Assembly: GCA_019775845.1 (NCBI GenBank)
Contig: JADQAV010000019.1
Span: 176,587 to 240,586, forward strand
Direction of reading: 5' to 3'
Length of the DNA stretch: 64,000 bases
Origin: Myrmaecium sp. VS I D KN 1
Lineage: Eukaryota; Ascomycota; Dothideomycetes; Valsariales; Valsariaceae
Positions 1-64,000 of the stretch are shown piece after piece (within the stretch, counting starts at the first letter, position 1; every line of letters begins with the position of its first letter). Under the pieces are notes generated by a model. That model was not told the DNA's origin, did not search any database, and saw nothing but the letters and a program-made list of their open reading frames with translations. Both the position numbers and the translations under genes were made by a program.

Positions 1-2718
1 CCGGTCCATGCGCCAGCGGTCGAGAAGGCCGTCCCGTTGTTTCCTGTGCCGCGATCGCCTTGACCATATGTCAAGTTGTCCTCCCGGCTGCTCAGTCAGG
101 CAAGGCGTACATCTTGTCTGGACGGTACATACGAAACGCTGCGGACCAAGTAATTCCGCGGAGTTTCAACCGCTTGTTTCGCATGTTGAAATCTGGGGGC
201 ATCCACGTCTGTTCACCCTTCTTTCACTCGGTGGAGTGGATGTGTGGCAAGCGTGTGCCTGGCTTCGCCAAACGGGCAGCTGGAGGAGGGCGAAGAGGAG
301 ACGATGCGCAAGAGATATATTGGCTCCCTCGCCCAGCGGGACCCGTCGCCGTTGGTGATGAGGGGACGCGGAGTGATTGGGGCCAATGTTGGCGTCAGCA
401 TCGGCCGCTGTGCCCCCTTCATGGGAGAGCAAGCCACCACAAACGTCTCAGAAGGGGCGCATCCGCAGCCCGCAGCCCGCAGCCCGCACCCACGATCTCC
501 GGCCTACGGAACGGGACAAGGATACCGGTTGGAAAAGGGGAGAGCGAAGGGGGCGCGCTAAGGGACGTTGGATTGCCAGAACGCAGAAGGTCCTTCTCGT
601 CGCCGGTTCGGGCAGGGGTCGCGGATCCTTCACGGAGGCGTACCTCGCACCTCGTCGCCTAGCCTGACGAACTCATCTCGACGCCCGTTCGGGACAGGCT
701 GATGAAGGAGCCGTGAAGGCCGCCACACGGATGCGACGCAGCGATGTGTTTGGCAGGGGAGGGGAGGCATAAGCCTCGCGAACACCCCTCCCCTCCCTCG
801 CTCACTCACTCCACGCTCCAGGTTTCGCGCGGGAGTTGCGTGCAGAGCGAGCAGCGGGCTGGCGTTCGCCATCCGGGGCAGGGCGCGGGCGCTGGCGAGG
901 GAGGGGGAGTGGGAGTGGATGTGGGTCTGGGAGGTTCGATGCGGACAAGGTCGACTGCAGGCGCTGATCTGATTACAGCGTGCGAGCTGACAGCCACCCG
1001 GCCGCTTCTGCGTCCTGCCACCCGTCGCTCTCGAGGCTCTCCTCGCGATGGGGTGGGTGGGTGGGTGGATGCTGATAGTGGTGATGATGGCGGTGGTTGT
1101 GCATTTCCCGGCTGTGACTTGTGAAACTCCAACAAAAGGGCCGGGCGGCGCGGGCCATTCCTAACGCGGGGGATGCAGCGCGAAACCGAGCAGGCCGTCA
1201 ATCACGACCGGGTCGGGGTCGGTGCTGAGCGAAAGCGAGGGCGAAGATGAGGACGGCGAAGGCGATGGCGAGGGAAGAAAGGGAGATGAGGTGGATCATC
1301 GGCCGTGGACAGACATGGATGATGGATGATGGAGCGAGCGAGGGAGGACAGGGCAGGGCAAGTAATACCGTACCTAGGTAATCCACCATTCACTCTCCAT
1401 CTCTTCCACTCTTCCTCTCTTCCTCCCTCCCTTCATCCCCTCCATCCCTCCCACTCTCTCTCTCTCTCTCTCTATCCCCTTCCGTCCTTCCCACCTTGTT
1501 CGGGAGTTGAAGGTCCACCGGGCGGCGTCTGACAGACGAGGTGCCGGCAGGATGGCTCTGTCTTACCCGAGATTGGCATCCTTCAGGCAATCAGCCAGCC
1601 GATGTCTTGCAGTCCCACCAGCCAGACCGGCCCCCGGCCCACCCGCTCACAGCATTCACAAGCATCCACAGCATTCACGGCAGACACCTCAACTGCACAC
1701 ACAGCACACAGCACACACACACCGCGCGACACAGGATGATCAACCTATCCGTAACCGCCTGCCGATTTTCCTTTTCACACACATTGTTGTCCTGCGACTG
1801 CGCCGCTGAACCATCACCCCATCGTTTTCCCCCATCACTCTACTGGCTCCCCTTCTTCTTCCAACCCCCCTCCTCATCCCGCCTCTCCCGTAATGCGCAA
1901 TGTCGCCTAGCATTGAAACGGAAGGAGGTGGACGAATGGGCGAGGAGTCTACCTAGGTACGGTGGAAGAGAGGCGATTAGTCATTGCATGGTGTTGTGAA
2001 CACCTCCGATCAGGACCGGGGAGGTAAGGTACATACACAGCACAGGATATACATAAGCACAGCACATGTGTACAGATATGTATGTCTGAGTGTTGATGCT
2101 CTTCGGCGGGTGCTTGAACCAATCGTGAGCAGGTCGGAGGCATTAGAAACCGACTCCAGCTAGTCGTTCCTCTGTAAATACTGCAGTGACATGGATTATT
2201 CATAGTATTCCAGTTTCTTTCAAATTGTCTACCGGTCTGCCATGGATATTCTGCATATGGAGTACCTAATACGGAGTACCTATGGCATTGTACATAGAGC
2301 TCATGCCATCCTCCCAGCGCGATCCCGCTCAGACGTCCATCTGCTTGCATTTGCATTCCGCGAGGTCCATCGCTGCTTTCTGCTTCATTCATGCCTGATC
2401 GTATGTGCCTGACATGCTCCAGTATGCTTCGCTGCCTTACCCAGTACAACTGCTCCCAACCTCGTGAGGCACGACTCCGCAATTCTCCGACTCCGCGGCC
2501 GGGCGGTTTCCATCTTCTCCCGGCATCTTCCGAACGGCCGCCGTCCGTCTTGGCACTTCCTCGCGCTGCCTCTTTGTCATCGTTGCAATCGTCACCCTGG
2601 ACTGTCGACAGCCAAACACCCTCTGCTCGCAACGCCGCATTCTTAGGAACATTCCACCTATAGGTATCCCGCCGGTACTTCATACCTACATCTCAGCATA
2701 GACGTACCCATCGTCGCG
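1..2718. other. Gene-free stretch at left edge
   Basis: No open frame here looks like a known protein; the frames overlap on both strands and lack family motifs. It holds a CT dinucleotide tract (1454-1473), pyrimidine-rich DNA around 1390-1500, and two copies of the palindrome TACCTAGGTA (1371-1380 and 1950-1959). It probably contains the promoter of the WW-domain gene and flanking sequence of a gene to the left of the window. Confidence 0.5.
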
Positions 2719-3836
2719 ATGGCGCCCGGCAGTAGTGACGATGACGCCGCCGCCGCCGCGCACGCCAGCGCAACGGACCAGAGGGTAGCCGAAGCTGGAC
2801 CTCAGCACCGCCGCCGTAGTCCCTCTCGCAGGCAGCGGAGTCGTAGCGCATCACCCAGAGGTTGAAAGGAAACAAACACTCAGCGACGTTCTTCACGTGA
2901 ACTGACACTTCGCGGCTTTCAGCTTCTCCACCTGCAGGTTTCAGGGACCGACGAGAATCCACACCCGCAAACAAGGTCGCTCCGCTGAAAGGAGAGCCGC
3001 CTCTTCCCGATGAGGAGCCTCCAGCGTCGAGCTCGGATAAGGATGAACAGCAATCGCCAGCTTCAGCTGAGGTGCCCGCTGGCAGCACAGAACAGCCCCC
3101 TCTGCTAGAAGGAGAGGAGCCACCAACATCCGCCAAACAACCACCCTTACCAAACGAACCGTTACCAGGCGATCAACCGCCTCTCCCCACCGAGCCTCTC
3201 CCAACCGATCAGCCGCCTCTTCCCGCTGAAGCTCCTCCCGACGACGGCTGGGAGCCTGTCTGGGAGCCCACGGCCAACGCCTACTACTTCTACAACCGCT
3301 TCACCCAGGCAACGCAATGGGAAAACCCGCGCGTGCCATCCGCCTCCACCACCCCCCTCGCCGCACCCCCGGGCACCACCGCCGCTGCCAGCATCGCCGC
3401 CTCCTCCATGTCTCCGCCCCCCGCCCTGACGCACGGCGGCTACAACCCCGCCATCCACGGCTCGTACGACCCCAACGCCGACTACGCAATCGCGGCGCGC
3501 GAGGCCGAAGAGGCCGCCGCCCGAGCCGCCCTCTACCCCGGCGGCAGCACGGTCGATGCTGCAGGGGTCGAATACACGGCCGAGGGCCACTTCAACCGGT
3601 TCACGGGCAAGTGGCAGCCGGCGCACGTGACGCCGGAGCTGCACAACGACGAGAACAAGAGCCGGCGGCAGCTGAACGCGTTTTTTGATGTGGACGCGGC
3701 GGCGAACAGCCACGACGGGCGCAGCTTGAAGGCGGAGCGCCAGCAGCAGCGGTTGAGCAAGCAGGAGCTCAAGGCGTTTCGGGAGAAGAGGAAGATGCGG
3801 AAGGAGGAGAAGAGGAGGGCGTGGTTGCGGGATTGA
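2719..3836 (+). CDS. WW-domain protein
   Basis: Predicted 351-residue protein in two exons (2719-2860 and 2923-3836). The 62-nt intron 2861-2922 has donor GTTGAA and a branch-like AACTGAC before its AG. The ATG at 2719 gives an open frame that joins the second exon in phase 1. An Arg/Ser-rich N-terminus and a Pro/Glu-rich stretch precede one WW domain at about residues 155-186 (W157 and the second W in TQATQWENP), a fold that binds proline-rich peptides. The C-terminus is a conserved-looking block ending in a basic, probably helical tail (KAFREKRKMRKEEKRRAW). WW plus RS-like and basic regions suggests a nuclear RNA-processing role, but that is inference; I do not recognise a named orthologue. 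The donor is weak, so the exon 1 boundary is the least certain part. Confidence 0.8.
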
Positions 3837-4520
3837 TTGTCGGCTCCCTGTTTTTGGTTTTGGTAGGATGGCAGTAGGCAGGTAGGTTGTTTTGATCGGA
3901 GGTGGGCGGGATTGTTTAGTAGCTGGTCTTCGTGCGTGGTTTGCTCCTCCACCACATTTCTTCTCCTCTATGTTCATCATGGGTCTGCTGCGGTGCTCAC
4001 GGTGGCATTACATCTTGAATAGTCCTCCCTCTTGGGAGCAAGCAATGTACTCGTAGGTTAGAGATCTAAAGCCAGCTTCTCGAGAAATAATATTATTAAA
4101 TTCGTTCACACGTGCGCACTTCTCCGCACCAGCGTGCCTCTTCACCCTGACCTTCTCTTTGATGTTATTCGTGCGAAATGACGCCGTTTCTAATTATCGT
4201 GAATATATATAGTAAGCAGATGTTCATGGTGAAGTCCCATGCGCCCAGGAATCCGCCCCGCCCCGCCCCGCCCCACTCCGCCTGCACCCCGCCCTGGCAC
4301 CATCACCCAACCAACGCCGACGGAACCTAAGCCCCTCCGAAGGGTCTCCACGAAAAAGTTCACCTCAACCTGCATTCACACTCTCAATCCACCACAACCA
4401 CCTCCTCACTCCACAGCGCCGACAAACCACAATCCACACACAAAACTCCTCAACCCAAACATCCAGCGCGCGCGCCACACACCCCAAAAGAAAACCAAAC
4501 CGTAAACCTCCTCACCAACC
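3837..4520. other. Intergenic, WW gene to ankyrin gene
   Basis: Holds the 3' end of the WW gene and the 5' leader of the ankyrin gene. A short CCCCG pentamer tract lies at 4256-4274, and a CA-rich, G-poor leader runs from about 4375 up to the ATG. No gene seen. Confidence 0.5.
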
Positions 4521-5234
4521 ATGAGCCTCCCCGAAGACACCATCGACGACATCCTCTACCTGGCGCGGACAGGGGAGGCCAGCGAGCTGCGCGAAGTGCT
4601 GGACGCGCTGAGCCGCGAGACCGCCACGCCGGCGCCGACCCTGCTGCTCAAGGCGACGGACGCGCACACGGGGAACACGGCGCTGCATTATGCGGCGGCG
4701 AACGGGCATTTGGGTAAGCCCTCCTCTCTTTTCTCCCTTGCCTTCCACTCCCTGGTCGCTTCGTGCGGGAGATTTACTGACCGTGAACGCGAACCAGAAA
4801 TCCTCGACCTCATCGCCGAGCTCTGCGGCTTATCACCCTCCTCCGCCTCCACCACCCCCTCCACCCCCGCCGCACCCTCCCCTCCCTCCCCCACACACCC
4901 CGTCATCGCCGCCCGCAACCACGCCCGCAACACGCCCCTCCACTACGCCGCGCTGAACGGGCACCTGGCCGCCGTGCAGCGGCTGGTGGAGCGGTGGGGC
5001 GCGGACCCGGCGGCGCTCAACGACGCGGGCCATGACGCGGTGTATGAGGCGGAGGTTGGGGGCAGAGAGGAGGTGGTGGGGTGGTTGTTGGAGAGGGGGG
5101 GGGAGGGGTTGGAGAGGGGGGTTGGTGGTGGGGAGGGAGAGGGGGATGATGGGGAGGATGATGGGGAGGAAGAGGTGAGGGTCAGGATGGGGGAGATGGG
5201 TGTGCGAGAGGAGGAGGTGGAGAGGAAGGAGTGA
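4521..5234 (+). CDS. YAR1: Yar1-like ankyrin-repeat protein
   Basis: Predicted 209 residues after removal of an 84-nt intron (4714-4797; donor GTAAGC, branch TTACTGAC, acceptor CAG). Splicing restores the ankyrin motif NGHLEILDLIAE. Two clear ankyrin repeats (GNTALHYAAANGHL and NTPLHYAALNGHL) are followed by the GHDA-(V/I)-(Y/F)EAE block and an acidic tail, matching yeast Yar1 in order and length (about 200 aa). Yar1 is the dedicated chaperone of ribosomal protein uS3 (Rps3) and acts in 40S subunit assembly in nucleus and cytoplasm. The intron is a multiple of three and has no stop, so a retained intron would insert 28 residues inside the first repeat. The tail is coded by almost C-free, G-rich DNA. 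Ortholog assignment rests on motif order; the repeat fold itself is common. Confidence 0.82.
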   Translation: MSLPEDTIDDILYLARTGEASELREVLDALSRETATPAPTLLLKATDAHTGNTALHYAAANGHLGKPSSLFSLAFHSLVASCGRFTDREREPEILDLIAELCGLSPSSASTTPSTPAAPSPPSPTHPVIAARNHARNTPLHYAALNGHLAAVQRLVERWGADPAALNDAGHDAVYEAEVGGREEVVGWLLERGGEGLERGVGGGEGEGDDGEDDGEEEVRVRMGEMGVREEEVERKE

Positions 5235-6908
5235 GATGGTTTTTTTGGGGGGGCGAGCACACGGCTCCTTTTTGGTTTCTTGTCCGGGTGCGGAGGATCT
5301 GTTGTTGAGGGTGAGGGGAGGACGGGAGGGGTGGACGCAAAGGAAGAGCGGCGATGAGGGGAGTGCGAATGTTGGACGAATTGCTGGCCTTGGGTGCCGA
5401 GGAGCGTGGTTCCGCAAAACGGAAGAGGAGGACCATGCGCGAGACGAAAGGTTGAAGTTCACGCTGCCAGTAGCTTGCTCCGCCCAGTGGCTGGGTGAAT
5501 GACTCCAAGAGGAGGAGTCTTGAAGGAATGGGGAGGCGGAAACGGCAGCGCACTTTGGGTATGTGGTGGAGTCAGCGGGAACAGACAGCGGCGGGGAAAG
5601 CTGGGGATGTACTGTACTGCACGGTATCGGTCTGTGGTACCGATATGGGAATATAGGGCTTTGGCGTTTGTTCGTTGATGGTAGGATTATATGATCAGCT
5701 CGAAGAAACGAGGGAAAATGAAAGCATAGGTTTGAACTAAACAGTCGGGGTGTTTCTCCTGCCCGACCATTCCTCTGCTACCTTATGTACTTGCTATAAG
5801 GGAAGTTGAAGACCAGTTCCACTGTGTTCCTTTTCTTCTATCTCTCAATACCATCGATATGCAATGCCAGGAAACGCCTCTACAAGAGTTCAATCTGCTT
5901 CGATACCCGCTGTTTACTGACCACGACCAAAGTGTGACTGGTAATCGCTGATGCTCAGTATGCGACTCGAATCGTCTCATATACTCACACGGCTTTTGCA
6001 TTCTCGCGTTGAGGAAGATGGGGAATGCCGGTAAATCCGGCACAGCATCTATAGCTCACGGGTGGAGCCGAATCCTTTCCACCAGGAAGCGTGGGATAAA
6101 CCGCAGAAGACGTGGAGAAAGAGACAGACAGACAGACAGACATCGATCAGCACAATACACATGTATAGGTAGCTCGCAACGCGAAGGAGAAGGCGACACA
6201 CGACACAAGATGACGAACAAAAAAGGAAACCATGGAAATTTTCAATTCCGATCTGAACGAGATCCCTCTGTGCCCGATGATGTCTGTATGTAGGTAGCCT
6301 TCCTCCGATACACCCCTGATCCATCCAGTCTCTGCCATGCCATTCCTTGCATTGCCTTGCCTTGCCATGTTCACACACACACACCAGCTACAAACCTACA
6401 ACCAGCACGCTACAGCCACGCCAGCTACACCCTACAAACTACAGAACCCTACGAATCCAAACCCGAGACGGAAAGAAGAAGTATTTAGAAGAAGAAGAAA
6501 AAGAAGAAGGAGAAGTTCCGAATCCGACCCCGAAAAAGTTCTCCCGCCGAAAGAAAAAGAGAAGAAAGCTCGAGGGACAAAAGCAAACAGCGCCTGAAGG
6601 TCGCGCAAAGAGCAAGGAGAAAGCATACAGACTAGGGAAGATGAGAACAAAAAGAGGACGAGAAGCGAAAAAGGAAAATTTCATACGCGGCTCAAAAAAT
6701 AAGCTGAAAAGAAGAAAGAAAAGGAGAAGGGGAGAGAGAGCCGTGTATATATATCTGCGTCAACCGATCCACCAGGTGTTTCTCAACACCTCTGCACACA
6801 CACACAAAAAAAGGGTATCTTTTTTGTTCATCCTTTCTGTCTGGGCCGAGAAAAGCCACTTTCTCTTTTTTTTTTTTCTTCTTCTCTTCTTCCCTCTTTT
6901 TTTCCGTT
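5235..6908. other. Intergenic between convergent genes
   Basis: Lies between the 3' ends of the Yar1-like gene (+) and the DUF1688 gene (-). It has a GACA tetranucleotide tract (about 6121-6142) and a long purine-rich block on the + strand (about 6464-6745, GAAGAA-like). The long lysine/arginine-rich open frames across that block are low-complexity products of purine bias and not genes. Confidence 0.5.
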
Positions 6909-8650
6909 TTAAAACACCGTTCCGTCCGAGATGATCATGATAGGTGGCTCCTTGGTGTTTGGTCGGGAGACCTCGGCGAGTTCTCGTCCGCCCTGTGAAG
7001 TGAAGCAAAGTCAGCTTGACGCGTTTTCATAAGCAGAGAAAGAAAGAAAGAAGGAGCATACCTTCCACGTCCCCGCCTCCAGCATCTGAGGCAAACTCAG
7101 CGCATCATCCCCACGCAAACCCAACATCGTATTCACCTCCACAAGCAGCTCATCCAAAAACCCCACCGTCGCAGCACGCCACTCCACAATCACGTCGTCA
7201 TCCGCCGCGAAGAGCGGGACGACCTCCACATTCGGCTGGCCTTTCACCTGGGCGTTCTGGTGGTACTGCAGCACGCCGCGATCGTGGGCCTCAGGCTTGA
7301 GGGTCAACAGCCCGGTGTCGATGAGGAGGCCGCCGTTGCGGTACTCGGGCAGGCCCGTCAGCAGCTCCGCGCCCGCGAAGTGCACGTTCATCAGCCGGCT
7401 CATCGGCATCATGAGCGAGTAGGTGAGCCATTGGGTGAGTTTGTGGAAGGGCACGATCTTCTCCCAGGGGTGCGCCGGGTGCGCGGGCATGATCGAGAGC
7501 GGCCAGGCGTCGCCGAGGGATTGCCCGTCGATGACGGTGCGGGTGGAGGGCCAGATGGGGCCGAGGTTGTCCATGAGGACGTTCCAGAGCGTGGGGAGGG
7601 GGATGATGGGTACGGAGCTGGCTTGCGTTGTGGGGTGGGAGAGGAGAAAGTCTGTAGAAGAGAAGGTTAGCGGGCATGTCCGCGCGTGGATTGGAAATTT
7701 AACAAGAAAAAAGGTAAATCGGGAACGCACCAAGCATGTTACCAGGCCGACCGCTAACGCCAAAGACCTCAACGCTGCGCTTCACGGCCTCGCCGAGACG
7801 CTGGAGCAGGCCCGCGCGCCCCTGCAGCCCATCAATCGGATTCGAGTCGCTGACCTGGAGGCCGCGGGCGATGGTGCCGACCTCGAGCTTGCGCAGGGCG
7901 GCGCCGTCGACCTGGTAGGGGTTGCTGGGATCGCTGCTGAACAGGCCGGTCTTGAACATCTCGAGGCTGGCGACGGCGAGGCCCTCGCTGCGCCGGTAGA
8001 CCTTGCCCGTCTCCTTGCTCTTGTAGTGCCATCGCGTGCCGGCGCCGGCGTCGAGGAGGACGGAGATGATGAACAGGTCGATCAGCCGGCGCGTGCGCTC
8101 CTGCACGTCCACCGTCGACGGCCACGACTGCAGCAGCTGGTCGATCCGGGGACGGCCGCCGACGTCGAAGTGTTGCCAGCGGCCGTGAGGGGGGATAGAG
8201 GCGTAATCGGGCGCGTAATCTCTCTGCGTTCGCCCGGATCAGTTACCGCCAATGTGAGGAGAGGAAAGAGGGGGGAGAAGAGGAAGAGGGCATAGCGGGG
8301 GCAAGGATGGAGGGGGTCAATCATACCTTGATAATGGAGACGACATAAGCGGCAGTGTCGGAAAGCTTCGCCATATCGACGTTGAAATGCTTCAGCTGGT
8401 TCCGCTTCGCCTTCTCGAGCACGAGGCGGTTCCGCTCGCGGACGGCGTAGATGCTGCGGAGGTAGCCGGCGGGGTCCAGGCTCGGATCCGGGGCGGGCGG
8501 CAGCGGCACGTTCGACACCGGCGGCTTCATCGAGCCGTTGGAGGATGTGGGAAGGGCGGGCGACTTGAGCGAGCCGCTGGAGCCGACGGAGGCTCCGTCG
8601 TGAGCGGTCACGGTGGGCTTGGAGGAGCTCTTACGGCTGAACAGGCCCAT
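6909..8650 (-). CDS. URC4: Urc4/Urg3-type uracil catabolism protein (DUF1688)
   Basis: Predicted 496 residues in four exons: 8327-8650, 7731-8223, 7062-7651 and 6909-6992; introns 8224-8326, 7652-7730 and 6993-7061, all GT-AG. The spliced protein carries characteristic DUF1688 segments: DPAGYLRSIYAVRERNRLVL near residue 60, then RDYAPDYASIPPHGRWQH, LLDAGAGTRWHYKSKETGK, LASLEMFK-like and GLFSSDPSNP, NVHFAGAELLTGLPEYRNGG and DDDVIVEWRAATVGFLDELL, ending in IISDGTVF. The start MGLFSRKSS was chosen because the family homology begins soon after it and the upstream frame is low-complexity proline/serine. The family is needed for the URC pathway of uracil degradation in yeasts (Urc4 in Lachancea, Urg3 in fission yeast, where it is uracil-inducible); its biochemical activity is not firmly known to me. 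No other URC gene lies beside it. Confidence 0.9.
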
Positions 8651-11600
8651 GGCGGCGACGGCGGCGGCGGCGGCGGCGGCGAGATGGGTGTTGAGGATGC
8701 TGCTGCAGCTAGTGGAGCGGTTGGAAATGCGGTGCAGGGTTTCGTCGGAGGTCGTTCGTCTGCAGGACCTATCGCGCGAATGCCTCTCTCTCTCTCTCTT
8801 ATCTCTCTCTGCTCGTCTGCTCGCACACGCAAGGGGATGGATGTGGTCCTCTGAGACGGGGGGAGCAGAAACAGGCACGGAGGGTGCAGAATGGGGGAAA
8901 GGAGGGTCTGGAGAAGGAGACGGAGGGGTTACAACGAGCGAACAGGGGGAGCGGGAGACGCTTGGAGGAGGTGGAGGAGGAGGAGGAGGTGCTGTGAGTG
9001 ATTGAGGATGGATGAGGAGTGGAAGTGCAGCAGGTGAACTGGGAGGTCCAGGAACGCTTTTGCAGACGAAGCAGCCGAGAGGGGAGCAGTGCAGAATGGG
9101 ATCCAAGCGTGTGGAGGGGGGGGAACCGACGATGTTCAGGAGTTCAACGTGAGGCAGGGAGCTTCCTTGCAAGGGGAGGGGAAGGGGGGAAGGGGAGGGG
9201 AAGTCGGGGGGTGGATGTGCTGCCTGTTAACCTTTCCCAACCGGGCCAAGGGTCTTGTCACTGCGTGCGCCGTCGGTCGATAGCGGCCGGTGCAAAGAAA
9301 GTGTGAACCTGAACCTGAACCTGAACCTGAACCTGAACCAAGGGGCAGCAGAGCAGGGGCACAGAGCAGGGGCAGCAGCAGCAAGCAGGGAGCAGCAACG
9401 GACAGACCGCAGGAGCATCCGGGGGCCGCCAGGTTACCTAACTCACTATCGCCCAGCCGGGTTAGAGGCGAGTGGAGGGACTCGGGCGGGTCTTTTGGGC
9501 CGGGCAGGCTCCCCCCGTCGGCTGCGGGCCTTTCCTCACCACCCAGGGCACCCCCCCGATCCCTTCCACTCCTTGTTCTCCTGCTATAACAGAATTTTGT
9601 TTACCTCCAAAGTCTCCTTGGCAAAACCCGCGAGGAAAGCGGAAAGGCGCGTCTGTGGACGGCTTCGCTCGCTCGCAGCCGCCCACCGCACCGTCCCGAG
9701 TCGTCCGCCCGTTCGCTGACCAACTGCAATGAAGAACCACCTACCAGAGCCTCCTCCAGTGCTCGCGGACCGGGAGGAGATCTGAGCGGAACGGGAATGA
9801 AAAGGTTGTGAGGTTGTTCGCCGATGGGCCTCCACTCCACTCCTTCCCTCCTTCCCTCCCCTCGCCCTCCCCTGTCACCATGGATGATGGATGGAGCCAC
9901 CAGCCATGACAGCTGCGGATAGGCAGACGATGGGAAGCGTGGGTGGGATGGATGGATGGATGGTCTGGCATGTTTGGCATGTCTGACATGGATGGATGGA
10001 AGGATGGTGATGGTCACTTTGCAACCCCTTCACTACCGTCCCCTGGCCTGATCGTGCCCAGTACCTTACTGTAGGCATTGCATCGGTCGTTGGCTCCATG
10101 AAAAGGAAAGACAACCAACGGGCAAACCATCGACAATCCCAATCCCTCCCTCACGCCTTTCCCGGCCCCGTCCCGTCCTGGTCCTAGTCCTGGTCCCATC
10201 CCATCCCGTGCTGGTCCTGTCAACGCCCATCGCCATCGCGTCGTGTGTCGCTCCTTACCCGTTGCGCCAAAAAATCATCACCACCACCCTCCCTCCCCCC
10301 CTTCTCGAACCCAAAACCCAACTCGCTGGAGTGTGCTAGCCCGCCCCAAACAGATGGCGATCGGCCCGCCCTCCTGTCCTCGGCTTCCTCTCCCGTCTCT
10401 CCCGGATGTGCTCGCCCTGGCCTTGGGCAGGAACGGAGAGCTGACAGAGGAAAAAGAGCGACGGAGGGGGGGAAAGGGTGGCTCGTGGCTCTCACACTCC
10501 ACCCCCCTCTCTTCCTGACAGTATTAGGTACCGGCTTGCGAATCCCCCATCCCATCCCATGCCATGCCATCGCACGCACGCACGATCCAGAGCATTGGCA
10601 GGCAGGCAGGCACGGGAGCAGAAAAAAAAAGCTTGGAAGAAGAGGAAAAAGCGAAAAAAGAAAAGAGGCACGCCCGTTTCCGCTCACAACGGTCAGACGC
10701 AGAGACCACCAAATGCCATGGGTCCCACCATACCCATCTCTCAAAGAGTAAAATTATCACCGAAGAGCAAAAAAAAAAGAAAAAAAAAAAAAAAACAAAA
10801 ACAAAAAGCAACGAAAAAAAGAAAAAAATCTAATGCAAGCCCCCAAACGCCTGCCACCCTCTCCTCCAGCCAATCACAAAACAAACCGAGACCGGGTGGC
10901 GGCGGGCAGGCGGGCGGACGGCGCGGACGGGCGCGGACGGGACGCGGGCGGTGCGGGTCGGAAGGGTCGGACGGGGCATCCGGTTGTCCCTTCACGGGAT
11001 GGCCGCTAGTAGCTTGCCTCCCTCAGCACCTCAGCGCTTGGCTGTCACGGCTGTCCCCTTCTGGCAGGCTTTCTCATCACGTCGCGTGGTAATTGAGTGA
11101 GAGGAAGTATGTATTGTGACCTAGGTGCTGTGTTATGTTATGCGTGTATGTATATACATTTCCCCTTGTCTGTCTGTATGGCTGGCTGGCTGGTTGGCTG
11201 GCTGGCTGGCCGTCTATCGCAGTGCGGTTGTGAGTATCGAGTAGAAGTAAGCATGTACTTTATCTTGGGACGCAGAACTGCGGTACAGATACAGGTAGGT
11301 ACGTAGTCCTGTAGGGATATCCGCAAACGCCTGTAAGAGCTATATTGGGACGGGAAACTGCAGTATTACATGTCTCACTCATCGAAAACAGAAACGGGAT
11401 CTCGACTCCCGGCAAGCAGCTATAACCGAGAAGAGGTTTAGAACGCATCGGACTAGACTGGATATGTACATATGTAGAACAAGAACAGGAAGGCAAGGAA
11501 AAGAATGGGAATAAATAGTGAGGCTTAAACTGAACAAAATACCTAAAGGAAGCGAAACCAATAGTTCTGTTCGTATTACTTTTGGCTGCACGCCTGCCCT

Positions 11601-13932
11601 TACGGTATCTATCCGAGAGGGTACGCAAGGCTCGCTTTTTTTCCGTTCTCACTTCCCGTCTACGCATTGATGGAAAGGGTATGTACATACATAGATGCGG
11701 GTACGTATCCGTACTGCAGTATATACCTGTTGTTTTAGTCGACCGGCCAGTCAGCCTCTCACCGCAGGGTCAGTTGTATAGAAGACTTTGACGAGGAAAG
11801 AAATCACAGAAGGAATAAGACTGATAAAGTCCTATTACCGCTACTGCTACTGACAACTGACAACCTTCCACTTCCTATTCAACACATGCACTCATCCGCA
11901 GCTATGTACATGAACACTTCAAGGTAAGCACCGGACAGACCGCAAGAGCAACGGGAAACACTCAGACCAACGGGCAAGCCTCCATTCGGCATTTCACCTC
12001 CCGTTCCCGCGACGCCACCACCTCAGCTACCACCACCACCACCCCACTGCACCCACCCACCCACCTCGGGAGCGAAGGGAGGAGAAAGCGAAGTGCGTTC
12101 ATCTCATCTCATCTCATTTCGAGACCAAAACGGAGGTTCCGTTCTGTTCCCACCGCCCGGAGGGAAATGTATGTATGCGATACATAACTAATATATTGTG
12201 TGGGTTTGGATGGGTATGTAGAGATATATATAGGTACACTAATACCTATGATCTGAACGCACGCACGCACCGCACTCACGAGTCAGTCAGTCAGTCGGCC
12301 GGCACAAAGCTGGCTCCCTCCCTCCCAATAATTCCTTCTGGAAAGCAAAAGGTGTCAGTCGGTCAGTTGATCCAATGCCTCTAAGGTCCCGGTAGTTTGG
12401 TTCTCCGACTGAGGAGGATGTGAAGGGATGGAAGGAAGGGAGGAAGGAGTGGACTTTCTCGCTTTTCCCCTCCTCGGGCCCTTCTTTTATTCCTTCCGGC
12501 CTTCCGGTGCCAGATAGATTACTAGTAGTAAATCGAATAAATCGATCATCGACGACGGACCTCTGCTGCTCCTCCATCATACCATGTATCTCTCTTTTTA
12601 CCCCATTGGGACGCCCGCCAATATGAGTTGGAGCGCGGATACGTACAGTAGGTACCGCATCTTCGCTCTCTCCCGCTCCAATCAGCCTGACAAGGAGAGG
12701 TGTATACGAACCGCAGATCGCAGCTGTCAAAGGACGCACTGGTCTATTGTACTAGGTATAGTAAGGTACCGTGACCAGTCCTATGGAAGAGGGAGGGACC
12801 GGCGGATATGTGATGATCTTCACTAATGGAAGTACTGGTACCTACCTGCTTATACCTACCGGAGTGCTGCCGGGACGTCTTCGCTTTTTGATTTCTTTCG
12901 TTGTTCTCTGGAACATCGCCGTCCTCCTGCTATTTTGTTCAGGTTCTCGCTCTTCCTACCTACCCATATACTGAGGTCCTTGTGTAGCAGCCTTCCCATT
13001 GAAACGTCTTCTTCCTCCAGTCACACCGAGGAGAACGAGGAATTAGAAGAAAAGAAACTCCAGAATAAAACGAACATAAAGAAGCAAACCATCCCTCCTA
13101 CCACGCACATCCACTACGCACGAACCCGCTCAATCCCTCCCTTCCCTCATCTCGCTCGTGCCCACCAACCCGGCCTCCCAGCGCCCCCTCGAGCAAAGCG
13201 CAAGGCGCCTTTTCTTTCCCCTTCTCTCTCTGCACAACATCTCTTCCCTTCCCTTCCCCTCCCTTAAGAGCTGGTAGATGCGCGGGTGGACGGATGGTGC
13301 TGACGCCGATGCTGCGCCCCGAGGGACCGGTCTTTGGGAAATGAGGATCGAGAGGGCACGGGCGTGATGGGCAAGCACGGAGGGCTGCGAGTTGGGGGGA
13401 TGGAAGGGAGGAAATGGTTGAGATGGAAGGCTTTTTTGCGTGCTTTGCTTTCCGCGTCTTCTTCACTTGCTTATGCTGCGGATGCTGTGAGGGATATAGG
13501 AGTAATTCGGGCTCTGGGTTGAAGATGCGCTGGGCCTTGGGATTTTGGACCATGAAGACGGGTTTTGGACATATCCCGGGGCTGACTGCTCGCTTCATTT
13601 CCACCTCTCGTCGTTCCGTCGCCCCGCCGGCAGGGCTTGTGAAGTGGGTGGGCGTGTATTCGAGCGTACCGCTGCTGTTGTTCATCACTTCGTAAATGAT
13701 GGTGTTGAGGTCCCATAGCTCCCTCCCAAAGAGCCGAACTAAAGCCAGCCAATCAGACCTGCCCACTACCACTGCCACAACCACCACCACCAACATCCCC
13801 CAGTCGGTCGGTGGAGACACGAGAGACTCCCGAAGACTCCCCTTTCCGCCTCCCTTCACCTCGACACGACTCATGACCTTCTCTACCTTCGATGCCTGAT
13901 TTCCACCCTCCACACGGTCGTTACTTGTCACC
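8651..13932. other. Long gene-free divergent intergenic region (5.3 kb)
   Basis: Separates the divergent DUF1688 and auxilin genes. I find no open frame with family motifs on either strand. Contents are simple-sequence DNA: a CT tract near 8790-8810, GGA-rich DNA 8860-9000, the GAACCT hexamer tract at 9305-9339, GGAT runs near 9940-9970, A-rich DNA 10769-10830, GGCT repeats near 11180-11210, and scattered GTACCTA-type words. Candidate content is long untranslated leaders, enhancer DNA or a non-coding transcript; the sequence alone cannot decide. Confidence 0.5.
9305..9339. repeat. GAACCT hexamer tandem repeat
   Basis: Five perfect GAACCT units plus GAACC. It is not a telomere permutation (TTAGGG/CCCTAA), so it is not an interstitial telomere; a simple minisatellite. 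Confidence 0.9.
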
Positions 13933-16931
13933 ATGGATGATCTCGCCGGCCTCGACTGGAATGCGCCCGCAACCAACCCGCCGCACAACAACAACAACAA
14001 CACTCACAACAACACCACGACGCCCTCCTACCCGCCTCCGCTGAGCTCCACACCCGCCCTCCAGCCCTCCGGCCGGTCCACGCCGCTCTCCTCACAAGCC
14101 TCCGGGACCGCTTTCGCCAACCTGCGCGCTGCGAAACCGGTGTCCAAGCCGACCACGCCCGCCGATGACAGCTTCTCCGGCCTGCTCTCCCTCAACTACG
14201 CCGCCAAAACAACAAACAACCTCTCCCTCCAGGAACGGCAGAAGCAGCTGCAGGAGGAGAAGGCCAGGCAGGAGGCGGAGCGGCGCAAGCAGTTCGACGC
14301 CACCTTCGGCGCTGGCGACGCTCAATTCTGGGACAATCTGGGCAGCAATGGACGTTCCACGCCGCAGTCCTCTATCTCACCGCCGCCGTCGCAGCAGCAA
14401 CAACAGCAACCACAAGCATCCTTCCCCAGCGGTCAAAGCCTCTCCAACACCATCAACAAACCCTTCCAGTCCCTCCACCTCTCACAGTCCAACAAACCCT
14501 CCACCCCCTCCAACGACGACCACGACCTTCTCGCCGCCTTCGACTCCGCCGCCCCCGTCGACCGCTCCAGCCACTACCCCGTCCCATCGTCCGCCGCCAG
14601 CGGGCGCAGCACCCCAGCACAGCTCGGCGGGCTCGGCACACCCGCAAACGATCCATACAAAGGCAGCTTGGGTGACGATGACGACCCATTCGGGCTGAAC
14701 TCCCTGTCACAGCGCACCGCGGCCGCGCCCACGCAACCGACGGCGCCGACAGCAGACAACGACGACGATGATATCCTGGGCGACCTCGGCAAACCGGTCT
14801 CGGAGCTGCCGCCTCCGAAGCCGCAGCAGCGCGCGCCGACGCCAGCGCAGGACGAGGAGCCCGTCGAGCGACAGCCACGCGACGATCCGAGGGATAAGGC
14901 GGTGGCGGAGCTGGTCGACATGGGGTTCCCGGCCGCGCAAGCCGCGGAGGCGCTCGCGGAGACGGGTGGCAGCGTGCAGGCGGCCGTGAGCTGGCTGCTC
15001 AATCGGGCGCACGAGGAGGCGAGGCAGAAGGCGCACGGTTCCGGCGGTGGGCGAGGACGGGAGAGTCCGATGGAACGAGAGCGGGAGCGGGAGCGGCCGC
15101 GGAGAGAGGCGACAAGGCACGAGGAGAACGTGCCGGCGTGGATGCGGGGCCAGGAGCGCTCCCGCTCCGGGCAGCGGCGGCAGGACAACCGGTCCCCGGC
15201 CGGCGAGGAGAAAGAGCTGAGCAAGGTGGCACAGGAGCTCGGGCGGGACCTGTTCAAGTCGGCGAACAGCCTGTGGAAGCAAGGGCGGAAGCAGGTCCAG
15301 AAGGCCATGGCGGAGTTCCAGGAGAGCGACCCGAGCCAGCCGAAGTGGATGCGGAACGCGCACACGGGCGGGCACTTGGATGAGCCGGCGAGTGCCCGGG
15401 CGCGGAAGGAGCCCGACGTCACGGACGAGGCGATGATGCTTGAGAGCGGCGGTGGGCGTCCGCCGAAGCCCCAGCGGCACGCGCACCGCGAGCCGGCGCT
15501 CTCGCCTACGAACCCGTTCGCTGATCGCGCGCAGTCGGAGCGGGCTGCCCGGCCGGCGCGCGCACCCACCGGCAAGCTCACGCGCGAGGTGGTCGAGCAA
15601 GAGGCGGCGCAAGCCTACATCAGTCCGGCCCGGCGCCGCAAGCCCGGCACCGCTTCCCCCGCCGCGGCGGTGGCGGCCGAGCCCGCGCAGCAGCCTAAGG
15701 CCGCCCCGGCCAGATCGCCCCTCGCCTCCCCGCCCATCCAACCCAGCAACGGCACCAGCAATCGCAACAGCAGCAACAACCCCTTCCTCAACCAAGCAAG
15801 CGCCGCCAAAGCACCACCGCCATCCAAACCCACCCCGCGGCCCACCCCGACGCCCGCACCGCCGACCCGCACCGTGCCCCCCATCTCCCCGGCCGCGCTC
15901 ACCCAATCCACCAGCCACCGAGACGAAGGCACCGCGGCGTTCAAGCGGGGCGACTACGCCGCCGCGCACGCGGCCTACACCGCCGCCCTGGCGCCGCTGC
16001 CGGACGCGCACCCGCTCCGGGCGCTGCTGCTGGCGAACCGGGCGCTGACAGCGCTGAAGACGGGGGACGCCAAGGCGGCGGTCGCGGACGCGGACGCGGC
16101 GCTGGCGCTCATCGGACCCGGCCGGGGGGAAGGCGAGACGGTGGAACCGGGCAAGGGGTTGCGGGAGGTGTGGGCCAAGGCGATGACGCGGAAGGCGGAG
16201 GGGCTGGAGGGGTTGGAGCGTTGGGCGGAGGCGGCGGGGGTGTGGCGCGGGTGCGTGGAGGCGGGCGTGGGTGGGGCGGTGGCGATGCGCGGACGGGAAC
16301 GGTGTGAGCGTGCTGCTGCTTCTGGTGGTGGTGGGGGGGCTGCTGGTGCTGCGACTGCTGCCGCTGCTGGTGCTGCTGCTGCGCCTGCGAGAGCGACGTC
16401 AACGGCGGGAAAACCGTCGGCGGGCTCGGGCACGGGCAAAAGCAAGGCGGTGGCGGAGGCGGGACGACGGGCGGAGGAGGCGGCGGTGCGGAAGCTGCGG
16501 GCGGCCAACCAGGCGGCGGAGGCGCAGGAGGACGAGCGGTTCGCGCTGACGGACGCGGTGGATGCGCGCATCGCGGCGTGGCGGAGCAGTCGGGAAGGGA
16601 ACCTGCGCGCCTTGCTCGGCGGCTTGGACGCGGTGCTGTGGGAGGGCAGCGGCTGGCAGCGGGTTGGCATGGCGGATCTGGTTTTGCCTGGTCGTGTCAA
16701 GGTCGCGTATATGAAGGCGATTGCGCGGGTGCATCCTGATAAGGTGGGTTTTGTCCTCTTTCCTTCTTCCCTTCTCCATTTTTTTGCCTTGGGGAAAACA
16801 GGCTCGCTGACTCTTTTGGCTCTCTCCAGCTCCCCCCGACGGCGACGACGGAGCAACGCATGGTAAGCGCGGCGGTCTTCGCGACGCTGAATGAGGCGTG
16901 GGATCGGTTTAAGAGTGAGAATGGGCTGTGA
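13933..16931 (+). CDS. SWA2: Swa2-type auxilin (UBA-TPR-J domain)
   Basis: Predicted 970 residues: exon 1 13933-16743, intron 16744-16829 (86 nt), exon 2 16830-16931. Order of parts: a low-complexity N-terminal third with acidic/hydrophobic short motifs (DDLAGLDW, DLLAAFDS, NPFADR) of the kind that bind clathrin and adaptors; a UBA domain at about 321-365 (LVDMGFPAAQAAEAL, AAVSWLL); a TPR region at about 660-735 (GTAAFKRGDYAAAHAAYTAA); and a C-terminal J domain with HPD at 934-936. The intron falls just after HPDK, and exon 2 supplies the last J-domain helix (VFATLNEAWDRFKSENGL). This is the architecture of yeast Swa2/auxilin, which recruits Hsp70 to strip clathrin from vesicles and is linked to cortical ER inheritance. 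Without the intron the J domain would be cut off, which supports the model. Confidence 0.92.
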
Positions 16932-17852
16932 GTGAGTGAGGGAGAGGGGTGAGGGGATGTGCTTGAGCAGAAGGGGGAAGGAAGCACGAATGGATGGATG
17001 GATGGATGGATGGATGGATGGATGGATGGATGGATGGATGGATGGATGGATGGCGTGGATGGAAAATTGGTGTTTTCTTTTTGCAAGGGTAGAGTGGAAA
17101 GGGAGGGCGTCTGCCTGGCTTTTCTTTGGGGAATATGGGATAGGTGTGGTGTGTATGGTATGGACGTATGGCACTGGAGGAGACGTGTTTTTCTTTTTGC
17201 TAGAAAGCGAAGTTTGCTGTTGATGATGATGAACGATATTGCCAATTTTCTTTCTATGTGTATGGTCCTGCGTAGTTGATATATAGCGGTTGTTACCATG
17301 GTGTCTGTCTTTCAAAGGGCGCGGAGTAGAAGATGAATCAATTGACTGTTGTTCAACCACTGCTTTCATGCTGTTATTCATCCTCTTTTCAGTGTGTTTC
17401 TCCATCTTCCTTTTGCCGTTTTTGCTTCGCAGTTTGCAGATGCAAGATAGATGGATGGATGGGATGGATGGGATGGATATAAGGCGGGGTTAAGGTTGGG
17501 TGTGGAGGTTGGGTGTGGAGTTCACCCTTCACCCACATGCTCCGAACGATTGGCGGAGAAAGGCTAGTGGTCGGTGAGGCGCATCTCCGCACTTGGCCGT
17601 CTTTCTCCGCATCTACTAGACACTTTATACACATATAAACCATCGTCAACGACTTCTTTTTTTAAAGGAGAGATCTGGTCTTCTGTCGAACGTGGTCATT
17701 TTCTCGCCTTTCTTCGCTCGCTTGGTGAATCCTATCCGCGACGGGAGATCTCCCATCACCAACCGCATTCAGTTACGATCTGAAGCTCTCCACGACCGAG
17801 GACGGTACAACAACCTAATACATTCACATCTACACTCACACTCACACCCACC
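16932..17852. other. Intergenic, auxilin to Aim6-like gene
   Basis: Starts right after the auxilin stop and contains the ATGG microsatellite (16990-17053), a second shorter GGATG-rich patch near 17450-17480, and the promoter/leader of the next gene, ending in a CA-rich stretch before its ATG. No gene seen. Confidence 0.5.
16990..17053. repeat. ATGG microsatellite, 16 units
   Basis: Sixteen uninterrupted ATGG units (64 nt) begin about 58 bp after the auxilin stop codon, so probably in its 3' untranslated region. Perfect arrays of this length are expected to vary in length between strains. Confidence 0.95.
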
Positions 17853-18900
17853 ATGCACCTCCCCACCTCCCTCCTCCCCTTCCTCCCCCTCCTCACCCTC
17901 AGCGCCCCCCTCCCAACACGGCTGCAGAACATCCTGGCCAACACCCACGGCCAAGACGATCTGTACACGTACCCGACCGACCTGACCCGGGGCATCGTGC
18001 CCATCCCCATCCACTCGCACAACGACTACTGGCGCGACGTGCCCTTCTACTCCGCCCTCCACGCCGGCGCCATCAGCATCGAAGCCGACGTCTGGCTGGT
18101 GAACGGCACGCTTTATGTCCGTCCCCCTTCCCCCCCCATCCCATCCACCCCATCATCAACTCACCCATCACCAGGTCGGCCACGAACCCAGCGCCCTCAC
18201 CAGGGCCCGCACCCTCCACTCCCTCTACCTAACCCCCATCCTCTCCGTCCTGCACCAACAAAACCCCACAACCCCCTTCACCTCCCCCTCCAGCGGCACA
18301 AAAAACGGCGTCTTCGACACCAACCCCCAACAAACTCTTTACCTCTACATCGACCTCAAAACCTCGAGCGCCACCACCTGGCCCGCCGTCCTCGCCGCCC
18401 TCGCACCCTTACACGCCGCCGGCTGGCTGAGCACGTGGGACAACACGTCCACGGCCATCACCACCCGCCCCCTCACCGTCATCGCCACGGGCAACACGCC
18501 CCTTGATCCGTTTCTCCACCCGGAGAACCATCCCCCCATCATCTCCCCGGAGAACCCGCGGTTCGTCTTCCTAGACGCCGACCTGCCCTCCCTTCTCCCC
18601 GGCGGCGACCAAGCCGCTCTGTCCTCCACCGCCGCGCCCGTGGCCAGCACCTCCTTCACGTCCCAGTTCGGCCGCGTGACTTCTGCTGCGTCGCCGCCGC
18701 TGAACGCGACGCAGCTCGCGACGCTGCGGGCGCAGGTCGCGGCGGCGCATGAGAGGGGGGTGATGGTGAGGTATTGGGATTTACCGGCCTGGCCGCTGGG
18801 GACGAGGAATCGCGTGTGGCGGATGTTGGTCGATGAGGGGGTGGATTTGGTGAATGTGGATGATTTGCGGGCGGTGGGGGGGTTGTGGGGGATGGAGTAG
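17853..18900 (+). CDS. AIM6: Aim6-like secreted phosphodiesterase-fold protein
   Basis: Predicted 329 residues; exons 17853-18116 and 18175-18900. The 58-nt intron has an unusual donor, GTCCGT, chosen because it joins GTLY to VGHEP in frame. An N-terminal hydrophobic leader (residues 1-18) looks like a signal peptide. The segment IHSHNDYWRDVPFYSAL (H54, N57, D58) followed by SIEADVW (E77, D79) is the hallmark of the Aim6 branch of the PLC-like/GDPD-type TIM barrels: a catalytic histidine and acidic metal ligands. VMVRYWDLPAW and DLVNVDDL near the C-terminus fit the last barrel strands. Yeast Aim6 was named for a mitochondrial inheritance phenotype; its substrate is unknown to me. A secreted or vacuolar glycerophosphodiesterase-like role is inference. 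Confidence 0.82.
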
Positions 18901-19120
18901 TGGGGGAAGGGGGGAGGGGGAGAGGGATGGCATGGTTTGATATGTTTGTTGCACACTAAGGTATGAGATTTTGTGGAGACGCGCTAGATACGGGATGCGG
19001 AGGGAGAAAACAGGATGGGGTAGGGGGTATCCGGGGGTGGTAAAGAAAACTAAAGATGATATCCCAACCATCAGTAGAAAAAACAGAGGAAGAAAAACAA
19101 CGTGACGACCCTGCGTGCAA

Positions 19121-19142
19121 CATCATCATCATCATCATCATC
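19121..19142. repeat. CAT trinucleotide tract
   Basis: Seven CAT units touching the stop codon of the minus-strand GTPase gene; on that strand it is an ATG run just downstream of the stop. Confidence 0.85.
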
Positions 19143-20366
19143 ACTCATCGCCACCACTACCATCACTCCCACCACCTCCAGCTCTCGCCTGTGCCTGCGC
19201 CTGCGCCTGCGCAATCGCAACCGCACTACCAAACCCCCCAACCCCACCGCCGCCACCACGAGCGACCATCTCCCGATCCAAGCTGTGGGCGAGGGCCTGC
19301 TGGACCGCGGGACGGGGGCGGGCGGCGAGGTCGAGCTCGGCGAAGCGGGGACGGGCGAGGCGGATGTTGACGCGAGCGGCGTTGAAGGCCTGCTCGGAAG
19401 GGGGGATGCAGGCGGCCAGGTTGGTGTTCTCCGTCAGCCGGACGATGAAGAACATGAACCGGCCGGTTTTGATCTGGAGCTCGGCGAAGTTGGCGGCGGT
19501 GGCGGGGATGCCGGTGTGCTTGCTTTATTTTTTCGTTTCCTAATGTTAGTGTTTTGTTTCGGTGGGATGGGGGAGGGGGGTGGAGGTGATGGGGAAGGGG
19601 AGAGGGAAGAGACGTACGCCATGCTTTGTTTGTGGGTTTTTAGGATGCTGCTGATTCGCTCGAATCGATCTGTGAATGGATTCTCCGCCTCGTACCCCCG
19701 GGTCACATGGGTTACCATGAGGCATGTCGTGCGCTCGTACAGGATGAGCTCGCGAGCGTCAATGACCTCGGCGAGACGGGTGAGGAGGGTCTCGATAGTG
19801 CCAGCGTTGGGGATGAGGAAGTAAATAATCTGGGTCCAAGCCTTGTAGAGACTCTGATCCCAGATCGAGGTCGGGAAGAAATCGACCGCGTCCCGAAACC
19901 CCTCGGACGCGTCCCGAACCATGGCGACGCGCTCCTCGAACAGCTCGGCCCGGAGCCGCGCGGCGACCAGGTCCATCTTGTGGATGAGGCAGAAGACCTT
20001 GGCGGCGGGGGAGCACTCCTGCAGGGCGCGGATGATGTTGGCGTAGGAGACGACGTCGGCGGCGAACTCGCGGGACTCGATGTCGAAGACGAAGATGAGG
20101 ACGGCGACGGCGCCGAAGACGTGCGCCCGCTGGTGCGTCAGGTAGTTCTCCACGAAGCCGTCCTGCCCGCCGCAGTCCCACAGGTTCAGCATCAGGTTGC
20201 CCATGAACTTGATGTTGCTGTGCTCCACGTCGATCGTCGCCCCCAGCCGCCGCACGTCCTTGGCGACGTAGTTGCTGAAGACGATGCTCCGCATCGAGGA
20301 CTTGCCCGCCCCGCTCTTGCCCATTAGCAGCACCTTGCGCTGCTTTTGGCGTTTCTGGTTGTTCAT
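19141..20366 (-). CDS. GTR1: Gtr1/RagA-type GTPase
   Basis: Predicted 376 residues: exon 1 19618-20366, intron 19523-19617 (95 nt, branch CTAAC), exon 2 19141-19522. The G domain has the P-loop GKSGAGKS at 16-23, the switch segment LWDCGGQDGFVENYL and HKMD in place of the usual NKxD, which is characteristic of the Rag family. The C-terminal half is the longin-like dimerisation domain, entered through the splice junction (KQSMAKHTGIPATAANF). Gtr1 pairs with Gtr2 on the vacuole within the EGO complex and signals amino-acid sufficiency to TORC1. The protein is longer than yeast Gtr1 (310 aa) because of a Gly/Ala/Gln-rich C-terminal tail. Acceptor choice (AAAG before CAAGCAC) was set by reading frame; nearby AGs break it. 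Confidence 0.93.
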
Positions 20367-20945
20367 CGTGGTATCGTCGGTGGAGGGAGGGGGGAGAGAG
20401 GGAGGAAGAGATATCGAAAGAGAACCTCCGAGAGGAGGGGAGGGCGAAAGGGAAGGTCTATCGACCGAATGGACAGGCGGACAGTAAGATCGAGCTGGCG
20501 GTAGGGCGGGCGAGAGCGCGGATGTGAATGTGAATGTGTGCGCAACGGCGTAGATTCGGAATGGATTGATTAGGTAATTGTCGTCGATATTGGACTGACC
20601 AAGCCAGTCGGTCGGTCGTTAGTCGCGGGGCGGTGACGATGGTGTTGCCAAGACAAAATCCCGGGCGGAGATCTCACTCCGAGGCCCAGGGACAGCCGCG
20701 GGACCCTCGCGGTGCTCCTACTTTCCCCAAGACAAAGCAGTTCGCAAGAATAGGCAAGACGAGGAAATGAAGCATGCTAGGCTTTCCATGAGATGCAATT
20801 CTCAAAGATCTACTTTTATTCGGTCCACAGTCCATCCTCATCTCCTTCGATGTCTTCTCGTACAGTCCAAACGTCCAACCAAGGTCCATACCTACATAGG
20901 AGTAGATAGCGTAGAGAATAGGAGAAAAGATCATGTATATCAGTC
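20367..20945. other. Intergenic, upstream of Gtr1-type gene
   Basis: Promoter side of the GTPase gene and 3' side of the PQ-loop transporter gene. Purine-rich leader next to the ATG at 20366; no open frame of note. Confidence 0.5.
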
Positions 20946-22131
20946 TCACCTCCTCTCCCCTCTCCTTCGTTCCTCCTCCGCCGCCTCCTCCGCCTCCTCC
21001 TCCTCCTCCCTCTCCTCCCTCACCCGATCATACACCCACCACTGCGCAAACACCCCCGCATCCAGCGCCAGCGTGCCCAAACTCCCCACAATCCAACTCG
21101 CATTGACCGCCACCCAGCGAGCGTAGATGCGGCCGGCCTCGCCGGGCGCGCAGCTGCGGGGCCCGCCCTCGCACAGCGCGCCCGGGTTGAACGCGAGGAC
21201 GCTGACAACGAAGGTGGCGTTGCCGGCGCAGGCGAAGAGGAAGAAGAGCATGCTGATCCCCTCGGTCGTGCGCCGGCGCCAGTTGAGCAGCAGCTGCGGC
21301 ACCCGGCTGCCCAGGTAGAGGACCGCGCAGAGGTACCCGCTCGCCTGCCCGAGCGGGGAGAAGTGCAGCCGCGGGTCCTGCAGGCCGAGTCCGTGGTGCG
21401 GGTGCGGGGGGTGCGAGGGGTCTTGCAGCGGGGGCGCGTTGGAGGCTGTTCGGTTCGAGAGGAACCAGCCTAGGATCCCGGCGGCGAAGACGAGGAAGAG
21501 CGCGGTGGTGTTGAGGAGGAAGGAGAGGAGGGGCGAACGTGGTCGCGATGTCGGCGCGGGTTTGGCGGGAGAGGGAGGAGGGAGGAGCGGGTTGGCGGGG
21601 GAGAGGTGGGTTGCCTCGACTGTGTGGTGAGTGTGGTGGGTGTGGTGGTGAGCATCGCCGTTTTGCAGGAGCGGGGCGCGTTCGGTGGGTGGCGTCGGCG
21701 ATGGGGAAGGAGAGGGAGACGTGATTTTGTCGGTGAAATGGAAGCCTTTGTAGTAGAAGCACTGCGCGAGAAGGACGATGTCGGCGAGGGTGTAGTAGAC
21801 GGCGAGGATGATCTGGTGGAGAACAAGAGGTCAGTGGACTGCACCGGAAAGAGAAAGAAAGAGTGCAGCTGCGTACCATCGTCGGCAGCACGCCCTGCAA
21901 CACAGCACCCAGAATGTTGAACACATCGCCAGCCAGCCAGATGATGATGAAGGTGACGGAGAGACCCTCAGCGGAGCCGCGTCGGAAGTTCTCGATGATC
22001 TGAGGGGAGAAGACGACGACCCAGCAGGCGATGGAGATGCTGCCACAGATGCCGGAAATGGCGTCGATATCGAGCTGGAGGCCTTGCAGCGGCGGAGCCA
22101 TGGCGAGTATGGCGTTGATGTTGGTAGTCAC
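20946..22131 (-). CDS. PQ-loop vacuolar amino-acid transporter (Ypq/Rtc2 type)
   Basis: Predicted 373 residues from 22131, or 363 from the in-frame ATG at 22101 (MAPPLQGL), which family similarity favours. Exon 1 21877-22131, intron 21813-21876 (64 nt), exon 2 20946-21812. Two PQ motifs occur, one in VVVFSPQIIENF and one in LGSRVPQLLLNWRRR, each in a transmembrane hairpin. WLAGDVFNILGAVLQGVLPT and YYTLADIVLLAQCFYYKGF are family blocks; seven membrane helices are expected. A long hydrophilic Pro/Ser/His-rich loop sits between the two halves and the C-terminus is highly acidic (EEREEEEEAEEAAEEE). Relatives (Ypq1-3, PQLC2) export cationic amino acids from the vacuole or lysosome. It lies next to the Gtr1-type gene on the same strand, a functional neighbour in vacuolar amino-acid homeostasis. 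Confidence 0.9.
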
Positions 22132-23266
22132 AGGCGAATTGCCGCCCGTCGGGGGTTGCGAGGAGTGATCCGAGAGGCGGTTGTGACGACGCTCGTATTC
22201 ACCAAATGCACCGAGAATTGAGGCTGTGGCCTAGCAATATACCCAAGCTTTCAATCCCCAAGAATTGGTACTGTTGAGCACACAAAACCGCAAAGGACGG
22301 GGCCGGTAAAGACTGCGGACGTCGGTGTCAGGAACCGATGACTCGACCAACGATAACTCTCGGTCCGGTAATCGGACCTTGGATGGAAGGAAGAAGAAGA
22401 AACAATCACTGCGACGAGCGATCGAGCAATATTTCACTGTAGACAGGAACGATTGCGTATTAGATTTAAGAGAGAGAGTGTGAAGTGGTTGGCGAAGGGA
22501 GAGATGGAAGGCGGACAGAGGCTTTTTAACGAGACGTCACACCCGTCTTTTGCGCAGAAAATCGGGCGAAACGCCAAGCGAGGGGGGGGGGAGGCGAAAA
22601 TCCGGGGTAAAAACGGGGTCTTCGCGTGCATGCATCCGATCTCACGTTCTCCGGCGGCAACCCGCCAAGCGCTGCGGATAGTTCGATCATGATTGATTCC
22701 AGGAGGGAAGTGGTGGGGTTCGTGGCATTTGTGTCAGTATAGAGAGTATTGCATTGCTAGTATCTTGGGAAGCATATCACATTCAAAGTCAGGAACCGAC
22801 AAGACGAAAGAAAACATGTCAAAAGTACGCCATAGCCGTCAAAACGAGCCCGATGAACTCCACTCCTATTAAACGATAAATAATCTCATTCGTGCTCGTA
22901 ATAGGTGTACAACCTGGTTAACCCCCTAAAACAACTCATAAAAAGTCGTCACAAGGTTACGGAATATTTGGTAATTTCTGTATACGGAGAAACCGGAGAG
23001 CTGGTTAGTTTTCGAAGAAACTCCGAGGATATTCAAGGACAAGGAGGCAAACTCACTATTTGGCCAGCATGGCCCTTTCCTCCACTCAAAGTTCCCTGGC
23101 CGGCGCGGGGCACTCCTCTCCGCGCGCGGCGTGCTTTGTTCACCTCATTGGGGAACCTGATGCTTTTTCTCTCATCTTGCCTGAAAACGCCGGCGGCCAC
23201 ACACGGAAAGAACGATGACTTGCTCGAAGACAGACAGCTGGCAACACAGCAAACTCAGATGTCCTT
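22132..23266. other. Intergenic, upstream of PQ-loop gene
   Basis: Contains the transporter promoter and sequence beyond the 3' end of the helicase gene. A + strand frame of 121 codons (22905-23270) overlaps the helicase stop region and matches nothing I know. No supported gene. Confidence 0.45.
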
Positions 23267-24592
23267 TTAGGTAAGCAGGTCCGCCACGTTCATCGGCATC
23301 TCGTCGATCTGGGTCGAATAGTACACTGCGGAAGGAAGATACGCGTTAGCTCATTGCACCTTCCCACGGCCAATTTTGGTGACAGATCTTCCACTTACAC
23401 TCGATATCCCTCAGGATCCTCACGTCCTCGCTGGTGACGAAGTTGATCGCCACACCCTTCCTTCCAAACCGCCCGCTGCGACCGATACGGTGGATGTAGT
23501 TCTCACGGTTACTCGGCAGGTCGTAGTTAATGACCAGCGACACCTGCTGGACGTCGATACCGCGGGCCCACACGTCGGTGCTGATAAGCACGCGCGAATT
23601 TCCCTGTCGGAAATCCTGCATGATGCTGTCGCGCTCCTTCTGCGGCATCTCGCCGTGCATGCTGCTCACGGTGAAGTTGGCCTCACGCATCTTGTCCGTC
23701 AACCAGTCGACCTTGCGGCGCGTGTTGCAGAAGATGACCGCTTGGGTGATGGTCAGGGTGTCGTAGAGATCGCAAAGCGTGTCGAACTTCCACTCCTCCT
23801 TCTCGATGGCGATAAAGTACTGTTTCAGCCCCTCGAGCGTGAGCTCGTCACGCTTGACGAGAATGCGCACGGGATCTGTCATGAACTTGGTCGTCATGTC
23901 GAGGACATCGTAGGGGAGCGTGGCAGAGACAACGACGACCTGCGTCGCGGGCGGGAGGTACCGGTAGACGTCGTAGATTTGCTCGCGGAAACCGCGGTTC
24001 AGGAGCTCATCAGCTTCATCGAGGACGAGCATCTTGATGTTGCGCGTGCGAAGGTTACGTCGTCGGATCATGTCGGCCACACGACCGGGGGTGCCGGAAA
24101 CGACGTGTTGGCCGTAGTCCAGCTTGCGGATATCTTCGCCGACATTGGTGCCACCGATGCAAGCGTGGCATTGGACGTTCATGTAATCGCCGAGGGCCAT
24201 GATGACGGACTGAATTTGGGTTGCGAGTTCGCGGGTAGGCGACAGGACGAGGGCTTGTTGGGGTAAGTGCCTGTAGTGAACGAGTGGGGATGGTGCATTG
24301 ACCTACCTTGTGTCTCCCTCACAGCGGTGTCGATGACCTGGAGTATACTGATGGAAAAAGTCGCCGTTTTACCCGTGCCGGACTGGGCTTGGGCAATGGT
24401 GTCGCGGCCCTTGCAGATCTGGACAATGGCACGCGATTGCACGGCAGATGGCGACTCGTAGCCGTATGCGTAGATGCCGCGCAGCAGGTTTTCCTTGAGG
24501 TGCATGGCTTCGAAGGTGGGCGCGACGGAGACTTCCTTGGAGGTGGTGAACTCCATCTTCTCGTCCGCCCGTCGATCGATGCCGTCCGCCAT
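23267..24592 (-). CDS. FAL1: DEAD-box RNA helicase Fal1 / eIF4A-III
   Basis: Predicted 399 residues, the normal length of Fal1. Exons 24307-24592, 23399-24253 and 23267-23325; introns 24254-24306 (53 nt) and 23326-23398 (73 nt). Motifs in order: Q motif region [10 protein letters not shown], motif [11 protein letters not shown] (67-76), PTREL formed across the first intron, [28 protein letters not shown], and [13 protein letters not shown]. The last exon gives the diagnostic end [17 protein letters not shown]. Fal1 is the fungal eIF4A3-like protein: in yeast it works in 18S rRNA maturation, and in filamentous fungi it is a likely exon-junction-complex core helicase. The gene is divergent from SF3a60 with only 380 bp between start codons. 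Confidence 0.97.
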
Positions 24593-24972
24593 GGTGTGTA
24601 TAGTTCTCGATCGCTTGATCGGTAGTTTTCAAAAACGTAGAAGGGTATCTGGGTATCACGAAGGTGATGTCTGGTGGCGGAGAAGGATGTAGAGAGAGAA
24701 TGTGGAGAGAGGCAGAGGCGATGCGACGAGCTTCGGATGGAGGTTTGCAAAAGCTTTGGCCACCTGAACTTCCGCCAAGGCTTGCGGCGGAGGCAAATTC
24801 CGTCCCGCCGGGGCTTCTGGTACTAGCTGCGGCAGGTCGCCATCTACTTTCATAGCCTCTTCACAAACTTTTGATACCCATAACTTTCTTCTCGTCCTTC
24901 CACGTCGTTCGCTTCGTTGTTGTCTTGCTCTCATCGTGCATTGTCCCTGCCCGGATCTCAGGGACCATCATC
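24593..24972. promoter_or_regulatory. Shared divergent promoter, FAL1 / SF3a60
   Basis: The 380 bp between two start codons facing away from each other must hold both core promoters and both leaders. I see no clear TATA box; the SF3a60 side is pyrimidine-rich (about 24880-24950), as is common for fungal housekeeping genes. Confidence 0.75.
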
Positions 24973-26573
24973 ATGCTTCTAGAGGATCAGCGCATGCTGC
25001 ACGAGGACCTCGAGCGCCTCGAACAAGCGATTGCTGACCGCGTCTCAGAAGATCCCAAAGTGGTATGTACGGAAGGGCTATATTTTGAGAATGACGCAGC
25101 TCTGATAATCCGCAACAGATACGCGACAAAATTAGCCGTGATCATCAAGTCGCACAGTTCCTCGATAGCATCCAGTCGCAATCCCAGCGGCTCCTCGAAA
25201 TCTACGAAAAGAAAGGCGATGACCGAACGAAGGAAATTCAGGCCATCTCGACCGGCGACACGTTCAAGGAGTTCTACAAGCAGCTCGATGAGATCAAGCG
25301 CTTTCATTCTCGATACCCCAACCAACCGGCTGAGAACCTGGAGCGAGTCTACAAGCGGCGCCCGAACGAGGATGCCATGTTTACGGAGATGCACATTGAC
25401 AGCATGTTCACGGGAGAGGAGGCGTATGGGCGCTTCTTGGATTTGGTTGATCTGCACGTTCAGTACACCAACTTAAAGGGCATCAAGGGCGGCCACCACG
25501 TGTCTTACACCCATTACCTGGACATCTTCGACAAGTTCACGCCGCCAGAATGCCCACTGACACGGGAGCAAAAGCTCACGCCGGAGTACTTGGCCTATGT
25601 CGCCTCACTTGACAAATACCTCGAAAGCTTTCTGCGCCGCACACGTCCCCTCGAGGACCTCGACAAGCTGTTTCGCGCGATCGAAGACGACTTCGAGAAG
25701 GCCTGGCAAAACGACGAAATCGCCGGCTGGAGCAAAAAGGGCGAACAACAAGCGCAACCGCAACCCGCCGCTCCCTCCACCGCCGAAGGGAACGGCACCG
25801 GCTACTGGTGTAAGATCTGTCAGAAGGAGATGACGAACGAGAACACGTACAAATCCCACCTGCAATCCAAAAAGCACAAGCGCAACGAGAGCGAGCAGGC
25901 CAACGGCACCCAGCCCCGGTCCAACGGCACGGCCGCCCAGCAGCCCGTCTACACCGCCGCCGAGCGTCTCAAGCACCGCGCCCGCGCCTACCACGAGTAC
26001 CGCATCGCGCGCGTCGCCTCCACCCTCCAGAGCATCCGCGCCGACACCCGCGCCAACGTCGAGCGCAAGATCGGCATGACGGACAAGGAGCGGCAACAGG
26101 AAATCCAAGCGCTGCTCTCGGCGGACGTGGCGGCCTCCAACGCCGCGGCTGCTGCCGGAGGCGACGGCTCGGACGACGAAGACGGCGACGAGAAGATCTA
26201 CAATCCGCTCAAGCTGCCGCTGGCCTGGGACGGCAAGCCCATTCCCTTTTGGTTGTACAAGCTGCACGGTCTGGGCGTGGAGTTTCCGTGCGAGATCTGC
26301 GGAAATTATGTGTACATGGGCCGCCGGGCGTTCGACAAGCATTTCACGGAGCAGCGGCATGTGTATGGTTTGCGCTGCTTGGGCATCACAAACACGACGC
26401 TTTTCCGGGAGATCACGAAGATTGAGGAGGCGGTGCGGCTGTGGGAGAAGATTCAGCGGGAGAAGCGGGAGGAGAAGAGAAGGGAGGATGATACGGTGGA
26501 GATGGAGGACGCGGAGGGGAACGTCATGCCGGAGAAGGTGTATCGGGATTTGGTGAAGCAGGGGTTGTTGTAG
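24973..26573 (+). CDS. PRP9: Splicing factor 3a subunit 3 (SF3a60 / Prp9 / Sap61)
   Basis: Predicted 514 residues: exon 1 24973-25062, intron 25063-25118 (56 nt, GTATGT donor), exon 2 25119-26573. The N-terminus (LLEDQRMLHEDLERLEQAIA; RDKISRDHQVAQFLDSIQ) is the SF3a60 helical start. The middle has FKEFYKQLDEIKRFHSRYPN and LDLVDLHVQYTNLKG. A C2H2 matrin-type zinc finger (WCKICQKEMTNENTYKSH) lies near residue 250, after a short Ala/Gln/Pro linker. The C-terminal U1-like finger is FPCEICGNYVYMGRRAFDKH, followed by FTEQRHVYGLRCLGI. SF3a60 belongs to the U2 snRNP SF3a complex and is needed for prespliceosome assembly. The Asp-rich patch DGSDDEDGDEKIYNPLKLPL precedes the last domain, as in relatives. 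Confidence 0.95.
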
Positions 26574-27150
26574 GTGTGAGAGGAGAAGGTTTTCTTTTCT
26601 GCTTGGATGGCGTCGTTGAGGATGGTTCTGCATTGCCATGGGCGTTTGGGCGCATTGTGAATCCTGATGGCTATAGGATTTGGGTTCGTTTCTCTTAGTG
26701 GAATCTCGAATGTGGAGAGGATGCTCTCCCCGACAAGGATGGGAAAGCTCGAAAGTATACTAGCATATCTCCCCGTGATCCAAAAGCAATCCCTTGTACC
26801 ATCCTGCCTTCGTGGTAGCCTATTGATGCTGCTTACTCTGAGTTCTTCCTGCCTCAGGCATATACAAGACCCTCTGCTCCGCAACTGCCGAGATGAGATC
26901 GCCCTTGGCCCCTGGAGGGCAGGCCCGAAGCCCACCGCGCCCACCTGCACTTGCAAACCCCACCAAAGTCCTCGCTCGCCTCTATCAACCCCTCCGGTCC
27001 CCCTCCAAAACAATTTCCCCGTCACTCGTCCAACCTCCTGTCGTCACCAACACCCGCCATTCAACACGCACGCCGACGCCAATTACTTCGAGAGGAAGTG
27101 CGGCAATCGACTTGTGCAAACAGGCACAAGAAAGAAATACATCAACCATC
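26574..27150. other. Intergenic, SF3a60 to MTHFR
   Basis: 3' region of SF3a60 and promoter/leader of the reductase gene; CA-rich towards the ATG at 27151. Open frames running in from here are extensions of the MTHFR frames. Confidence 0.5.
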
Positions 27151-29346
27151 ATGGCGACCTCACCATCCGCCGCCGCCGTCACCGCGGGAGACGACGACAT
27201 CCCGCACCCGCCCGTGCCCAAAAGCAGCCTCAAGATCACCGACAAGATCGCCGCCCTGCCCGACGGCTCCACCTACTTCTCCCTCGAATTCTTCCCTCCC
27301 AAAACCTCTGCCGTACGCCCCCATCTCCCCCATCACTCCTCCACCTCCCAGCACTCCGACTAACCATCCCCCACAGGGCTTCACCAACCTCACCACCCGC
27401 CTCACCCGCATGGCGCTCGCCCTCCGCCCGCTCTTCGTGACCGTGACCTGGGGCGCCGGCGGCAGCACCGCGGCCAAGAGCCTCGAGCTCGCCGCCCTCA
27501 CCCAGCGCCAGCTCGACCTGACCACCTGCCTGCACCTGACCTGCACCAACATGAGCCGGGCCCTGGTCGACGAGGCGCTCGCCGAGGCCCGCCAGCTCGG
27601 CGTGCGCAACATCCTCGCGCTCCGCGGGGACCCGCCGCGGCGGGGGGAGTATGAGGAGGTTGGGGATGGGGCGGAGGGCGGAGCGGCGGCGACCGCGGCG
27701 ACGGCGGAGTTCCAGTGCGCGAAGGATTTGGTGAGGTATATTCGCCAGGCGTTTGGGGATTGGTTCAGTATTGGTGTGGCCGGGTACCCGGAGGGCCATG
27801 TGGATCAGAGCTGCCCCGAGCGTCAGGAGATGGAGCGGGATCTGCCTTGGCTGCGGGAGAAGGTTGAAGCGGGCGCGGACTTCATCGTCAGCCAGTTGTT
27901 CTTCGATACCGGCGCGTTTGAGCGATGGGAGCGCAAGGTGAAGGAGGTGCTGGCGGATTTGGGCAGGGATGTGCCGATCGTGCCGGGCTTGATGCCGGTG
28001 CAGAGCTATGCGATTCTGCGGCGGGTGACGAAGTTGAGCCATGCGAAGGTGCCGCCGGAGGTCATGGAGCGGTTGGATGCGGTGAGGGGGGATGACGAGG
28101 CGGTAAAGGAGGTGGGCGTGGAGGTGCTGACGGAGATGGTGAAGCGCTTGAGGGAGGTGGGCGGGGACGCCAGAGGCAGGAGGGGATTTCACTTCTACAC
28201 GCTCAACCTCGAGAAGGCGGTTGCGCAGGTGCTCGAGCGGAGCGGATTGATTCCGCAGCTGCTTGACGAGGACGAGGACGAGCAGGCGGTGATTGTGGTG
28301 GAGCGGATGGGAGAGAAGGAGGGTGCGAAGAGATCGAAGAGGAGACCCAGCGCTGGCGGACCTCGGAACAAGGTCGTGGTCTCGAAGCGCTCTGGCTCGA
28401 CGGGCAACGCGGAGTACGAGGCGATGGATCATGAGGCGGGAGTTCCGCGGGATGTGATCCCGGCCACCCGCGCGGACACGCTGGCCATCTCGGAAGGAGA
28501 GGGTGGGCTGGGACGCGAGGCGACGTGGGATGATTTCCCGAACGGTCGATGGGGTGATGCGAGATCTCCTGGTACGTTCCTAAATCCATCTATGGCGCTT
28601 CTTGTTTTTGTTGTGCCCTAAACGACGACTGACAGCTATCTACAGCCTTCGGAGAAATCGACGGCTACGGGCCCTCCCTACACGTGCCGATCCCGCAAGC
28701 CCTCAAGCTCTGGGGCTACCCGGTCGACCGCGCCGACATCACCGCCATCTTCCGGCGCCACCTGCTCGGCGAGCTCGACGCGCTGCCCTGGAGCGAAGAA
28801 AGCCTCTCCCCGGAAACCCTCACCATCCGCGACCGCCTCCTCGCCCTCATCGACCGCGGCTGGTGGACGGTCGCCTCCCAACCCGCCGTCAACAGCCTCC
28901 CCTCCACCGACCCGATCTTCGGCTGGGGTCCCCGCAACGGCTTCGTCTGGCAAAAACCCTTCGTCGAATTCTTCATCCCGGCCCCCGAATGGGCGCGCCT
29001 CCGCGCCCGCCTCGACGCGGGTCCCGCCCGGGACGAGTTCACCTACTACGCCGGCGACGCCTCCGGCGCCTTTCAGGCCAGCGACCCCGACGCCGTCAAT
29101 CCGGTCACGTGGGGCACGTTCGCGGGCAAGGAGGTCGTCACCCCGACCATCATTGAGCGGGAGAGCTTTGCGGCCTGGGTGGAGGAGGCGTTTGAGTTGT
29201 GGCGGGAGTGGGAGGGGATTTATCGCCCGGGCACCCCGAGTGCGAGGTTGTTAGGCGAGGTCCGTGGGCAGGTGTGGTTGGTGAATGTGATTGCGCATCG
29301 GTATACGGAGCCGGATCGGTTGTGGGAGTTTTTGGCGGAGGAGTAG
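27151..29346 (+). CDS. MET13: Methylenetetrahydrofolate reductase
   Basis: Predicted 685 residues in three exons: 27151-27312, 27377-28571 and 28646-29346; introns 27313-27376 (64 nt) and 28572-28645 (74 nt). The N-terminal TIM barrel holds YFSLEFFPPKT (E46, equivalent to the catalytic Glu), FVTVTWGAGGST, HLTCTNM, ILALRGDPP, FSIGVAGYPEGH, DFIVSQLFFDT, PIVPGLMPVQSY and HFYTLN. A charged linker (about residues 370-450) follows. The C-terminal regulatory domain, entered at exon 3, has ALKLWGYPVD, WWTVASQPAVNS, WGPRNGFVWQKPFVEFF, FTYYAG and WGTFAGKEVVTPTIIE; in eukaryotic MTHFR this half binds S-adenosylmethionine. The enzyme makes 5-methyl-THF for methionine synthesis in the cytosol. A second, shorter paralogue is usual in fungi; this copy resembles the Met13 type, with the paralogue split less certain than the family. 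Confidence 0.95.
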
Positions 29347-30582
29347 GGGAGGGGGGGTAATGAGGGAGGGGGATGGGGAATGGGGGATGGGGGGGAAAGG
29401 TGGGCATTTTGAGGTGGCGTATTGCTTCGCCTTTTGCTGGTTGTTGGCATGATTTTATTGTTATCATTGTGGCGAGGCTGTATGAGTTTTTTTCCCCCGT
29501 GGAGCAGAGCAAGAAAAGAGAGGTACTGAGCCTGGCAAGGGGCCGGGGAGGAGGAGGGTTGTACGGAAAAGGATCACCATCCCCATTCTGGTTGTTCTGT
29601 GCGTGTAGATAAGTATCATTGCTATAGACTATTCTTTCATGTTGTTTATCGATGATATCCTTTAAAACACTGCCCTTTCCTCTGCGGGTGCACTGATGAA
29701 CTGGAGTATCAAGTATCTGATTTTGCTGTATGTTGGAGTTCTTGCCTCAGGCGTACAGCCTCGTGCGCAGGTAGTGACATACTCCATACCCTATACTAGT
29801 AGTTCGATCCCGGTCCTCTCTTTACTTGCTTACACAAGAGAGTGGAAGTCCGTGATTCAGATATCGCTCCACGGTGGGACTGGGCATATATGGTTGAGAT
29901 AATGCTGGTCGTTATCCTTCTCGGCTTCTGCTTCTCTGTAGGACTTTGAGGCTGGAGGAGATGTGAGGTTTGACTGAATACTACTGTAAATAGGAAGATT
30001 GGTCGTGAGATCCCTGGCTTGTGGCTTTCTGAGTCAGCTGATGAGTAAGTACGTATGTATGTAAGGTTGTGTGTAAGGCATTGTGAAGTGATGCCGTCAG
30101 CCTTGCTCTTTGTGCTTGTCGTCTTGCAGGAATGCGTGAGCTGCTGTAGTTTGTTTTCACCCTTCTCGAAGATGAGAAGAAGAGGATATGTATTGCCTCC
30201 TTTCATAGCAATGTCTATAGCATGTACTGTGAACGACATGTGAATATCAATCTGGAAGACACCAAGATCCAAGGTCGTCGGAGATCTCCGGCGGATGAGG
30301 GAGATGACCCGGGGAAAATCGACGGGACTGGACCCTTTCATCTCCGTCATCTCCGCTCTCCGCTTTCCGTCTTTCATCCAGACCAGACCGGACTACTCCT
30401 ACTACTGTGCCACCCGCCGAAGGAGTCCCACTACCTACCCACCCACCTCAACCTTCCCACTTTTCCCCGCCTCGCCTTACAAACAACCTTGGACTGTACT
30501 CATCATCACCACTTCTTACGACCACTCCTCACCACCTCTCCTCACCGCAACTATTCACACCTTCTTCGAGACGCACACATGC
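29347..30582. other. Intergenic, MTHFR to transcription factor
   Basis: Marks the change from housekeeping to accessory genes. It begins with a G-rich 3' flank (29347-29400) and ends in a CA/CT-rich leader. The transcription factor frame stays open upstream to 30295, so a longer N-terminus is formally possible. A GTTCGATCC word near 29807 resembles a tRNA B box but has no matching tRNA fold. Confidence 0.5.
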
Positions 30583-33513
30583 ATGGCTGAACGGTATCAC
30601 TTCCCCGACACCCCGTCCACCGCGGCCACTCCCGCAGCCGCAGTCACAGACGCAGACACGCCCGCCGGTACGACCACGCCGACGTCCAAGCCGTCTGCGC
30701 GCGTCCGCACGATCAACTCCTGCCTCACCTGCCGCCGTCGCAAGGTGAAATGCGACCAAGCCCACCCGACCTGCGGCTCCTGCCGCCGCGGCGCTCACGA
30801 CTGCGTCTACGCGAAGCCCGACGCGGCCTCCCACGCCACCGCCTCCGGCCGCATCATCAAGCGACCGCAGGCCGAGGACGTCTATAGCAGGCTGGAGCGA
30901 CTGGAAGCCCTGCTGGAGCAGACCATGAATGGCGGCAGTGGGGGAGGCCGGGTGGCGGGCACGGGCAGCGGTTCCGGCAAGACGACTCACACCACCACCA
31001 CGGCGGCGACGGCGACGGCGCAGGACGAGACATTGGATGCCCCTGTCGGCGATGGCATCACCAGCGACGATCGGAACGGCACGCTTCTTCTCGAGGACGG
31101 CGGGGGGAGCAGCCACTTCGTCTCCTCGCTGCACTGGGCCTTACTGGCGGACGAGCTGCACGACATCAAGGCCATGGTGGTCGAGCAGACGGAATCGGAG
31201 ATGGACGGTGGTGCCGTCTCGCATCCGTCATCGCCGGACGCGGTTGCCTCCCCGCTGCTGCCGAGCAGCTACCTCCTCTCCTCGCCGCGTGGCTCCGCCC
31301 TCCCGGACCTGACGCCGCTCCTGCCGGCCGACCCCGCCGACGTCGACTTCCTCTTCCACACCTACACCACCCACATCGACCCCATGACGCGCATCATCCA
31401 CAAGCCGACGCTGGCCCGGCAGCTGCCGGGGCACGTCGCGAGCGCGCACCCGCTCGCCTTCGCCCTCTGCCACGCGGCCACGTACGCGCTGCCGCCGCAC
31501 GCGGTGCTCACCCGCTTCGGCCAGGAGAAGGAGGACCTCCTCGCGCGCTACCGGCGCGGCCTCGAGGCCGCCCTGCTGCGCGACTCCTTCCTCACCACCT
31601 CCAGCCTGGACGTCCTGCAGGCCTTCGTCATGTACCTCACCGTCCTCACCCGCGAGGACAGCGTGGGCCGGGCCTGGGCGCTCGTCGGGCTCGCTCACCG
31701 CGTCGCCGTCGCCATGGGCCTGCACCGGGACCCGGGCCTGTTCGCGGCGCGGGCCCGGCGGCGGCGGCAGCAGCAGCAGCAGCAGCAGCGTCGGCCGCCG
31801 CGCCACCGGGGTGAGGCCGAGGGCGAGATGGACGAGGTCACCGTCGAGGTCCGCCGGAGGATTTGGCACCAGGTCTGCCACATGGACACCCGCGCCGCCG
31901 AGGCGAAGGGCCAGGAGGTCCTCATCGGCGAGGAGAGCTTCACCACCCGCCTCCCTCGCAACGTCAGCGATGCCGATCTGATCGAGGGCCGGGGCGCGGG
32001 CTGGTTCGAGGACGCGGACGCGCGCGCCCGCTGGGAGCGCGAGCATGGTGGCCTCAGCATGTCGGAGCAGGGCGACGTGCGTGGCTGGACGGATATGAGT
32101 CTGCAGCTCGTTCGGTTCGATGGCTACGCTCGCTTTCGCCGCATCATCCAGCGCACGTATGCGTTTGAGCGGTGGGTGGGGGAGAGAGGGGAGGGCTTGG
32201 ATATGGATGTTGAAGGACGCCGGTTGCTGGAGGATGTGGAGCGCTTGGTGGGCGAGGGCGAGGCGGTGCGGGAGATTGTGAGACGCTGCGACTTGCGTGA
32301 TCAGATGCAGCGGTTTACGGTGGGGTTGGCGCAGCTGGTGGAGCGACGGTGTTGGGTGCTGGCTTGGTTGCGGGTGCCGCCGAGGTGGAAGGGGGTGGTT
32401 TTTGGGCAGGAGGGGATGAGGAGGCTGTGAGTGTTTTTCTTCTGTCATCATGCTCTTTGCATCGACAGTCTTGAATTTCCTTCATACATGGTCTGCGATG
32501 CTAACATATTACTAACCCCATCACAGCATCTTCCTCCGCTCCGTCCAAGTCCTCGACAGCATCATCCAAGCCGCGCGCGAGCCCTTCATCCAAGCCTTCT
32601 TCTCCTGGCACCTCAACTCCCACGCCTCCTTCCAATCCCTCATGCACGTCATCTCGGAGCTGCGACACAACCGCAGCCTCGGCAAGGAGGAACTCGGCCT
32701 CGCCTACAGCGTCCTGCAAGCGTACCGCGAGGTCAAGCGCGGCGGCGGCAGCGACGGCAGCAGCCGCCTCTGGGCCGCCATCCGCGGCATCATCGACCGC
32801 ACCCTCCGCCACATGCCCCGCGACCAGGACATCCGCCGCTTCCGCGAGAAGTTCCTCGTGGGCGAGAGCTGGCCGGCCGAAACGGCCCGCTTTGGCGATT
32901 GGCTCGATGGCCTGCGTGATGATGATGATCCTCCGGATCCTCCGGATCCCCGCTCGCCCCCCGCCGCCGCCGCGATGGGAGGATCGGAGCTGGGGAGACG
33001 GCTGCGCACCGGTGAGGCGTTGAGCGATCTGCCTTCGCCTTGGGTTGGCGGCGCGAGTGGCGGGTTGGAAGTCGGGTTTGATCATCGGGAGCAGGAGATG
33101 GTGGTGGTGGGGGGTTGCGATGGCCAGACGATAACAACAATATCCTTCCCGTCCGCAACACCGGATCCCGCGACACCCTTCGTCTCGGCCGCAACCATAG
33201 CCGCGTCGATGCACAACGACGTCCTGATGGCATTTGACTCGTACAGCATGTATGGCAACGGCGATGGATTCCACGACGGTGCCGGTGGTGCCGGTGGAGC
33301 AGCGGAGTTCACACCCGGACCGACGGGGATGGATGATGCGTTGCTGCCGCCCTCGTCGTTTCAGGAGGAGATTATGCAGCAGCCGTTTGATTGGGTGAGT
33401 GTGGAAAGATGTCTTTGCTCCTGTGTTTTGTGGTGGGGTTTTTGGTGGTTGAGTGATTGACTGATGTTTGGCAGAGCTTTTGGAATATCGATCCTGCGGA
33501 GTTTACGCTTTGA
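30583..33513 (+). CDS. Zn2Cys6 fungal transcription factor
   Basis: Predicted 916 residues in three exons: 30583-32426, 32527-33394 and 33475-33513; introns 32427-32526 (100 nt) and 33395-33474 (80 nt). The binuclear zinc cluster has C47, C50, C57, C64, C67 and C74 with the standard C-x2-C-x6-C-x6-C-x2-C-x6-C spacing (INSCLTCRRRKVKCDQ). A short coiled-coil linker follows (YSRLERLEALLEQTM). The fungal-specific regulator domain spans about residues 250-560 (DVDFLFHTYTTHIDPMTRII, GLAHRVAVAMGLHRDP, RRRIWHQVCHMD). A Gln run interrupts it near residue 395. The short last exon gives SFWNIDPAEF, a C-terminal end common in this class. The ATG at 30583 was chosen because the zinc cluster lies near it; the frame upstream is low-complexity. 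Target genes are unknown. Confidence 0.88.
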
Positions 33514-33899
33514 GCTAGGGGAGGCGTGTCACCGTATACATACGAAGATTTGAGGTAGGGGAAATGGGGGGTAGGGGTGGACTGTCAGTACTGGCTAGGT
33601 AGGTTGGGGCTGGATGGGAATGGATAGAGTGGGATGGATGGATGGAGTAGATTGGGATTTGGCATTGGCATTCGGATTGCTGTATTATGTATGTAGGTAT
33701 CACCCCACCCACCCATCACACTTTTTAGGCGCTATATACCCCCCCAATTTCATGCTCTTTTTCGGTTGGAGGGCCTTGGATGGTTCGTTCTGTTGTTTCA
33801 ACTTCTATCTTGCTGTTTCAATCGTGTCGGTTTGAGAGAGCGCAAGCAGAGAACGCGGGCAGGAATAGCCTTTCCGCGTGGCTATCCTTCATTTTTTTT

Positions 33900-33936
<37 letters not shown>

Positions 33937-34192
33937 TTGCTCTGTGATGGGCTTACCTGCTTACTTTTCTTCGCTCCTTATGTCGAAGCGTATGTGTTCC
34001 TGTCCTTCTCGGTTTCATTTCCCTCGGCAGATCTGACCAGACTGGAGTCGTTGAAGAGGATGTAACCATCATGGCATTGTGTGGTTAATATCATTCAGGC
34101 GGGTACAACATGCTGCAGAGACAAACGGTATGCTCTTTCAGATTAAAAATTACTTGGGTTGTCAACTTGCTAACGAATGGCAGGTATTACTA
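33514..34192. other. Intergenic with long poly-T tract
   Basis: Lies between the 3' ends of convergent genes (transcription factor + and 7TM gene -). Holds a T tract at 33902-33935, GGATGG patches around 33610-33650, and no supported gene. Confidence 0.5.
33902..33935. repeat. Poly-T homopolymer, 34 nt
   Basis: Thirty-four T residues in a row, preceded by an 8-9 nt T run. No retroposon body was seen beside it. Confidence 0.9.
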
Positions 34193-35476
34193 TTAAACAA
34201 ACCGCCGAGCTCCCGCAGCCCGTCCATGTGCAGTCGCAGGTCGAGCGACACCTTGCTCCATCATCGTCTCTCCACTGGAGTCGGTCTCCGAAAGCGTCTC
34301 AGGCGTAGGCATACGCACCGGTCTCAATCGTTCCCCGGCGAGGAACTCGTAAAAGTCCATCGACCCGGCGTCGCTTACCCGGGTCCCGGTCCGACTTAGT
34401 TCTATCGGCTGCGCGGATTCTTCGCGCTTCCGGGCGCCGCGCTTCTGATAGAGGTCCCGGATGTAGCAGTAGATGGCGGGCATGAGGCTCATTACGACGG
34501 CTGTTGTTATATCGGTCAGTGGGTTGCATATTAAAACATTTTTGGGAGAACTTCTTTTCTTACCATCGCCGGTTTCGCAGATTTGAAGAAAGGCCAGGAC
34601 GGCGATCCAGGCTTGGTCCGTCGTGCTCACGATGATGAACCGAGCGGTGCTTCCGAATAAGGAGGCTAGGCCGAGGAGGAAGACGAAGCTCGCGCTGAGC
34701 TTGTCGATTGTGGACATTTGTAGCTTCCAGATTACGACTACGGGCGGGACCATGACTGATGTTCTCGTTAGAGGGGGAACGACATGATACCGATGAACGA
34801 AAGACTTACTCAACAGGTCGGTTATGACCGTCAAAATGTACTCGCCATAGGCCTGCGCCTGGCTGACGAGAATATCAGCGGGCGTATGGCACCCCTTTCC
34901 TTGTACCAACTGGCCCGGATCCGCTCCGCACGCGAAGAGCTCCAGGATCCCGCCGTAAAACAGAGTCTGAAGGAAAAAACGTCAGCAAGACGGGTAAATG
35001 GAAGAAAGAGCAGGGGAAAAGAGAAGTCCACTCACAAATACCGAAAGCCCCAAGGCACACCCCCACAAAATGCGATGCCACCTTACATTCGCCCCGCGTA
35101 TCAAATCCGCATAATGCATCAAGAACGACACCCGCACGCACAGCATGACCACCCGCTGTGCGAACGAGCCCGCGACCATCGTCCGCGCGATCCACCGCGC
35201 GTCCCCCGCGATCCCGTCCCACGGCGCCGCCTGCCCGTGCGTGACGCGCGCGACGGCGAAGTTGGTCGCGTTCAGCGCGAGGTAGGCGCCCGTCATGCCC
35301 AGGAACGTCCAGCATCCGAGGCTGATGGCGATGTCGCGCACCGTCTGTCGCCGCTGCGGCGCGTGGTAGAGGGTGTAGGCCCAGAGGGTGAAGAGCAGGG
35401 GGATGAGGATGAGGTGGGTGGTGAGGGTTGCGAAGGCTTTGTGTTCGGTGATGCTGAGGGGGGGTGAGGGCGACAT
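34193..35476 (-). CDS. Fungal rhodopsin-like 7TM protein, paralogue A
   Basis: Predicted 365 residues in four exons: 35036-35476, 34810-34966, 34564-34755 and 34193-34500; introns 34967-35035, 34756-34809 and 34501-34563, in phases 0, 1 and 1. Several hydrophobic helices are clear (LILIPLLFTLWAYTLYH, LIMVPPVVVIW). The FACG-x12-C pattern between helices (LFACGADPGQLVQGKGC) and TDLLIMVPPVVVIWKLQM match the fungal integral-membrane family PF20684 (rhodopsin-like; related to PTH11-type receptors). The last exon starts with AVVMSLMPAIYCYIRDLY and runs into a 90-residue cytoplasmic tail rich in Ser, Glu and Arg. Ligand and signalling partners are unknown. It is the most distal of three tandem paralogues sharing gene structure. 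Confidence 0.82.
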
Positions 35477-36157
35477 GGTGTGTTGTTTGTCCGATCGTCG
35501 CTAGGTGAGAGGGTTTGGAATATGTGTGTACATGTTTGGAGATGGGAGGAGGGCGGAAATGCATTTTATATGTGTGCTGTGCTGGGAGGACAAACAAGTG
35601 AAGTGGTTTGGATGTGAAGGCGACGCGGACTCGAAATGTGAAGGTCGTTTTTGTGGCTGTTGTTGTGAAAGCAAACATCTTGGTGACTTGGAGTTGGATA
35701 TGTCACATTTTTTTAGGCTCTGGGGTCATTCACTTCACAGGTTTTTGAAGCAGTATTAGTAGTATTATGTAAGTACCTAGGTGACAGAAAAGCGGGCTCG
35801 GCCGATGACCACAGTCACTTAACAAGGCTCAGAGGAGCACACCTGCGTATTGACTCTTCCTCCATGCGTTCCGTCGTCGCCTTACAGGTGAAGCTGCATT
35901 GAAATGCTGAACAGGACCTCTTCGTCAGATGTCCTCCCTTGTAAAAATACCGAGTAAGTTATTGGAGGGTCTCCCTTTTCTTCCGATTCGGTGAGTAAAG
36001 TCACCTTTGTTATCGGAAGCAATATAGATGAATCCAAGAATTGCGTACCGGACCCAGAACCAGATTTAGAAGAAGGATGAAAGTCCGTCATCTTTTCTTC
36101 AACTTATGAGCAGCTAGGTGAAACCAAACTGACGAGTGAAAGGACACCCAAAGTGAC
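35477..36157. other. Intergenic between 7TM paralogues A and B
   Basis: Promoter of paralogue A and 3' region of paralogue B. No gene seen; no fragment of a fourth paralogue was recognised. Confidence 0.5.
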
Positions 36158-37364
36158 CTAATGAACCAAGGGCATCCTGCTCTCATAGCTAGTCCCAGTC
36201 TGAGCCCGATCACGGCGGAGCATCTCCTGCCACTCCACCGCGCCCTCTTCCTCACGGTCCCTCTGCCTGGACTCGAAAAACGGAGGCGGAGGCGGTTGGT
36301 GACGCTTGCGCCAGCTGTGGACAGTCCACATATAGATAGATGGTGCGAAGTTACAAAGAACAGCTGCGGTTTGCTTAGCATGCCACTATCGGGGTTGAAG
36401 GAGACAAAATGCAATTTGTTTCTACTTACCTAGGGTCACTTCGAGCACAGTGACAAAAGCAACCGTGATGAAGCCTGGCGTCCGGTCCCTCTCGGGCCAG
36501 AGGGTGGCGAGAACGAGCTTGGTCGTGGCTGCGCTGATGAAAATCAGGCCGAAGAAGAAGACAGCGCCGGATATAATCTTTTTCGCGGTGGTGGTTTGCA
36601 GCTTCGAGATCACGATGAGGGGTGGGATCATGACTGCGTCGTCAGAAACCGTTGGTGAGTCCAGGGATAGGAGTAGACGGAGAGGGAAGGTATGGCTGAA
36701 GGACGCAACTTACTGATTAGATATTCGAATACGTCGAATGAGTATTCTCCGTAGAAGAGCACGTCCCGGGCTGTGAGAGCGGCGGGCGTGGCGCACGCTG
36801 TCAGACTGGCGATGTTGGCGGGAGATCCACAGGAGAAGAGGCGGAGGAATCCAAAGCACACGGCGGCCTGTATAGAGCACGAATGTCGGGTCAGAGTGGC
36901 AGACGTGTATCGACAGAGCTGGGAGTCATACTCACCCCGATGAAAAACGCCATCGCATACTGAACATACCGGCGCCGGCTGGGAAACTGATGGATCATCT
37001 GGTAGTAGATCAATAAGTAGTTCAGCTTCAACGTCAGCATGATCGTCCGGCTCATGAAGCCAGTGAAGGTCAGCATCGTCGTGATCCGGGCCTCGTCCGC
37101 CTTGAGCTCCGGGTCCTGCGCAATCTCGCGGTCGGCAAGCTCGAAGACGCGCTCGAAGCAGGGGATCAGCGCGATCAGGTAGCATGCCCCGGCCATGAAG
37201 CACACGTAGCTCACCAACACCAGCATCGTTTGAATGAGGTTCTTGTTGGGCCCTTTGATCCGGGAGAGCGTCCAGATGATGCAGAGGAGGGAGTTGAGCA
37301 ACATGTGGCAGAGGGTGGAGAGGAAGAGCGACTTCGCGCTGAGAATGTTCAGCGTGTAGGCCAT
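36158..37364 (-). CDS. Fungal rhodopsin-like 7TM protein, paralogue B
   Basis: Predicted 330 residues in four exons: 36936-37364, 36714-36867, 36430-36633 and 36158-36363; introns 36868-36935, 36634-36713 and 36364-36429, again in phases 0, 1 and 1. Exon 2 carries LRLFSCGSPANIASLTAC, the same Cys-Gly-x-Cys-type loop as its neighbours. Exon 3 opens with MIPPLIVISKLQTTTAKK, matching MVPPVVVIWKLQ in paralogue A. Exon 4 opens with AVLCNFAPSIYMW and has a shorter, basic/acidic tail (about 55 residues). Seven helices are expected from hydrophobicity. Function is unknown; the family is annotated as rhodopsin-like or PTH11-related receptors. Protein identity to A and C looks low outside motifs, so the duplication is old or fast-evolving. 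Confidence 0.8.
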
Positions 37365-37911
37365 CTTGTGCAGTTCTGGCCGCTGCGGGTTATGGAAGAC
37401 GAGAGGATGGAAGGCGAAGGTTCTGGTGAACCAGAGGACGCGGTAAGATGCTTACCATTAGCTTCAAACACGTGGCAGGGTGGAAGGCATTGCAGCTGTT
37501 ATTGTGACAGGTTGCGGGCAAGCTATGGTCTCTTTCACAGGCCACTCGGTGAAGCGGTAAGCGGATGTGACATCGATGATTGCGTTCGAAGTCTTAGCCT
37601 ACTCGGGACACCCTTCAGAGAGGCTCACTAGCTGTTTTGAGCGATTAAGCCGACGAGGTTCGATGTGAATGCAATGTTTTCTGTCAGTGGCCCTTCGGTC
37701 TTACGCTGCCGTGTGGAAGTCTTGCATCCAGGCGTGCTCTGCCTTCCCTAACTTCGTGGCTTTTCCGAAAGGAACTGCCGTCCAAGCGGATTTCCGAGGA
37801 ATGACGATATACAATGAGTAGATGTACGCAGTACTCGAAAGGCGAAGGAGTGCAACAGTAGTGAGCAGGCTCAGTAATCAGAGGCGGTAATACGAGAGCT
37901 CCCAACAACAT

Positions 37912-38049
37912 GAGTGCTTCGAACCCAAAGAGTCAGCATTGTTGTCCGCCGAATCTGGATGAGTCAATTGGTTGCACATTCTATGTATTAAGAACAGCTT
38001 GCCATCTTGAGCAGAGCAGAGCGCACGGCTAGACAACCGCCTCCTGCTA
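37912..38049. repeat. Direct repeat, copy 1 (about 138 bp)
   Basis: Same orientation and about the same length as 38136-38273. It begins GAGTGCTTCGAA and ends CCGCCTCCTGCTA; shared internal words include GATGTAT/CTATGTAT, CTTGCCAT and AGAGCAGAG. I judge identity at about 70% with small indels. Not coding in any frame that I can support. Confidence 0.7.
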
Positions 38050-38135
38050 TAGATCCCATAAGAGTGCAATAGGTGAGTGATCAGATAGATAGAGTCAGAG
38101 AGGGAAGAGCACCTCGAGAGCTGTAGATCCGACAC

Positions 38136-38273
38136 GAATGCTTGGAATGCAAGGAATCCGCATCGTTCTTCACCGAACCTGGCTACAATTCAATGGGTTG
38201 CCCGTTCGATGTATGAAAAAATAACTTGCCATTATGATCAGAGCAGAGAACAGGCTATAGCCGCCTCCTGCTA
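38136..38273. repeat. Direct repeat, copy 2 (about 138 bp)
   Basis: Diverged copy of 37912-38049, offset by 224 bp. It begins GAATGCTTGGAA and ends CCGCCTCCTGCTA. It sits about 115 bp beyond the stop codon of paralogue C, on that gene's 3' side. Confidence 0.7.
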
Positions 38274-38389
38274 ATGACTTCAACCAACGAGATATAGCAT
38301 AACCACCACACCTCTCTCACAAAACCACCACAGACCCTCCCATCCAATATAACTCCCACCTCATCCCGGCGCAACACGTTCCCAGAGAT

Positions 38390-39699
38390 TCAAACAAGCC
38401 GACAAGAAGACGGCGCGCCGCCACTCAAGCTCTGCGCACTACCGCCACTGCAGCACCTCCCCTGTTCCTCCAACATTATCGCGTCCACATATCCACATCT
38501 CGACGACGCAGAGCTAGCAGGGAGCAGCGTCGACTTCCGGCCATCCTCATCCTTCCATCTCCGCGCCTCATACGTGCGAATCGCCCACGCCCATAGGGCT
38601 GGGCAGCAGCATATGAGAACAGCTGGCGGTGGAGGTAGGCAAGTAAGTAAGTAAACACGCATACTTCGTCAATCAGGGGGAGGGGGGGGAAGAGGAAGGA
38701 CTCACCAGCACCGCTCTCAGCAACGGAGAGCAGCATCAGAATGGTCAGGTTGGGCACCATGCGGTCGGCGTAGTCGCGTGTGATGAGCACCATCCGGGCG
38801 GTTGGACCGGCGAGACAGAGGATGCCGAAGCCGAAGAGCGTGCCGAAGCCGCATTTGTCTCGCGCGGACATTTGGCGGCGGAGGATCACCCAGAGGGGGA
38901 GGGCCATTACTGTTTTGTGCGTGTTAGTGGTGTGGGGGGCTTTTTGAGGGGGGCTTGAGGGGGGCTGTATAGGGAACGGGGGATATGAGGGTGTTGGCTG
39001 CTTACCAAGTAGATCGGATATGACATTGAGACCGTACTCGGTGTAGAGCAGCATGGATTCTGTCCCCACGACATCGTCTGGCAAGCACTTGCCGGGTGTG
39101 ACGGCGGCGGAGACGTTCAGGCCGCAGGCGAAGAGGCTTAGGATCTGGCATATGATGGGGGTCTGGATGCTCTCTTCTTGTCAGGCGTTTCGACAGCAAG
39201 GAAAGGAAAGAAGGCGAAGAATGGAAGAGGAGAGCAGGCTTACGCAAACAACGAAGACGAGAATCCAGCGCCACGCAAGCATGTAATGCCACACGCGATC
39301 AACGATCTGCCTGCACATCAGCAGAAACGTGATCCGCACCGTCACAAGGAGGAAGCGCAGCACCGCGAACGCGGACAGCAGCCCGATCGAGACGAGCTGC
39401 GAGTCCTCCAGCAGGCCCGCGTAGGGTGGGATCTGCATCATCAGCACTGCCATCGTGCGGTACGATCGCGGAGCCAGGACGATGTAGAGCACGTCGATCC
39501 CGACGAAGAGTAGGTAGGCGACCACGATCAGGATGTCCTGCAGGGTGTGTTTCTTGAGAGAGTTTAGGCGCGCGGCGGCCCAGGCGGCCATGGTAAGAGT
39601 CACGACGACGAGGAAGGCGTAGCATGCGCGGAGCAAGGTTGGCTTGGTGATGAAGGCCCTCACCGCGAAGGGCTGGTCATCATCGGGGCTGAACGACAT
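38390..39699 (-). CDS. Fungal rhodopsin-like 7TM protein, paralogue C
   Basis: Predicted 349 residues in four exons: 39244-39699, 39006-39162, 38706-38909 and 38390-38622; introns 39163-39243, 38910-39005 and 38623-38705, phases 0, 1 and 1 as in A and B. Exon 2 is 157 nt, as in A, and holds LSLFACGLNVSAAVTPGKC, close to the family pattern F-x-C-x(n)-G-x-C. Exon 3 starts at MALPLWVILRRQMSARDK and is 204 nt, as in B. Exon 4 starts AVLICCCPALWAWAIRTYE and ends in a Ser/Gly/Cys-rich tail. Membrane helices are evident in exon 1 (LVVVTLTMAAWAAARL, ILIVVAYLLFVGIDVLYIVL). Same function uncertainty as its paralogues. Confidence 0.8.
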
Positions 39700-40013
39700 C
39701 CTTTGGCCGGATGCTCAGGGGATCCGGTAAAGGGAAGTTCTGGATGTGCATGAAGAGGTGCAAGTAGAAATGAGCGCGTCGAGAAGAGGAGGATGGAAAT
39801 GGAAAAGAAACTTGGTCACCTCCATGACCCGTGACTGGCATGATGGACTGTGACGGCCCAAAGAACCACGTGGTAATACCACACCGCCCAAAGGCACAAA
39901 TGATAAGTAGGTCAAATAGCAATTAGGGACCTGCACACCTCGAGCAGTAAACATCGCGCGCGCACCTCTGCCTTCCATACTCTTCTGCGAATAGAGAGCC
40001 CAGTCCACCACCC
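39700..40013. other. Intergenic, paralogue C to acetylesterase
   Basis: Short spacer holding the promoter of paralogue C and the 3' end of the SGNH hydrolase gene; nothing else seen. Confidence 0.5.
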
Positions 40014-40924
40014 TCATCCATCCAGGCAGCTTCCCACCACACACGCCGTCTCATTCTTCACGAAACCCGCCAGCTTCGATCCACTCCCACATAGCAGCCC
40101 CTTCACAAACGCCGCCGCCGCCAAATCCGCGCCCTCAGGCGAGGTATGCGTATGATCATTCGGAAACAGCGCATCCACCTCCGCCGCCCCCATCTCGTGA
40201 AACAGCTCCGCCTCATACCGCCCATGATCAACAAAGGCAGCTTGCCCCTCGCCCAGCGTCTCCGCCACTCCCCTCGCATACTCAACAAACTCGCTGGGCA
40301 CGTAGCTAAAGTTGCTACCCCCCTCATACGGATTCGTCGGCGTCATGGACGAGATCAACACCTCCGCCGCGCCCGCGCGCAGCATCGCCCCGGCCGCGTA
40401 CAGCAGGTACGCGTGGTAGGTGTGCACCAGCACCCCCTGACCCCCGTAGGTCGACGTGCACACCTCGAACCTGTCGCCGGGGCAGTCCGGTCGGTCTTTG
40501 TCCGACGCCCCCAGCGTGCCGCCGTCGTTGTGCCCGAACTCGATCACCACGTAGTCCCCCGGCTGCACACGCTGGGCGATGTCTTGGAACCGGCCTTGGT
40601 CGGAGAAGCTCCGGGCGGACCGCCCGGCGACGGCGAGGTTGATGACGGGGATTGTGAGGGAGTATTGGAGGTAGTGGCCCCAGCCTGGTGGGAAGGGTGA
40701 GCGCTCGCTTTCACGGCGTGTGTGCCGGTTGGATTCGTGTTTCACTTACCTTCTATCCCATCGCTCCCGCCAAGCTCCGCCATGGTGGAGTCTCCCGCTA
40801 GGTACACCGTTGGCAGGGCGGTGCTGCTCGGTTGTGAAGGCTTGACACTGCAGGTCGATGCTGCCAGAGGACCGGCAGCAGCCGTCGCCGCGAGGAAGAG
40901 GAGCGAGGTAAAGCGCATGTACAT
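40014..40924 (-). CDS. Rhamnogalacturonan acetylesterase-type SGNH hydrolase
   Basis: Predicted 281 residues: exon 1 40750-40924, intron 40685-40749 (65 nt), exon 2 40014-40684. A signal peptide is evident (MYMRFTSLLFLAATAAAG; an alternative start MRF lies 2 codons in). The SGNH blocks are complete: block I YLAGDSTMA with nucleophile S46, block II Gly in AVAGRSARSF, block III EFGHND with the oxyanion Asn, and block V DHTHTSPEG with the Asp/His pair. This arrangement, GDST with GHND and D-x-x-H, is typical of CE12 rhamnogalacturonan acetylesterases, which remove acetyl groups from pectin hairy regions outside the cell. Length fits the family (about 230-280 aa). Other CE12-like acetyl-xylan or pectin acetylesterase activity is possible. 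Confidence 0.88.
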
Positions 40925-41839
40925 CTTGTTGTTTGGAGTCGAGTATGCTGTATCACCTCACGGCTCGCGAGCGATGGGTGGGCATCTCGGACGACTTCTT
41001 AAAGCATCTCGAGCACGACAAGTGACGTCGCAGCTGCACGGCGAATGGATGAAGACAGCCGTCCCCCTCTCGGCACAATGTCAGGCCGAACGCCTCGGCT
41101 TCTCGTCCTTCGGATCCATACCGTCGGTTCCACGAGGCTGCGTCGCTCCGGCAAGGCTAGGCCGACTTGGAGAACAGATGCATTGGGGATCGTCATTCCT
41201 CAGCTACATACGACCAAGGTTTTTCCGGACGTCATTTATATGATATTGGCTTACCCCGCAAAATGTCGGAAGCGGAGAGGGACCAGGACATGCGTGATTC
41301 GTCAGGTGGACACTCACTGACAGATGCAGAGACATACTGTCCTGTACAGCTAAGTACGCGAGCGGGTCTGTTTCGCATCTTGAAAGGCCACCAACCGGAG
41401 GAAAGCAAACAAAGAACAACGCATTTTCAAGCCGGAAACACATATCGCGTCGCCGTCTCGCTCAACCAAGAACGATCCACACTGCCATATTACCTCTCCA
41501 AGCGCAAAAGATCGAGAGAGGAAAGTGGTATGGAAAGTCGTCTCCCACGGAACAAAGCAAGATCGCAAGCATGTCGGTATGTATCTCGTACACCTCGGCA
41601 CTGTCGTCATCTGGCAATAGACGACGCATCAACAGTAAAATCGACGATATTACAATTAACTAATTTGCTCTTTATCGTTTTTGCAAAACGCAAACGACGT
41701 TACGGTACAAGCAATGCGGTATGAACAACAGGTGGTATTTCCTCCGATATAGCTCTCCTTTTCTTCTCTCTTTTCTTACTCCGCTCTTTGAGACTGATTC
41801 TTCCTCTCTCACATTCGCTTGTCTTTCTCTATCTGGCGC
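40925..41839. other. Intergenic, acetylesterase to siderophore transporter
   Basis: Promoter of the esterase gene and 3' region of the transporter gene. A + strand frame of 185 codons (41167-41724) has no recognisable domain and unremarkable composition; not called. Confidence 0.45.
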
Positions 41840-43935
41840 TTAGAAGACCATACCCTTCACCTGGGCGACCTTAGCAACGTCAATGTTCCTAATGAGCAGG
41901 ATCCAGATGAAGCACAGAGCCATAATACCAGTACCAGCGGCGAGCATGCGGGTCTGGGCGTAGGAGTACGCGTGCTGGATGGCAAGGCGGGTCTCAGAAC
42001 CGACTGGGTAGCTGAGCTGGGTGGTGATGTCCTCATAGATGGTCTCAATGTCACCGAGGGCGTCGGTGGGCAGGTACATGGCCAAGGCCTTCTGGAAGGT
42101 GTTGGTCCAGATGGCGCCGGAGATGGTGGAGCCGAGTGCGTCGCCGACGGTGCCGACGACGTTGAGCAAGGCTAGCACGGCGGCGACGTGCTGGTGGTCG
42201 ACGGCGGCCAGGATAGCAAGCTGCTCGATGATGATGAAGATGCTGCCGCCGATGGAGATGAAGATCTGGCACATGACCAGGTAGCCGACCGACTGGTTCG
42301 GGCGGCGGAAGTAGATCATCAACCCTTGCGCGAAGATGTACAGCGGTACGGCCACGTACAGCAGCCACTTGAACCGACCCGTCTTGCTGATGAGGATGCC
42401 GACCCCGATCAGGAGCACGCCCGAGACCACGTCGAAGGTGTTGCTGACGTACCCGGCCTCGGCGATCGACAGGTCGTTCACCACCTGCAGGAAGGACGTG
42501 AAGTAGTTCGCCCAGCAGTAGTACGAGATCTGGTACGTCGCGTCCAGCAGGCACGCCCCGATCACCGTCCGGTCGAACAGGAAGCTGAAGTTGAACATCG
42601 GCTTCGGCGCGACGAAGTACTCGTACGGGATGAAGACGAAGAGCATGCAGAATCCTACCACGATCATCGCGATGATGTACCCTGTGCTCCACCCGTCCGG
42701 CGCCGTGTCGGCGATGTCGAAGGGGAGAAGGAAGACGACGAGGCCGGTGGAGAAGAGGAGGACGCCGATGACTGTGGTGGTCCTTCATCAGCAGTTTGTT
42801 CTTTTCCCGTTCGTCACGGTCGCAAGGGCCATTGGAAGAGGGATCACAACTCACCATCAAACTCAATCACATAGTACCACACGCTCTGCAACCACGTCCG
42901 GCCGCTCGGCTGACGGGCCAGCGTGCCCTGCGCCTGCGCCTTACGCAAGTTGTACTTTAGCACGAAGAACAACGGCGCGGCCACGACGGGGAAGATGATG
43001 GCGAAGCAGCCGAAGCCCCACCGCCAGTTGATGTCGTAGTAGGCCTCGTCGGCCGCCTTGGGCCCCGCGAACGCCGTGATGATGTACGGCGATGAGGTGA
43101 ACGCGAAGGCCAACCCTCGGTTCTTCAGCTTGGAGGAGTCGGCTGTGATGACGTCGACGCAGTACGTCATTCCGCCGAAGCCGATGGTGTAGAAGACCTG
43201 GTGGATGAATGTGTTGGTTAGCGTGGGGTCTCTCAGACTTCTACTCTTTTTCCTTTTCCTTTTCCTCCACCTCTTCCTCTTCCTTCTCATTCACACACAC
43301 ATCCTCGGGTTCAGCAGGGCAAGACTTACATAAGCGGCGCAGAAAGTTGCCAGGCCGTTGCAAGCAGCCATCATGACAAGACCCATGGTCGCGAAGACAG
43401 CCATCATGGCGAAGCCCTCGGCACGGCCGACGACGTCCATCACCTTAGCCAGGGGGATGTACACGGCCGCGGACATGGCGTCGGCGACGATGTAGATGGT
43501 GTTGAGCAGCGCATGGGACTCGTACGCGCTCGTTACGTACGGCAGCAGGCTGTCGAGGATCGAGGACTGGAAGGCGTTGACGAAGTACAGCATCCAGATG
43601 CTGTTGACGATTAACTTCCACTCCTGCAATCAATTGAACTCGTTCAACACTCACTTAAGGAAGACGGCGATCAGCGACGCCCGCGACCAGGTCAGCGTCA
43701 CCGCCTCGACGTCCTGCAGACCGCGTTGCGCATCCTCGCTGGGGCGGTCGGCCGGCGCGTCCGTTGCGTCGACCTCGTGCGTCTCCTCGGCGTCGACGTC
43801 GATGGGAGTCTGCTGGGTGGACGGCCCCTGTTTGGCGGTGCTGGCGGATTCATCCGTCCGGCTCAGCGCAACCGAGACGCCCGTGTCGTCGGTGGTGGCC
43901 CTTCGGAAGGTCGGCCGCAGTGAAGGGAAACCCAT
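41840..43935 (-). CDS. Siderophore-iron MFS transporter (SIT/ARN family)
   Basis: Predicted 608 residues in four exons: 43655-43935, 43330-43600, 42855-43197 and 41840-42771; introns 43601-43654 (54 nt), 43198-43329 (132 nt) and 42772-42854 (83 nt). A 90-residue hydrophilic N-terminus rich in Thr, Asp and Glu precedes about 14 membrane segments. Family blocks are IWMLYFVNAFQSSILDSL formed at the first splice, YVTSAYESHALLNTIYIVAD, GFGGMTYCVDVITADSSKL-like, NRGLAFAFTSSPYIITAF, NWRWGFGCFAIIFP and YEYFVAPKPMFNFSFLFD. Such proteins take up ferric hydroxamate siderophores across the plasma membrane by proton symport. The first acceptor was fixed by requiring NIWMLYF; a nearer CAG breaks the frame. 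Sites matching the iron-repressor consensus lie upstream. Confidence 0.92.
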
Positions 43936-44325
43936 GTTCTCCTGCGCTGCGTGACTTTCTCTTTGTCTCTGTCTTTGTCTTTCTCACTCGTGGTCCTTCT
44001 CTTTCGTCACACGAGGCGGTGCTGGTTCAACCAGGAAGAAGGGATTGGGTTAGTAACAACAAGGGGAAAAAGAAAAAAAAAGTGAATGCGTTTCACAAGC
44101 TGGGAACCCCGGACGGATCTTAGGGGAGGAAGTGGGAGGGGCATATACTTGTATTGAATCACCGATTTCTCCCCCCAGCACATCAGGCCAGGGCCAGGGC
44201 CAGCAAGGACGAAGAAACTTTCGTCCTTCATCCCCCTTCCCCCCTCTGCCGTCACACAGCTAGGTACTAGACAAGAGATGGACGAGCTCCAGCCAGCTGC
44301 CAGGGCGCCGATGGAGCGGCCAATC

Positions 44326-44334
44326 TTATCAGAT
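44326..44334 (-). promoter_or_regulatory. SreA/Sre1-type GATA site (ATCWGATAA)
   Basis: TTATCAGAT on the + strand is ATCTGATAA on the transporter's strand, an exact match to the ATCWGATAA consensus of fungal iron-responsive GATA repressors. It lies about 390 bp upstream of the siderophore transporter ATG and is one base from a CCAAT box (44320-44324), the site bound by the CBC/HapX iron regulators. Confidence 0.65.
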
Positions 44335-44898
44335 AGGTTCACGCCATTTTTTTGGCCGCCATCTAATAAGATGGCGGGCGCCCCGGCCGCGCGAAGGATC
44401 TGTAGCTCCGCGCCACCGCCCGACGCCCAGCGGATCAGATTACAGAATCGGGCTAAGCGTCGTCTTTCTTGCCGGTGGGCTTGGACCGGGCCACGACATC
44501 GGAAGGAAATCGCTTTTTTTCTGTCTTCAATTTTTCTGTTGTGATTTTCTTCTTTATGTTGGTCTTTTTCTTGAACACTTATTTGAGTGATACAGCGTGG
44601 TTCTCTTAGCGGTGGTATTGTAAAGGAACCTTGAACCATCATCACATCATCCATTATCCAGGCTATACCGATCTACTCAACGCTTCAACAACATACAGTA
44701 CCTTGCTATCGGACAGAGTTACGATTATGTCACTCAGTCCCTGTAACGTCAGGCTAGACTCGCTACCACCACCACTCAATCCTCTCGACCAGTGACAGAG
44801 AGAGATCTGCGATGCTCTTCCCGGCGATCTGGACCTGGACCTTTGACCTGGACCTGGGACACCGGGTAACGGGTGACGGGGTTGCGGTTGATGGGTTC

Positions 44899-44907
44899 AT
44901 CTGATAA
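44899..44907 (+). promoter_or_regulatory. Second SreA-type GATA site
   Basis: Exact ATCTGATAA about 965 bp upstream of the transporter start codon. Two near matches (GTATCAGAT) follow at about 44938-44946 and 44984-44992. Confidence 0.5.
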
Positions 44908-45490
44908 AAAATGTCGGATCTCTCTACCACCCGGTTCGTATCAGATTTCATAGAGAAGGCTGTGGTAGGTTGTACCTATCGTATCAGATGTTACAGTAGG
45001 TATGAATCATGGGGAACAATCAATTTCGGAGCGTGCAGCGTTGTCTTGACTCGTACGCGTGCGCGTGGATCTCCTGGACGGAGAACTTCCTTGTTGAATG
45101 TCTTCCTTCACTTTGCTTCGCAGCAACACGAATCCCTTTTGCCACCCGAAACCCAATCCCATCGTACGACATGAACGACAACTGCAAAACAAGAAGATTC
45201 CTCGTGCCCGGAATTCCCCATCCACACGCCAAGTGTTGGAGAAGTCATCCCCGGGCCCAGTAGTCCCGTCAAATTCGTCCCCCTTCTCCTGTCGCTTTCT
45301 TTTTCTTTTTCCGCCCTATCCGTTCCCGCCGTGCCGCCCTTCCCCCATCCCCGCTGTTCCATACGAAATAAACGACCGACCAACTGGCCGGCGGGTGGTG
45401 GGTGGGCAGGTGGGCTTGCGTATGCGACTTCCCGTGCCAAGCGCCCGGCCCGACGGCTAGCGAGAATGTGGAACGGGGTCCCGGCGCCGG

Positions 45491-45514
45491 TTTTTTTTTT
45501 TTTTTTTTTTTTTT
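45491..45514. repeat. Poly-T homopolymer, 24 nt
   Basis: Twenty-four T residues directly after a GC-rich CCGGCGCCGG palindrome; no associated element seen. Confidence 0.9.
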
Positions 45515-45922
45515 GGAAGGATTTTTGTTGGTATGGGGAGTGAAAGAAAAAGGAAGGAAACAACGAATGTACATATGTTTTCTTTGTTAGGTCGGATAGG
45601 ACTGTATCTGCGTGGAGAGTCAAGTTTGTTTACTCTTTCTCGCACCCTTGGGATTGTCTGTAACGTCGTTTGCTGGCGGATGCGGCGCTGCGTAAACTAC
45701 AGCCCTACATGCCTGTTCTGTAGCTTTCTCTTAGCAGCAATTAGCCCTGCCGGATGGCGGAGGATCCTCCGCTGCTTAGTAGACGCCCGACTACAGCATG
45801 ACCGCTAAGAGGTCCATAGTCCCGTGGCAGAGAAAGGCCTGGCGAAAAGAAAATTTGTAGCAAAGTAGAGGTATCAGTCAGTATAGGTAAAAACGAACCC
45901 AAACTGACGGGAACGTAGGTTG

Positions 45923-45931
45923 TTATCTGAT
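45923..45931 (-). promoter_or_regulatory. Distal SreA-type GATA site
   Basis: TTATCTGAT, i.e. ATCAGATAA on the other strand, an exact consensus match about 2 kb upstream of the transporter. Distance makes a role less certain than for the nearer sites. Confidence 0.3.
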
Positions 45932-47441
45932 GCAGCTGTCACCAATGCCCGTATAGAAGCAAGTATCGTTTCGAAAAGCGGCCTCTCTCCACCCTGCCCT
46001 TGCCGCGTTCCGACTGCATTGATTGATCCCGAACGTACAATAGCTCCTCCCTCGGCACCGGCACGGCACAGAGCATGGGTCCTGATCCACTGTCGGTTAA
46101 GAGCGGGTTGGCGACGGACAACGTCAGCCTGGGGACGACGACGGCGGAGGAACGGGTGAGGTCCGATGCTTCAAACCGAGTTTCCCAGCGTTGACGATTG
46201 GTGGGTTGTACCTGTATTACCCATCACTGCATAGTATTGATGCTGTTGATCTGGATGACGATACCTATGTTTCGTTACTCCAAGATCCGGATCGATGGCG
46301 GTTAGATAGAGAAAGGTTGACGCTGATGATCGACGGACGTCGTGTGAGGTACATATGTCATTCTGCCAGCTCCTACATGTACAGACGGCACTGTACAACC
46401 ATTCCAGTTTCTATTATGATACTATATAGCCCGTCAGCTCAGCCCTAACTCATCCGACGTCAGCTCAACGACAAGAAGGATTCATGAAGGATGATGACAG
46501 CCTTCTTCCCTGTCCACGCAACACTTGGCCCGTAAGGATTCTTTCTCCACCCCCCCGGTTCCTTGCCGTCTCTGCCATATGTACCTATCCGTTTCTCCCA
46601 TATTTTTCGTTTCTATCCCTTCGAAAAAGAAAAAGAACGAAGGGGTAATAGTTAATTGAAGTAAAAAATCTTCCCGTCCTCTTCAAAATCTCGAAAAATC
46701 GTTCCGCGTGAATGGCTCGAGAAAAAGACAGAGAAACGTACGATGCCAAGCCTCTCCGTCCGTCCGTCCGGCTGACGCCCTGTTCACAATACGGCTGCTG
46801 GGTCCGATGTGGGGAGCGTCGGGTGGAAGTCCCCCCACCCCCCACTGGCCCGGGCGGATCAGGAGTCGGAGATAGTAGTCCGCGCCTGTCGGCCTCGTTA
46901 TTTCCGGATGATGGCTTGGCGTTGGGTACATCCATATCCATGATGGACCTACCACTGTACTCTGCCCTGCTTGTACACGCTCGATGTCGATTGTATATGC
47001 TGTACCTATGTACTTGTCTCTCATTCATTCTGAGTGACGGACGCACCATGTATGGCGTGAAGGAGTACGAATATATCCTCCAGAATGCGACCTTATACCC
47101 GAAGGTCTTCTCCAGAGGAGCTGTGATCGAGATGTGCACTCGGTGTCTTTGAACTTGGTCTGAAGCACTCTGTTTAATAACATACCGGTAGGTACAGCAA
47201 ACATAGTGCCACCCATTTACATCCAAAGTCTTCAGTCAGGCAGAGGTGGGAGAATACTACTTCCACTTCGCGAGACTCATGCCCATCGCAATCGCCGAAA
47301 CTTCGTGCAATTGGCATCACTAATAGAGGTATAGGTTGACCTATGTAGAGCTTATGAAGCTTAGGACTCATCTACACATGTAGATAGACTGCGCGTTGAA
47401 GCGAAGGTGAACAACCTAACCACGCTGCTTAAACGCCCTCC

Positions 47442-48950
47442 TCATTCAATCACCACCGCATCGCCCGGCACCTCACCCGTCACCAAGAAGTGATCAATAG
47501 CGTCAGCAGCCGGTCCACTAACGATGTACGACGTATGCCCATCCCCATCACGCGTAAGCAGGACAGAGTTCGGCAACTGCTCACGCAATCCATGCGCCCA
47601 AACGTACGCCGAATCCGGATCGTGTGCCGCATTGACGAGGAGGATCGTCGGCACGTCCGGCGACACGACCAGCGTGTGCTGCGGGTTCTGCGCCGGCAGC
47701 GGCCAGCCGACGCAGCCGGCCTGCAGGGCGGCCGTGTTGGTCCGCCCCCGCACGTGCGGCCCCGTCTCCCGGCCGAGCAGGTCCCGGTAGCGGAAGTCGA
47801 CGGCGGACTTCGCGTGGCTGACCCAGTCGAGGCAGCCGACGGCGAGCGAGGGGAAGAGGGCGGAGGCGTCATCCTGCGCGAGGGTGGTCGACAACGCGGT
47901 CGCGTTACCCGCCTCCGCCGCCGCCAGCGCGAGCGCCAGCCCGTTCCACCCGACGATGCCGTAGGTGTCGTTACGCTCCTTAAACGTGAGGAAGCCCTGC
48001 GCATTCAAGATGAGCTCGTCCGCCGTCACATCCGCCCGGCACGTCGTCGAGCACCCCGGCGCCGGCAGCGGACTCTCCTCCGCCCGCGCAACCAGCTCAT
48101 CAAACAACGCCAGCACATCCCGCCCATACAGCGCGCACTCCGCAGTCCCCTCACACCACGCCGCAAACCGCACCAGCTCGTCCTCATACGCCTCCGTCGC
48201 CGCAAACAGCATCGTCACGTCCGATTGCGAGTGGTCCCCCACCGCATCCAGCGCCACCCGCCCCACCCGCTCCGGGAACCGCTCCGCGTACGCGCTCGCG
48301 ATCACGTTGCCGTACGACAGCGCGAGCAGGTGCAGCGTCGCGTCCCCCAGCGCCGCCCGCACCGCGTCCATGTCTCGCGCCACGCTGGCGGAGTCGACGT
48401 GCTCGGCCAGCGGCCCGGTGAGGGCGCGGCAGCTTTCGCCGAGGGCGATGTTGTGCGCGAGTAGCGCGGCGAAGGCGGCGTCGTTGGTGGGGAAGAGTGA
48501 GACGCGCTCGTTCCAGATCGTGGCGCTGCATCGGATTGGTGTGCTCATCCCGACCCCCCGCGGGTCGAGCCCGATGATGTCGTAGTGCTCCCGCACCCCT
48601 GCTGTGAAGGTGAAGTATTGGATCCCGAGTGTTTCGGCCATGGCGGTGTAGGCGACTTGCGCCGAGGCGATTTCGCCTGGTCCGCCCGGGTTGAAGATCA
48701 GGCTGCCGAGACGGTTGGTTTGGTTGCGTGCGAGTAGTCGCGTCATGCCGAGGGTGATGGTGGCGCCGTTTGGGTCGCTCCAGTCGAGTGGTACGGTGAA
48801 GTTGCTGCATTGGAGGCCGGGGATGGGGTAGGCGGCGCAGGTTGTCCAGGTTAGTGTGCTGTTGGACGATCCAGCAGATGTACCAGAGGTAAATGATATG
48901 AAGAGAGAAAGCAGAGAAACGCCGAAGCGGAAGAGATTTGGAGTCGCCAT
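47442..48950 (-). CDS. Secreted alpha/beta hydrolase, tripeptidyl-aminopeptidase type
   Basis: Single-exon protein of 502 residues with an N-terminal signal peptide (VSLLSLFISFTSGTSA). It shows the alpha/beta-hydrolase plan of the S33/TAP-like family: oxyanion segment NPGGPG (88-92), GLDPRGVGMST (127-137), nucleophile elbow ALSYGN with S212, D444 in AAHDPDSAYVWA and H472 in GDGHTSY near the C-terminus (TAP C-terminal domain). In most relatives the elbow is G-x-S-Y-G; here the first Gly is Ala. Cysteines (CAAYPIPGLQC, CEGTAEC, CSTTC) suggest disulfides as expected for a secreted enzyme. Expected role: release of short peptides or small acyl/peptidyl groups outside the cell; substrate unknown. 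Some members act in secondary metabolism. Confidence 0.88.
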   Translation of the reverse strand: MATPNLFRFGVSLLSLFISFTSGTSAGSSNSTLTWTTCAAYPIPGLQCSNFTVPLDWSDPNGATITLGMTRLLARNQTNRLGSLIFNPGGPGEIASAQVAYTAMAETLGIQYFTFTAGVREHYDIIGLDPRGVGMSTPIRCSATIWNERVSLFPTNDAAFAALLAHNIALGESCRALTGPLAEHVDSASVARDMDAVRAALGDATLHLLALSYGNVIASAYAERFPERVGRVALDAVGDHSQSDVTMLFAATEAYEDELVRFAAWCEGTAECALYGRDVLALFDELVARAEESPLPAPGCSTTCRADVTADELILNAQGFLTFKERNDTYGIVGWNGLALALAAAEAGNATALSTTLAQDDASALFPSLAVGCLDWVSHAKSAVDFRYRDLLGRETGPHVRGRTNTAALQAGCVGWPLPAQNPQHTLVVSPDVPTILLVNAAHDPDSAYVWAHGLREQLPNSVLLTRDGDGHTSYIVSGPAADAIDHFLVTGEVPGDAVVIE

Positions 48951-49675
48951 GATACTGAGCTAGAGCTGGAACGACAAACTCGCAAAGACGGAAGTCAAGT
49001 CCGTCCTCCCTTTTCAACAGCAACACGCCCTCCTCTTTATGCCCTCCCTTCCCCCCAGACCCCATCGGTTACACAGCGTCCTGGCACGGAGACCGCGAAC
49101 CAACCGCACACGATACGGGGAACACGATCAATATCACGTCTCACTGGCGCACCCCCCCAAAAGCAGGAACTCGATAGATACTGTACCCTTGCGGCGCAGC
49201 CCCCCCGAATGGAGGGCGTAAGCTGACTACCCCGGGCTCCCCCTGGTTCGCGAATCCCACCAATCATCGCTTGCGCGTTTCTCATCAAGGCTGAAGCGAG
49301 CTGAGAGGCGCTTTCCCGAGGCGGCGGTGATGCTGGAGCTGGCTGCGTCGATGGCGTCCTGTGTGCGGTGTGCGGTGTGTTAACTCCGCGGACGGCGGGG
49401 GTGTGTGTGGTTGCGGACGTGGGGGAGGGGTTGCTTTGGAGGACGGCAGTTCGTTGCGGGATGGGTTGTGTTACTTAACTGTGCGAGTGTAAACTTGCGA
49501 TTACATTTGCTATGAGATCTTAGCCTGAAAGCTTACCGATACGTATACTATCCACCATTTCCGGACGCTTTCATCAATTCATAAAATGCTGACCTAGCCT
49601 TGTAACGCGAAAAGAAGAAGCACACCAGGAAAACGACATGCGTCTCACTCAGCCTAGAGTCCATCACCCATCCCA
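48951..49675. other. Intergenic, hydrolase to dehydrogenase
   Basis: Promoter of the hydrolase gene and 3' region of the dehydrogenase gene. GT-rich patch near 49360-49430. No gene seen. Confidence 0.5.
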
Positions 49676-50707
49676 TCAGATCTCCCCACCCATCGCACTA
49701 ATCTCCCTCACCTCATCTAACTCCCTCAGAAGCCCCTCATACTTCATCCTCATCATCTTCCACGCCGTCGGCCCCAGGGGCAAGTGCAGCGGGACTCGCT
49801 CCCCACGACTCGCCACGCGGTAAATCGCCTCCGCAACCGCCTCCGGCTCCAATATCCCCTTCCCGCTCTGGATCCCCATCTGCACGTACCGCTCCAGCTG
49901 TCGAGCCGGCATGTCTGGCGCGGCATACGCCGGGTGCGCCGCCGTCCGCGCTTTGCTGTGCCCTTCGAAGGCGGTGCGCACCCCGCTGGGGGCGACGAGG
50001 CAGAAGTGAACTACCAAAAGGGTCGGGTTAGCGAAACATAAGGGAGGAGAGACGGAGAAGGGGTCCCTACTATTCCAATCCGGATGCACCTCCCTCGCCA
50101 CCGACTCCGTAAACCCCTCCACCGCAAACTTGCCCGCATGGTAATACGCATGGCCCGCAAACCCACAATGCCCCGCAAGCGACGACAAGTTCATAATCAG
50201 CCCCCCACGGCGGCGCGAGGGGGACTGCCGCATCACCCCCACGGCCCGCGCCGTCATCCGCGCCGTCCCGAAAAAGAGCGTCTCCATCTCCGCGTGCGTC
50301 TCGGCGTCGGTGGCCGCTTCGGTGTCGCCGGAGAGCGCGTACCCGGCGTTGTTGACGAGGACGTCGAGGTGGAAGGCGGGCCCCCCGAAGTGAGATACTG
50401 CGGCGGCGAAGGCGCGCTCGATGGATTCGGGGGAGGTGACGTCGAGGGCGAGTTTGAGGATGTTGGGGTTGTTGGAGGGGAGGTAGGTGAGCGTGGAGGG
50501 GTTCCGCGCGGTGGCGATGAGACGCTGGCCTGGCTGTGCGGCGATGAGGGAGGCGAGTGCGCGACCGATGCCGGAGGAACAGCCGGTTACTGGGTGGGAT
50601 CTTAGTATGGATAGACTCTGGGAGAAGAGGCAGAGCAATTTAGTTCACTTACTGAGCCACGTCGCGTCGGACGGAAGATTGTATGGCTTGGTGTTGACGG
50701 GGTTCAT
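49676..50707 (-). CDS. Short-chain dehydrogenase/reductase
   Basis: Predicted 302 residues in three exons: 50653-50707, 50071-50589 and 49676-50010; introns 50590-50652 (63 nt) and 50011-50070 (60 nt). The classical SDR signature is complete: cofactor motif TGCSSGIG formed just after the first splice, NNAGYA, catalytic Ser in NLSSLAG and Y-x-x-x-K in AYYHAGKFAVEG. HPDWN joins IHFCLVAPSGVRT at the second splice, giving the usual PG/PS-x-x-x-T segment after the active site. It belongs to the cytosolic NAD(P)-dependent family resembling retinol/17-beta-HSD-like fungal SDRs; substrate cannot be told. It is the last plain metabolic gene before the AT-rich island. Confidence 0.9.
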
Positions 50708-51514
50708 GGTGTTGGAGTGAAATGTTTGCGAATGTTGAAGACGGCTTCTTCGACTTCACCTCAGTCTATCATTATCGTCCCAGTCTTTTATATTCATCAA
50801 TCCTACCTTGATCAATCACTCTGTCTTCTTCGGGACACAGCACCTCCTCCTCCTGTTTCTCCTCATCGAACCCCCCCGGGGGAAGACGTTAGGCAAAGCC
50901 GGCGGCAATGACATCAGCGGCCCTTACTTACCTATCCCGACACCGCACATCCTACAGCGGACACCGACACCGTGATCCTCCAGATCGGCACACCTGCCAC
51001 CGCAGATCGAAACAGGTACCATTCAACGTTGCTGTCGTAGGTATTTCCTTAGGGCAGGAGTGTAGGTATGTATATACATATTGGTCCAGGTGCGTGACTA
51101 ATACTACTATTAATAGCTAGGGCCGACTAATAGTACTAATTATAAAGAGAATTAACTATATACTTCTAAGTTTAATTATAATTCCATATAATACTACTTA
51201 ATAATGAATTAATATAATAGATTTTATAGACATATATCTATATAGCCTTAATCTTTATATATACTAGTTTATATAGAGAAAAACCCGTATCATAGGGTTC
51301 TTATAAAATACTATTATAAGTATAAGTTCAGCGCGCTTCCTGGTATCCTACTTTATCCTTTGCGCACGGTCCGAACCAGCCCTAAAGATAAAGATAATAT
51401 TATCGCCCGAACCCCGGACTCTAAACCCCAGATCGCACTTCCCCAAACACGTCACATCTCCTATCGCTGTATCACGGATGCTCCCTCTGCCTGTGATCGA
51501 ACACCTAATGGAAC
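50708..51514. other. Intergenic with AT-rich island
   Basis: Dehydrogenase promoter followed by a sharp change to AT-rich DNA (listed separately), then GC-balanced DNA again before the nuclease-like gene. No gene seen. Confidence 0.5.
51098..51330. other. AT-rich island
   Basis: About 230 bp made almost only of A and T (TAATAGCTAG, TATATAGAC-like words) inside otherwise GC-rich DNA. In Pezizomycotina such patches are usually remnants of transposons mutated by repeat-induced point mutation. No element termini or coding remnant can be recognised. Confidence 0.75.
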
Positions 51515-52880
51515 ATGGAAACGAAATTCTCCCGATGGCTCTCCTCATTACCTACCTCAGTCGCATCCTCTGCGTCCCTCTCTGCAACTAAGTACAGTGC
51601 TGATGTCGATGATCTCGCTGCCTCTACTTCTGATTTAATAAACGATCCTTCAATCGCCAGCGGGTACTCCAGCCGGAGTATTATCTCCCAACGCATCATT
51701 CTTACACCAAAAGCTCCGTCGTCCAGAAGCGGGTCGCGGAGTCCACGCCGCCAGCTCATACATCTTGAGGCGGCCAAACCGCCTGTTCAAATCCGCCAGC
51801 CTGGTCCAAGTTTGAAGCCTCATGATTTAGTTACAGGCCTGCGGAGATATTTGACAGAAGGTCTTACCGTCGGCACGATCCCTTCCAGCCTTAAGGTACA
51901 TTAAGCCCTGATCGCGAAAGGACTTACTGATGGATGGGCCACAGGAGCGACTCGAGCACGTCGACCCGGATGGCTTCTTTGAGATTCCCGAAACGGCGTA
52001 CTACGTGAGCAAACACCAGGTGGCCGACGATGCGCTCTGGGAGCACGTTCAGCGTATCTTCACAATGGCGGAGCGTTGCTTCAATCGTCGGAAGGATGAA
52101 GGGGCGTGGATGGCGGTAGTGCAAGCCGTCCTGCAGCCGGAATTCGTTCCTCTTGATGACATGCTCGAACTTAGCAATGTGTAAGCCACAAAAACCGCGT
52201 TTAAGACTCCTTCTGGGGCTGATAATGATCACTGTTCAGGCAATTTCAGGCATATTGAGACCGAGCATCTACCCGTTATCAATGGCCGCCCCGTCCAGCG
52301 GAAAGCGGATTTCGCGCTCGCATTTAATCCGTATAACAGTATCATCGAGTCTGCCCTCAATGCGGTTATTCATGTACATCCTGATATTACGCTCAATCAC
52401 ATGGGGGATGCTTACACCAGCCGATTGCCGATGGTATGTGGCGTTGAGGTCAAGTCCGCCGATGCGAATGGCGAGGCCGTACAACAGCTGGCGGTGTGGT
52501 CCGCAGCCGGCCTTGATAAAGTGCACTCCCTAGCGGTGAAGGGGCATGACATGGAGCCGCCGACCGGAGGCCTGCTGTGGCCTTTCATCGGCTGGACCGT
52601 TTTGGGGCACGACTGGGAGTTCTAAATTACCTGGAAGGATGAACATGGTGCAGTCGTAAGTTGTCGCCTATCTTCTTGCTGATCTACTACCGCCTGACTC
52701 TCCACGCAGACCGTCCTTGGGCCTATCCCCTCACTCTCGTGCGGTACATTAAGCTATCAGAGCATTTTTACCCTCTTGCGACTCGTCGCCCGCGTGCGGC
52801 AGTGGCTTACGACGCAATACTGGCCGTGGCTGTGCAAGGAGATTCTAGAGCCTCTGGCGGCTATGGAAGCACGCGATTGA
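51515..52880 (+). pseudogene. PD-(D/E)XK nuclease-like gene with in-frame stop
   Basis: Four exons can be traced: 51515-51895, 51945-52180, 52250-52655 and 52710-52880, with introns of 49, 69 and 54 nt. The product resembles fungal PD-(D/E)XK nuclease-like proteins: N-terminal FSRWLSSLPTS, a Ser/Arg-rich linker, then VQRKADFALAFNP, TSRLPMVCGVEVKSA (the E-V-K active-site strand), AVQQLAVWSAAGLDK and GWTVLGHDWEF. A TAA at 52623-52625 follows WEF directly. Beyond it the same frame continues as ITWKDEHGAV, a good GTAAGT intron, and VLGPIPSLSCGT and LLRLVARVRQW, ending at 52880. All other parts look intact, so the break is recent, or the stop is a base error or is read through. Without readthrough the product would be 330 residues and lack the last strands. 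Confidence 0.75.
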
Positions 52881-53138
52881 TGTATCAATCGCTTACTGTC
52901 CGGATTTCGGATGAAAATATAAGGCCGGGCAACATAAAGAAGCTCAGATACGGGCGATGTTGGCATTATATCGGATATGGGGGACTTGGGCAACGGATGC
53001 AGTTTCGTACCACCCACCTACCTCCAAGTCTGTCATCAGCTGCAGGCACGTTGTGCACTTGGTAGATGCTGGAAATCGCTCGCCGATCGTGATAGGGGCT
53101 GGTTTATCCCAGTAGCCTTTCATTCCCCTAGCCTTCAT

Positions 53139-56100
53139 CTAGGTTATACTCGGATCTTCTACCCTCTCCGACTTCGGTGCTGTCACCTGCCCCTCCCTTA
53201 AAATTATACATGCGTCTGCTGCATGCATAACCATAGGGCGATGTGTGACATGTACTACCGTTCCGCCGCGCATGAAGCGGCGTATACCTGAAAGCACCTG
53301 GGCCTCGGTGCGCACATCCAGCGCGCTGGTCGCCTCGTCCAGAAGCAGGAGTTGTGGTCGACGTGCAAGTGCGCGCGCGATGGCGAGGCGCTGGCGCTGG
53401 CCCCCGGAGAGCTGGGTGGTACGGCCGGAGGTAAGATAGGTGCGGAAGCCCGCTGGGAGGGAGACGATGAAGTCGAAGATCGCGGCGGCCCGGCAGGCTT
53501 CTTCTATGAGCTGCTGCTTGTCGCTCTTGTCGTCGGTGTCGAGGCCGAGGAGGATATTCTCGGCGATGGTGCTCGGGTACAGAACGGGTTCCTGGCTGAC
53601 GTAGCCGATGGATTGGCGGTAACGGGCTAACTCGTTGTGATTGCGGAGGAAGGTCGATAGGTGGATTCCGTTCACGAGGATGTGGCCACTGGTCGGGCTG
53701 AAGAAGCCTTCCAAGAGGGCGATGATGGAGCTCTTGCCGCTGCCGGATGGCCCGATAAGCGCGGTATGCTGACCCGACTGGATGCTGGACGAGACGTTGC
53801 GGAGGACTGGGATATGCGGGGCCGACGGGTAGCTGAAGCTGACGTCTTGAAAGTGGATGGCAGGTACTGGTGAAGCCCAGCCAGGTAAAGCTAGTGAAGG
53901 CGGGAATGCTGACGTCTTGAAGACGCTCGGCCAAGCCTGAGGTTTCTGCCCTTGGACGACCTCGTAGATGGCGCTGATGGCCGAAAGGGCAGCGGAAGAG
54001 TCGGACGCGTAGAGGAAGGACTCGCCAGCTTCTTGTGCGCCGAACGTGACGGCGATAAAACAGGCGAAGAAGTCGTACGCATCGATGTAGTCCTTTCGCA
54101 TCAGCATAGCTCCGTACCAGATCACAAAGGCGTTGACCAAGAATGTCACACACTCGGAGAACGCAAAGAAGGTAGCAGTGCTGAGTACAGAGCGTGATAC
54201 TTTGGAAGATATATCAGTCAGAGCTTCATGGTAGGTCTGCAGGACATAGCATTCCATGCTGAATGACCGTACCGTTCGGATGGCGGAAAGGGCTTCGTTG
54301 GCGATGGCAACGGGCACAAGCCTCTCCTTTTGCATCCTCACTTCGAAATTGCCCAGGACTTTGGTGCGCGTGTAACCAGACCCAAGGAGGGCGGGGATGG
54401 CGACCGCTACAACGGCAAGAAGCCGCCAGTCCAGCACACTGGATAGGATCGTTGCACAGAGCAGGTTTGTCACCACTGATAGGTATACGCCCAGAGCATT
54501 ACCTGAGATACCCTCTACACGTCCAGGGTCGTCAAAAGCCCTGTCTACCAACCTGTTCGCCGATTGGTTCATCCCCTCCAGCCAGGCGATGTCCTTCCTC
54601 AGGATGGAGAGGAAAGTGGTGCGGCGAAGCTTCTCAATGGACTGCTGGGCGCTGAGTCCAAGGAGGACCGAGGATCCGAGCTTAGCTACGAATGCGCCCA
54701 GCGCGATATCAAGAAAAAGCAGACAGTAGTGGTGGACGGAGGTGGTAAAGCCCGGGATGGAGGGGGTAGCGAAAAGGATGATGAGATTGGCAAAGACGAG
54801 CGACATACAGAGGAAGACGGTGCCGCTTGCGATGGATGCGAAGAGGCCGATGAAGAGCGAGAAGAGATCCTCTGTACAGTAGGAGGAGAACCAGGCTGCG
54901 ACAGTAAATGGTCGAGGTTTTGGAAGAGGAGAAATGGTGCTCTGGAACGACGATCGGTCCACCAGTGTGGAAGAAAGCTTTTCAGATATATCAATCGACG
55001 ATCCTGGCCCACTTGCTTTCTGGAGACCGTGACTGTCGTAACCTGACTCAGCAAGGCTCTCCGCCTGTGTCTGGACAAGGGCGTAGTATTCGCCCTCTAT
55101 GCGCATCAACTCCTCATGCGTCCCCTTCTCGATCACTTTCCCGCCATCAATCACAGCAATCACGTCTGCATCACGGATCGTGTTCAGCCGATGCGCCACC
55201 ATGACCACCGTTCTCCCCTCCGACGCGCTGTTCAGAGCGGCTTGCACCTCCTTCTCCGAGGCTGCATCGAGGCTCGCTGTCGCTTCGTCCAGGAGCAGAA
55301 AACGTGGATTGCGTACCAACGCCCGGGCAATCGCCAGTCGCTGTTCCTGTCCACCGCTGAGCCGCACGCCGCGATCGCCAAGCTGTGTGTCGAGGCCGCA
55401 GGGAAGGCTTGCGATGACATCTGCCAGATTCGCCAGCTGGCACGCTGCGAGGACTCGCTCGCGCTTGGCTGGAAGACTTTCTCTCTCCATGGGTGTCCCA
55501 AGAAGGCCGTACGCCACGTTATCGAAGACCGTTGCAGAGAATAGCTGCGGCTCCTGCGCGACCAGAGCCGTCTGCGAGCGGAGGGCGTCCATATCCCACC
55601 GAAACAGCGGTATACCGTCGATGAGGATTGCTCCCGAGTTGGCTTCGTAGAAGCGCGAGGTTAATGAGATGATTGAACTCTTCCCTGATCCGGTCGCACC
55701 AACGAGAGCGGTGGTAGCTCTGGCCGGGATCTCCAGGTCAAGGCCATCCAGGACTATCACGTCCGGTCGTGAAGGATATGAGAATCGGATGTTGCGAAGC
55801 TGAATGCTTCCATGGAGGCTCGCCAAACCCTTTTCCGCCTGTGGATCCTGTGAGACACTGCTAACTGCCGGCGGGTGATCGGACTGCTCGAACGTTTGAC
55901 ATGAGGTGCGGACGTTGTTAATCTCCGTAAACACCTCCTGCGCCGCTACTTTCGCCGCTTTGAAGACGTGAAGATGCATCGCCCCTTGCCCCAACGCAAA
56001 CGCGGCCAGAATGACGGCGAACAGGATGTTGACCACAGCCCCTGTGCTTACCCGACCGGAAGCCAGGGCTTTATGGCCTTCCCAAAAGGCGAGCGCATAC

Positions 56101-57036
56101 GCGGAGAAAAGGATGACAGGGATGAGCGCTCTGATCATGCCAACCCAGAACGTTTTATATCGCGTGGGTAGGCTCAAGGCGGCCAGCTTACGGTCGTAAA
56201 GCTGGCCAAGGCCCTTGATGGAACCAAGGCTTTGGGCAACCCGGGGAGCAGCCAACACATCCGTCACAAACCCCTTTGCCTCCGCCTCTGCATCCATAAC
56301 AGCCTTGGCATGCCGCCCGATGGCGGTGGAGGTGAGGCCGGTGAAGACCACCATCGCGGGTATGACACTGCTGACGACCAGGGCGACCCGCCAATCGCGG
56401 ATAAACGCCACGATCATGGCAGTCACGAAGGTGGACAGCGACGAGAGCACGATCCCGACCTTTTCTGAGATGCCTTCTTGGATGATCTTCATGCTTGCAG
56501 AGAGCCGTGCCTCGATGGCGCTGGTGGAGGTGGTGTCGAAGAAACTGATCTCACGGGAGAGTGTCGATCGCAGGTAGGCTACTCGGATCCGTCTCGTCGT
56601 GTTCTCGCCGGAGATGATCCAGCAGTAGGTGGAGATGTATGTAGTGATGAAGATGCCGATGGCGATGTAGATAAAGTAAAGTGCTCGCTGGTTAATGTGG
56701 TGCTGGAAATCAGACCCGGCTTCGCCATGCGACGCATTGGTGAAGACCGTCGTTAGAGAACCGAGGACTACTGTCATGAGAGGCTGTTTCGAAGGTCAGC
56801 GAGAGGATCCATGATGAGCTGGGCATGGGGGCTCTGCTCACCAGCGCTGTTCCAGAGACTATACACGCCAGCAGGCCGCATATCTGTAGCAATCGATCTC
56901 TTGGGGAGGAATAGCTGAAGATCGCAAAGTAGGAGATGCTTGGCTTTTTCTTTTGCTCCACCACATGGCCTGCAATGGTCGACTCTAGATCCCTTCCCTT
57001 TCTTTGTAACCGGATGATATCTCGAAGTCTTTGCAT
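53139..57036 (-). CDS. Full-size ABCB multidrug-type ABC transporter
   Basis: Predicted 1279 residues: exon 1 56842-57036, intron 56784-56841 (58 nt), exon 2 53139-56783. Layout is TMD1-NBD1-TMD2-NBD2. The splice joins CIVSGTAL to PLMTVVLGSLTTVF, the usual first helix of this family. NBD1 has Walker A GATGSGKSS, Q-loop VAQEPQLFSATVFDN, signature LSGGQEQRLAIARAL, Walker B FLLLDEATASLD and H-loop VAHRL. NBD2 has GPSGSGKSS, GYVSQEPVLYPSTIAEN, LSGGQRQRLAIARAL, LLLLDEATSALD and THRP. Both sites look catalytically complete. Relatives (leptomycin/pheromone exporters, Mdr1) move lipophilic compounds or lipopeptides out of the cell. It is divergent from the four-domain enzyme gene across 1.56 kb, as expected for a metabolite exporter beside its biosynthetic gene. 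Confidence 0.94.
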
Positions 57037-58598
57037 CTTGACATGTATCTGCGAGCTTTCAGTCCTGGCACCAGAAACTCAGAGACTCCATCAATGCTAA
57101 GTGACGTTGGTCACGCACGTTCAGACGATGTGCGCTGCTGAAGTCTCGGGAGAACCTCCATTCTGGGGCTTCACAAATGAACGACCTCTGAGATGAGGGG
57201 ATGGTATACTCATCGTTTGGAACTGACTTGGGGCTCCCACTAACAGCGACTCCAACGCCTATTTGGCCCCCATGCCAGATATGTATAGCACAGTTACAGT
57301 TACACCGCTGGTCGGCTGTGCCCCAACTTCTGCCTTCATTGAAATCTCATTATTGACGCTCTCTGGAGCACTCTGACTGCTCTGAAATATAACAACTGTG
57401 CTACTACAGAGCATGTGCTGAGTGGCATGCTCTAGACACCCTGCTGTCTGCCGATGTCACACGTGTTAGTCTCTGGGGAATTCCTGGGTCTATAGTGCAG
57501 AGACATCCAATTTAGCAGCCTTATTCCTGACAAACACGAGCCCGGCGCGTCGTCTGGCAATATGATGACCTGGTACGGTAAGGCGGAGCCACTGGGAGGC
57601 GGTACTGGCGTCCTGTGCCACCGCCTTGCCCCCGATACCCTTCCAGCCCTACAGCCTTTCAACGGCGAGAGACCAACAGCATCCGTAAAGAGGGTAGCGC
57701 AGGACAACGGCTTACGTGTGCGCGGGAGCCCAGAATCCTTCCGTTGAAGGAATTTTACCCCGAAATCTACAGTACTGACACTCTGGTTGCAAGCCTTCTC
57801 GTCCCTAACGGCAATCCTCTGAACAAACCTGGCCGATGTTCTCGATAATCCTCCTCGTGAAATTGAATCAACAACCAAACTTGGTAAATAAAGACAATGG
57901 GAGGCATACCCAGCCCCTGGTGGCTACGTCCCGCCAAACCTCTGTGTAACGTACGGGCTTGTTCTATTTGTAGATAAGTGAGGTGTCGCGTCGCACCACA
58001 GCGGCTCAGAAAAGAAAACCAAACAGAAAAAAAGGAATCCCAACCACTGCCACAAGATCTGACGGTGCCACAGATACTCCTGCGATCTGACTGTACCCGT
58101 AAATCATCTGGGGGCTCAGAAGCTTCACCTGAGCCTCCGCGAACAGATTTGCGCGAAGCGGAAGATCACGATAAATGATGAGTTGCGCTGGGATGGACGA
58201 CCGCCCCCGAAAGGCTGACCTGATGTTGGGCGTTGGATCAGAATGATCTCCAACCTGCCGCATCCATGTCACCTGCACGGCTGAGCAGACTCGTTATGGC
58301 GTTGAAATTTCCGAGCTTATGTCAAGTTATGGTTCTTGCGGTATGTTGCTATCTTGGGGTAGCAGTCGGATGCAGAGATGGAGAGGAGTTGGCAGATTGT
58401 GCGATGGGAAGGACATCGCACGGGAAGGAGGACATGCCATCTACCTCCCCTTAAGGAAGAGACAACTATATAAGTCCAGACATCTTCACGTTCGAAAAGA
58501 GACAACAAAGAACGAAATCTTGAAGACAGCCTGCTTATAATCACCCCTCCAGATCGACTTACTTTTCTACTCCCTCACTCTCAAACCTACTCCAAACA
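57037..58598. promoter_or_regulatory. Divergent promoter region, ABC transporter / four-domain enzyme
   Basis: Between two genes facing away from each other, so it must contain both promoters. A TATA box for the enzyme gene is at 58467-58474. Open frames inside (up to 148 codons, 57432-57878 on the - strand) have no domain I recognise. No further gene is supported. Confidence 0.6.
58467..58474 (+). promoter_or_regulatory. TATA box of four-domain enzyme gene
   Basis: TATATAAG, 132 bp upstream of the ATG at 58599, followed by a pyrimidine-rich leader and a CAAACA-ATG start context. TATA boxes are more typical of regulated than of housekeeping fungal genes. Confidence 0.6.
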
Positions 58599-61500
58599 AT
58601 GCCTCTCCTATTCAACAAGCCAACAAAGACCATGGGACCATCCCCCATCGATCTCCACTCAGCCTCCGCTCAAGCAGATGCCTCCCTCCCCACCTACTCC
58701 CTCCCTTCTCTGGACCCCCTTCTCAACGACATCACCCGTATCACGCAGACCCTCCTCGACTCCAAAACACACTCTCACTTCACCACCAGCCTCGCTACGC
58801 TCAACCCCACGCTCCAGCCCGCCTTCAACGCCCTCACCCAGCATCTCTCCACCTCCACCAATCCCAACACCAACAACTGGGCAACCACATCCTTCAAAAC
58901 CCTCCTCCTCTCCCTTCGCACACCACCCGCCGAAACCAGCCTAACCTTCACCCTCCCCAACCCAGGAGGAGGACGCCGGCTTAGCCAAGCCACCACCACC
59001 GCCGCGCTGCTCCGCGCCATCGCCGAGCTCTACACCGCGCCCGCCACCCTCGACATCATCCGCAGCGACGGCTCCGCAAAGCGCTTCGAGACCCGCCAGC
59101 TCGCCGAGCTCTTCGCGACCACGCGACGGCCGGGGACGGAACAGGATGCGCTGGTGACGTTCCCGCGGGCAAGGCATGTCGTGTTGTGGAGGCGGGGAAG
59201 GGCGTTTTGCCTTGATGTTCTAGACGCTACGATGCGTCCTGTCGATGCTGGAGTCCTGGCGGGGCAAGTGCAAGGCGTTCTTGATGCTGCGGAGACGGAG
59301 CCGGGTGCGCTGAGCGTGGCGGGCATGTCGACGATGCTGGATCGGACGCGGTGGGCGGAGGAGTATGCGCGTCTGCGGGAGCACAGCCCGGAGGCGGTGG
59401 AGAGGATGGAGTCGAGTTTGGTGTCGGTGGCGCTGCATGAGGAGGTGGTTGGGGATGATGTGCAGGAGCGACTGCGGGTGATTCGGGCGGATGGGCGGGA
59501 TGTGTATTCGGACGCGACGATGGGGTTTTCGGTGTTTGCGGATGGGGCGGTGGGGGGCCGGGTGGATCATGCGGTGGCGGATGGGGGCGTGATTGTGCGG
59601 CTGCTGGGGATGGTGCAGGGCGCGATGGTGAGGTTGTTGGAGGAGGGTGGTGTTGGGGCTGTGATGGACGCCCACTACGCTGCTGTGGTGGAGGAGGTGG
59701 ATTTTAGATCCTTCAGGGGTATGTCGGTGCAAGCTCCTTCTCCCTCTGAGAGTCTGGCGAAGGAGCGGAGGACGATGGATATTCCCCAACCACCGGATGT
59801 GCTCGACCTCCTCCGATCGAGCAGGCTGTTGAACGTCACCACACAGCTGGCGTTCCAAGCAGCTCTCTTCTCCATCGGAGAGAGCGGCGGCCTCGTCGTG
59901 GAGCCAGTATCGGTCCGGTCGTTCAAGGACGGACGGTGTGATCCCAACTACGTCGTCACACCAGAATCGCTCGCGCTGCTCAAGGCGGCAGCCGCGGGCG
60001 AGCCGGAAGGGAAGCTTCTGCAAGCCTTTCTCGCAAGCGTGGACACGTACAACCAGCACGTACGTCGGATCCGGGACGGCGCCGCAGTCGGACCGGGCAT
60101 CATGCTGCTGCGCTCCGCGCTGGAGACGCTGCCGGAGTCCGAGGCGCGGAGCACGGCGCTGGGGGTGCTGACGCGGTTCCAGAGGCCGGCGGCCTACTTC
60201 ACCGGCGCCGTCGCGGTGGACCACGTCGAGGCGGTCGAGGCCAACGTCTTCGCGCCGGACCAGGTTGCGCTGACGTATATGGGGAAGCAGGACCGGCTCA
60301 CGGTCTGCGTCACGGGTACCGGTCGGTTTGTACGCAAGACGGACCTGCTCCTGCGGCGCTTTGGTGAGAACCTTCAGCGGCTTGGTGCGCTGGCGACGGC
60401 AGTGGCGGGCGTGGAGCAGATGTACCCGACGAGGGGACTGGAGGTCCTCGCCGGATTCGCGGTGAGCATGGCTAAAGAAGCGTCTGGAGAGGAGAAGAAT
60501 GTCGGTACGGTGGCTATTCACGCCGGAGCGGGCGAAGAATTCGGTCTTGAACGGCATGAAACGAAGCTGGTGGAGTTCCTCTTGGAGGTGGTGACCCGGG
60601 AGGCGCAGGCGCAGCTGGCGGCGGGCAGTCCGGCCGTCACGGTCGCGGAGGAGGCGGTGGCGGCGCTGGAGAACTGCGTCTTCTTCAACGCGGGTAAGGG
60701 GGCCGTCTATACTGCCGCCGGCGACCACGAGCTCGAGGCCTGCATCGTCGACGGCGCCACGGGGGCGGCGGGCGCGGTGGCCTGCTGTCGGGCCGTCCGC
60801 AATCCGATCCGGGCGGCGCGCGCGGTGATGGCGGCGACCCCGCACTCGCTCCTCGCCGGCCCCGCCGCCGACGACTTTGCCGCCTCCGTCGCTCTTCCGC
60901 TCGTCCCTAATCGTCACTTCGACTCGCACGCCCGCCGCCTGCAGTACTGCCGCTCCGCTCTCTCTTCCGCTGATATTTCCGCTCACTCTTCCGCTCACTC
61001 CTCCGTCCAGCATCCCCAGCATCCCCAGACCGTCGGCGCCGTCGTGCTCGACCGCTGCGGCCGTCTGGCCGTCGCCACCTCCACCGGCGGCGTTGTTAAC
61101 AAGCTTCCCGGTCGCGTCGGCGACACCGCCATTGTCGGCGCGGGCTGCTTCGCCGACTCCCGCATCGCCGTGGCCTGCTCCGGCCAAGGTGACGCCTTCC
61201 TCCGCGAGTCCATCGCCAGCCGCATCGCCCTCGGTGCGCACGACGACATGCAGTCCATCCTGGAGACGCTGCAGCAGAAGACTGGAGCCGCGGGCGCCGT
61301 CCTGACTGTTGACGCTGCCGGCAAGGTCCGCCTCGCGCAGACTTCCGGCTCTTTCTTTGTCGCTGCCAGCGAGCCCGGGCAGCGCGTCTGGTCCAAGGTG
61401 ATCGTCAAAGACCGCGTGCCCACGGACGCCACGCCCTTCTTCACCGATGAAAACGTGGATGCCTTTGTGTCCTCACGACCGACCACCTCTGGCGACACGG

Positions 61501-63359
61501 TTGTGCGGGTCAAGGCGGGATCCCTGACCAAACTTTCAAAGCACCAGTTCGCTCAGGTGCTGCTCTCCATTAAGCAAGTCGCCATCATCGTCAAGGCTGC
61601 GACGGAGACGCAGAGGGTGGCCTTGGTCGCCACCGCCAACGACCAAGTCTTCCTGATCCCTCTCCATGGTGTCTCAGCCGAATGGAAGCCTGCTCTTGAC
61701 GCAGACGAGGAGTACCATACTTCCTACCCTAGCTACATTTCCTCTAAGAATGGTCCTAAGTCTGACAATGACACTCTTACTAAGATCCAAGCCCAGATTA
61801 CAGGCGGTCAAGCCCCTGCAATGGACAGCACCTGCCTTGCCGAGGGTGACGTCCGCGACAACCTCTTCGCTAAGATCATCCGCGGTGAGCTCGAGCAGTG
61901 GCGCGTCTGGGAGAGCCGGTCACATGTCGCCTTCCTCACGCCGTTTGGGAACACGCCGGGCTACACGGTGCTGGTGCCTCGCAAGCACCTCGACAGCGAC
62001 ATCCTAGCCCTCGACGACTGCGACCTGTACGACCTCGCGAGCGCCATCTGGGATGCCAGCAAGCTCATCGAGCAATCCACCCTGGGCGCCTCCCGGGTGG
62101 GACTGATCTTCGAGGGCATGGAGATCAACTGGGCGCATGCCAAGCTGATCCCCATCCTCGGCAGCGGTGACGGAGTTCCGCCAATGGAAGCTGCCTTCAG
62201 CGATCAATACGGAGGATCCGTGTCGTCCAAACCCGGACCGATGGCCGACCCCGCGGACCTGGAGGAGCTGCGCATCAAGCTCACCTCCGCCTCTAATACC
62301 CTGCGTACAATCGTGCCGACCAAGACGTGGCGCGAGCCGAGCACACACTACCTGCAAGCGCTCAAATCACCATGGTACCGGGGCATCTTTCAAATCCTCA
62401 ACACCCTCTTCCACGCCACGACGGACTACTTCCACAACGAGCTCGGATACAAGTACGCCCTCACACCGCTCACAACCGACTGCATCTCCTCCCCCATGGG
62501 TCTCGGATCCGACAGCCAGCCGGTGCAAATCGACCTCTTCGGGCAACCGACCTACCTCGCCGACAGCATGCAATTCACACTCGAATACCTGCTCCGCTTT
62601 GACGCCAACACAACGACGCCCGGGCTATACTACATCTCGCCCTCCTTCCGCGGCGAGGACCACGACGCCACCCACCTCAACCAATTCTTCCACGTCGAAT
62701 GCGAGCTGCACGGCACCATGGACGACGCCATCCGCACCGCCGAAGCATACATTATCGCACTCACCCGCGCCATGCTCGCCCAGCATGGGCCACTCATCCA
62801 ACGCATCGCCGGCAGTACCGCGCACCTCACCACCCTCCTCTCCACCTACCAGCCAGCCACCGGCTTCCCCCGCATCCCCCTCGACACCGCCATCGCCTCC
62901 CTCCCCTCCCCCTCCAGCTGGGAGTACGTCGTCCCCGGTTCCCCGGGCCACGGACGCAAACTCACCCGCCACGGCGAACAAGCGCTGCTCGCCCAACACG
63001 GCGGGACCCCCATCTGGCTGACGGAGATGGACCACCTCTCAGTGCCCTTCTACCAAGCATACGTCCCTGGAACGGAAGGGGCGAAGGCGAAGGCAGCCGA
63101 CCTGCTGCTCGGCCTCGGCGAGACGCTGGGGATGGGCGAGCGCCATGGGACACCCGCGGAGGCGGCGGCCGCGCTGGCGCAGCATGGGGTGCCGCGGGAA
63201 AGGTATGAGTGGTATTTGGGCATTCGCGAGGCGCAGGCGTTGCGCACGAGTGGGTGGGGCATGGGGTCGGAGCGGTTTTTGTGTTGGTTGTTGGGGCAGG
63301 GGGATGTGAGGGATTTGGCGCTGGTGCCGAGGTTGAAGGGGGAGCGGTTTTTGCCGTGA
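58599..63359 (+). CDS. Four-domain fusion: carnitine acyltransferase, Ntn asparaginase, HIT, AsnRS-like core
   Basis: Intronless, 1586 residues. (1) About 30-610: carnitine/choline acyltransferase; catalytic H324 in RVDHAVADGG, LAFQAALFSIGE, SVRSFKDGRCDPNY and a late strand LTVCVTGTG. (2) About 635-1030: type-2 asparaginase/isoaspartyl peptidase; TVAIHAGAG, FFNAGKGAVYT, VRNPIRAARAVM, then QTVGAVVLD with predicted autocleavage nucleophile T811, ATSTGG and GRVGDTAIVGAG. (3) About 1078-1195: HIT domain; VLVPRKH and INWAHAKLIPI, where only the middle His (H1180) of the usual triad remains. (4) About 1230-1586: class II synthetase core of AsnRS type; YLADSMQFTLEY, motif 2 SFRGEDHDATHL (R1351, E1353) and motif 3 GWGMGSER (R1559); no anticodon-binding domain. 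I infer adenylation of Asp/Asn-like acids joined to acyl transfer and Ntn amidase chemistry in a small-molecule pathway; the product is unknown. The gene is divergent from an ABC exporter and close to the telomere. Confidence 0.88.
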   Translation: MPLLFNKPTKTMGPSPIDLHSASAQADASLPTYSLPSLDPLLNDITRITQTLLDSKTHSHFTTSLATLNPTLQPAFNALTQHLSTSTNPNTNNWATTSFKTLLLSLRTPPAETSLTFTLPNPGGGRRLSQATTTAALLRAIAELYTAPATLDIIRSDGSAKRFETRQLAELFATTRRPGTEQDALVTFPRARHVVLWRRGRAFCLDVLDATMRPVDAGVLAGQVQGVLDAAETEPGALSVAGMSTMLDRTRWAEEYARLREHSPEAVERMESSLVSVALHEEVVGDDVQERLRVIRADGRDVYSDATMGFSVFADGAVGGRVDHAVADGGVIVRLLGMVQGAMVRLLEEGGVGAVMDAHYAAVVEEVDFRSFRGMSVQAPSPSESLAKERRTMDIPQPPDVLDLLRSSRLLNVTTQLAFQAALFSIGESGGLVVEPVSVRSFKDGRCDPNYVVTPESLALLKAAAAGEPEGKLLQAFLASVDTYNQHVRRIRDGAAVGPGIMLLRSALETLPESEARSTALGVLTRFQRPAAYFTGAVAVDHVEAVEANVFAPDQVALTYMGKQDRLTVCVTGTGRFVRKTDLLLRRFGENLQRLGALATAVAGVEQMYPTRGLEVLAGFAVSMAKEASGEEKNVGTVAIHAGAGEEFGLERHETKLVEFLLEVVTREAQAQLAAGSPAVTVAEEAVAALENCVFFNAGKGAVYTAAGDHELEACIVDGATGAAGAVACCRAVRNPIRAARAVMAATPHSLLAGPAADDFAASVALPLVPNRHFDSHARRLQYCRSALSSADISAHSSAHSSVQHPQHPQTVGAVVLDRCGRLAVATSTGGVVNKLPGRVGDTAIVGAGCFADSRIAVACSGQGDAFLRESIASRIALGAHDDMQSILETLQQKTGAAGAVLTVDAAGKVRLAQTSGSFFVAASEPGQRVWSKVIVKDRVPTDATPFFTDENVDAFVSSRPTTSGDTVVRVKAGSLTKLSKHQFAQVLLSIKQVAIIVKAATETQRVALVATANDQVFLIPLHGVSAEWKPALDADEEYHTSYPSYISSKNGPKSDNDTLTKIQAQITGGQAPAMDSTCLAEGDVRDNLFAKIIRGELEQWRVWESRSHVAFLTPFGNTPGYTVLVPRKHLDSDILALDDCDLYDLASAIWDASKLIEQSTLGASRVGLIFEGMEINWAHAKLIPILGSGDGVPPMEAAFSDQYGGSVSSKPGPMADPADLEELRIKLTSASNTLRTIVPTKTWREPSTHYLQALKSPWYRGIFQILNTLFHATTDYFHNELGYKYALTPLTTDCISSPMGLGSDSQPVQIDLFGQPTYLADSMQFTLEYLLRFDANTTTPGLYYISPSFRGEDHDATHLNQFFHVECELHGTMDDAIRTAEAYIIALTRAMLAQHGPLIQRIAGSTAHLTTLLSTYQPATGFPRIPLDTAIASLPSPSSWEYVVPGSPGHGRKLTRHGEQALLAQHGGTPIWLTEMDHLSVPFYQAYVPGTEGAKAKAADLLLGLGETLGMGERHGTPAEAAAALAQHGVPRERYEWYLGIREAQALRTSGWGMGSERFLCWLLGQGDVRDLALVPRLKGERFLP

Positions 63360-63970
63360 GGGCCGTTTTGCTTTTGGTTTTTTCTTCCGGTTCTAGTTGA
63401 TGTTTGTTTTGGGGGGTGGTTTGCGAGGATGGGATGATGTTTTGCTATTCTGAGACCGCTAGTATGTAAGTAGGACTAAACAGGAATTTCGGAATGTCAG
63501 AATTCGAGTATCCGCTTCGCATACTCCATCTATAGGTCACCCTGGTGATACATACATGCACCTCCTTGTTTCGACGCGTTGTTTCAGACGGTAGGTAGAT
63601 CCTCCGAGATTTTTGCGGCTGTACCTATGTTCTGCCTTCTAGGATCGAGTGTATCCTGCTCTAATAAAGCGTACTGCCCTCCTAGATAAAACGTTTCTCG
63701 AGCGCGTTTCTGTTTGCATGTATGTTTCAGACCTCAAGACCTCCCCAGCCGGACCAGAAACCGCAAGGGTCCGTTCACCTATGTATATTTCCCCGTCGGC
63801 GAGGAAGTAAATCCCAAGACCATCAGGGGTACATATGAACGTCTTTATGAGGTTATTCCCGACGCTGATCACTACCACAAAAGCTCTATAGCTGACGCAC
63901 AAAAGAGAGCGTTGACCCACATCGTACGGGGCTGCGGGGATGACGAATCGACTACCGATTCGATAACAAC
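63360..63970. other. Subtelomeric spacer
   Basis: About 610 bp from the last gene to the telomere repeat. It begins with a T/G-rich 3' flank. A minus-strand frame of 93 codons (63639-63920) matches nothing I know. No subtelomeric helicase gene or repeat family is visible. Confidence 0.5.
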
Positions 63971-64000
63971 TAGGGTTAGGGTTAGGGTTAGGGTTAGGGT
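63971..64000 (+). repeat. Telomere repeat (TTAGGG)n, chromosome end
   Basis: Starts with TAGGG, then four TTAGGG units and a final T, running into the window edge. G-rich strand 5'->3' towards the right edge is the correct orientation for a right chromosome end. The array is cut by the window, so its true length is unknown. Confidence 0.95.

Follow-up and report, generated by a model that had tools for sequence, protein, structure and literature searches.

The last gene on one chromosome end, within the window (the whole stretch of 64,000 nucleotides that was analysed), is a fusion encoding five enzyme-like domains, whose bacterial relatives are involved in the synthesis or the disarming of nucleotide antibiotics. 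The features of the locus are as follows:

53139..56777, minus strand: divergent ABC transporter, possible exporter; two stretches each of the membrane and the ATPase type
58466..58474, plus strand: TATA-like box CTATATAAG; it precedes the start codon of the fusion by 133 bases
58599..63359, plus strand: fusion gene, 1586 aa, ATG start (cAT, asparaginase, degenerate HIT1, MccH-like HIT2, AsnRS-like)
58701..60473, plus strand: carnitine/choline-type acyltransferase (cAT) domain, residues 35-625 (PF00755, 4eyw, 1t1u)
60507..61373, plus strand: Ntn-type asparaginase/isoaspartyl peptidase domain, residues 637-925 (PF01112, 2zak)
61374..61826, plus strand: HIT1, degenerate HIT-like domain, residues 926-1076 (match to a Salmonella HIT protein)
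61851..62234, plus strand: HIT2, MccH-like HIT domain, residues 1085-1212 (phmmer, MccH motif)
62340..63356, plus strand: AsnRS-like domain, residues 1248-1586, a class II catalytic core of AgnA type (Pfam, tree, fold)
63971..64000, no strand: telomere-type repeat (TTAGGG)n, five perfect 6-base copies, which places the fusion last on that chromosome end

The fusion gene is a single frame of 1586 codons without a stop, and the longest open run in 200 base shuffles of it is 449 codons. Third-position GC is 0.69-0.83 across the five domains, 0.75 in linker 1077-1084 and 0.86 in linker 1213-1247; it is lower (0.65) in residues 1-34, and the 0.45 of linker 626-636 comes from 11 codons, too short to weigh. 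The leader terminates in ccaaacaATG and, judging from the open frame, the gene probably has no intron. The initial annotation had described an uninterrupted frame over four catalytic folds; the frame was confirmed, the folds were recovered by Pfam and phmmer, and H324, T811, H1180, R1351 and R1559 all lie at the positions it gave, while the fifth domain, HIT1, had been missed. The divergent transporter matches PF00664 (1.5e-80) and PF00005 (2.1e-62), in two stretches each, and its position makes a link to the fusion possible.

The cAT domain belongs to PF00755 (Carn_acyltransf), with 138.6 bits against a gathering threshold of 22.3 (3.4e-40, two stretches, the best covering residues 35-342). 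Its HxxxDG motif is intact (H324 at 59568-59570, D328-G329), and it is related to CPT2 (4eyw, 7.4e-11, against PDB sequences) and to choline acetyltransferase (1t1u, 1.3e-26, with a two-sequence profile); the GRTE/GRVD region reads GRCDP, and the C-terminal part aligns weakly. The asparaginase domain matches PF01112 (Asparaginase_2) over residues 637-925 (2.8e-68) and the Escherichia coli enzyme 2zak (2.4e-50); the nucleophile T811 (61029-61031) and the STGG motif (T829-G830-G831) place it in this family. R839 and D842 are also kept, S861 replaces a Thr of 2zak, and T811 is preceded by Gln, at a point where the β-subunit chains of the PDB entries start at the aligned Thr.

Pfam thus found Carn_acyltransf, Asparaginase_2 and tRNA-synt_2, as anticipated by the initial annotation; HIT2 was recognized by phmmer, the Pfam HIT model giving no report on the fusion at E<=1. 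HIT1 is 28% identical to a Salmonella HIT protein over 143 aa (E 6e-7, in a search of 94 loci, five of which, L010-L014, are HIT loci), lacks the triad His and adopts a strand-strand-helix-strand-strand arrangement in a predicted model whose confidence is middling there. HIT2 matches 3lb5 among PDB sequences (5e-7), is 35-36% identical to HIT proteins of Salmonella, Pseudoalteromonas and Proteus, and reaches 21 bits in one NCBIfam HinT model, far below the cut-off of 130. It carries E1172, W1178, H1180 and K1182 (62112-62144), with Y1122 at the position of a HinT His; the triad is W-A-H-A-K rather than H-x-H-x-H, with H1180 where it had been predicted. According to PMC7157772, MccH enzymes split aspartamide-adenylate at its P-N bond, their signature is ExxxxxHxHxK and its Lys is essential; the same source describes a clade with many standalone genes and two members inactive on microcin C. 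HIT2 keeps the Glu, the central His and the Lys and may work like MccH; with W1178 in place of the first His, it is not filed as a member. Among HIT genes found in genomes, the third triad position is His in 24 of the 25 motifs read (one of which, L107, may be mis-read) and Gln in the other; these come from 37 HIT places, 30 of them taken as loci and 26 found by profile. The Gln-bearing motif (L131) is that of the HIT gene at the AsnRS-like locus L043, and the Lys-bearing HIT of L016 is among the 37 places and outside the 30 loci.

The AsnRS-like core matches tRNA-synt_2 over residues 1250-1579 (2.7e-24), with motif 2 R1351 (62649-62651) and motif 3 R1559 (63273-63275) intact. The anticodon-binding domain is absent, in agreement with the initial annotation, for the core alone was matched and HIT2 sits in front of it. 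The core shares 34-48% identity with 22 plasmid records, among which is agnA, annotated as "Agrocin84-synthetase" (35% over 94% of the query). In a tree of 95 sequences, built by a quick method in which agnA (L008) forms a long branch of unsure place, the fungal core groups with locus L015 (100), and the five canonical sequences, i.e., those that NCBIfam recognizes above its cut-offs as AsnRS or as Asp-tRNA(Asn) ligase, are set apart (99; 98 with L009). With the asnS model, whose cut-off is 342.6 bits, the core scores 104. The core therefore appears to belong with the AgnA-type enzymes, apart from canonical AsnRS/AspRS, and an ordinary fused tRNA synthetase was rejected for this reason and for the missing anticodon domain. 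An AlphaFold2 model of residues 928-1586 (pLDDT 74.6, pTM 0.66) is good in the AsnRS-like part and poorer in the HIT parts; the 50 Foldseek matches listed are AsnRS, AspRS or asparagine synthetase A (AS-A) throughout, including archaeal AS-A with AMP (3rex), and none gives an independent structural match to the HIT folds. PMC4392301 describes agnA as a biosynthetic gene, and PMC5059758 describes a 5' N-acyl phosphoramidate bond in TM84/agrocin 84; no enzymatic assay of AgnA was found in the literature searched, and it is by analogy with these pathways that an AgnA-type core would be expected to form the P-N bond.

The initial annotation had regarded the folds as not normally linked, a statement that needs amending. 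Contig QNER01000461.1 of Candidatus Parabeggiatoa, a giant sulfur bacterium (L015), carries the five domains in identical order, with 40% identity overall and 54% in the AsnRS-like part; its cAT domain reads GRTDP where the fungus has GRCDP. Besides, an asparaginase gene lies 12 bases behind the AsnRS-like gene on an Ignavibacteriae contig (L092), and on a Herpetosiphonaceae contig the AsnRS-like gene and an MccH-type HIT gene are about 6.6 kb apart. The initial annotation named no described pathway with such an enzyme, while allowing that one may exist; no description of the architecture was found in the full-text literature searched, nor of the L015 fusion. Foreign DNA in the Parabeggiatoa bin is disfavoured, since a 341-base stretch that directly follows the gene recurs at 95 places of the same bin (seven on its own contig and 88 on other contigs). 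The GC content of the gene (0.54) is above that of its flank (0.41), which fits a transferred gene; the fusion occurs in one of 42 genomes of the order, i.e., the Parabeggiatoa bin itself, and scans of viral contigs found no relatives. The idea that separate genes have been joined by assembly or annotation is hardly credible: no point in its support was found, and it is contradicted by the unbroken frame, the coding-like third positions (also in the long linker), the single promoter-like region and the occurrence of this fusion in Parabeggiatoa, whose genome is unrelated.

The genomic company of the bacterial AgnA-like genes was analysed in the best 80 of 187 candidates. An S66 (MccF-like) peptidase was found near the AsnRS-like gene at 74 of 89 loci in a six-frame count with a profile built from the same loci, against a background counted with Pfam PF02016 at 69 places over 217.4 Mb, equal to about 0.007 per 21 kb, which is itself raised because the 30 genomes used, belonging to the 80, include their own AsnRS-like loci. 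At 1e-10, a methyltransferase of the agn type is present at 44/89 loci and an Ala-, Leu- or His/Gly/Thr/Pro-type aaRS at 22/89. An asparaginase is found at three of the 89 loci: besides L092, it is fused in L015 and lies within the cluster of L020, which also carries S66, and its avoidance of S66 is not significant (p 0.07 for the 89 loci, 0.31 for those of at least 15 kb). A cAT occurs near the AsnRS-like gene in L015 alone among the 89. HIT genes are also rare (four loci, two with a Lys-bearing HIT); all four lack S66 (p 5.6e-4 for the 89 loci), and two of them, L015 and L016, lie on contigs so short that an S66 gene may have been lost from view. Among the 71 loci of at least 15 kb, HIT is found in 2 of 12 without S66 and 0 of 59 with it (p 0.027), the two being kin, and for the 62 loci of at least 20 kb the exclusion has p 0.16. 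A rule by which HIT or asparaginase replaces S66 was therefore set aside, being no more than suggestive once the short contigs are left out. Bacterial queries for S66, methyltransferase and spare aaRS genes found none in the 64-kb window.

The domains and their residues, the kinship with AgnA, most of the MccH motif and the bacterial counterpart can be read from the sequence; from them, we tentatively propose that the fusion might, by itself, make a nucleotide phosphoramidate (P-N) conjugate that serves as an antibiotic-like metabolite. The substrates, the order of the steps, the product and the use of the fusion would be the following. The AgnA-type core would bind Asn and ATP and join the side-chain amide nitrogen of Asn to the α-phosphate, yielding β-aspartyl-NH-AMP and pyrophosphate. 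The asparaginase domain would then split the β-aspartyl amide into Asp and adenosine 5'-phosphoramidate; a precedent for this step is the conversion of isoasparaginyl-AMP to Asp and a nucleotide phosphoramide by MccF and MccG, as described in PMC9239234. The cAT domain would acylate the phosphoramidate nitrogen, with CoA or a carrier as the acyl donor, giving a stable acyl-adenylate mimic. HIT2 would serve in proofreading or self-protection by cleaving aminoacyl phosphoramidate that has escaped, with the dead HIT1 pairing with it as a pseudo-dimer, and the product may be exported by the neighbouring ABC transporter. That one polypeptide performs the whole pathway (Asn nitrogen onto AMP, Asp removal, N-acylation from acyl-CoA and self-policing) and moved between a bacterium and a fungus, or came to both from a third party, is rather doubtful.

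This proposal is favoured by the kinship with AgnA, the P-N bond of agrocin 84, the S66, methyltransferase and aaRS genes accompanying the kin, the E/H/K residues of HIT2, the asparaginase genes near the kin and the conservation of the whole order in L015. Against it are the "asparagine synthetase A" labels of the kin, the Trp/Tyr of HIT2, the rarity of HIT, a cAT limited to L015 and the failure of bacterial queries to find aaRS and methyltransferase genes in the 64-kb window; moreover, a P-N-forming core that carries its own P-N-cleaving HIT would seem, in part, to work against itself. The same labels might suggest, much as in the initial annotation, a line that activates Asp/Asn, with the core acting as asparagine synthetase A or as an activator, the cAT giving an acyl-Asp/Asn product, the asparaginase trimming β-aspartyl amides and the HIT clearing stray aminoacyl-adenylates. 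The best NCBIfam match of the core is indeed "asparagine synthetase A" (PRK06462 models, 2e-47), in line with the archaeal AS-A fold and the AS-A annotation of many bacterial kin. Nevertheless, the cut-off of these models is 322 bits and the core reaches 162; AgnA, L002, L015 and L016 are likewise under it, and AgnA has its own best matches there, so that the label does not separate the two readings. An AgnA-type core together with an MccH-like HIT is a sign of P-N chemistry more than of a plain amide of the acyl-aspartyl or acyl-asparaginyl kind. As the apparent P-N-cleaving type of HIT2 and the genes accompanying the kin also speak against such a product, the self-contained acyl line is plausible in outline and, with this product, unlikely.

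The fusion might otherwise be a defence protein, i.e., a multi-tool detoxifier of aminoacyl-nucleotide toxins, with the cAT acylating the amine (as MccE does by acetylation), the asparaginase cutting the amide (as MccF/MccG), HIT2 cutting the P-N bond (as MccH) and the core binding the toxin. Three microcin C immunity chemistries, described in PMC7157772 and PMC9239234, each have a matching domain here, and the mutual exclusion of HIT and S66 agrees weakly with this role. Phosmidosine, a P-N nucleotide antibiotic of Streptomyces, is reported as active on a fungus (PMC6429109), which implies that fungi meet such toxins; this activity and the weakening of the HIT/S66 exclusion lower the standing of phosphoramidate synthesis slightly and raise that of defence slightly. 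Still, a mere binder does not need intact motifs 2 and 3, and the clusters in which the kin of the core are found look biosynthetic (agnA being described as biosynthetic in PMC4392301), so that a defence role is fairly unlikely. It is quite improbable that HIT2 is itself biosynthetic rather than a matter of immunity, moving AMP to a new nitrogen through a His-AMP intermediate: PMC7157772 places nucleotide transferases within the HIT superfamily and PMC6429109 describes enzymatic AMP-NH2 formation from adenylyl sulfate and ammonia, but those enzymes of the MccH clade that PMC7157772 tested act as hydrolases.

If the synthesis of a phosphoramidate conjugate is correct, this single polypeptide would be a eukaryotic maker of stable acyl-adenylate mimics, and our searches found no other eukaryotic maker of N-acyl nucleotide phosphoramidates; aminoacyl- and acyl-nucleotide chemistry would thereby enter fungal secondary metabolism, and the role of the large bacterial AgnA-like gene set would become testable. 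For the origin of the P-N bond in agrocin 84 and phosmidosine, the fusion suggests a missing logic, i.e., an AgnA-type core, an Asp-removing hydrolase (perhaps S66 in most bacteria and asparaginase in the fusion) and an acyl-placing enzyme, gathered in one expressible and assayable protein.

Each part of the fusion can be compared with a known system. AgnA, of the agrocin 84 cluster on plasmid pAgK84, is likewise an anticodon-less class II enzyme with motifs 2 and 3; however, it is a standalone gene in an operon with a methyltransferase, an MccF-like protein and an immune LeuRS, whereas the fungal core makes up the last fifth, at the C-terminus, of a fusion protein. MccH, of a microcin C-like cluster, shares with HIT2 the Glu six residues before the first triad position, the central His, the Lys in place of the third triad His and an aromatic residue for H39 of HinT, as described in PMC7157772; HIT2 differs in the Trp at the first triad position, in its tandem arrangement with a dead HIT and in being fused, and its activity is putative. 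MccG (S51) and MccF (S66) cut aminoacyl-nucleotide carboxamides (PMC9239234), as the asparaginase domain is proposed to do, but belong to other peptidase families, the fusion domain being an Ntn hydrolase. The E. coli isoaspartyl peptidase/L-asparaginase (2zak) shares with it the Thr nucleophile, STGG and the equivalents of R839 and D842, and differs in one active-site Thr, which is Ser in the embedded domain. Choline and carnitine acyltransferases (1t1u, 4eyw) have the same HxxxDG motif and two-part match, although the fusion cAT is remote from them in sequence and its acceptor is putative. The closest system is the L015 protein, which differs in its bacterial host, in an N-terminus lost at the contig end and in the first triad position of HIT2, which is Tyr there and Trp in the fungus.

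The fusion gene is the last gene before a telomere-type repeat, and the right end of the window is a chromosome end. The relevant features are:

58599-63359, plus strand: fusion frame of 1586 codons, uninterrupted
133 bases upstream of the fusion start, plus strand: TATA-like box
63971-64000, right end of the window: telomere-type repeat (TTAGGG)n, five perfect copies
53139-56777, minus strand (opposite to the fusion): ABC transporter

Shuffling the bases of the fusion gene 200 times produced open runs of no more than 449 codons. The window also encodes a Zn2Cys6/Fungal_trans regulator, SF3a60 and MTHFR (split over two frames). Three separate fragments with weak matches to a fungal rhodopsin domain, below the gathering score, lie at 34196-39180 on the minus strand and are perhaps neighbouring paralogues. 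This gene content makes a filamentous fungus the most probable source.

The initial annotation placed four folds in this frame, and all of them were recovered: Pfam assigned Carn_acyltransf, Asparaginase_2 and tRNA-synt_2, far over their gathering scores, while Pfam HIT gave no match at E ≤ 1 and the HIT domain was disclosed by a match to PDB sequence 3lb5 (5e-7). The catalytic residues that it named (H324 of HxxxDG, T811, H1180, R1351, R1559) are also correct. Its count of domains has to be extended, since residues 926-1076 are HIT-like as well (28% identity over 143 residues with a Salmonella HIT protein, E 6e-7, in a 94-locus search), so that the order becomes carnitine acyltransferase (cAT), asparaginase, HIT1 (dead), HIT2 and AsnRS-like core. 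HIT1 is devoid of the triad His and is predicted to fold as strand-strand-helix-strand-strand, in a region of middling model confidence. Since the active site of the phosphoramidase MccH is modelled as built by two monomers (PMC7157772), HIT1 and HIT2 may represent, by analogy, an internal pseudo-dimer.

A 6460-base contig (QNER01000461.1, hereafter L015) of a Candidatus Parabeggiatoa genome, whose label points to Guaymas, encodes all five domains in an identical arrangement. The single open frame spans 1499 residues, its start being lost at the contig end, and shares 40% identity with the fungal protein overall (AsnRS-like 54%, asparaginase 45%, HIT2 43%, cAT 27%). The bases just downstream of the gene recur at 88 sites elsewhere in this genome, all on other contigs; on this sequence recurrence, the contig belongs to that genome. 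Among 42 genomes of the order, only this one harbors the fusion. Horizontal transfer is the natural reading of this sharing.

A tblastn search of plasmids with the AsnRS-like domain returned 30 records, the first 22 listed being AsnRS-like genes (34-48% identity) and the remaining ones reaching 23-28%. One of the 22 is agnA (35%, annotated as Agrocin84-synthetase), described as a truncated AsnRS that lost the anticodon domain and became an agrocin 84 biosynthetic enzyme (PMC4392301). A tree of 95 rows, built by a quick maximum-likelihood method, pairs the fungal domain with L015 (support 100), both within an 18-row group (98). Five rows separate from the rest at 99 (98 with Bradyrhizobium) and pass NCBIfam cut-offs, one as AsnRS and four as Asp-tRNA(Asn) ligases; for AgnA, L015, L002 (Streptomyces), L016 and the fungal domain, the best match, below cut-off, is 'asparagine synthetase A'. 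The exact position of AgnA is unsure because of its long branch.

The genomic company of these genes was analyzed in 89 loci, i.e., nine from plasmids and the best 80 of 187 candidates obtained by scanning genomes of bacteria and archaea. A six-frame profile search found an S66 peptidase (MccF family) in 74 of the 89 (68/80 genome loci; 52/62 among loci that reach 20 kb). By comparison, the background in 30 of the genomes examined amounts to 69 occurrences over 217.4 Mb, or roughly 0.007 per 21 kb. At 1e-10, 44/89 loci contain an agrocin-type methyltransferase and 22/89 an Ala-, Leu- or His/Gly/Thr/Pro-type aminoacyl-tRNA synthetase. Examples of such company are the agrocin 84 cluster, a Xenorhabdus locus (with LeuRS), Peribacillus and Exiguobacterium loci (with AlaRS), and a Streptomyces locus with a molybdopterin-binding (xanthine-dehydrogenase-like) gene, a methyltransferase, an LD-carboxypeptidase and a His/Gly/Thr/Pro-type ligase. 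This Streptomyces gene set is reminiscent of phosmidosine. Two Streptomyces clusters (L002:5555-21632 and L084) are candidate phosmidosine clusters; they encode two condensation-like proteins and carry genes for a xanthine-dehydrogenase-like protein, a His/Gly/Thr/Pro-type ligase, a methyltransferase and S66.

HIT genes occur in four of the 89 loci, every one among the 15 without S66 (p 5.6e-4, kinship ignored), two of the four being short contigs. With loci of at least 15 kb (n = 71) the counts are 2/12 without versus 0/59 with S66 (p 0.027, kinship ignored), and with those of at least 20 kb (n = 62) 1/10 versus 0/52 (p 0.16, kinship ignored). Within these four, the Lys form of HIT is found in L015 and L016 only. 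Asparaginase is present in 3/89 loci (by itself not significant): it is fused in L015 and embedded in an S66-containing cluster in L020, while in L092 (without S66) its gene follows the AsnRS-like gene after 12 bases.

Other arrangements were observed. In L020:9989-19217 (bin labelled Legionella), the AsnRS-like gene clusters with ThiF/MoeB-like, cysteine desulfurase-like, asparaginase and LuxD/LuxC/LuxE-like genes, all named by eye except the asparaginase. Vibrio ostreicida and Photobacterium galatheae share near-alike clusters of AsnRS-like, ThiF-like, S66 and MetRS-like genes, the ThiF and MetRS assignments having been made by eye. A Pantoea AsnRS-like protein (L001:11773-13053, 427 residues, annotated as GNAT acetyltransferase) carries about 75 additional residues before the AsnRS match, reminiscent of MccE, and the six-frame search found no S66 there. 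Nor did it in the gammaproteobacterial loci L043:9980-13022 and L086:7621-10256, which combine AsnRS-like, exonuclease-like (by eye) and HxHxQ-form HIT genes.

MccF and MccG are reported to convert isoasparaginyl-AMP to Asp and a nucleotide phosphoramide (PMC9239234), while MccH cleaves its P-N bond and MccE acetylates the amine (PMC9239234, PMC7157772). By analogy with these microcin C precedents, each hydrolytic domain of the fusion has a plausible substrate; moreover, AgnA is part of a pathway to a P-N nucleotide. We therefore propose a P-N route in which the AsnRS-like core would form beta-aspartyl-NH-AMP from Asn and ATP, the asparaginase domain would release Asp and AMP-NH2, the cAT domain would acylate AMP-NH2 to acyl-NH-AMP, and HIT2 might have a guard function. 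If formed, acyl-NH-AMP would act as a stable acyl-adenylate mimic. There are two main alternatives. One is a line yielding acyl-Asp/Asn, near the acyl-aspartyl or acyl-asparaginyl product initially suggested. The other is a pure detoxifier, a reasonable role since phosmidosine is described as an antifungal P-N nucleotide antibiotic (PMC6429109). A full-text literature search, with subscription papers mostly outside its reach, found no publication on the five-domain architecture and none pointing to an AgnA assay.

As for the guard proposed within the P-N route, HIT2 matches best, among plasmid records, HIT proteins from Proteus, Pseudoalteromonas and Salmonella (35-37%), which have a Glu six positions before the first triad position and the third His replaced by Lys. 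According to Yagmurov et al. 2020 (PMC7157772), the MccH clade, made up of phosphoramidases cleaving aspartamide-adenylate, is marked by the pattern ExxxxxHxHxK; the same work reports H101 and K103 of MccH as essential and a Phe in place of a HinT His outside the triad. At the Lys position, 24 of 25 HIT motifs from loci of 15 bacterial genomes have His and one has Gln, a control that leaves out the Lys-bearing HIT of L016, though L016 was among the HIT places found. HIT2 agrees with MccH at E1172, H1180, K1182 and Y1122; however, the first triad His is W1178 in the fungal protein and Tyr in L015. On these residues, HIT2 is MccH-like, strictly without the full motif, and is therefore not counted as a member of the MccH clade.
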